From assembly GCA_024103215.1 (NCBI GenBank), contig JAGFIY010000155.1:1-32480 (forward strand): 32,480 nucleotides of DNA, written 5' to 3'. The notes below the pieces were generated by a model. It was not told the DNA's origin, searched no databases, and worked only from the letters and a program-made list of their open reading frames with translations. The stretch comes from Melioribacteraceae bacterium (GTDB lineage: Bacteria > Bacteroidota > Ignavibacteria > Ignavibacteriales > Melioribacteraceae). Made by a program: the position numbers and the translations under genes. Shown here piece by piece: positions 1-32,480 of the stretch (the first letter of the stretch is position 1; every line of letters begins with the position of its first letter).

Positions 1-90
1 ACAAATGCCGGTTTAACAATTAGTTCAATTAAAGATATAACACCAATACCGCATAATGGCTGCAGACCGCCAAAGCGTAGAAGAGTTTAA
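1..90 (+). CDS. rpsK: 30S ribosomal protein S11, 3' end (partial)
   Basis: The window opens inside a reading frame that codes for the last 29 residues of ribosomal protein S11 and stops with TAA at 88-90. The visible tail contains DITPIPHNGCRPPKRRRV, which is the highly conserved S11 C-terminus that contacts 16S rRNA on the platform of the small subunit. The 5' part lies outside the window. It is followed after 15 bases by rpsD, the standard order rpsK-rpsD-rpoA-rplQ of the alpha operon, so the call is secure despite the short length. Confidence 0.95.
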   Translation, partial: TNAGLTISSIKDITPIPHNGCRPPKRRRV

Positions 91-105
91 TAGGAGAATA
101 TTTAG

Positions 106-732
106 ATGGCAAGATATACTGGTCCAAGTTGTAAATTATGCAGACGCGAAAAGCAAAAACTTTTCCTGAAGGGGAATAAATGTCATTCCGAAAAATGTCC
201 TCTCGAGAAAAAGAATTATGCCCCCGGACAGCATGGATTGAGCAGAAGAGCTAAATTTTCGGAATACGGGGTTCAGCTTCGTGAAAAACAGAAAGTTAAA
301 AGAATTTATGGTTTACTTGAATCTCAATTTCATTCTTATTTCGAAAAAGCTAACCAGCAGAAAGGTGTTACTGGAGAAAACTTAATTCGTATTCTCGAAA
401 GCAGATTGGATAACGTCGTTTACAGACTTGGCTTTGCTCCTTCAAGAAAATCTGCAAGACAAATTGTTAGACACAGACATTTATTGGTTAATGGAAAGAT
501 TGTTGATATACCTTCTTACCAACTTTCTCCCGGCGATGTAATTTCGGTGAGAGAAAACAGTAAGAAACTTGATATTATTCATAATTCTCTGCGTAAAGCT
601 AAGGACGGAATATATAGCTGGATAAATACTGATAAAGCTTCACTCTCCGGAACATTCTTACAGTTGCCTGAAAGAAGCGATATTCCGCTTAATGTTAACG
701 AGCAGCTCATCGTTGAGCTTTATTCTAAGTAA
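106..732 (+). CDS. rpsD: 30S ribosomal protein S4
   Basis: Primary 16S rRNA-binding protein of the small subunit; in many bacteria it also represses its own operon, but no such mRNA structure was identified here. The 208-aa product has the usual length. It begins [15 protein letters not shown] and has cysteines at 9, 12, 26 and 31, so this is the zinc-binding (C+) form of S4. An S4 RNA-binding domain follows at about residues 98-160 ([11 protein letters not shown], then the [13 protein letters not shown] segment). The start ATG at 106 has an AGGAG-like sequence at 92-96. It sits between rpsK and rpoA in a co-directional operon. Confidence 0.97.
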
Positions 733-761
733 TTTTTAATTTAAGAAAAAGAGGATCTCAG

Positions 762-1757
762 ATGAGTTACCCATTTATAAAGATGCCTGAAAATGTTTTA
801 CTTGATGATTCATCATCAACTGATACTTATGGAAAATTTACAGTTAAACCTCTCGAAAGAGGATTTGGAGTTACGTTGGGAAACGCTTTAAGACGTGTTT
901 TATTGTCGTCTTTATCGGGTGTCGCTGTTAATGCAATAAAAATTGACGGTGTTCTCCACGAATTTACTACCGTTCCCGGTGTAGTGGAAGATGTAACCGA
1001 AGTTATATTGAATCTAAAACAAGTAAGAATGAAATTGCTTAATAAAAAAGCAAATAAAATTGAAATTTCTTTAGTAGGTCCTGCAGTTTTTACGGCTGCT
1101 GATCTTCAAAAAAATTGCACGGATATTGAAGTCTTGAATCCCGATCTTCATATTGCAACCCTGAACGATCAAGCTAAATTCACTATTGAACTGCGTCTTG
1201 GAATTGGTAAGGGTTATGTTCCTGCAAACGATCAGCATATTCAGGATCAAACAATCGGTATGATTCCAATCGATTCGATCTACACCCCGATAAAAAATGT
1301 TCGCTACGATGTTAAAAATGTGCGTATTGGCGAAAGCAATGATTTTGAAGAACTAACTTTGGAAGTGACAACCGACGGTTCAATCACACCAGAAGAAGCA
1401 CTTTCAAGTGCAAGTAAAATTTTGAAAGATCATATAAACCTTTTTATTAATTTCGATGTTGAACCCGAAGAAGAAAAAGTAGAAAGCGAACAAGATGCGG
1501 AATTTGAGCGACTCAGAAAAATTTTATTGACAAGCGTTGACGATTTAGAGTTAAGCGTGCGATCTCATAACTGTCTTAAAGCAGCTAACATAAAAACTTT
1601 GGGCGATTTAGTACGAAAAGACGAGAGCGAAATGCTCAAATTCAGAAACTTCGGAAGAAAATCTTTAGCTGAACTTTTAGAAATCGTTGAAAATTACGGA
1701 CTCGATTTCGGGATGGACGTAGATAAATACACAAAAGAAAAACCTGAACACCAATAA
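762..1757 (+). CDS. rpoA: DNA-directed RNA polymerase subunit alpha
   Basis: Alpha subunit, which dimerises to scaffold RNA polymerase assembly and contacts upstream promoter DNA and activators. The 331-aa product has the family length. The N-terminal assembly domain spans about residues 1-230 and includes the conserved GFGVTLGNALRRVLLSS dimer segment at about 35-51. A flexible acidic linker (EPEEEKVESEQ) leads to the C-terminal domain at about 250-320, which carries the helix-hairpin-helix residues LKFRNFGRKSLAEL. A GAGG Shine-Dalgarno sits at 751-754. It is part of the alpha operon, 29 bases after rpsD and 18 before rplQ. Confidence 0.98.
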   Translation: MSYPFIKMPENVLLDDSSSTDTYGKFTVKPLERGFGVTLGNALRRVLLSSLSGVAVNAIKIDGVLHEFTTVPGVVEDVTEVILNLKQVRMKLLNKKANKIEISLVGPAVFTAADLQKNCTDIEVLNPDLHIATLNDQAKFTIELRLGIGKGYVPANDQHIQDQTIGMIPIDSIYTPIKNVRYDVKNVRIGESNDFEELTLEVTTDGSITPEEALSSASKILKDHINLFINFDVEPEEEKVESEQDAEFERLRKILLTSVDDLELSVRSHNCLKAANIKTLGDLVRKDESEMLKFRNFGRKSLAELLEIVENYGLDFGMDVDKYTKEKPEHQ

Positions 1758-1775
1758 TCCTGCAAGGTAGAAGAA

Positions 1776-2369
1776 ATGAGACACAAAGTAAAAGGAAGAA
1801 AATTAGGAAGAACAGCAAGTCACAGAACTGCAACTTTGCGCTCTTTGGCAACTGCTTTGTTCCGTCATAAAAAAATTAAAACAACTTTGGCAAAAGCCAA
1901 ACAAGCAAAAATCTTTATTGAGCCTTTAATCACACGCGCAAAAGTTGATTCGGTTGCAAACAGAAGATATGTTGCACGCCACATAAATGACAAGAAAATT
2001 GTTCAAGAATTGTTCGGTGAAATTATAGAAAAAATTGGCGATAGACCGGGCGGTTATTTAAGAATTGTAAAACTTGGTCAAAGACTTGGAGATGCTGCGG
2101 AAATGGCGATTCTCGAATTGGTGGATTTCAGTGATGCTGCTCCGAGAAAAGCCGGTAAACCTAAGAAAGAAAAGGACACTAAAGTTAAAGAAGCAATTGT
2201 AGCCGATGAAGTTAAAGAAACCTCCAAAGAGAAAATTGATGAAGTAAAGGAAGAACCCAAAACAGAAGCAACAAAAGAAAATGATGCTGAAGATACAGAT
2301 GAATCGGTTGAAGAAAAACCAGAAGATAATACTGAAGACAAATCTGAAGATACGAAGGAAACTAAATAA
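1776..2369 (+). CDS. rplQ: 50S ribosomal protein L17 with charged C-terminal extension
   Basis: Large-subunit protein lining the area near the polypeptide exit tunnel. Residues 1 to about 120 are a complete L17 domain (MRHKVKGRKLGRTASHR at the start, then the GGYLRIVKLGQRLGDAAEMA block). About 75 further residues are almost entirely Lys, Glu, Asp, Thr and Ala and look disordered; typical L17 proteins end near 115-130 residues, so the tail is an addition. It remains in frame and has the same A-rich codon style as its neighbours, so it is not a frameshift artefact. It is the last gene of the operon and is followed by a strong terminator. Confidence 0.96.
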   Translation: MRHKVKGRKLGRTASHRTATLRSLATALFRHKKIKTTLAKAKQAKIFIEPLITRAKVDSVANRRYVARHINDKKIVQELFGEIIEKIGDRPGGYLRIVKLGQRLGDAAEMAILELVDFSDAAPRKAGKPKKEKDTKVKEAIVADEVKETSKEKIDEVKEEPKTEATKENDAEDTDESVEEKPEDNTEDKSEDTKETK

Positions 2370-2388
2370 TTTATTTCCAATTTGATTA

Positions 2389-2424
2389 AAAGAGTAACCG
2401 TATATGCGGTTGCTCTTTTTTTTT
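2389..2424 (+). terminator. Intrinsic terminator of the rpsK-rpsD-rpoA-rplQ operon
   Basis: A 12-bp stem pairs 2389-2400 (AAAGAGTAACCG) with 2407-2418 (CGGTTGCTCTTT), with a single G-U wobble and a 6-base loop. It is followed by an unbroken run of T to 2424. It starts 20 bases after the rplQ stop codon. This is the clearest rho-independent terminator in the window. The probable engB start codon lies only four bases beyond its T-tract. Confidence 0.9.
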
Positions 2425-2427
2425 ACC

Positions 2428-3012
2428 TTGAAAAAAATTGAGTTCATAAGATCAGTAGGAAATCTATCACAGGTACCTAAAGATAATCTTCCCGAGATTG
2501 TTCTTTGCGGAAGATCAAACGTGGGAAAATCTTCATTCATAAATTCATTGTTCAACAAAAAAAACGTTGCGAAGACAAGTTCCACACCCGGAAAAACCCG
2601 AACGCTTAACTATTATCTTGTCGAAAATAAATTTTACATCGTTGATCTGCCGGGATTCGGTTATGCAAAGGTATCAAAAACTGAGCGTGATTCTTGGCAG
2701 CGTTTAATTGAGAATTATTTGAACTCGAGCAGAAACATTGAATACGCCTTTCATTTTATTGATAGCAGACATTCTCCCACACAACTTGATATTCTTCTCA
2801 ATCGTTTGTTGAGAGAATTAGAAATCCCAACTGTTACAATATTGAGTAAAATTGATAAACCCAAACAATCTCAATTGGCAAAGACAAAGAAAGAAATTAA
2901 AGAAGCTTTTCCCGAATTAATTGAAAATGAAAATTTGTTTTATTATTCCTCTATTACCGGAAAAGGCAAAAAAGAAATAGTTAATATAGTTACAAAGCTA
3001 TTCCTTTCATGA
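2428..3012 (+). CDS. engB: Ribosome biogenesis GTP-binding protein EngB/YsxC
   Basis: TRAFAC-class GTPase needed for late 50S assembly (YsxC/YihA family). The sequence shows G1 GRSNVGKSS, the Thr-containing switch segment with TPGKTRTLN, G3 DLPGFGYAKV, G4-like SKIDK and G5-like SSITGKG. I place the start at TTG 2428, giving 194 aa beginning KKIEFIRSVGN, because this matches the usual YsxC N-terminus. The upstream ATG at 2404 would lie in the terminator loop and would add the unlikely residues MRLLFFFT. There is no obvious Shine-Dalgarno, and promoter use is unclear because a terminator abuts the gene. It is probably a single-gene unit or co-transcribed with the next gene 82 bases downstream. 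Confidence 0.92.
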   Translation: MKKIEFIRSVGNLSQVPKDNLPEIVLCGRSNVGKSSFINSLFNKKNVAKTSSTPGKTRTLNYYLVENKFYIVDLPGFGYAKVSKTERDSWQRLIENYLNSSRNIEYAFHFIDSRHSPTQLDILLNRLLRELEIPTVTILSKIDKPKQSQLAKTKKEIKEAFPELIENENLFYYSSITGKGKKEIVNIVTKLFLS

Positions 3013-3094
3013 AAATGATAAAAACTTTTGTTATTATTAACTCTTAAGTTTCATCAAATTCACTTTTTCCAAACAAACTGTTTGCGGTCATTAA

Positions 3095-4978
3095 ATGGGA
3101 ATTTCAAATCGAAATAAGAAAAGACTATTGATATTTTCTTTAATTCCCATTCTATCCGCGCTTCAACTTGTTACTGATGATTTCACGTTGAGACTCATTG
3201 CATCAATTGTTCTGGTAATCTACGTTGCTTTTATAATTTTTTTGAGAGATTCAGTTAAATCTGATGAATCTTTTGAACCGGAATTAGACTCAATTCCTGA
3301 ATCCGAGACGGAAATTCCCGAAACAAAATCAGGTTATTACGAAACTGACGAAGGGGAAGAATTTACGATTGTTTCGCCTCATAAAGACATCGAAGTTGTA
3401 AGAACCCCTACAATTTCTCCACAGCAGTCGTTGAATAAGGGCACAAATTTTTTCAAACCGCCTGATCTAAAACCAAATTTTATAAAAATTGCTAGAGAAG
3501 AACTTCCATCCGATTTTAGTCATAATGAACAGTTTGTATTCATTTTGGAAAAAATACTTACGGTTATCAAAGAAGCTTTTCTTGCACACACAGCTCTTTA
3601 TTTCTGGTACAATAAAAAAACTAATCGATTAACATTAGAACGTTTTGTGTCTGTTTCGAAGGATATAACACAGAGAAAGTTTGATGTTGAAGATGATATT
3701 CTTAGTAAAATAGTTCAAAAGGAAGAGCCGGAACTCCTTACTGATATAACACCTTCTGCGGAAGCAGATGTAATTAGATACTATAATTCACCTCAAGGTA
3801 TAAAAAGTTTTGTGGGTGTTCCGCTTTACTATGGAAAGAAACTTCTCGGAGTATTGGCTCTCGATTCAAAATCAAACGATACTTTCGGCATTGAAACTAT
3901 CTATTCGCTTGGAAGATTTGTCCGAGTTATTTCAATAATTATTGGATTGTATGAAGAGAAACACAGCGAATCGCAAGCAGAACAAAGACTTGGTGCAATT
4001 CTAGGAATTCTGAGCAAAGATACGAAGTTTACAACATTAGAAGATTTACATGAAGCGCTTGAATTTGCAGTAACAGAACTAATAAAATGGGACGCTTTTG
4101 CATTTGTTCATTATGATCCTCTTACGGAAAAATTCAAAACAACTAAAATAATTAACAGAACTTCACTAAAATATGTCGGCGAAAATCTCGAAGTTGAATT
4201 ACCGGGTACATTGGTTGGCAAATCAATAATTAGCGGAATGCCTGTCAACATTGGTAATACTTCAGAAAACGATTTCAAGCGTTACACCAAAAATGATGAT
4301 ATAAGTTTCGATGGTTCCTTTCTTGCAGTTCCACTGGTTTATGATGATCAAAACTATGGCGTACTTTGTTTCGAAAGTTTGAAGAACAATTTCTATTCTA
4401 ATAATGACATTAAGTTTCTCAAAAACGCCACAAAGATTTTTGCTTTTATACTTTATTCGTTTACAACACAATCAATGCTTCGTTCATTACTTTCATTAGA
4501 TGTTGAAACTCGTGCTTTGAATTACAAATCGTTTATCGAACAGATTCGTGCAGATATGATTAAAGCAAGAGAATCAAAGCTGCCTTCGGTTATTGTGTTG
4601 GTTAAGATTGACGAATTTCTCGAACAGGACACTTTATTTGAGAGCAATCCTTTCCCGAAAGTTCTTCACTCAATTTATGATATGATTAAAGAAGAAATGA
4701 GTCCCACAAATGTTTTGGGAAGGTTGGACAAAAGAATTTTTGGAATTCACTTTTTCAATGATTCGGTCAAAAACGTTTTCTTATGGGCTGAGAAATTAAG
4801 AATTAAGATTGCAAGAAAACCAATCGCTGTCGTGAGTAAGCAGACGACATTTACCGTATCGATTGGAGTTGCAGCGTCGAACAAATTTACTGAACCAGAA
4901 GATGCAATAAAAGACGCCGAACTTGCATTAAAAAAAGCAATCGAAAAAGGCGGAAACACAGTTAAAAGCATAAACTGA
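3095..4978 (+). CDS. Membrane-anchored GAF-domain protein with degenerate GGDEF domain
   Basis: A 627-aa probable signalling protein. Two hydrophobic helices at about residues 8-25 and 28-50 anchor it in the inner membrane, followed by an acidic, Pro/Glu-rich linker. One GAF-like module lies at about 150-290 (containing GVPLYYGKKLLGVLALDS) and a second at about 300-455 (containing AVPLVYDDQNYGVLCFES). The C-terminal 160 residues have the diguanylate cyclase fold pattern, ending in TVSIGVAAS and a DAELALKKAIEKGGN helix. The signature loop reads GRLDKRIFGI where active enzymes have RxGGDEF, so cyclase activity is unlikely. It may be a ligand-sensing or c-di-GMP-pathway regulator, but its partner is unknown. 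It ends six bases before deoB. Confidence 0.75.
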   Translation: MGISNRNKKRLLIFSLIPILSALQLVTDDFTLRLIASIVLVIYVAFIIFLRDSVKSDESFEPELDSIPESETEIPETKSGYYETDEGEEFTIVSPHKDIEVVRTPTISPQQSLNKGTNFFKPPDLKPNFIKIAREELPSDFSHNEQFVFILEKILTVIKEAFLAHTALYFWYNKKTNRLTLERFVSVSKDITQRKFDVEDDILSKIVQKEEPELLTDITPSAEADVIRYYNSPQGIKSFVGVPLYYGKKLLGVLALDSKSNDTFGIETIYSLGRFVRVISIIIGLYEEKHSESQAEQRLGAILGILSKDTKFTTLEDLHEALEFAVTELIKWDAFAFVHYDPLTEKFKTTKIINRTSLKYVGENLEVELPGTLVGKSIISGMPVNIGNTSENDFKRYTKNDDISFDGSFLAVPLVYDDQNYGVLCFESLKNNFYSNNDIKFLKNATKIFAFILYSFTTQSMLRSLLSLDVETRALNYKSFIEQIRADMIKARESKLPSVIVLVKIDEFLEQDTLFESNPFPKVLHSIYDMIKEEMSPTNVLGRLDKRIFGIHFFNDSVKNVFLWAEKLRIKIARKPIAVVSKQTTFTVSIGVAASNKFTEPEDAIKDAELALKKAIEKGGNTVKSIN

Positions 4979-4984
4979 TTATCA

Positions 4985-6151
4985 ATGAATAATTTTATAA
5001 TTATAGTTTTAGACGGTGTTGGAATCGGTGAAATGCCGGACGCAGATAAATATGGGGACAAAGGAAGCAACACTCTCGGAAACATTGCAAAAAAGTTTGG
5101 GGGATTAAATTTACCCAATTTACATTCGATGGGATTGGGAAACATCACTTCAATTGAAGGTTTTGACCCGGTTGATAATCCAACTGCTTCCTTCGGAAAA
5201 ATGGCTGAAACTGCAAAAGGAAAAGATTCAACTTCAGGACATTGGGAAATTGGCGGATTAAAAGTCGATATCGATTTTCCTTATTATCCAAAAGGTTTCC
5301 CGGAAGAAATTATCTCCAAGTTTGTTGAACTGACAGGAGTTCCGGGGATACTCGGAAACATTCCGGCATCCGGTACGGAAATTATTAAGGAACTTGGATC
5401 CGAACATATCAAAACGAAAAAACCAATTGTATACACTTCTGCAGATTCTGTTTTCCAAATAGCAGCTCACGAAGAAATAATTCCTTTAAAAGAACTCTAT
5501 AGAATTTGTTTGATTGCAAGGAATGAAGTTCTAGTTGGGAAACATTCAGTTGGAAGAGTTATTGCTCGTCCGTTTTTAGGAACCGACGGGAATTTCGAGC
5601 GCACAACAAACCGAAAAGATTTTTCTATCGATCCAATTAAACCTACAATCTTAGATTATCTTCATAAGAACGAGATCAAAACAATTGCAATCGGAAAGGT
5701 AAACGATCTTTTCAACTATCGAGGAATAGAAGTTAACATAAAAACTAAATCCAATGCGGAAGGCATAAATGCATTAGTGAATCAAATTTCTGTCAATTCT
5801 AACACATTTATTTTTTCAAACCTTGTAGATTTTGATGTTTATTTCGGTCATAGGAACGATCCAGCAGGATTTCATAAAGCACTTAAGGAATTTGATTCTG
5901 CACTTCCGGATATTCTTAACAAATTAGATAATTCTGATATTTTAATCATAACTGCCGATCATGGAAACGATCCAACTACCAAAAGTACCGACCATAGCCG
6001 CGAGTTTGTTCCATTACTTTGTTTTAAGAAAAACTCTACCGGAAAAAATTTGGGAATACGAAAAACCTTTGCTGATGTTGCCCAATCAGCCGCTGAATTC
6101 TTTAAAGTGAATAATGATCTTAAAGGCACAAGTTTTCTCCCCGAATTGTAA
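4985..6151 (+). CDS. deoB: Phosphopentomutase
   Basis: Alkaline-phosphatase-superfamily enzyme that interconverts (deoxy)ribose 1-phosphate and 5-phosphate in nucleoside salvage. The 388-aa length is normal. Metal-site motifs are visible: LDGVGIGEMPDA at the N-terminus, DFDVYFGHRNDPAGF in the middle, and TADHGNDP with TDHSREFVPLL near the C-terminus. The phospho-acceptor loop reads KDSTSGHWE, where many family members have Thr at the first Ser. It follows the GAF protein by six bases and is probably co-transcribed with it. No deoxyribose-phosphate aldolase or nucleoside phosphorylase gene is nearby in the window. The two microcompartment proteins begin 157 bases downstream. Confidence 0.95.
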   Translation: MNNFIIIVLDGVGIGEMPDADKYGDKGSNTLGNIAKKFGGLNLPNLHSMGLGNITSIEGFDPVDNPTASFGKMAETAKGKDSTSGHWEIGGLKVDIDFPYYPKGFPEEIISKFVELTGVPGILGNIPASGTEIIKELGSEHIKTKKPIVYTSADSVFQIAAHEEIIPLKELYRICLIARNEVLVGKHSVGRVIARPFLGTDGNFERTTNRKDFSIDPIKPTILDYLHKNEIKTIAIGKVNDLFNYRGIEVNIKTKSNAEGINALVNQISVNSNTFIFSNLVDFDVYFGHRNDPAGFHKALKEFDSALPDILNKLDNSDILIITADHGNDPTTKSTDHSREFVPLLCFKKNSTGKNLGIRKTFADVAQSAAEFFKVNNDLKGTSFLPEL

Positions 6152-6308
6152 AATCAATTAATATTAAACTTAAAAAAATATTTTTAGAAACACGTCCTTC
6201 TGACTATATTTATCGGGTTAGATCAAAAGTTGAAAACAATGATTCCTTCTACTTGTTAAGTAGTCACATTTAATATATTTTTAGAACGAATTTTTTTTGA
6301 GGTGCAAT
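6152..6308 (+). promoter_or_regulatory. Non-coding gap with repeats upstream of the EutN pair
   Basis: This AT-rich stretch holds a perfect 6-bp inverted repeat CTACTT-GTT-AAGTAG at 6249-6263. It also has a 12-base direct repeat (ATATTTTTAGAA) at 6178-6189 and 6275-6286. A weak Bacteroidetes-like -7 element, TATATTTA, lies at 6205-6212. A GAGG Shine-Dalgarno at 6299-6302 serves the TTG start at 6309. Together these suggest that the promoter and possibly an operator for the EutN-rpoD run lie here. Simple A/T richness makes chance repeats likely, so the regulatory reading is tentative. Confidence 0.35.
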
Positions 6309-6608
6309 TTGATATTAGGCAAAGTTATCGGAACTGTTTGGTCAACAAGAAAAGACGAAAATCTCGTCGGCGCAAAATTTTTGATAGTTCAGCAGCTTAA
6401 ACTGGATTATTCACCAAAAGACAATTTTGTTGTTGCTGTTGATTCAGTCGGTGCTGGAGTAAGCGAAGTTGTATTAGTGGCTCAGGGGAGTTCGGCACGG
6501 CAAACAACGTTTACCAAAAACAAACCTGTTGATGCAGTTATAATGGCAATAGTTGATAAACTCGATATTTCCGTTAAAGAAAAATTATCTGCAATGGTTT
6601 CTGAATAA
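6309..6608 (+). CDS. EutN/CcmL family microcompartment vertex protein (first copy)
   Basis: A 99-aa member of the pentameric BMC-P (EutN/CcmL/PduN) family, which in known systems caps the vertices of bacterial microcompartment shells. Family hallmarks are LGKVIGTVWSTRKDENLVG at the N-terminus, VAVDSVGAGVSEVVLV in the middle and the GSSAR loop. One usual glycine (GxGE) is serine here. I chose TTG 6309 because GAGG at 6299-6302 is properly spaced and the family starts at this residue; an earlier in-frame TTG at 6297 is less likely. Its stop overlaps the next gene by one base. No BMC-H or BMC-T hexamer or encapsulated enzyme gene is in the window, so what it assembles with is unknown. Confidence 0.87.
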   Translation: MILGKVIGTVWSTRKDENLVGAKFLIVQQLKLDYSPKDNFVVAVDSVGAGVSEVVLVAQGSSARQTTFTKNKPVDAVIMAIVDKLDISVKEKLSAMVSE

Positions 6609-6880
6609 TGAGATTCGGTAAGGTAATAGGGACAATTTGGGCAACGAGAAAATATGAAGCATTAAATTCATATAAGTTACAACTTGTTCAACCCATGAAT
6701 GCGAATCAAGAAAATCTTGGAGAACCAATAATTGCGGTTGATACTGCCGGTGCTGGTCCGGGAGAGTTTATTTTTTATATAACATCCAGCGAAGCTGTTA
6801 TTCCAATGGATGTTGATATGGCTCCTGTAGATGCGGCAATTGTCGGTATTATTGATTCTACGAGTACAGAAATTAATTAA
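6608..6880 (+). CDS. EutN/CcmL family microcompartment vertex protein (second copy, divergent)
   Basis: A 90-aa paralogue of the preceding gene, starting in a TAATG overlap and so probably translationally coupled. It keeps the N-terminal FGKVIGTIWATRKYEAL and the central AVDTAGAGPGEFIF, but the GSSAR loop is replaced by TSSEAV. In BMC-P pentamers that region lies near the five-fold pore, so the two copies may differ in pore or partner. It ends 12 bases before the sigma factor gene, with a GGAG motif right after its stop codon, which suggests one operon with rpoD. The function is inferred from family only. Confidence 0.85.
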   Translation: MRFGKVIGTIWATRKYEALNSYKLQLVQPMNANQENLGEPIIAVDTAGAGPGEFIFYITSSEAVIPMDVDMAPVDAAIVGIIDSTSTEIN

Positions 6881-6892
6881 GGAGATTACCGA

Positions 6893-7747
6893 TTGAAAAT
6901 CACAAAACAATACACAAACCGTGAAAGTCAATCACTCGATAAATATCTTCAAGAAATAGGTAAAGTTGATCTACTTACTCCGGAACAAGAAATAGAGTTT
7001 GCAGTCAGGATCCGCAAGGGTGATCAAGTTGCACTTGAAAAATTGGTTAAAGCTAATCTCCGATTTGTGGTAAGCGTGGCTAAGCAGTATCAAAATCAAG
7101 GATTGACTTTAGGTGATTTGATAAACGAAGGCAATTTGGGATTAATAAAAGCCGCAAAAAGATTTGACGAAACGAGAGGTTTTAAATTTATATCCTATGC
7201 AGTTTGGTGGATTCGTCAATCTATACTCCAAGCTCTTGCTGAACAGTCAAGAATTGTGAGGCTGCCATTGAATAGAGTTGGTGCACTGAACAAAATCGGC
7301 AGAGCTTACAGCAATCTGGAACAGGAGTATGAACGTGAACCGACTGCCTCTGAATTGGCGAAAGAACTTGATATGGATGTGGATGAAGTTGCGGAAGCAC
7401 TAAAAATTTCGGGAAGGCACATTTCGGTTGACGCTCCTTTTTCACAAGGTGAAGAAAATAGATTACTTGATGTTTTGCAAAATGAAGAACAACCTTCACC
7501 GGATTATGGGCTAATGTCGCTTTCGCTTCAAAATGATATTGAACGTGCTCTATCTACACTTACAGAAAGAGAAGCTGAAGTGATAAAATTGTACTTCGGT
7601 CTAAATAAAGAACATTCTTTAACTCTTGAAGAAATTGGTGAAAAATTTAATCTAACAAGAGAGCGTGTCCGTCAGATAAAAGAAAAAGCAATCAGAAGGT
7701 TACGTCATGCTTCTCGCAGCAGAAACTTAAGAACCTACTTAGGTTAA
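6893..7747 (+). CDS. rpoD: RNA polymerase primary sigma factor (RpoD/SigA)
   Basis: A 284-aa sigma-70 family factor directing RNA polymerase to housekeeping promoters. It starts at TTG 6893 behind AAGGAG at 6879-6884. Region 1.2 contains [20 protein letters not shown]. Region 2 contains [35 protein letters not shown] and the promoter-melting segment [13 protein letters not shown]. Region 3 contains the [12 protein letters not shown] motif. Region 4 has [30 protein letters not shown]. Region 1.1 is absent, which is normal for the primary sigma of the Bacteroidetes-Chlorobi group and a main reason for my taxonomic placement. The gene lies directly after the two EutN genes and eight bases before an NlpC/P60 lipoprotein gene. 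Confidence 0.96.
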
Positions 7748-7755
7748 TTTATGCA

Positions 7756-8451
7756 ATGAAATCAGTCTTTCGACAGATAACCGTTTTAATTCTTATTATT
7801 TTTATTTACTCTTGCAGTTCCTCATCAACTTCGCAAAGATACAACAAGCAACCCGAACCAAAAGAAGAACCGAAAAATGAAGTTAGATTCTCTTCAAAAG
7901 ATGATCCCGATCCTGTAAAGGAAAAGGAGAATAAAACAGTCACAAATCCAAATTTTACGGATTATGCAGACCCTGATGCAATACCCGAAGAAGAAATTGC
8001 AATCGACAGAAAAGAATTTCTTCGAAAATATGATAAGATGGCCAATTACAGCATTGCTCTAACTTTAAGAGAAAAAATTATTTTCGAAATAATTTCTTAT
8101 CTCGAAACACCTTATTTATATGGTGGCAACAGTACGAATGGAATAGATTGTTCTGCGTTTACACAAAACATAATCAGCAATGCAGCAAATCAAACTATTC
8201 CGCGAACTGCAAAAGAACAGTTTGAAGTAGGTATTCCGGTTGCACAAATTTCTGAACTGCAGTTCGGAGATCTTGTTTTCTTCGATACCACAAGGAGAAG
8301 CTATCCCGGGCATGTAGGAATTTATATGGGAGAAGATCTGTTTGCTCATTCGAGCCAGTCGCAAGGTGTAGTTATTTCATCTATTCAAAGCGATTATTAT
8401 AGAAACAGATTTGTCGGCGGAAGAAGACTTACGGAAGATTTAAATAAATAA
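7756..8451 (+). CDS. NlpC/P60 family lipoprotein (putative peptidoglycan endopeptidase)
   Basis: A 231-aa envelope protein that probably cleaves peptide cross-links or stem peptides in peptidoglycan. A lipoprotein signal with lipobox IYSC places the lipidated cysteine at residue 20. Residues 21-80 are a charged, Pro/Lys/Glu-rich linker. The NlpC/P60 domain fills about 105-225 and shows the catalytic Cys132 in GIDCSAF, His186 in GHVGIYMG and a third polar residue, His198, in FAHSS. It follows rpoD by eight bases, so it may be the last gene of the EutN-rpoD unit. The exact bond cleaved cannot be told from the sequence. Confidence 0.9.
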   Translation: MKSVFRQITVLILIIFIYSCSSSSTSQRYNKQPEPKEEPKNEVRFSSKDDPDPVKEKENKTVTNPNFTDYADPDAIPEEEIAIDRKEFLRKYDKMANYSIALTLREKIIFEIISYLETPYLYGGNSTNGIDCSAFTQNIISNAANQTIPRTAKEQFEVGIPVAQISELQFGDLVFFDTTRRSYPGHVGIYMGEDLFAHSSQSQGVVISSIQSDYYRNRFVGGRRLTEDLNK

Positions 8452-8497
8452 TTTAGTAGTTTTATAATCGTCGAATTCAAAAATGAAGAGGTAAAAA

Positions 8498-9889
8498 ATG
8501 GATTACAGAATTGAAACCGATACGATGGGCGAAATGAAAGTGCCTTCAAATATGTATTACGGAGCGCAAACTGCTCGTTCTTTACAAAATTTCAAGATTG
8601 GAGGAGAAAGATTTCCTAGAGAATTAATTAGAGCATTAGGTGTTTTAAAGAAAGCAGCGGCTCTTACAAATGTTGAACTGGGAACGATGACCAAAGAAAA
8701 AGGCGATTTGATTGTTCAAGCAGCAGATGAAGTGATTGATGGAAAACTTGACGATCATTTTCCGTTAGTGGTTTGGCAGACAGGCAGCGGTACGCAGACA
8801 AATATGAATTCAAACGAAGTAATTGCTAACCGTGCAATCGAACTTGCGGGTGGTGAAATCGGCAGTAAAAAACCAATTCATCCGAACGATGATGTGAACA
8901 AAGCCCAGTCCTCAAACGATACTTTTCCCACTGCGATGCACATTGCCGCAGTAGAAGAAATATACAGAAGACTTATCCCCATGGTTACGAAACTGAGAGA
9001 TGCCATGCAGCAGAAAGCCGATGAGTTTAAAGATATTATTAAAATAGGAAGAACTCATTTGATGGACGCAGTTCCGCTCACATTAGGTCAAGAGTTTTCC
9101 GGATATGTGCAGCAATTAACAAACGGTTTAGCTCGAATCGAATCGTGTCTTCCAAGATTATCGGAACTTGCTTTGGGCGGCACTGCCGTTGGTACCGGAC
9201 TTAATACACACAAAGATTTTGCCGAAACTGCGGCCAAAAAAATATCGGAAATTACAGGTAGAAAATTTGTCTCTGCACCCAATAAATTTGAAGCACTAGC
9301 TGCGCACGATGCAATTGTTGAAGCAAGCGGAGTAATGAAAACTCTTGCTGCATCACTGCACAAAATCGCAAACGATATCCGCTGGTTAGGTTCTGGTCCA
9401 AGATGCGGCATAGGCGAAATTTCTCTCCCGGCAAACGAACCGGGCAGTTCAATTATGCCGGGTAAGGTTAATCCGACTCAACCAGAAGCCATGACGATGG
9501 TTTGTGCTCAAGTTATGGGAAATGATGCAGCAATAAATTTTGCCGGTGCAAGCGGAAATTTTGAATTAAATGTGTATAAACCGGTAATGATATTCAATCT
9601 TCTTCAGTCAATTAGGTTAATTGCCGATTCTTGTGAAAGCTTCACAGACAATTGTGTCGTTGGAATAACTCCGAATAAAGAGAATATTAAAAATCATCTT
9701 ACAAACTCACTTATGCTTGTTACGGCACTAAATCCTCATATCGGATATGATAACGCTGCAAAAGTAGCTAAGAAAGCTTTCAATGACGGAATCACATTAA
9801 AACAGGCAGTGGTTGCACTTGGTTTGTTGACCGAAGAAGAGTTTGATGAAAAAGTAAAACCTGAAAATATGATTGGTCCTAAGAGTTGA
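8498..9889 (+). CDS. fumC: Class II fumarate hydratase
   Basis: Iron-independent fumarase of the citric acid cycle, interconverting fumarate and (S)-malate in the cytoplasm as a homotetramer. The 463-aa length matches FumC. Visible signatures are [14 protein letters not shown], the [14 protein letters not shown] substrate segment, [18 protein letters not shown] and the superfamily motif [23 protein letters not shown] Shine-Dalgarno precedes the ATG at 8498. It begins 46 bases after the lipoprotein gene and is followed by an unknown gene after six bases. No other citric acid cycle gene is in the window. Confidence 0.97.
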
Positions 9890-9895
9890 TTTGTT

Positions 9896-10225
9896 GTGAA
9901 CGAAATAATTTTGAATATTTATCTAATTATTGAAAACGGATTTGTAACCGGATTCAAAGCAAAAGCGTATGAAAAGGAAGGTGAGGATAATTCTAAAATC
10001 GCCTTCCTTAAGTCACGAGTCATTACTGATTTTGAAACATCATATCACTTCGATGCTCCCATCAGCAGAACAGGGAAATGGATGAAGTATAACAGCTTTG
10101 CAAAACTTGAGAAGCAAGGCATGCATTTTCAACTTTTTGAGGACATCTTTTCGAAATTTTCGGTACCGGAAAATCCTTTGATATGTGTCACTCCTGTTGT
10201 GGATGGAGAAATTTATAGTAATTAA
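9896..10225 (+). CDS. Hypothetical protein, 109 aa
   Basis: I do not recognise this family. The frame starts at GTG 9896, six bases after fumC, and ends 25 bases before the transketolase start, so it is probably co-transcribed with both. The product is soluble in appearance, with a beta-rich start (EIILNIYLIIENGFVTGFKAKAY), no signal peptide and no membrane helix. A central part contains SRTGKWMKYNSF, followed by an aromatic-rich stretch and ICVTPVVDGEIYSN at the end. Codon use resembles its neighbours. A GTG start with a weak ribosome site leaves the exact N-terminus uncertain. Confidence 0.6.
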   Translation: MNEIILNIYLIIENGFVTGFKAKAYEKEGEDNSKIAFLKSRVITDFETSYHFDAPISRTGKWMKYNSFAKLEKQGMHFQLFEDIFSKFSVPENPLICVTPVVDGEIYSN

Positions 10226-10250
10226 AAATTTTTGGAGTTGAATATAGAAT

Positions 10251-12245
10251 ATGGAAAATAAAGAATTATTGCAGAAAGCTATTAATACTATTAGATTTTT
10301 AGCCGTTGACGCGGTTCAAAAAGCCAATTCCGGACACCCCGGAATGCCTATGGGAATGGCATCACTTGGATTTAGATTGTTTACAAAATATCTGAAACAT
10401 AATCCAAAAAATCCAAACTGGATAGACAGAGACCGATTTGTTCTTTCAGCTGGGCATGGGAGCATGCTCCTTTACTCTTTGCTCCACCTTACCGGTTATG
10501 ATTTATCTCTCGAGGATATTAAAAATTTCCGGCAATGGCGGAGTAAAACACCGGGTCATCCCGAATTCGGTTTAACACCAGGTGTGGAAACTACAACCGG
10601 ACCTTTAGGACAAGGAGTGGCGAATGCCGTTGGAATGGCTGTAGCACGTGCTCACTTATCTGCGATATTTGATAAACCTGATATTCAACTTTTTGATCAT
10701 TATATTTTCTGCATCGCCGGTGACGGTGATATGATGGAAGGTATTTCACATGAAGCCGCTTCCTTTGCTGGGCATAATCAGCTAAAAAACTTAATACTGT
10801 TCTATGATAACAATAACATTACAATTGATGGCGAATTATCCCTTGCGATGTCCGAAAATGTGGCTCAAAGATATGAATCATATGGTTGGGAAATTTTGAA
10901 AATCAAGGATGTTAATAATTTATCGGAAGTTGATGCTGCGATTGAGAAAGCTAAGAAAAGTTCCAAACCGGTTTTTATTGTTACAAATACTAATATCGGT
11001 TTTGGAAGTCCGGCTAAACAAGATACTTCAGAGGTTCATGGTTCTCCGCTTGGGGATGAAGAGATTAAGGCGACTAAAAAGAATCTAAAGTGGCCGGAAG
11101 AAAAAGATTTTTTTATCCCTGCTGATGTAAAAGATTATTTTAATTCTCTTTCTCTAAAGTATAGAGATTATGAATTAAAGTGGAATTCAAAACTTGATAA
11201 ATATTCTCAACTTTATCCGGAAGATCATAAAAAACTAAAGAATTATTTTAACAATGATTTCGAAGTTAATTGGAATGATTTATTTGATTCGTTGAAGAGT
11301 ATTGAAAAATCTGCTACAAGAAATATTTCCGGCCAAGTTATTAATCACATTGCTGACCAAATACCGAACTTGATAGGTGGAAGTGCGGATTTGACACCAT
11401 CAAACAACACTTCTATTAAATCAACTTCTAATTATTCAAAAGACGACTATTCCGGACGATATATTCATTATGGTATTCGTGAACATGCCATGGGTGGTAT
11501 TATGAACGGCATGAGTTATTATGGAGGCATCCGTCCATACGGCGGAACATTTTTGGTCTTCAGCGACTATATGCGACCATCAATCAGACTTGCGGCTCTT
11601 TCCCATCTTAATCCAATTTATATTTTTACACATGACAGCATCGGTTTGGGAGAGGACGGACCAACTCATCAACCGATTGAGCACATTTCAGCGCTCAGAG
11701 CAATTCCACAATTAATTGTTATGAGACCCTCAAATGCAGTTGAAACCGCAGCTTGTTGGCAGACTGCATTAGCTTTAAAGGATCGACCATCTGCGATTTT
11801 ATTAACTCGTCAGAAAATAAAATTTTATTATTCACCAAATTCAATCGAAGGAACAAAAAAAGGTGCATATATTCTTATTGATTCTGATGGAACTCCGGAT
11901 ATAATAATAATAGCATCTGGTTCTGAAGTTGAACAAGCAGTTGAAGCTGCAAAATTGTTGGAAAGCGATAGTATAAAAGTAAGAGTAATAAGCTTCATAA
12001 GTTGGGAACTATTTGAAGAACAGAAAGAGGAATATAAAAATTCTATTCTTCCTTCTTCGATCAAAAATCGACTTGTAATTGAAGCTGGAATTCCGCAAGG
12101 TTGGGAAAAATATGCCGGGGATGGAGGCAGGATAATCGGAATAAATAAATTTGGGGCTTCGGCGCCCAGCGAAGTTCTTTTTCAAGAATATGGTTTTGGG
12201 GTGGAGAATATTGTGGAAGAATGTAAAGCTATACTAAATATTTAA
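10251..12245 (+). CDS. tkt: Transketolase
   Basis: Thiamine-diphosphate enzyme of the non-oxidative pentose phosphate pathway, moving two-carbon units between ketose and aldose phosphates. The full-length product is 664 aa. The TPP-binding domain has AGDGDMMEGISHEA followed by DNNNITIDG; the N-terminal KANSGHPGMPMGMA and the TTGPLGQG loop are canonical. The pyrimidine-binding domain has GGSADLTPSNNT, YGIREHAMGGIMNG and the GEDGPTHQPIEH segment. The gene ends inside the convergent membrane protein gene, overlapping it by 17 bases. No paired transaldolase or ribose-5-phosphate isomerase gene is visible. Confidence 0.97.
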   Translation: MENKELLQKAINTIRFLAVDAVQKANSGHPGMPMGMASLGFRLFTKYLKHNPKNPNWIDRDRFVLSAGHGSMLLYSLLHLTGYDLSLEDIKNFRQWRSKTPGHPEFGLTPGVETTTGPLGQGVANAVGMAVARAHLSAIFDKPDIQLFDHYIFCIAGDGDMMEGISHEAASFAGHNQLKNLILFYDNNNITIDGELSLAMSENVAQRYESYGWEILKIKDVNNLSEVDAAIEKAKKSSKPVFIVTNTNIGFGSPAKQDTSEVHGSPLGDEEIKATKKNLKWPEEKDFFIPADVKDYFNSLSLKYRDYELKWNSKLDKYSQLYPEDHKKLKNYFNNDFEVNWNDLFDSLKSIEKSATRNISGQVINHIADQIPNLIGGSADLTPSNNTSIKSTSNYSKDDYSGRYIHYGIREHAMGGIMNGMSYYGGIRPYGGTFLVFSDYMRPSIRLAALSHLNPIYIFTHDSIGLGEDGPTHQPIEHISALRAIPQLIVMRPSNAVETAACWQTALALKDRPSAILLTRQKIKFYYSPNSIEGTKKGAYILIDSDGTPDIIIIASGSEVEQAVEAAKLLESDSIKVRVISFISWELFEEQKEEYKNSILPSSIKNRLVIEAGIPQGWEKYAGDGGRIIGINKFGASAPSEVLFQEYGFGVENIVEECKAILNI

Positions 12246-12843
12246 TCAAAACAAAACCGCCGATTAAAAGAATTGTAAAAACTATTGCGAGCAGATTAAA
12301 ATATTTATCAATAAAACTTCTGATCTGCTCGCCAAATTTCCAAATTAAAAAAGCCACTAAGAAAAATCGAGCAGATCTGCTGATTAAACTGGCGATCATG
12401 AACATTATTAAGTTGATGTCGAAAGCACCGCTGCTAATTGTAAACACTTTATATGGAATGGGAGTAAAGCCGGCTGTGAAAATTATCCAAAAATCCCATT
12501 GTTCATATAAATCTTTAACGTAATAAAAAACTTCGTGCGTAAAACCGGGGATATTCGCAAAAAAGAAATTTGCTACCGAAGAAAATTCTCCCGGCTGATT
12601 CCACCAAATAAAATATCCAATTGCATATCCAAGAATTCCTCCTAACACCGATGATATTGATGCTTGAGCAGCGAACTTAAATGCTTTAGCCTGAGCTCCT
12701 AAAATTAGAGCTATTAATAAGGGATCCGGCGGTATTGGGAAAAAAGAGGATTCAGCAAAAGAGAGTAGTATTAATGCAATAGGACCATAAGGTGTTTCTG
12801 CCCAGTGAAGAACCCAATCATATGTTTTTCTTACTATTTTCAT
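12229..12843 (-). CDS. YqaA-type membrane protein of the DedA/VTT superfamily
   Basis: A 204-aa integral membrane protein. The N-terminal ETPYGPIALILLSFAESS and the FFPIPPDPLLIAL segment are typical of YqaA-like proteins, as is the later AGFTPIPYKVFTISSGAF, where DedA/VTT relatives carry re-entrant loops with conserved prolines. Four to five hydrophobic segments are visible. Relatives in the superfamily move lipid carriers or phospholipids across the membrane, but the substrate of the YqaA branch is not established. It lies convergent to tkt with a 17-base overlap and divergent from the acyl-CoA ligase gene. There is no convincing terminator between tkt and this gene. Confidence 0.82.
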   Translation of the reverse strand: MKIVRKTYDWVLHWAETPYGPIALILLSFAESSFFPIPPDPLLIALILGAQAKAFKFAAQASISSVLGGILGYAIGYFIWWNQPGEFSSVANFFFANIPGFTHEVFYYVKDLYEQWDFWIIFTAGFTPIPYKVFTISSGAFDINLIMFMIASLISRSARFFLVAFLIWKFGEQIRSFIDKYFNLLAIVFTILLIGGFVLIKYLV

Positions 12844-12975
12844 AAAATAAAGGTTGCATTATATCAAATTATTTCATCCAAAAAAAATTGTTAATCAAAA
12901 TATTTATCTCTGTAATTCTGTTGCATTTTTGAATGCCGGCAATTAAATTGGAGCAAATTTTTGAGGGAGAGAACT

Positions 12976-14799
12976 ATGCCGATTTTGAAACCTTTCAAAA
13001 CCAGTGCTGAGTTGTTTACATATCTTACAACCGACTTCAAAAAGTCGGGACCAATCTTGATGGAAAAAGTTAATGACAAGTATCAAGGGATTTCAACAGA
13101 AGAGTTCAAATCAGCAATTGTTGAAGCCGGAAACGGATTGAGTTCGCTTGGTGTTGGCGACGGGGATAAGATTGCGATAATTTCGGAAAATCGTCCCGAG
13201 TGGGTTTACGCAGATATGGGAATTCTCGGTCTTGGAGGTGTAGATGTTCCGCTATATCCTATCCTTACTTCTGATTCGATTGAATACATTCTCAATGATT
13301 CAAAATCAATAGGAATATTTGTTTCTAATCAGTTTCAATTAAACAAGGTTTTGAAAATTTGGAATAAATGTAAAACGCTCAAATTCATTATTGTTATGTC
13401 CGAAATTGATACGGCTTCTCATAATAATGTTTATACACTTTCTGCGCTTCGCGGTATGGGAAGAGAACTCGTTTACCAAAAGGGAGATACCTTTTCATCA
13501 ACTCTTCCAAATGTTAAACCGGATCAATTATGTACGCTTATTTATACTGCAGGTACAACAGGCGAACCAAAGGGAGTAATGCTTACTCATTGGAATATCT
13601 TTTCCAATGTGCAAGCTGCGCATCAGATATTCAATATGACCCAAGAAGATTTGTTCCTATCATTTTTACCGTTAAGTCATGTGTTTGAACGGATGGCGGG
13701 TTACTATACGGCACTTGCCTGCGGGGCAACAATTGCTTATGCGGAAGGAATAGAAAAAATTGCTGCGAACTTAGCCGAAGTTCGTCCTACGGTAATGACA
13801 GCGGTTCCAAGATTATTTGAAAGAATGTATTCTAAGATAAAACGAAATGTTGAGAAATCTCCGGAGAAGAAACAAAAGATTTTCAATTGGGCTGTTTCAC
13901 TTGGTAGGGAAGTTGCAGCATTGAAAAAATCGAGTGAAAGTATTCCGATTAGCCTTAACTTAAAACATAAATTGGCTGATAAGCTCGTTTATCAAAAACT
14001 GAAAGCAGCTACCGGCGGACGATTAAGATTTTTCATTTCAGGTGGAGCCGCACTTGCACGCGAACTTGGAGAGTTTTTTGAAGCAGTTGGTATAAAAGTA
14101 ATCGAAGGATACGGCCTTACTGAATCATCCCCGGTTATTAGCGCAAATCGATTGAACGATTATAAATTCGGAACTGTCGGAAAACCGCTTCCAGGAGTTG
14201 AAGTAAAGATTGCAAAGGACGGTGAAATTCTTGCTTATGGACCGAATATAATGCAAGGTTATTATAACCGTAAAAAAGAAACTGAAGAAACAATTAAAGA
14301 TGGTTGGCTTCACACGGGTGATATCGGTGTGTTCGATGCTGACGGGTTCCTAATTATTACAGATAGAAAAAAGCACTTGTTCAAAACTTCAGGAGGAAAG
14401 TATGTAGCGCCTGCACCTATCGAGAATATGTTTTTGGGTAGCAGGTATATTGAACAATTTGTATTGATTGGAGATAGAAGAATGTTTCTAAGTGCTTTGA
14501 TTGTTCCTGATTTCGAAGCGCTAAAAGAATATGCAGATGCTCACAGAATATCGTATAATAATCCCGAAGAGCTAACAAAGTTGAAGCAGATTTATGAATT
14601 ACTGGAAAAGGATCTTGCACAATTCCAAAAGAAGTTGGCAAACTTCGAACGGGTTAGAAAATTTACAATTCTTGATAGACCTTTCTCAATTGAAACAGGG
14701 GAACTTACACCAAAATTAAGTGTTAAGCGTAAAGTTATTGAAGAACGTTATCGGGATTTGATCGAGGATATGTATAAAGGACTTGAGGAAAAAGCATAA
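12976..14799 (+). CDS. AMP-dependent long-chain fatty-acid--CoA ligase
   Basis: ANL-superfamily enzyme that activates fatty acids to acyl-CoA through an acyl-adenylate. The P-loop motif YTAGTTGEPKGVMLTHWN lies at about residues 190-207. FLPLSHVFERM, the adenylate motif GYGLTESSPVI, the hinge region WLHTGDIG and the RKKHLFKTSGGKYVAP segment follow. The 607-aa length is typical of the FAA1-like long-chain branch. I start at ATG 12976 because GAGGGAGA at 12963-12970 is a good ribosome site; the in-frame TTG at 12961 overlaps that site. Chain-length preference cannot be read from the sequence. It is followed by a hairpin terminator. Confidence 0.93.
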   Translation: MPILKPFKTSAELFTYLTTDFKKSGPILMEKVNDKYQGISTEEFKSAIVEAGNGLSSLGVGDGDKIAIISENRPEWVYADMGILGLGGVDVPLYPILTSDSIEYILNDSKSIGIFVSNQFQLNKVLKIWNKCKTLKFIIVMSEIDTASHNNVYTLSALRGMGRELVYQKGDTFSSTLPNVKPDQLCTLIYTAGTTGEPKGVMLTHWNIFSNVQAAHQIFNMTQEDLFLSFLPLSHVFERMAGYYTALACGATIAYAEGIEKIAANLAEVRPTVMTAVPRLFERMYSKIKRNVEKSPEKKQKIFNWAVSLGREVAALKKSSESIPISLNLKHKLADKLVYQKLKAATGGRLRFFISGGAALARELGEFFEAVGIKVIEGYGLTESSPVISANRLNDYKFGTVGKPLPGVEVKIAKDGEILAYGPNIMQGYYNRKKETEETIKDGWLHTGDIGVFDADGFLIITDRKKHLFKTSGGKYVAPAPIENMFLGSRYIEQFVLIGDRRMFLSALIVPDFEALKEYADAHRISYNNPEELTKLKQIYELLEKDLAQFQKKLANFERVRKFTILDRPFSIETGELTPKLSVKRKVIEERYRDLIEDMYKGLEEKA

Positions 14800-14805
14800 T
14801 TGAAA

Positions 14806-14827
14806 AAAGCCGGCTTCTGCCGGCTTT
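14806..14827 (+). terminator. Hairpin terminator after the acyl-CoA ligase gene
   Basis: A perfect 9-bp GC-rich stem pairs AAAGCCGGC (14806-14814) with GCCGGCTTT (14819-14827) around a TTCT loop. It begins seven bases after the stop codon. The T run after the stem is short and interrupted, so termination may be partial. It separates this gene from metG. Confidence 0.75.
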
Positions 14828-14840
14828 CTATTCCAATCGA

Positions 14841-14872
14841 TTTAATTAGCTCATCGGATTTTCATATATTTG
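14841..14872 (+). promoter_or_regulatory. Candidate promoter of metG (Bacteroidetes-type elements)
   Basis: An exact TATATTTG at 14865-14872 matches the TAnnTTTG -7 element known from Bacteroidetes, with TTTA (consensus TTTG) 20 bases upstream at 14841-14844. It lies between a terminator and the metG start at 14900, where a promoter is expected. The match is by eye in an AT-rich stretch, so it remains a candidate. Confidence 0.4.
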
Positions 14873-14899
14873 TAATTCTTTAATTAAGCGGAATCTAAA

Positions 14900-16942
14900 T
14901 TGAAACAAGAAAAAATACTTGTTACTTCGGCATTACCGTATGCCAACGGCCTTATTCATCTAGGTCATTTAAGCGGCGCATATCTTCCTGCTGATATTTT
15001 TGTAAGATATCACAGATTGAAGGGAAGCGACATAATCTATATTTGCGGTTCGGATGAACACGGAGTTCCGATAACAATAACTGCTGATAAAGAAGGAATT
15101 ACACCGCAGCAAGTAATTGACAGATTTCACAATTCAAACAAAGCCACATTCGAAAAATTCGGAATGAGTTTCGATATTTATTCAAGAACATCACTCCCTA
15201 TTCATCACGCAACGGCACAGGAATTTTTCCTAAGCTATTATGAACAAGGACTTTTAAGTGAAAAGAAAACTCTTCAATTCTTTGATGCGAAAGCAAATAT
15301 GTTTCTTCCGGATAGATACGTTGAAGGTACATGTCCAAAGTGCGGTTATGAAGAAGCCAGGAGCGATGAGTGCGAAAAATGCGGTTCGTTATATGATCCA
15401 AGTGAATTGTTAAATCCTAAAAGTAAGATCTCAAACTCGACTCCACAGTTAAAAGAAACTTCACATTGGTACTTCCCGCTAGGAAAATTTCAAGAACGCC
15501 TGGAAAAATATATTGATGAAAAGAATAAATCGTTCAAGTGGAAAGAGAATGTACTCCAATACTGCCGAGGCTGGTTTAATGATAAACTTGCTGATAGAGC
15601 CGTAACCAGAGATTTAGACTGGGGAGTTAAAGTTCCGATTGAAAATGTTAAGGGTAAAGTGCTGTATGTTTGGTTTGAAGCCGTGCTTGGTTATATTTCC
15701 GCAACAAAGGAGTTATCGATAGCTAAAAATGAACCATCACTTTGGAAAAAATATTGGCAGGATGAAAAAACAAGATACATTGCATTTATCGGCAAGGATA
15801 ACGTTGTTTTTCATACAATAATTTTTCCGGCAATGTTAATGGCTTGGAATGACGGCAATAGCGATAAATTTCTCCTTCCAGAAAATGTACCGGCAAATGA
15901 GTTCTTAAATTTTGAAGGGAAAAAGTTCTCAAAATCCAGAGGGTGGGGAATTGATGTGGATGAATTTCTAGAACTATTTCCTGCTGATTCCTTGAGGTAT
16001 GCTCTTGCTTCAAATCTCCCTGAAACTAAGGACACTGATTTTTACTGGAGAGAGTTTCAACTTAAAAACAATTCTGAACTTGCTGATATTCTCGGAAATT
16101 TTGTGAATCGTACATTCACATTTGCATCAAAACATTTCAACAGCCGAGTCCCTAAGTTAGATGAATTGAATGATCGCGATAAAGAGATGCTTGAGCGTAT
16201 AAAAAATGCACCAAAATTAATTGGTGATTTGATAGAAAAATATAAAATTAAAGATGCGGTATTCGAAATGATGAATTTTGCCCGTGCAGGGAACAAATAT
16301 TTTAACGATTCCGAGCCTTGGGTAACTGTTAAAAACACTAAACAAAAATGCGGAACTACCATAAATATCTGTCTTCAAACAATCTACACCCTTGCTGAAG
16401 TTTTTCATCCGGTCATTCCATTTTCAAGCGAAATAATGTTTAAGATGTTAAATGCAAAAAAAACAAATTGGATGAAAAGCGGTATCCCTCAATTGGATGA
16501 GAACCATGAACTTGACAAGTCTGAAATTTTATTTACTAAGATTGAGGATAGTTTAATCGAAAGCCAAGTTAATAAATTAGGAAGGGTGGAAAACGAAGAT
16601 GCTCCGGACTTGCTTCCGGAAATAAATTATGAAGATTTTGCAAAACTTGATCTTAGAACTGCTAAAATTATTGGTGTTGAAAAAATTAAGAAAAGTGATA
16701 AACTTGTAAAACTGCAAGTTGATTTGGGTTTTGAAAAAAGACAAATAGTTGCCGGTATCTCAAAACATTATGAGGCTGAAGAGTTAATCGGGAAAAACAT
16801 AGTTGTAGTTGCAAATTTAAAATCGGCAAAGTTATTCGGGCACGAGTCACAAGGGATGGTTCTTGCTGCAGAAACAAAGGACGGAAATTTGTTCCTGCTT
16901 GAACCTAATGGCAAAAGCGGTTTGGGATCAAAGGTAAAATAA
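14900..16942 (+). CDS. metG: Methionyl-tRNA synthetase
   Basis: Class I aminoacyl-tRNA synthetase charging tRNA-Met and initiator tRNA. The 680-aa product starts at TTG 14900 with LVTSALPYANGLIHLGHL, which holds the HIGH-type motif HLGH. A zinc knuckle has the pattern C-x2-C-x9-C-x2-C (CPKCG to CEKCG) at about residues 145-165. The second signature is KFSKS in place of KMSKS, a common variant for this enzyme. After the anticodon-binding helical domain, a C-terminal EMAPII/Trbp111-type tRNA-binding domain (YEDFAKLDLRTAKIIGVE) spans about the last 110 residues. The following methyltransferase gene begins nine bases downstream. Confidence 0.97.
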   Translation: MKQEKILVTSALPYANGLIHLGHLSGAYLPADIFVRYHRLKGSDIIYICGSDEHGVPITITADKEGITPQQVIDRFHNSNKATFEKFGMSFDIYSRTSLPIHHATAQEFFLSYYEQGLLSEKKTLQFFDAKANMFLPDRYVEGTCPKCGYEEARSDECEKCGSLYDPSELLNPKSKISNSTPQLKETSHWYFPLGKFQERLEKYIDEKNKSFKWKENVLQYCRGWFNDKLADRAVTRDLDWGVKVPIENVKGKVLYVWFEAVLGYISATKELSIAKNEPSLWKKYWQDEKTRYIAFIGKDNVVFHTIIFPAMLMAWNDGNSDKFLLPENVPANEFLNFEGKKFSKSRGWGIDVDEFLELFPADSLRYALASNLPETKDTDFYWREFQLKNNSELADILGNFVNRTFTFASKHFNSRVPKLDELNDRDKEMLERIKNAPKLIGDLIEKYKIKDAVFEMMNFARAGNKYFNDSEPWVTVKNTKQKCGTTINICLQTIYTLAEVFHPVIPFSSEIMFKMLNAKKTNWMKSGIPQLDENHELDKSEILFTKIEDSLIESQVNKLGRVENEDAPDLLPEINYEDFAKLDLRTAKIIGVEKIKKSDKLVKLQVDLGFEKRQIVAGISKHYEAEELIGKNIVVVANLKSAKLFGHESQGMVLAAETKDGNLFLLEPNGKSGLGSKVK

Positions 16943-16951
16943 AATTCTGTG

Positions 16952-17893
16952 ATGATCAAAAATCAAAAAGCCGAAAGAAACAAGACTATCACACTAACTC
17001 CAGAAGAGCAAAAATTCTATTCAGGATCACTTCTTAATATTAATCAGAATCTTACCGTTGATGAATTAACAAATAAAATCATCAATAATGATCTTTTTGA
17101 AATACTCGATTTTCTGCCCGACGATTTTATTGATCTTCTGATTATTGATCCACCTTATAATCTATATAAGTCATTCAACAAAACAACATTTAAGAAAACA
17201 AGCAACGAAAATTACGGTATTTGGATAGAAAGTTTTTTGCATAAGCTAAAAAGATGTATGCGTGAAGATGCATCAATTTACTTTTGCGGGGATTGGATAT
17301 CATCTCAAATTATTCCCTCGGTACTTGAAAAATATTTCATTCTTAAAAATCGGATCACTTGGGAGCGCGAAAAGGGAAGAGGAGCAAAAAGGAACTGGAA
17401 AAACTGTTCCGAGGATATCTGGTTTGCAGTGAATTCTGAAAGCTATAAATTTAATCCCGACTCGGTAAAATTGAAAAGGAAAGTGCTGGCTCCTTACAGA
17501 GATTATAACGGACAGCCAAAGGATTGGATTGAAGAATCCGATGGAAGTTTTAGACTCACTTTCCCTTCCAACTTATGGACTGATATTTCGGTTCCATTTT
17601 GGTCGATGCCCGAAAACACCGAGCATCCAACCCAAAAACCGGAAAAGCTGATAGCAAAATTAATTTTGGCTTCCACCGATGAAAATGACTTAGTGTTCGA
17701 TCCGTTTCTAGGTTCTGGTACAACTGCAGTTGTTGCGAAAAAATTAAATCGTAAATTCAGCGGTGTTGAACTTGATAAACATTATGCTCTTCTTGCCCAA
17801 AAAAGATTAAAAATTGCTGAAACTGAAACATCAATACAAGGGTATAAAGACGGTGTTTTCTGGGAAAGAAACACTAAGCTTAAGCGCCAATAA
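16952..17893 (+). CDS. Solitary DNA adenine methyltransferase (beta-class order)
   Basis: A 313-aa S-adenosylmethionine-dependent DNA methyltransferase. The catalytic motif IV DPPYNL is at residues 66-71, and the cofactor motif I FDPFLGSGTT is near 249-258. HPTQKP (225-230) and the NRKFSGVELDKHY motif sit around it. Catalytic motif before cofactor motif is the order of beta-class amino-methyltransferases; DPPY suggests N6-adenine, though N4-cytosine enzymes can look similar. ATG 16952 is chosen; GTG 16949 is equally possible, and neither has a strong ribosome site. No restriction endonuclease or specificity gene is adjacent, so it appears to be an orphan with housekeeping neighbours. Its recognition site cannot be inferred. 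Confidence 0.88.
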   Translation: MIKNQKAERNKTITLTPEEQKFYSGSLLNINQNLTVDELTNKIINNDLFEILDFLPDDFIDLLIIDPPYNLYKSFNKTTFKKTSNENYGIWIESFLHKLKRCMREDASIYFCGDWISSQIIPSVLEKYFILKNRITWEREKGRGAKRNWKNCSEDIWFAVNSESYKFNPDSVKLKRKVLAPYRDYNGQPKDWIEESDGSFRLTFPSNLWTDISVPFWSMPENTEHPTQKPEKLIAKLILASTDENDLVFDPFLGSGTTAVVAKKLNRKFSGVELDKHYALLAQKRLKIAETETSIQGYKDGVFWERNTKLKRQ

Positions 17894-17986
17894 TGCATTT
17901 CTTAATTTGCATTTACCTTGATTTTGGTTGCATCTATAAGTAAAATTCTAAATTAAATTTAATTAGAAATTGGAGGATATTCTTAC
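17894..17986 (+). promoter_or_regulatory. Leader region of the peptidyl-prolyl isomerase cluster
   Basis: This 93-base AT-rich gap separates the methyltransferase from the first PpiC gene. An imperfect inverted repeat around 17946-17970 (TTCTAAATTAAA with TTTAATTAGAA, one base bulged) is followed by a strong GGAGG ribosome site a few bases before the ATG at 17987. I see no convincing promoter hexamers, although the operon probably starts here. Confidence 0.25.
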
Positions 17987-19972
17987 ATGCAAGGATTACG
18001 TTTTGCTTTTATTTTTACTTTTGTTACCCTTTTATTTTTCGCATGCTCACCCAAAAATTCTGAGATAGTTGTTGCAACTTTTGACGATAAGTCAATTAGT
18101 TTTGATGAATTACAGAGTGCATATGAAACCAACAAAATTGGTACAACAAATACAGGAAGCGGTTCGATTGATGAGTATAAAGAATTTACCGATCTATACC
18201 TAAACTACAAAATGAAATTAGCCGAAGCAGAAGAAAGAGGTTATAAAAATGATCCAGCGGTTAAAGAAGAATTACTGGAGTACAGAAGGACTGTCGGAGT
18301 ACCTTATTTTGTAGAGAAACATCTTATTGAACCGGCTTTGAAGGAAATGTATGAGAATCGAAAGGAAGAAATTAGGGTAAGTCATATTTTGATAAGATTT
18401 GAAAAAATTTCTCCCGAAGAAGCTAAATCAAAAGCCGATACTGTTCTTATGAGGTTAAAAGCCGGGGAAAAATTCGAAGATCTGGCAGCTGAGTATTCCG
18501 AAGATATTTACTCTAAAGACCAAGGGGGAGATATTTACTATGTTACTGCAGGTCAAGTATTGCCTGAATTTGAAAGAGCAGCATATAAAATGAAAGTTGG
18601 GGAAGTATATCCTGAACCGGTAAAAACAAAATACGGTTATCATATTTTGAAAGTGACAGAGCGTCAAAAAAGAATTCCAAAAATAAGAGCAAGTCACATT
18701 TTGGTTCAATTTAAAAACGACAGCGGCAATGTTGATACAGCTTATGCTTTTGAAAAAATTTTGAAAGTAAAAGCACGATTAGATGCCGGCGAAGATTTTG
18801 CCGAAGTTGCAAAAGAAACCTCCGATGATAGAGGCACAAAAGAAAAAGGCGGCGATCTTGGATTTTTCCAAAGAAGAATGATGGTTCGTCCTTTTGATGA
18901 GGCTGCTTTTAAGTTGGAAGTTGGTCAAATGTCGGACATCGTTGAATCACCATATGGCTACCACATAATCAAATTAACTGAAAAAGAAAGTTACCCTTCT
19001 TATGAAGATGATAAATCCGAACTTAGAAAATTTTACGAGCGAGCCGGGTTCGAATATGATTTTAATAACCTAATCGACTCTCTAAAGAGTAAATACAATT
19101 ACAAACAATACGACGATATTCGGCAAGTAGTAGGAAGATCGGATGGTCAAACAACTTTTGGTGAGAAGTATTGGGAAAGTGAGTTAAGGGATTCTTTGAA
19201 GAATTTATACGTCTGTCAAATACTTGGAAATGATATTCCTTCAGACAGCCTATTTAAGTTCGCTGAAACTAATAAATCATTCAAAGGTTACGGGATTAAT
19301 GGAAATAAAATTTCTGAAGCTATACGGCAGTTTACAGATGAATGCTTGATTCACGAGGAAGTTAAAGCAATATCTAACTCTGATCCCGAATTTATGCGGA
19401 TGATGGAGGATTATGAAAACGGAATTTATATCTTCCGTCTGCAAGACGAAGAGGTTTGGCAGAAAATTGAAGTCGATAGTACGCAATTAATAAAACTCTG
19501 GGAAGAAACAAAGGAAAATTATCGGCTTCCGGATCGCGTGACTTTTGCCGAATTATTTTCAATCAAAAAAACAAAACTTGATCAATGGGCTGATACACTT
19601 AAATCAATTGATGATTTTGAAAAGTTTGTTGCGGAAAATACGGAACGAAGAAAGAAAAATGTTGACGACGGAATTTACACTCTTGTTGACGCAAACAGTT
19701 CGATAATGGCACAGAAAGCTGATTCAATGGAAGTTGGACAAATCTCCGAACTCTTTGAATCCACTGCAGGCTGGAGCATCGTTAAAACACTTGGGAAAGA
19801 AGAAGCTAGACAAAAAACTTACGAAGAAGCTTTGCCCGAAGTTGCTAGTTTATATCAAGACCGTGAAAGTAAAAGACTTGAAAAAGAATTTTTACAGTAT
19901 TTGAAAGATAAATACAACCCAAAACCGAATTATGAATTATTACAAGAAGCAATTGAATCGGGTAAAATGTAA
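17987..19972 (+). CDS. Lipoprotein peptidyl-prolyl isomerase with tandem PpiC domains
   Basis: A 661-aa envelope chaperone/isomerase of the parvulin group. The lipoprotein signal ends in lipobox FFAC, with lipidated Cys20. A SurA_N-like helical part precedes two clear rotamase domains at about residues 128-225 and 232-335. Each has the pattern SHIL...FAEVA/FEDLA...GGDLGFF or GGDIYYV...YGYHI. The remaining 300 residues are less conserved and end in a third, eroded parvulin-like segment (GIYTLV, then VGQISELFESTAGWSIVKTL, in two parts). A good GGAGG site precedes the ATG. Two more members of the same superfamily follow directly, so this is an outer-membrane or periplasmic protein-folding operon. 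It resembles PrsA/PpiD-like proteins, but clients are unknown. Confidence 0.9.
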   Translation: MQGLRFAFIFTFVTLLFFACSPKNSEIVVATFDDKSISFDELQSAYETNKIGTTNTGSGSIDEYKEFTDLYLNYKMKLAEAEERGYKNDPAVKEELLEYRRTVGVPYFVEKHLIEPALKEMYENRKEEIRVSHILIRFEKISPEEAKSKADTVLMRLKAGEKFEDLAAEYSEDIYSKDQGGDIYYVTAGQVLPEFERAAYKMKVGEVYPEPVKTKYGYHILKVTERQKRIPKIRASHILVQFKNDSGNVDTAYAFEKILKVKARLDAGEDFAEVAKETSDDRGTKEKGGDLGFFQRRMMVRPFDEAAFKLEVGQMSDIVESPYGYHIIKLTEKESYPSYEDDKSELRKFYERAGFEYDFNNLIDSLKSKYNYKQYDDIRQVVGRSDGQTTFGEKYWESELRDSLKNLYVCQILGNDIPSDSLFKFAETNKSFKGYGINGNKISEAIRQFTDECLIHEEVKAISNSDPEFMRMMEDYENGIYIFRLQDEEVWQKIEVDSTQLIKLWEETKENYRLPDRVTFAELFSIKKTKLDQWADTLKSIDDFEKFVAENTERRKKNVDDGIYTLVDANSSIMAQKADSMEVGQISELFESTAGWSIVKTLGKEEARQKTYEEALPEVASLYQDRESKRLEKEFLQYLKDKYNPKPNYELLQEAIESGKM

Positions 19973-20768
19973 AACATTACTTTTTTTGATTTCATTTGCA
20001 TTTTTAATTTCGTGTGACGAAAAGAAAAAACCAGATGAATATGAAGCGATTGTCGGAAGCGAGATTCTGACTAAATCCGATGTTGATAATGCATTGAGTT
20101 CTTATAAGTATTCTAAACTTTATCGGGAGGAGTACATCAGTCGCTGGGTTGAGACTGAACTTCTTTATCAAGAAGCTTTGAGTGAGGATATAGTTTCCGA
20201 CAGTATTTTTAATTCGATAATTTCGAGTAGCAGAAAAGAACTTGCGTCAGCGTTGCTTGTTGAAAAATATCTCAACGAAAACATCCCCGAGGCAACTAAT
20301 TCGGAACTTGAAAATTATTTTGAAGAGAACTCCGAGGAGTTTTTGTTAATTGATGATGCATTCCTACTGAATACAGTTGCATTTTCTAACGAAGAAAAAG
20401 CAATTCGTTTCAGGTCGATAGTTGTTGACTCGGATTGGAAAAAAGCATTGAGTGTCTTCAGAGGCGATGCTTCTTTAATCGAGTACCAAAATGAAGTATT
20501 TAAATATAAGCACGATATTACTCCAACAGAACTTTTGAGAGCACTTAACAGGTTAAGCAATGGTGAAGTCTCAATTGTAATCGAAACGGAACCAAATATT
20601 TATAGAGTTGTCAAACTGACCAAGCGATTAGTAAAAGGTGTGATACCAGAATTTGCTTACGTGAAAAAATTAGTGACCCAGCGATATTACATTTCAAAAC
20701 GAAACGAACTTTTAGGGAAATATTTGCAAGAACTTTTTACAAAATATGATGCTTCTATAAGGAAATAA
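19932..20768 (+). CDS. SurA/PpiC-like lipoprotein without a recognisable rotamase core
   Basis: A 278-aa lipoprotein with lipobox LISC and lipidated Cys28 if the ATG at 19932 is used. That start overlaps the previous gene by 41 bases; an in-frame TTG at 19953 would give a more ordinary signal peptide and a 20-base overlap, so the start is uncertain. The mature part resembles the helical chaperone region of SurA-like proteins (VGSEILTKSDVDNAL, then YISRWVETELLYQEAL). The later region lacks the SHIL and GGDLG motifs of active parvulins. It probably acts as a chaperone rather than an isomerase, between two genes that do have isomerase domains. Translation is likely coupled on both sides. Confidence 0.75.
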   Translation: MNYYKKQLNRVKCKTLLFLISFAFLISCDEKKKPDEYEAIVGSEILTKSDVDNALSSYKYSKLYREEYISRWVETELLYQEALSEDIVSDSIFNSIISSSRKELASALLVEKYLNENIPEATNSELENYFEENSEEFLLIDDAFLLNTVAFSNEEKAIRFRSIVVDSDWKKALSVFRGDASLIEYQNEVFKYKHDITPTELLRALNRLSNGEVSIVIETEPNIYRVVKLTKRLVKGVIPEFAYVKKLVTQRYYISKRNELLGKYLQELFTKYDASIRK

Positions 20769-20770
20769 AT

Positions 20771-22042
20771 ATGCGAAAGATTTTATTCTTATTATTACTA
20801 GTTAATTCGATTATTTCGGCTCAGGAAGTTTTGGATAAAATTGCTGCCGTTGTAAATAATGAAATTATTTTACTCTCCGAGGTTAATTGGTACACACAAG
20901 TTGCTGCGGTTCAACAGAATTTGAACCCGGATGACCCTGAATTGAAAAAACAAATACTTAACAAAATGATAGAGGATAAACTACTTCTTGCTCAAGCCGA
21001 ATTAGATTCAATTCAGGTAACAGATCAAGAAGTTGAAGCTCAGATCGAATCTCAGATAAGTTATTTAATTAATCAATACGGTGGTTCTCAGGAAAGATTT
21101 GAACAAGCTTACGGAATGTCAGTTGAACGAATTAAAAGAAAACTTCGAGAGGATACACGAAAAAATTTGATGGCTCAAAGATTAAAGCAGCAAAAATTCG
21201 GAAAAATAGAAGTAACAAAAAGAGAAGTGGAAGATTTCTTTACGGAGTACAGAGATTCATTGGGACAGATTCCCGAAAAGTTTGAGATTTCTCATATATT
21301 CATTAATCCGAAAGCCGGTGAAAAAGTTAAACAAAATGCGAAAGAGTTTGCTCAAACTTTACTCGATTCGATAAAAAACGGAGCAGATTTTGCAGAACTT
21401 GCTCGAACTCACTCCGATGATCCGGGGAGTAAAGCCGTCGGCGGTGATCTTGGATTCGTAAAACGAGGTGTATTCTTTCCTGAATTTGAAGCCGCTGCAT
21501 TTAAACTTAATGAGGGAGAACTTTCCGAAGTTATTGAATCTCCTGTAGGTTTTCATATTATTCAGCTTCTTGAAAGACGTGGTGAATCAATACATACAAG
21601 GCACATCCTTATAAGCGTGAAAATTGATGATGATGCTGATCTTCGCGCAATTGAATTGCTGACCGAAATAAGGGATAGTATATTGAACAAAGTTAACACC
21701 TTTGAGTACTTTGCAAAAAAGTACAGTGATGATGAATCATCAGCTAAATTCGGAGGTAAGCTTGGGACCTTTGAAAAAGGGCAGTTGGATAAATCGATGC
21801 AGGATCAAGTGTTCAAATTAAAAGTAGGGGAAATAAGCTTTCCGAAGAGGTTGGAAGTGGGAAGAGGATCATATGGCTTTCATATAATTCGTTTGGATAA
21901 ACGAATCGAGGCACATATGCCTTCGCTTGAAACTGATTACGAAGAGATTAAACGAATTGCCGAGTTCAAAAAAAGTGAAGATCTTTTCAATGAATGGCTT
22001 GGCGACGTTAAAGAAAAAATATATTGGGAAATTAAAATTTAA
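20771..22042 (+). CDS. surA: Periplasmic SurA-like peptidyl-prolyl cis-trans isomerase
   Basis: A 423-aa secreted chaperone/isomerase thought to help outer-membrane proteins fold. A classical signal peptide ends near ISAQ at residue 18. The mature N-terminus VLDKIAAVVNNEIILLSEV is the characteristic SurA_N start. Two parvulin domains follow at about residues 172-270 (ISHIFI, GGDLGFV, GFHIIQL) and 275-380 (TRHILI, GGKLGTF, GFHIIRL). Order and length match E. coli SurA closely. It starts two bases after the preceding lipoprotein stop and is followed by a MoxR ATPase after eight bases. The symbol is given by architecture; strict orthology is not tested. Confidence 0.9.
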   Translation: MRKILFLLLLVNSIISAQEVLDKIAAVVNNEIILLSEVNWYTQVAAVQQNLNPDDPELKKQILNKMIEDKLLLAQAELDSIQVTDQEVEAQIESQISYLINQYGGSQERFEQAYGMSVERIKRKLREDTRKNLMAQRLKQQKFGKIEVTKREVEDFFTEYRDSLGQIPEKFEISHIFINPKAGEKVKQNAKEFAQTLLDSIKNGADFAELARTHSDDPGSKAVGGDLGFVKRGVFFPEFEAAAFKLNEGELSEVIESPVGFHIIQLLERRGESIHTRHILISVKIDDDADLRAIELLTEIRDSILNKVNTFEYFAKKYSDDESSAKFGGKLGTFEKGQLDKSMQDQVFKLKVGEISFPKRLEVGRGSYGFHIIRLDKRIEAHMPSLETDYEEIKRIAEFKKSEDLFNEWLGDVKEKIYWEIKI

Positions 22043-22050
22043 GGAATAAT

Positions 22051-23043
22051 TTGACTGATACTAAAGCTATTTCTGATAAAGCACTTGCAGATAACTTAAA
22101 AGAAGACATCAAAAAAATTAAAACCGAACTCGGTAAAGTAATTATCGGTCAGCATCAAATCGTAGATGATTTACTGATTAGTTTGTTTGCCAAAGGACAC
22201 TGTTTACTGGTTGGTGTTCCGGGTTTGGCAAAAACACTTCTTATAAAAACTCTTGCTGAGGTCCTGGACCTCGGGTTCAGCAGAATTCAATTTACCCCAG
22301 ATTTGATGCCAAGTGATATTACCGGTACGGAAATTATCGAGGAAGATGCTGTCTCGAAAAAACGTTCGTTCCGTTTCATTCAAGGTCCAATTTTTTCTAA
22401 TATTATTCTTGCTGATGAGATAAACAGAACACCTCCTAAAACACAATCGGCTTTGCTTGAAGCAATGCAGGAACACTTTGTAACCGCCGCCGGAAAGTCA
22501 TACAAATTAGACGAACCCTTCTTCGTACTCGCAACACAAAATCCTATCGAACAAGAAGGTACCTATCCGCTTCCCGAAGCACAGCTCGATAGATTTATGT
22601 TCAGTCTATGGCTCGATTATCCGGAATATGCAGAGGAGATTGAGATTATCAAAACAACTACCGGTGACTATTTCCCTGAATTGAATAAAATATTATCGGC
22701 TGATAAAATTATTCAATATCAAGAATTGGTTAGAAAAGTTCCGGTCGCGGATAATGTAATTGAATTTGCAGTTAAAACGGTAATTGCTACAAGAGAAAAA
22801 AATAGTTTACCTGAACTTAAGGAATTAATTTCTTGGGGTGCCGGACCTAGAGCTTCACAGTATTTGATACTTGCAGCTAAAACACGCGCATTGTTTGATG
22901 GGCGATATTCGCCGAACATTGATGATGTTCGAAATTCGATGATTCCGGTATTGCGGCATAGGATTATTCCAAGCTTCAGTGCTGAGGCAGACGGAATAGA
23001 TTCAGTTAATATAATCCACAGAATTTTGCAAAATCAGAATTAG
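22051..23043 (+). CDS. MoxR family AAA+ ATPase
   Basis: A 330-aa MoxR-type AAA+ ATPase, a family that acts as chaperone for maturation of specific protein complexes. It starts at TTG 22051 behind AAGGA. The Walker A-like loop is GVPGLAKT and Walker B is ILADEINRTPPKTQSALLEAMQE; the sensor region contains ATQNPIEQEGTYPLPEAQLDRF. MoxR genes usually sit next to DUF58 and von Willebrand factor A genes; none is present here. Instead it lies between a SurA-like gene and an M23 lipoprotein gene with gaps of eight and six bases. This suggests a role in envelope biogenesis, but that is inference from context. Confidence 0.93.
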   Translation: MTDTKAISDKALADNLKEDIKKIKTELGKVIIGQHQIVDDLLISLFAKGHCLLVGVPGLAKTLLIKTLAEVLDLGFSRIQFTPDLMPSDITGTEIIEEDAVSKKRSFRFIQGPIFSNIILADEINRTPPKTQSALLEAMQEHFVTAAGKSYKLDEPFFVLATQNPIEQEGTYPLPEAQLDRFMFSLWLDYPEYAEEIEIIKTTTGDYFPELNKILSADKIIQYQELVRKVPVADNVIEFAVKTVIATREKNSLPELKELISWGAGPRASQYLILAAKTRALFDGRYSPNIDDVRNSMIPVLRHRIIPSFSAEADGIDSVNIIHRILQNQN

Positions 23044-23049
23044 GGTGAG

Positions 23050-24315
23050 GTGAGGTTGAAAAGATCTTTTACGCAGTTCATCTATATAATTTTTACTTCT
23101 CTTTTAGCGTTAGTTTCATGTTCAGATGAAGCAGATCAAAAAATTACAACCAACGTTTCAACGATTATCAGTGAACCTAATATTTTCGGTTTTTACGATG
23201 ACTCACTCAATTATTCAATTAAAGAAGTAAGTCCAAATGAAACTCTTACAGATATTCTAATTCCTTATGGTGTTCCGTACGAAACTATTTTAAAAATGAC
23301 GGAAGTTGACAGTGATCTTTTTGACGAAAGAAAAATCAGAAGCGGAAATAATTTTATTCTTTTTACCGAACAAGATTCACTCGAATCAATTAAGTATATC
23401 ATTTATGAAGCTGACCCGGTTAATTATGTTTTGTTTGAGTTTGGGGATTCCTTAACCGTAAACAAAGGACAAAAAGAAATTAGGAGGACCGAAAAAGAAT
23501 TTGCCGGTGTTATTAGCAGTTCGTTGTTTGAAACTATTTCAGCTCAAAATGAAAGTCCTGTTCTTGCTTTGAAATTAGCAGATGTATTCGCATGGCAGAT
23601 TGATTTTTATGGAATTCAACAAGGTGATTATTTTAAAGTTATTTATGATGAAGCATTCATCGGATCGCAATCAATTGGTATAGGTAGAATTAAAGCAGCA
23701 CTTTTTAATCACCGCGGTAAGGATTATTGGGGATTTTATTTTACCCAGGAAGATGAAATAGATTACTTTGACGAGAATGCAAACAGTTTAAGAAAAGCAT
23801 TTCTCAAAGCTCCGTTAAAGTTTACACGAATAAGCTCACGTTTTACGCACAGCAGACTTCATCCGGTTTTAAAGAAGCATCGTCCGCATCTTGGAGTTGA
23901 TTACGCTGCTCCAACAGGCACACCTGTTCAAGCAATCGGTGACGGAGTTGTACAAGAAGCACAATATAAAGGCGGAAACGGTAATTATGTGAGAATTAAA
24001 CACAATTCGACTTATTCGAGTGGTTATCTTCACTTATCTAAATACGGAAAAGGAATAAAACCCGGAGCTAGAGTTAAACAGGGTCAAATAATAGGATATG
24101 TGGGAAGTACAGGTTTATCGACCGGTCCTCATTTGGATTTACGATTTTGGAAGAATGGTCAGCTTGTAAATTATTTGACTCAGGAATTTCCCCCTTCAAA
24201 ACCAATAAGCAAGGAAAATAAAGCGGCTTATGATTCATTAAAAACTGAAATGATAAACCGCCTTAATGAAATTCAAATCGGTAATTCCGAAAAACCCAAT
24301 CTGGCTGCGAAATAA
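23050..24315 (+). CDS. M23/LytM family peptidase-like lipoprotein
   Basis: A 421-aa envelope protein with lipobox LVSC (Cys24). Its C-terminal M23 domain, at about residues 275-395, has HLGVDYAAPTGTPV (first zinc ligands His and Asp) and GYLHLSKYGKGIKPG. It ends with GPHLDLRFW, where canonical active enzymes read GPHLHxE. The final zinc-ligand His is thus Asp, so the protein is either a variant enzyme or a regulator of amidases like EnvC/NlpD. The N-terminal half contains an OapA/LysM-like NETLTDILIPYGVPYETI segment. GTG 23050 and TTG 23056 are both possible starts behind GGGTGAGG. It converges on the M28 peptidase gene with a six-base gap. Confidence 0.88.
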   Translation: MRLKRSFTQFIYIIFTSLLALVSCSDEADQKITTNVSTIISEPNIFGFYDDSLNYSIKEVSPNETLTDILIPYGVPYETILKMTEVDSDLFDERKIRSGNNFILFTEQDSLESIKYIIYEADPVNYVLFEFGDSLTVNKGQKEIRRTEKEFAGVISSSLFETISAQNESPVLALKLADVFAWQIDFYGIQQGDYFKVIYDEAFIGSQSIGIGRIKAALFNHRGKDYWGFYFTQEDEIDYFDENANSLRKAFLKAPLKFTRISSRFTHSRLHPVLKKHRPHLGVDYAAPTGTPVQAIGDGVVQEAQYKGGNGNYVRIKHNSTYSSGYLHLSKYGKGIKPGARVKQGQIIGYVGSTGLSTGPHLDLRFWKNGQLVNYLTQEFPPSKPISKENKAAYDSLKTEMINRLNEIQIGNSEKPNLAAK

Positions 24316-24321
24316 CAAAAT

Positions 24322-26115
24322 TTATTTTGCGCCGAGTTCAAGTTTGAGATAGATTGCTTCTTCACCTCGTTTAAGTTCGATTTCAACAACATCACCGGGG
24401 ACATATTCCTGCAGAGCGTAAACATAATCGTAAATGTTATTTATCGATCGATCGCCAAATTTAATCATTATATCACCACCTTTTATTCCTGCTTTTTCAG
24501 CGGGACTTCCCGGAGATACTCCCGTTAATCTAAAACCTTCGCCGGAATATGCATAATCCGGAATTGTGCCAACATAAACCTTCCAACCTCCCATATTACT
24601 TTCCTGCTTTCTAGGAACGTTTATATAATCAGGTTTTGTTTCAAGATTATCAATCTCGCGAGTTATATCATATACGAAATCAAGAATATGTTTCTGTCCG
24701 GTAATATTTATTTTATCAGCATCATCAGATGGTCTGTGATAATCAGTATGAGTGCCGGTGAAGAAAAATAATACGGGAATTTCTTTTCCATAGAAAGATG
24801 AATGATCACTGGGACCATAACCGTCCTCATTTAGCGAAAGATTGAATCTATTATTGTTTTTTGTTTCGATTATTTCTTCCCATTTAGATGAAGTTCCAGT
24901 ACCAAATATCGAAAGTGACGTGCCGTCATCCATTCTTCCTATCATATCCATGTTGATCATTGCTGTTACGTTTTCAATAGGTTCTGGAAAATTATTTACG
25001 AGATAGTTTGATCCAAGTAATCCAAGTTCTTCTCCAGAAAATGCAAAAAAGTAGAAAGATCTTTTTGGTTCGATTTCACCAATGCTGAGTTTCTCGGCGA
25101 TTTCTAGCACGCCGGTTGTTCCCGAGGCGTTATCATCTGCACCGTTGTGAATCATTGGTTCCTCACCACGATAAAGGGAACCATGCTGACCCATTCCCAG
25201 GTGATCGTAATGCGCTCCGATAACAATAATCTCAGTTGATAAGGTTTCATCAGTTCCTTTAAGATATGCTCCAACATTTCTTCCGATTTTTTCCGTTTCA
25301 TTCACTTCAACGCTGAGGTTTACTTTTACATTTGAAAGAAGCATCGATTCCGGTTCCTTACTTTCGCTGATTCTTTTCTGAAGTTCCTTCATATCAATAT
25401 TTTGCGAAGAGAAGATTTGTTCAGCAATTTTTCGGCTGATTTGAATCGCACAAAAATTGTCAATCCCCGGAGCTCGGTCATAATTAAATTCCATGAAATT
25501 ATCTTCGTGGGTTTCTGGGAAAAAACCATTTACAAAAATAATTCCTAACGCACCTCTCTCTTTTGCAGCGGTAGCTTTGCTTCTGAATGCTGAGTAAGCA
25601 TCGAACTGCGAATGAGGGTTTGCGTATTCGGGACTAAAGCGAAAAACTAAAACGACTTTATTTTTCACATCTATGTCCTCGTAATCATCATATTCCAATT
25701 TTGGTGCGGAAATACCGTAACCAGCAAACACAACTTCGGCATCAGCCGAACCGTGTCTGGAGAAAGGAGCAGTCATAAAATCTTTATTGAATTCCAACTC
25801 GATGACTTGTTTGTTTATTAACATTGATGCGTTATTATTTTCACCGAGCGAAATTCCTTCTATGAATGGGAATTCTTGAAAATAACTTCCGTTGAAAGCT
25901 GGAAGAAGTCCGGCTTTTTCGAATTCATTTTTTATGTATTCGCCGGCAATTCGTTCTTCGAGTGTTCCTGTGAATCTACCCTTTAATTCATCTGATGCCA
26001 AATAAGTAATATGTTCTTTTATTTCGGCTTCGGTAATATTTGGATCTTCTGTCTGAATTAAAAAACCAGCAAAGAATACCATTACAACGAGTGCAATACT
26101 CATTTTGATTTTCAT
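24322..26115 (-). CDS. Secreted M28 family metallopeptidase with PA and PDZ domains
   Basis: A 597-aa exported aminopeptidase-like enzyme. A hydrophobic signal (IALVVMVFFAGFLI) at residues 6-20 has no lipobox. A protease-associated insert covers about 110-270. The M28 zinc domain follows at about 285-490, with GAHYDHLG, the bridging Asp in NGADDNASGT, the catalytic and ligand acids in FSGEELGLLG, MINMDMIGR and the last His in GTHTDYHRPSDD. A PDZ domain ends the protein at about 510-597 (SPAEKAGIKGGDIMIKFGD). All metal ligands appear present, so it is probably active. A GAGGG site precedes the ATG. It is the last gene of the fur-led run on this strand, although its link to iron is unclear. Confidence 0.9.
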   Translation of the reverse strand: MKIKMSIALVVMVFFAGFLIQTEDPNITEAEIKEHITYLASDELKGRFTGTLEERIAGEYIKNEFEKAGLLPAFNGSYFQEFPFIEGISLGENNNASMLINKQVIELEFNKDFMTAPFSRHGSADAEVVFAGYGISAPKLEYDDYEDIDVKNKVVLVFRFSPEYANPHSQFDAYSAFRSKATAAKERGALGIIFVNGFFPETHEDNFMEFNYDRAPGIDNFCAIQISRKIAEQIFSSQNIDMKELQKRISESKEPESMLLSNVKVNLSVEVNETEKIGRNVGAYLKGTDETLSTEIIVIGAHYDHLGMGQHGSLYRGEEPMIHNGADDNASGTTGVLEIAEKLSIGEIEPKRSFYFFAFSGEELGLLGSNYLVNNFPEPIENVTAMINMDMIGRMDDGTSLSIFGTGTSSKWEEIIETKNNNRFNLSLNEDGYGPSDHSSFYGKEIPVLFFFTGTHTDYHRPSDDADKINITGQKHILDFVYDITREIDNLETKPDYINVPRKQESNMGGWKVYVGTIPDYAYSGEGFRLTGVSPGSPAEKAGIKGGDIMIKFGDRSINNIYDYVYALQEYVPGDVVEIELKRGEEAIYLKLELGAK

Positions 26116-26136
26116 TTAACCCTCTTAAGATTTTTG

Positions 26137-26868
26137 TTATTCCGGAACGTGAACCAGAAAATATTCTTTCGCGGATTCCCCGATTTTACTGGCTTGTCCC
26201 ATTGTCATGTGCAGTTCAGATTGAGATTCGTCTTCCGCTCCGGCTTCGATTATTGCAAGATCCGAATCTTTTGCATGTTTAACTAAATTTTCACAGTAGG
26301 CAGTATCGCCTCCGTAGCAGATTGTTTTTCCTTGATAAGTAAATTTGTACCCGAGCGAAGGTATTTCGAAAGAGCCGTCCCCGGTATCATTTGGTTCTCT
26401 GTGATTTACTTTAAAAGGTTTTATTACGACGTTTTTTCTTCTAATAGCTCTTTCGGAGGTGATTTTTTTGAGGTTGATTTTATAATTTACCTCGTGTTCA
26501 TAAACCTCATAAAAAGCTCTATAAATACTTTCAATTTCCACACAGCCTTCCGGATAATATATGTTCAAAGTCTTCTTCCTTCTCATTACCGTAAGATATG
26601 TAAGAAACGACCAGACACCACCCACGTGGTCATGATGACCATGAGTTATGAATATATCTGAGATATCCATAATTTCACTTGCATTAAGTGTTTTGTTCAG
26701 ATCTCGCAGAATTCCATCTCCGGGATCGATTACAAAATATGAATCATCTGTTGTTAGTAAAATTCCGGTAGCAATATTTGGGATCGAACAGAAGATTTCT
26801 ATGAAAAAATCATCTTTTTGCCATACTAGAGGATATTTTGGTGTATATTTTTTTTGTCTTTTGGTCAA
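26137..26868 (-). CDS. RNase Z-like metallo-beta-lactamase fold hydrolase
   Basis: A 243-aa MBL-fold protein without a signal peptide. The metal-binding motif THGHHDHVGG is at about residue 75-84. Further ligands are likely the His in KVNHREPND, the Asp in YGGDTAYCE and a final His in LVHVPE at the very C-terminus. The order resembles RNase Z-like/ElaC-related hydrolases, but it lacks the exosite of true RNase Z and ends only three residues after the last His. The substrate is therefore unknown. It starts at TTG 26868 with AAGGA eight bases upstream and lies 13 bases after feoB, which suggests co-transcription with the iron uptake genes. Confidence 0.85.
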   Translation of the reverse strand: MTKRQKKYTPKYPLVWQKDDFFIEIFCSIPNIATGILLTTDDSYFVIDPGDGILRDLNKTLNASEIMDISDIFITHGHHDHVGGVWSFLTYLTVMRRKKTLNIYYPEGCVEIESIYRAFYEVYEHEVNYKINLKKITSERAIRRKNVVIKPFKVNHREPNDTGDGSFEIPSLGYKFTYQGKTICYGGDTAYCENLVKHAKDSDLAIIEAGAEDESQSELHMTMGQASKIGESAKEYFLVHVPE

Positions 26869-26881
26869 GAAAAATTCCTTT

Positions 26882-28918
26882 CTAAATAATTATTTGAGCA
26901 ACAAGACCACCAATAAAGAAAGCTGTTATCCAGGTTCCGATCCAAATCGAAATTCCTTCTTTCCAGCCTCGTTCTTTTAACATTACAACAAAAGATGCAA
27001 TGCAAGGTACAAAGATAGTAATTGTTATGATAGCAACCGTAATCTGCATTGCAGATAATTGAATATCGAATAATCCCGCTGCACCGAAGTCTCTTCTCAC
27101 CATTCCCATAATAAATGCATTTGCCGCTTCCTTGGGCAGTTTAAGCCAATTAGTTGTAAGTGGTTCAAGCAGATTCTGCCATACTGAGAGGAGGTTAGTA
27201 ATCTGCATTAGTCCGATACCAAGTGCACCTACAAAAAACCAAACATAAGCTTCTTTCATAAAACCATAAGCTCTGAAAAATGTTTTCTTCAACACATTTC
27301 TTAACTGTGGAATTTTCATTGTTGGCAGATCAAGCAGAAGTGGAGAAGATTCTCCCGGAAGTAATCGATTAAGAATTGTTGAAAGTGTAATCAAAATTGT
27401 GAAGATGGTCACCATGAAAATAAGTAGTGGAACCGTTCCCGCTCGTGCGAGGAGGAATGCAATTACTGCTAACTGTGCGGAACATGGAATAACAAATTGA
27501 AGAATTGCCGTAACGATAGATCTTTCTCTATTTGTTCCTAAAATTCTTGTTGTGATGTTTGCCATTGTTATACAACCGAAGCCGAGCATAATAGGTATAA
27601 CAGCCTTTCCGTTAAGTCCGATTCTGTTTAAAGTTCTGTCAAGCATTGTCGCAAGTCTTGGTAGATAACCGCTGTCTTCTAAGATTGCCATTATGAAATA
27701 AAATCCCAAAACGAGGGGAAGAAGCAAAAAGAGGAGATAAGTGATAGTCATTGTCAGCACGCCAAACTCACCAAAGAACAAAGTAGCGATCGGGTTCTCG
27801 TAAACGAAATCAGAAACCGAGCCGTCCTTTGTTGAAAAGCTTTTGAATTTTTCAGCTAATTCCGGATTTTCAGATTTACCTTGGGGGAATTCAAATGAGC
27901 GGCTGTCAATTACGTCATCATTTTCACCTAGGATTTCGACGGTGATCGTTGATGGTGTATAATCCGCGACCAGAGATTTTAAATTATATTCGAAAATACC
28001 GACACCAATTTCGTTCTCGGTGTAATCTACAACCCGCTGTGAAATCAAATCACCTACAAAGAAATATATAACTAGCAGCACAAAAGCAAGAATTGGGATT
28101 CCGGTAAATGGATTCAAGGTCATTCTTCCCAGTTTACTGAAGATTATGCCCTTTGTAGAATTTTCAAATTCAACCTGATCGACAATATTATTAACACGGT
28201 TTCTTCTTTGAATGTAAAGATACTCTCTATCATCAACAGTTCCCGGATCAGAGTTGTGACGCTTTGCGACTTCAACATCACCTTCTTTAATCAGTAATGC
28301 TTCAGCTTCGCTTCCAGTAATTTTGGCGGTATCAGAAAGTAATTCTTTAACTTTTTGATCGCAGTTACCTATGCGTGAATTTTCTATTGCAAAGTCGAGT
28401 TTGTCAAAACCTTCTTTTTTTATTGCAGAAGTTTCAATTACCTCAACCCCCAGCAGTTGGGACAGTTTTTCAACGTCGATCTTTATTTTATTCTTCTTAA
28501 CTTCGTCCGAAAAATTTAGTAGAACCGATACTTTCTTTCCCATTTCGATAAGCTGCAGCGTGAGAAATAAATCCCTATGAAGATGAAGACTGTTTACAAC
28601 ATTCAACACTACATCTGCAGAAAGAATAACATCGCGGGCAACTTTTTCTTCTTCAGTAAATGCTGATACACCATAAGTTCCCGGCGAATCGTAAATATTA
28701 TAATTTTTATATTGAGCCGAAGTTATTGATACGGTAGTCCCCGGAAAGTTTGAAACATCGACGTACATACCGCTTAGGTGATTAAAAAAAACTGACTTGC
28801 CTACATTCGGATTTCCGGCAAGCACAACTTTGGTTCTCGAGCCGGATTTGTTCGAGTTTCCGTTTGTTGGTTTTTGTTTTGACAATAAGTTTTCACTAGC
28901 AATTGTTTCTGTTTTCAT
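26882..28918 (-). CDS. feoB: Ferrous iron transport protein B (variant subclass)
   Basis: A 678-aa inner-membrane Fe(II) transporter with a cytosolic G domain. G1 is GNPNVGKS at residues 35-42, G2 contains FPGTT, G3 reads DSPGTYG and G4 NFSD. A helical spacer domain and a membrane part with about eight helices follow. The two gate motifs read GFGCITMA and PCSAQLAV instead of the common GCNVPA and PCSARLP. A stretch of about 70 residues between the first and second membrane helix looks extracytoplasmic and beta-rich. I start at ATG 28918 behind GGAAGGA; a longer frame up to 28975 would overlap feoA. It is ten bases after feoA in a fur-feoA-feoB operon. Iron is the expected metal, manganese is an alternative. 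Confidence 0.93.
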   Translation of the reverse strand: MKTETIASENLLSKQKPTNGNSNKSGSRTKVVLAGNPNVGKSVFFNHLSGMYVDVSNFPGTTVSITSAQYKNYNIYDSPGTYGVSAFTEEEKVARDVILSADVVLNVVNSLHLHRDLFLTLQLIEMGKKVSVLLNFSDEVKKNKIKIDVEKLSQLLGVEVIETSAIKKEGFDKLDFAIENSRIGNCDQKVKELLSDTAKITGSEAEALLIKEGDVEVAKRHNSDPGTVDDREYLYIQRRNRVNNIVDQVEFENSTKGIIFSKLGRMTLNPFTGIPILAFVLLVIYFFVGDLISQRVVDYTENEIGVGIFEYNLKSLVADYTPSTITVEILGENDDVIDSRSFEFPQGKSENPELAEKFKSFSTKDGSVSDFVYENPIATLFFGEFGVLTMTITYLLFLLLPLVLGFYFIMAILEDSGYLPRLATMLDRTLNRIGLNGKAVIPIMLGFGCITMANITTRILGTNRERSIVTAILQFVIPCSAQLAVIAFLLARAGTVPLLIFMVTIFTILITLSTILNRLLPGESSPLLLDLPTMKIPQLRNVLKKTFFRAYGFMKEAYVWFFVGALGIGLMQITNLLSVWQNLLEPLTTNWLKLPKEAANAFIMGMVRRDFGAAGLFDIQLSAMQITVAIITITIFVPCIASFVVMLKERGWKEGISIWIGTWITAFFIGGLVAQIII

Positions 28919-28928
28919 ATCCTTCCAA

Positions 28929-29150
28929 TCATAAAACAATTTCGATGCTTTTTGCCAGTGCAGAACCCAGCGCAATTTCCTGCCGGTTTCTTCGCAGCAC
29001 TATTGTACCTCCTGGAAGTTTTTCAATGCAGCTGACAGTTAAGCCTTCGGTAATTCCGAGTCTGATAAGTTGTGATTTTATATCGCCGTTAGGCAATTTA
29101 GCAATTGTTAAGCTGTGTCCTTTTAGTGCTTTGTCTAGAGTCAATGCCAT
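28929..29150 (-). CDS. feoA: Ferrous iron transport protein A
   Basis: A 73-aa SH3-like FeoA protein that assists FeoB. The sequence has the family pattern: LTLDKALKGHSLTIAKL, then IKSQLIRLGITEGLTVSCIEKLPGG, then IALGSALAKSIEI. It begins at ATG 29150, behind an AAAGGA site that overlaps the fur stop codon, and is six bases from fur. Its stop lies ten bases before the feoB start. The tight spacing shows a single transcription unit controlled together with fur. Confidence 0.93.
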   Translation of the reverse strand: MALTLDKALKGHSLTIAKLPNGDIKSQLIRLGITEGLTVSCIEKLPGGTIVLRRNRQEIALGSALAKSIEIVL

Positions 29151-29156
29151 ATTCCT

Positions 29157-29651
29157 TTAGAAGTTTTTACATTTGTTTGGATCTTTGCATCTTGCAAAGA
29201 TATTAAAAGAATAACCTGTTCTTTCCATTCCTTGTTCTTCGCAGATTCTATCGACTATTTTTTGAATTTCGTCCGAAGTAAATTCCAATATTTTCCCGCA
29301 ATGAGTACAAATTAAATGATCGTGATTTTTTCTTTTAAAACTCGATTCATAATGTGCTTTGTTGTCTCCGAAATTTCGCTTTGCAAGAAGTTTACACTTT
29401 GCCAACAATTCCAAAGTATTATATACCGTTGCCCTTGAAACATTGCTGTTCTGTGTTTTCATCGAAATAAAAAGTTCATCTGCTCCAAAATGTCCGGGTT
29501 GTTCAAGTGCATAATCCAGGACTTCGAATCTTTCCGGAGTTATTCGATGTTTTCCTCGTTTTAAAAACCGCTTAAACTGCTCGTGTGCTTCTTGACTTTG
29601 AATAATTTCACCATTATTTAGATTTAGTCTGTATAAAATTAGGTAAATCAA
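29157..29651 (-). CDS. fur: Fur family metal-dependent transcriptional regulator
   Basis: A 164-aa Fur/PerR-family repressor. The winged-helix N-terminus contains HRITPERFEVLDYAL and the recognition segment SNVSRATVYNTLELL. The dimerisation part carries HDHLICTHCGKILEF with the first CxxC zinc pair and a second pair, CKDPNKC, spaced by five residues near the C-terminus. The only start available is TTG 29651, without a clear ribosome site; the region before HRITPERF is about 14 residues longer than usual. Being the first gene of the feoAB operon makes an iron-responsive, self-repressing Fur likely. PerR is a weaker alternative, given the peroxiredoxins on the other side. Confidence 0.92.
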   Translation of the reverse strand: MIYLILYRLNLNNGEIIQSQEAHEQFKRFLKRGKHRITPERFEVLDYALEQPGHFGADELFISMKTQNSNVSRATVYNTLELLAKCKLLAKRNFGDNKAHYESSFKRKNHDHLICTHCGKILEFTSDEIQKIVDRICEEQGMERTGYSFNIFARCKDPNKCKNF

Positions 29652-29667
29652 GACGAATTTGCAATAA

Positions 29668-29689
29668 AAAAATACAGTAATGTATTTTT
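29668..29689. promoter_or_regulatory. Perfect 22-bp palindrome upstream of fur (candidate operator)
   Basis: AAAAATACA at 29668-29676 and TGTATTTTT at 29681-29689 are perfect inverted copies around GTAA. The site is 17 bases upstream of the fur start codon and just downstream of a candidate fur promoter, a fitting place for self-repression. It is AT-rich and symmetric like Fur/PerR boxes but does not match the classical 19-bp consensus closely. In RNA it could also form a 9-bp A-U hairpin in the fur leader. Confidence 0.5.
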
Positions 29690-29707
29690 ATGATTTTCGT
29701 TGATTTT

Positions 29708-29737
29708 GAAAAATATTAGACGTTTTTAGATGTCCAA
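29708..29737 (-). promoter_or_regulatory. Candidate promoter of the fur-feoAB operon
   Basis: Read on the minus strand, TTG (29737-29735) is followed after 19 bases by TATTTTTC (29715-29708), one mismatch from the Bacteroidetes -7 element TAnnTTTG. The spacing agrees with the candidate dodecin and metG promoters. The spacer contains two near-identical 10-mers in tandem (29714-29723 and 29724-29733). The call rests on pattern only. Confidence 0.3.
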
Positions 29738-29748
29738 CTCATCTTACC

Positions 29749-29779
29749 TTTAATGTTGTTTCGGAAAATAGTAAATTTG
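29749..29779 (+). promoter_or_regulatory. Candidate promoter of the dodecin-peroxiredoxin unit
   Basis: TTTA at 29749-29752 is followed after 19 bases by an exact TAAATTTG (29772-29779), the Bacteroidetes-type -7 element. The dodecin start codon is 48 bases further on. The arrangement is back to back with the fur promoter candidate, leaving about a dozen bases between the two upstream elements. Confidence 0.35.
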
Positions 29780-29827
29780 GTTTCTTATATAATTCAGATT
29801 GCTATAATTCAAAATAAAGGAGTGTTT

Positions 29828-30028
29828 ATGTCTGTAACTTTTGAAGTAATTGAAAGAGTCGGTACATCAAACGAATCCAGCAGCGATGCTATTAAATCAG
29901 TTGTTCTAGAAGCGAATAAGGCAAATAAAGTTGGCTGGTTCGAAGTTATAGAAGAAAGAGGTAGAGTTACACAAGATGGAAATATTGAATTTCAAGTAAA
30001 AGTAAAAATAGGTTATAAACTAGATTAA
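29828..30028 (+). CDS. Dodecin family flavin-binding protein
   Basis: A 66-aa dodecin, which forms hollow dodecamers that store or buffer flavin. The protein has the expected layout: a first strand VTFEVIERVGTS, a helix SDAIKSVVLEANK, then GWFEVIEERGRV and EFQVKVKIGYKLD. Trp37 and Gln56 match the flavin-contacting Trp and Gln of known dodecins. I start at ATG 29828 behind AAAGGAG; an upstream in-frame start at 29753 would add 25 hydrophobic residues foreign to the family. It is followed after 15 bases by a peroxiredoxin gene, so a role in protecting the cell from free flavin or oxidants is plausible. Confidence 0.93.
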   Translation: MSVTFEVIERVGTSNESSSDAIKSVVLEANKANKVGWFEVIEERGRVTQDGNIEFQVKVKIGYKLD

Positions 30029-30043
30029 GAAAGGAGAAATTAT

Positions 30044-30526
30044 ATGTCAGTTAATATTGGTGATATAGCCCCGGATTTTTCACTAAAAAGTGAAGCTTTG
30101 GAAGAAATCACATTAAGCAGTTTCCGAGGCAAGAAAAATGTTGTTTTACTCTTTTTCCCATTTGCAAATTCAGGAACTTGTGAAAAAGAATTATGTACCA
30201 TGCGGGACGGAATGAGTGCCTACGAAAATTTAGATGCTCAAGTTTTAGCAGTAAGTGTTGATAGTTATTTTACACATAAACTTTGGGCAGATCAGCAGAA
30301 ATTTAATTTTCCGTTGTTGAGTGATTTCAATAAGGAAGTCTGTAAGAAGTATGATTCCTATATGGATGTTTTTGCTCCGGGTAAATTTGATTACAAAGGA
30401 GTTGCAAAACGTGCAGCTTTTGTGATCGATAAAGAGGGTAAAATTCAATATGCGGAAATTTTACCAAGTCCGGGAGACGAACCTAATTATGAAGCAATCA
30501 AAGAATCATTAGAGAAATTAGACTAA
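30044..30526 (+). CDS. Peroxiredoxin of the AhpC/TSA family (AhpE/Bcp-like)
   Basis: A 160-aa thiol peroxidase of the thioredoxin fold. The active site reads FPFANSGTCEKELCTMRD: the probable peroxidatic Cys46 follows Pro39 and a Ser43 in place of the usual Thr. A second cysteine, Cys51, lies five residues on, as in atypical two-cysteine Bcp/PrxQ types. A further Cys is in NKEVCKKYDSY. The N-terminus GDIAPDFSL and the late AAFVIDKEGKI segment are standard. It shares a transcription unit with dodecin, has AAGGAG before its ATG, and ends at a terminator. The electron donor is unknown. Confidence 0.92.
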   Translation: MSVNIGDIAPDFSLKSEALEEITLSSFRGKKNVVLLFFPFANSGTCEKELCTMRDGMSAYENLDAQVLAVSVDSYFTHKLWADQQKFNFPLLSDFNKEVCKKYDSYMDVFAPGKFDYKGVAKRAAFVIDKEGKIQYAEILPSPGDEPNYEAIKESLEKLD

Positions 30527-30530
30527 ATCA

Positions 30531-30552
30531 AAGGGAGCTTAATTGCTCCCTT
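30531..30552 (+). terminator. Hairpin terminator after the dodecin-peroxiredoxin unit
   Basis: AAGGGAGC (30531-30538) pairs perfectly with GCTCCCTT (30545-30552) around a six-base loop, four bases after the peroxiredoxin stop codon. The following sequence is T-rich but interrupted by A, so some read-through into the next peroxiredoxin gene 22 bases later is possible. Confidence 0.7.
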
Positions 30553-30574
30553 ATTTAATTCTCAAGGAGATATG

Positions 30575-31042
30575 ATGTTGAAAGTTGGTCAAAAAGCACC
30601 TCAATTTACTTTGCCGAATCAGGATGGAAATAAGATATCATTAAAAGATTATCTTGGGAAAGTTGTCGTGTTATATTTTTATCCCAAAGATATGACTTCG
30701 GGATGTACAAAGGAAGCATGTGATTTCAGAGACGAGTTCCCAAACTTCAAAAAATTAAAAGCAGAGGTTATAGGAATAAGCAAAGATTCTGTTAAGTCGC
30801 ATCAAAAGTTCATCGAAAAAAATAACCTACCTTTTACCTTGTTGAGCGACGAAGAAAAGAAAGTTTTAGAAAAATATGATGTTTGGAAAGAGAAAAGTAT
30901 GTATGGTAAAAAATATATGGGGATAGAAAGAACAACTTTTCTTATAGATGAAAATGGTAAAATAATCAAAATTTATCCGAAGGTTAAAGTAAACGGTCAT
31001 GCTGAAAACATTTTAAAAGACTTGAAGGAACTTTATAAATAA
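30575..31042 (+). CDS. bcp: Thioredoxin-dependent thiol peroxidase (Bcp/PrxQ)
   Basis: A 155-aa Bcp-type peroxiredoxin reducing hydrogen peroxide and organic peroxides with thioredoxin. The active site [18 protein letters not shown] gives Cys44 and Cys49 with the Cys-x4-Cys spacing of PrxQ enzymes; [15 protein letters not shown] begins the protein and [13 protein letters not shown] lies near the end. ATG 30575 is preferred over ATG 30572 because AAGGAGA at 30564-30570 is better spaced. Its TAA overlaps the ATG of the PTPS gene by one base, so it is probably translated in the same unit as the pterin genes, an unusual pairing. Confidence 0.93.
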
Positions 31043-31446
31043 TGGTTTATGTTACAAGAAGGGAAGTCTTTAGTGCATCCCATCGATTATATAATCCGAA
31101 CTTTTCCGACGAACAAAATGATAAAATCTTCGGAAAGTGCAATAATCCGAATGGTCACGGTCATAACTATGTTATCGAAGTAATTGTCGCCGGCGAAATC
31201 GATCCGAAAACAGGCTATCTTATTGACCTAAAACGGTTAAAGAGGATTATCATAGAAAATGTAATAAGTAAGGTTGATCATAAACATCTGAACAGCGATG
31301 TTGAATTTATGCGGGATGTTATCCCAACAGCCGAAAATATTGCAGTAAAATGCTGGGAACAACTAGTTGATAAAATGCCGAATGGTAAACTTTATTCGGT
31401 AAAAATTTACGAAACTGAAAATAATTACGCAGAATATAAAGGTTGA
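31042..31446 (+). CDS. 6-pyruvoyl-tetrahydropterin synthase (PTPS/QueD family)
   Basis: A 134-aa zinc enzyme of the T-fold superfamily acting on dihydroneopterin triphosphate. Zinc ligands are His14 in SASHRL and His39/His41 in GHGHNY; the catalytic Cys33 lies in [13 protein letters not shown]. The Cys-x5-His-Gly-His spacing equals that of animal biopterin-type PTPS, whereas QueD has Cys-x3. The later [26 protein letters not shown] and the closing EYKG also look like the animal enzyme. FolE and a dehydrogenase follow directly, so I favour biopterin synthesis over queuosine synthesis. The family call is firm; the pathway is inferred. Confidence 0.9.
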
Positions 31447-31450
31447 TGTT

Positions 31451-32017
31451 TTGAATATTAATAAAGTATCCAAAAATGTGGAAGCGATCCTCAAAGAAAT
31501 TGGGGAAAATCCAAATCGTGAGGGTTTAATAAAAACGCCGGAACGCGTGGCAAAAGCATATGAATTTTTAACTCAAGGTTACAATCAAAATATTGAAGAC
31601 GTTCTTAACGGAGCTGTTTTTGAAGAGAAGTACGATGAGATGGTAATAGTAAAGGATATTGATTTTTATAGTATGTGCGAACATCATATGATTCCGTTCT
31701 TCGGGAAAATTCATATCGCATATATTCCGAAAGGGAAGATCGTGGGGTTGAGCAAAATTCCCAGAATTGTCGATGTCTTTGCAAGAAGATTGCAGGTTCA
31801 AGAAAGAATGACACAAGAGATTGCCGACACACTTAACAAATATTTAGATCCTCAAGGCGTTGCAATAGTTTGCGAAGCTTACCACATGTGTATGATGATG
31901 CGAGGAGTGCAAAAACAAAACTCGGTCACCACAACTAGCGCGATGGCTGGAATTTTCACCGAAGATGCCAGAACCAGGGCTGAATTCCTAAATCTAATTT
32001 CCCACAAACGAGTATGA
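31451..32017 (+). CDS. folE: GTP cyclohydrolase I
   Basis: A 188-aa type I GTP cyclohydrolase turning GTP into dihydroneopterin triphosphate, the entry to folate, biopterin and queuosine. Hallmarks are [23 protein letters not shown] in the N-terminal half, the zinc and catalytic segment [31 protein letters not shown], and the second zinc Cys in [14 protein letters not shown]. The start is TTG 31451 with AAAGG about eight bases upstream, four bases after the PTPS stop. Its TGA overlaps the next start in an ATGA. The substrate-product link with PTPS supports co-function. Confidence 0.96.
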
Positions 32018-32480
32018 CAGATAAACCGAATATTGTATGGATTACCGGTGCAGCGACCGGAATCGGAAGAGCTTTGAGTACTGTGTTTGTTAAAAACGGA
32101 CTAAATGTACTTGGTTCTTCAAGACGCGAAACACAACTCGAGAGATTTCAAAAGGAATTATCCGCCGAAAAAGGGAATTTCATTTTCGAACCCGCTGATA
32201 TTTCGAAGAAAGATGACGTAGCGAGAGTAATCGAAAAGATCGAAAAAAAATACAATGTGGATTGTTTAATAAACAATGCTGGGGTTACTGCATTTAAATT
32301 GGTAACCGATACAACCTCAAAAGAAGTTGAAGAAATTATTTCAGCCAACTTGATCGGAGCGATACACACTACTCAGAGTGTTCTTCCTGGGATGATTGAA
32401 CGCAATAAGGGAACAATTTTAAATATTATTTCTGCCGCAGCAACAAAGGTTTTTACGAAAAGCGGTGTATATGCTGCTTC
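32014..32480 (+). CDS. Short-chain dehydrogenase/reductase, 5' part (cut by window end)
   Basis: The first 155 codons of a classical SDR. The nucleotide-binding glycine motif is TGAATGIG near residue 11-18, the NNAG motif follows at about 88, and the catalytic Ser is in NIISAAA. The frame stops at the window edge in GVYAAS, where the active-site Tyr sits and the Lys of YxxxK is expected next. The ATG overlaps the folE stop, so the gene is translated in the same unit. By position it could be a sepiapterin reductase completing tetrahydrobiopterin synthesis, but SDRs are too diverse to assign a substrate, and a general oxidoreductase remains possible. Confidence 0.9.

Follow-up and report, generated by a model that had tools for sequence, protein, structure and literature searches.

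Two adjacent genes for microcompartment vertex proteins (BMC-P), here called P1 and P2, stand between deoB and a sigma factor gene in the genome of a Melioribacteraceae bacterium, which raises the question of what vertex proteins do in such a neighborhood: whether they belong to a compartment encoded elsewhere, serve their neighbors, or are left over from a compartment that was lost. The window, by which we mean the whole stretch of DNA that was analyzed (32,480 nucleotides), holds the following features around the pair.

4985..6151, + strand: deoB, phosphopentomutase (TIGR01696, 470.4 bits; cut-off 341.2)
6152..6308, + strand: gap between deoB and P1, 157 bases; possible site of a promoter for P1, P2 and rpoD
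6309..6608, + strand: P1, predicted BMC-P vertex protein of the GSSAR class, 99 aa, TTG start (PF03319, 109.5 bits)
6608..6880, + strand: P2, predicted BMC-P vertex protein in which SSEAV replaces GSSAR, 90 aa (PF03319, 96.6 bits)
6893..7747, + strand: RpoD-family sigma factor, 284 aa, TTG start, 12 bases after P2
7756..8451, + strand: lipoprotein, in part NlpC/P60-like (by eye); it follows rpoD in relatives too

The coordinates confirm the layout that an earlier note on this DNA had described, with a one-base overlap, a sigma factor gene 12 bases on and deoB upstream: P1, whose TTG start at 6309 is preceded by a Shine–Dalgarno-like GAGGTG, stops at 6608, and P2 runs from the ATG at 6608 to the TAA at 6880, one base being common to the P1 stop. 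Both proteins are full-length domain matches to PF03319, for which the cut-off is 25 bits. By sequence comparison, the solved chain nearest to P1 is 5v74 from a Haliangium shell (E 2.6e-23) and that nearest to P2 is 4i7a (E 1.9e-11); a single-chain model of P2, modestly confident at a mean pLDDT of 69.3, matches 4i7a, CcmL and EutN chains with a TM of ~0.7 and a best E of 1.8e-5. These comparisons, in which the BMC-P fold is assigned to P2 by the model and to P1 by sequence, point to pentameric vertex proteins. A chance origin of the observation is excluded by the profile scores and by the conservation in relatives described below. Reading the frames of the window revealed no further shell gene, and no genome-wide shell match is placed there, so that the earlier remark that no hexameric shell gene is visible here was borne out for the window itself.

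The sigma factor that follows P2 is RpoD-like and scores under the RpoD equivalog cut-offs. In 11 of 13 related genomes searched, the genome of the window being outside this search, two RpoD-family sigma genes were found at E <= 1e-90; the copy after P2 is likely the primary sigma factor, and P1, P2 and rpoD are probably in the same operon. Sigma-70-like promoter matches between 6100 and 6950 are no more frequent than in shuffles, and no Rfam family matches in the window. Many relatives (L068, L069 and L077 among them) possess a PIN-domain-like gene of ~130 aa between deoB and P1 that is absent from the window; in some it has a small partner gene, and this arrangement, named by eye, is a possible toxin–antitoxin remnant.

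The phylogeny of the vertex proteins places P1 and P2 apart. A tree built from 70 BMC-P sequences resolves P1, P2 and a third vertex protein of the relatives, P3, as one clade each (support 97/92, 98/94 and 95/93), the P1 clade comprising 21 sequences, and members of BMC-P clusters from compact loci fall beside the P2 clade (three) and the P3 clade (three), in an alignment that has few columns, a bootstrap that has not settled and long branches that meet. The loop distinguishes the classes throughout: GSSAR or GSSSR is found in 21/21 P1 proteins, and ASEAV, SSEAV or SSESV occupies that position in 21/21 P2 proteins. The earlier note was correct that P2 is without the GSSAR loop of P1; its reading of this as a loss did not hold, as the P2 proteins uniformly do without GSSAR and group together in the tree, which marks an old class difference. 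A decaying P1 copy as the origin of P2 is ruled out by the tree and by the uniform P2 loop. Judged on tree and loop, P1 and P2 represent two classes of old divergence within a known BMC-P triplet, which is a feature described for FRAG compartments (Sutter et al. 2021, PMC8217296).

Are there other shell genes for these vertices to join? The genome (3.2 Mb in 186 contigs, 99.88% complete) has two PF03319 matches only, which are P1 and P2, and four PF00936 matches, corresponding to three genes on two other contigs; this genome-wide search for BMC-H and BMC-T genes was one that the earlier note had proposed. Contig C155 carries a BMC-H pair, the second member of which possesses a long C-terminal extension, and contig C87 carries one two-domain BMC-T for which the best NCBIfam match is the PduT-like TIGR02526, under its cut-off. 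The BMC-T adjoins a flavin/Fe-S protein with Complex1_51K, SLBB, Fer4 and RnfC_N parts, which, from this domain order, we take to be PduS-like. The vertex genes are thus not the orphans that they had been called; the alternative offered alongside, that of a satellite shell locus, describes them well, with the BMC-H, BMC-T and PduS-like genes elsewhere and P1 and P2 as the sole BMC-P genes found. A search for PF06130 found no PduL phosphotransacylase in this genome; PduL belongs to the metabolosome core, and its absence counts against the compartment model set out below.

The third vertex gene has a probable explanation for its absence. The PF03319 search did not find P3 in this assembly, and in relatives P3 adjoins dprA in 17/17 P3 loci; contig C98 of the present genome ends 89 bases past dprA (named by eye in both cases), the usual place of P3, and P3 is therefore probably missing from the assembly because the contig ends there. 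A survey of 22 relatives, hand-picked for having BMC-P, returned the same usual set: P1 and P2 joined, with P3 alone, the BMC-H pair and the BMC-T each at a separate place. The BMC-H pair sits beside yqgF in 11/11 loci and before ybbR-tmk in 10/11 (names by eye), and the BMC-T sits beside the PduS-like gene in 10/10, with a short unassigned frame listed between them in two. The surroundings of P3, the BMC-H pair and the BMC-T look like ordinary housekeeping genes. Shell genes are hence found at three places in the genome analyzed here, and at a fourth, that of P3, in relatives.

The second BMC-H merits a separate description. Its C-terminal segment of ~45 residues (L007:10509-10643) is conserved as LNVHxLRxLAR..NFPIKGRxISxANRxEL; comparison with the PDB gave no significant match, and a Rho_N match in 1/15 members (E 0.0042) is a lead only. 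When six BMC-P-negative genomes were checked for PF00936, four still had a BMC-H at the corresponding site, diverged and with the segment intact (L162, L164, L165 and L166); in the remaining two, one BMC-H is cut by a contig end and one genome has no PF00936 match. A function outside the shell is conceivable for this segment.

Conservation of the vertex pair itself was evaluated in 146 related genomes, 123 of which contain PF03319. The order deoB-P1-P2-rpoD was recovered by tblastn in 20/20 relatives, hand-picked for having the pair. A second scan over named records, using P2-specific peptides and a P2 profile that favor P2 orthologues, kept 80 of 156 encoding stretches, 10 of the 20 hand-picked loci recurring among them; here, P1 precedes P2 in 76/76 informative loci, rpoD is next in 79/79, and deoB is upstream in 74/76. 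These synteny counts rest on tblastn, since greedy ORF maps miss some genes. The records are titled Ignavibacteriales, Melioribacteraceae, Ignavibacteriaceae, Bacteroidetes and similar, and include Stygiobacter electus (L246). Pooling both sets (99 loci, duplicates included, with starts taken as aligned to those of the window, which leaves a few odd negative P1–P2 gaps), the P2–rpoD gap is <=30 bases in 98/99 loci and the P1–P2 overlap is exactly one base in 40/99. The conservation in relatives that the earlier note wished to see checked is therefore present.

To read the neighborhood where the pair is missing, the sigma gene was located in 12 BMC-P-negative genomes and in G080, which has one BMC-P match, in a group of many BMC genes away from the sigma site. 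Twenty stretches were read: 11 lie in a ribosomal-gene neighborhood or have a deoB or NlpC neighbor, and 9 hold a second sigma gene; no shell genes lie alongside these nine second RpoD-family copies (L156–L159, for example). At all 10 of the 10 readable sites without the pair (G007, G018, G067, G079, G080, G084, G091, G102, G110 and G113), deoB is followed by rpoD; at an eleventh, in G127, rpoD is present without P1 and P2 and deoB is not in reach. These eleven sites represent all of the searched genomes except G041 and G112. Because it is kept where the pair is absent, the deoB–rpoD neighborhood is independent of the shell genes, and deoB is an old neighbor that is not specific to them.

Contig C98 encodes an acylating acetaldehyde dehydrogenase of 527 aa (TIGR02518, 635.6 bits against a cut-off of 620.1). 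Its C-terminal tail is conserved: in each of the 15 aligned copies, an IE.RL.ARAGN-like segment is joined by a variable linker to a short amphipathic terminus, which is a variant of G.GISE.EI.KII.EF in 15/15, and a sixteenth tailed orthologue (G082) was detected by the tail profile. This layout is encapsulation-like, being the usual one of an encapsulation peptide as defined in PMC8217296. The earlier note had suggested looking for an aldehyde dehydrogenase with such a peptide; this acylating enzyme is a candidate, and with its conserved amphipathic segment at the C-terminus, a putative encapsulation peptide, it is what the core of a metabolosome would contain. In relatives, the dehydrogenase orthologue (identity >=45%, fragments counted, PVM-type dehydrogenases excluded) is found in 104/123 BMC-P-positive and 2/23 BMC-P-negative genomes, as raw counts that ignore kinship. 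The 21 genomes with neither BMC-P nor dehydrogenase are spread over 10 genera, and the two exceptions with the dehydrogenase and without BMC-P are 75% and 87% complete. The link is imperfect, because 19 of the 123 positives are without the orthologue; at least G080 among these has a PVM-like locus only, and others are incomplete. These counts come from a search with the dehydrogenase of this genome; a query made of the first 150 residues of a PVM-type enzyme had given weak matches in 16/23 genomes. The dehydrogenase gene lies <=30 kb from P3 in 11/17 genomes and elsewhere in six. The likely cargo is this acylating dehydrogenase, its sequence carrying a helix that resembles an encapsulation peptide.

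The same tail recurs on a second enzyme. A profile of the encapsulation peptide segment only, run over the fetched loci, matched the extreme end of a class II aldolase in G017 (E 0.015), and three further aldolases of the genus g18 were fetched after frames of ~300 aa had been noticed in those genomes; class II aldolases of g18 carry the dehydrogenase-type tail in 4/4 genomes. A whole-tail profile, searched against 2699 frames from fetched loci, matched the four at E 5.3e-13 to 2.9e-12 (43.8–46.2 bits), compared to a maximum of 14.9 bits for 8000 shuffled tails, and the homology takes in the terminal helix as well as the RLRARAGN segment. After the dehydrogenases and the g18 aldolases, no match is better than E 0.061, and those that follow fall within other proteins or at their start. 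The 41 aldolase frames read, which come from 38 genomes, are all negative except the four of g18; in 25 genomes, that of the window included, the frame ends within 5 residues of the matched part and is thus tailless. In the genome of the window, the aldolase and dehydrogenase genes are ~8 kb apart on C98.

Co-occurrence of the aldolase with the shell failed as proof that it is cargo, since homologues occur in 134/146 relatives and in 20/23 BMC-P-negative ones (18/23 at >=50% identity), and the tail evidence alone was kept. The tail suggests that the aldolase is the aldehyde source in g18; outside that genus this is conjectural, because homologues are found regardless of shell genes. As to substrate, the aldolase stays below the cut-off of each of the 25 NCBIfam models listed, and its PDB relatives are fuculose-phosphate-type aldolases. 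Salvage of 5-deoxyribose, described in other bacteria as yielding dihydroxyacetone phosphate and acetaldehyde (PMC6079011), is one housekeeping route that would fit. Elsewhere among the relatives (L099 in G001, and G070:C3:1281772), an extra BMC-H gene, at a distance from the remaining shell matches, lies directly 5′ of a class II aldolase gene whose product of ~257 aa is extended at its C-terminus.

Of the known systems, FRAG compartments of Ignavibacteriae are the closest, as outlined in Sutter et al. 2021 (PMC8217296): their function is given as unknown, their shell genes lie at several places with few enzymes nearby, and they have a BMC-P triplet, two classes of which are P1 and P2 here, while the third occurs in relatives at a place that lies past a contig end in this genome. 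The compartment proposed for P1 and P2 fits this description. The passages of that paper on FRAG, its supplementary data aside, make no mention of the deoB-P1-P2-rpoD site, of sites without the pair, or of a tail that a dehydrogenase and an aldolase have in common. For Melioribacter roseus, seven BMC-P genes over five loci are listed by Axen et al. 2014 (PMC4207490). PVM and PVM-like compartments are similar in having BMC-P paralogues, an acylating dehydrogenase and a class II aldolase with a C-terminal extension, as in L057 and L059 of relatives; they differ in that the genome analyzed here has no compact locus, no PduL, one PF00596 match and no place with both BMC-H and BMC-P. The PVM-like dehydrogenase passes PRK15398, whereas that of the dispersed set passes TIGR02518, and the tail is C-terminal in the latter versus N-terminal in the PVM-like compact locus (by eye). 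In some relatives such compact loci coexist with the scattered shell set; L057 and L059 contain, by eye, several BMC-P genes, PduL-like, acetate kinase-like and LutB/LutC-like genes and a class II aldolase. The ACI compartments of Acidobacteria, as described in PMC8217296, share a BMC-P triplet, a class II aldolase with a C-terminal encapsulation peptide and a dehydrogenase away from the shell locus, but have a main locus and belong to another phylum; this likeness is drawn without a comparison of the dehydrogenases. The BMC-T and its PduS-like neighbor recall PduT-PduS of the propanediol compartment, except that no diol dehydratase lies near the pair (by eye) and cobalamin reduction is not indicated.

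Taken together, a model for the vertex pair emerges. With good probability, P1 and P2 belong to a FRAG-type microcompartment and account for two of its three vertex proteins; its genes occupy conserved sites scattered among housekeeping operons, and it probably holds an aldehyde-processing enzyme. Pentamers of P1 and P2 would close the corners of a BMC-H/BMC-T shell; the tail would draw the dehydrogenase in, so that aldehyde would be converted to acyl-CoA inside; and the PduT-like BMC-T with the PduS-like protein could pass electrons across the shell, by which NAD+ would be regenerated. The aldehyde might be supplied, at least in one genus, by the class II, fuculose-phosphate-like aldolase with the same tail. 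The place before rpoD would most likely bring steady co-transcription with housekeeping genes, making the compartment constitutive and not induced. A broader proposal, for which we see a little under an even chance, is that a constitutive, housekeeping-embedded FRAG metabolosome of the whole order is driven by the aldolase: a sugar-1-phosphate would be split into dihydroxyacetone phosphate and an aldehyde (possibly acetaldehyde, in 5-deoxyribose salvage), the latter captured in the shell by the tailed dehydrogenase, with the tail of RLRARAGN segment, linker and encapsulation peptide helix as a portable targeting module grafted onto the aldolase in one genus.

The main competitor to an aldolase-driven compartment retains the same shell and takes the aldehyde from ethanol, ethanolamine, threonine or another source, the tailed aldolase being the special case of one genus. 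It is a serious contender, if clearly short of an even chance: the dehydrogenase scores as an acetaldehyde dehydrogenase, the aldolase is widespread irrespective of BMC-P, and among the aldolases read the tail is confined to g18. Against it stand the acquisition of the entire tail by the aldolase in every g18 genome, the proximity of the two genes on C98, and the C-terminal extension, of a sequence different from the g18 tail, on aldolases of PVM-like loci in relatives.

The remaining alternatives dispense with this cargo or with the compartment. SPU compartments process deoxyribose phosphate, and the upstream deoB would suit a compartment of that kind coupled to it, as the earlier note had considered; products of DNA degradation are mentioned in PMC8217296. 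The unchanged deoB–rpoD order at the ten readable sites without the pair led us to reject deoB as a metabolic partner, no deoC was seen by eye in the stretches around the shell genes of this genome, and we hold a deoxyribose compartment to be very unlikely. Decay of a lost compartment, which the scattered genes and the missing P3 could indicate, is more doubtful still, given that open frames and order are kept across two families, that BMC-P and dehydrogenase are mostly present or absent together, that no BMC-T was found in the six BMC-P-negative genomes checked, and that the place of P3 falls off a contig end; the BMC-H remnants that outlast other shell genes in five of those six genomes were counted against the FRAG-type reading. 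Nor was a full locus with its own vertex genes, which the earlier note had named as a sign of a chance remnant, found elsewhere in the genome. Least probable of all is its other suggestion, a role of P1 and P2 in transcription tied to the sigma factor: the close P2–rpoD spacing speaks for it, yet rpoD and its neighbors stay while the pair comes and goes with the aldehyde dehydrogenase, and the sequences of both proteins are those of ordinary BMC-P, as is the predicted fold of P2.

FRAG compartments have been puzzling as shells without obvious cargo, for which the dispersed set offers a concrete, testable cargo and pathway; the candidate rests on the kept gene places, the joint occurrence of the dehydrogenase and the tail shared with the aldolase. 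Stygiobacter electus and Melioribacter roseus, both cultured, are named members of the group. Shell genes that look orphaned amid housekeeping genes can be genuine components of a compartment, and the dehydrogenase tail offers a putative natural targeting tag. Apart from the shell genes, the window carries two tandem adjoining peroxiredoxin-like (AhpC/BCP) genes, named by eye, at 30044-30526 and 30572-31042.
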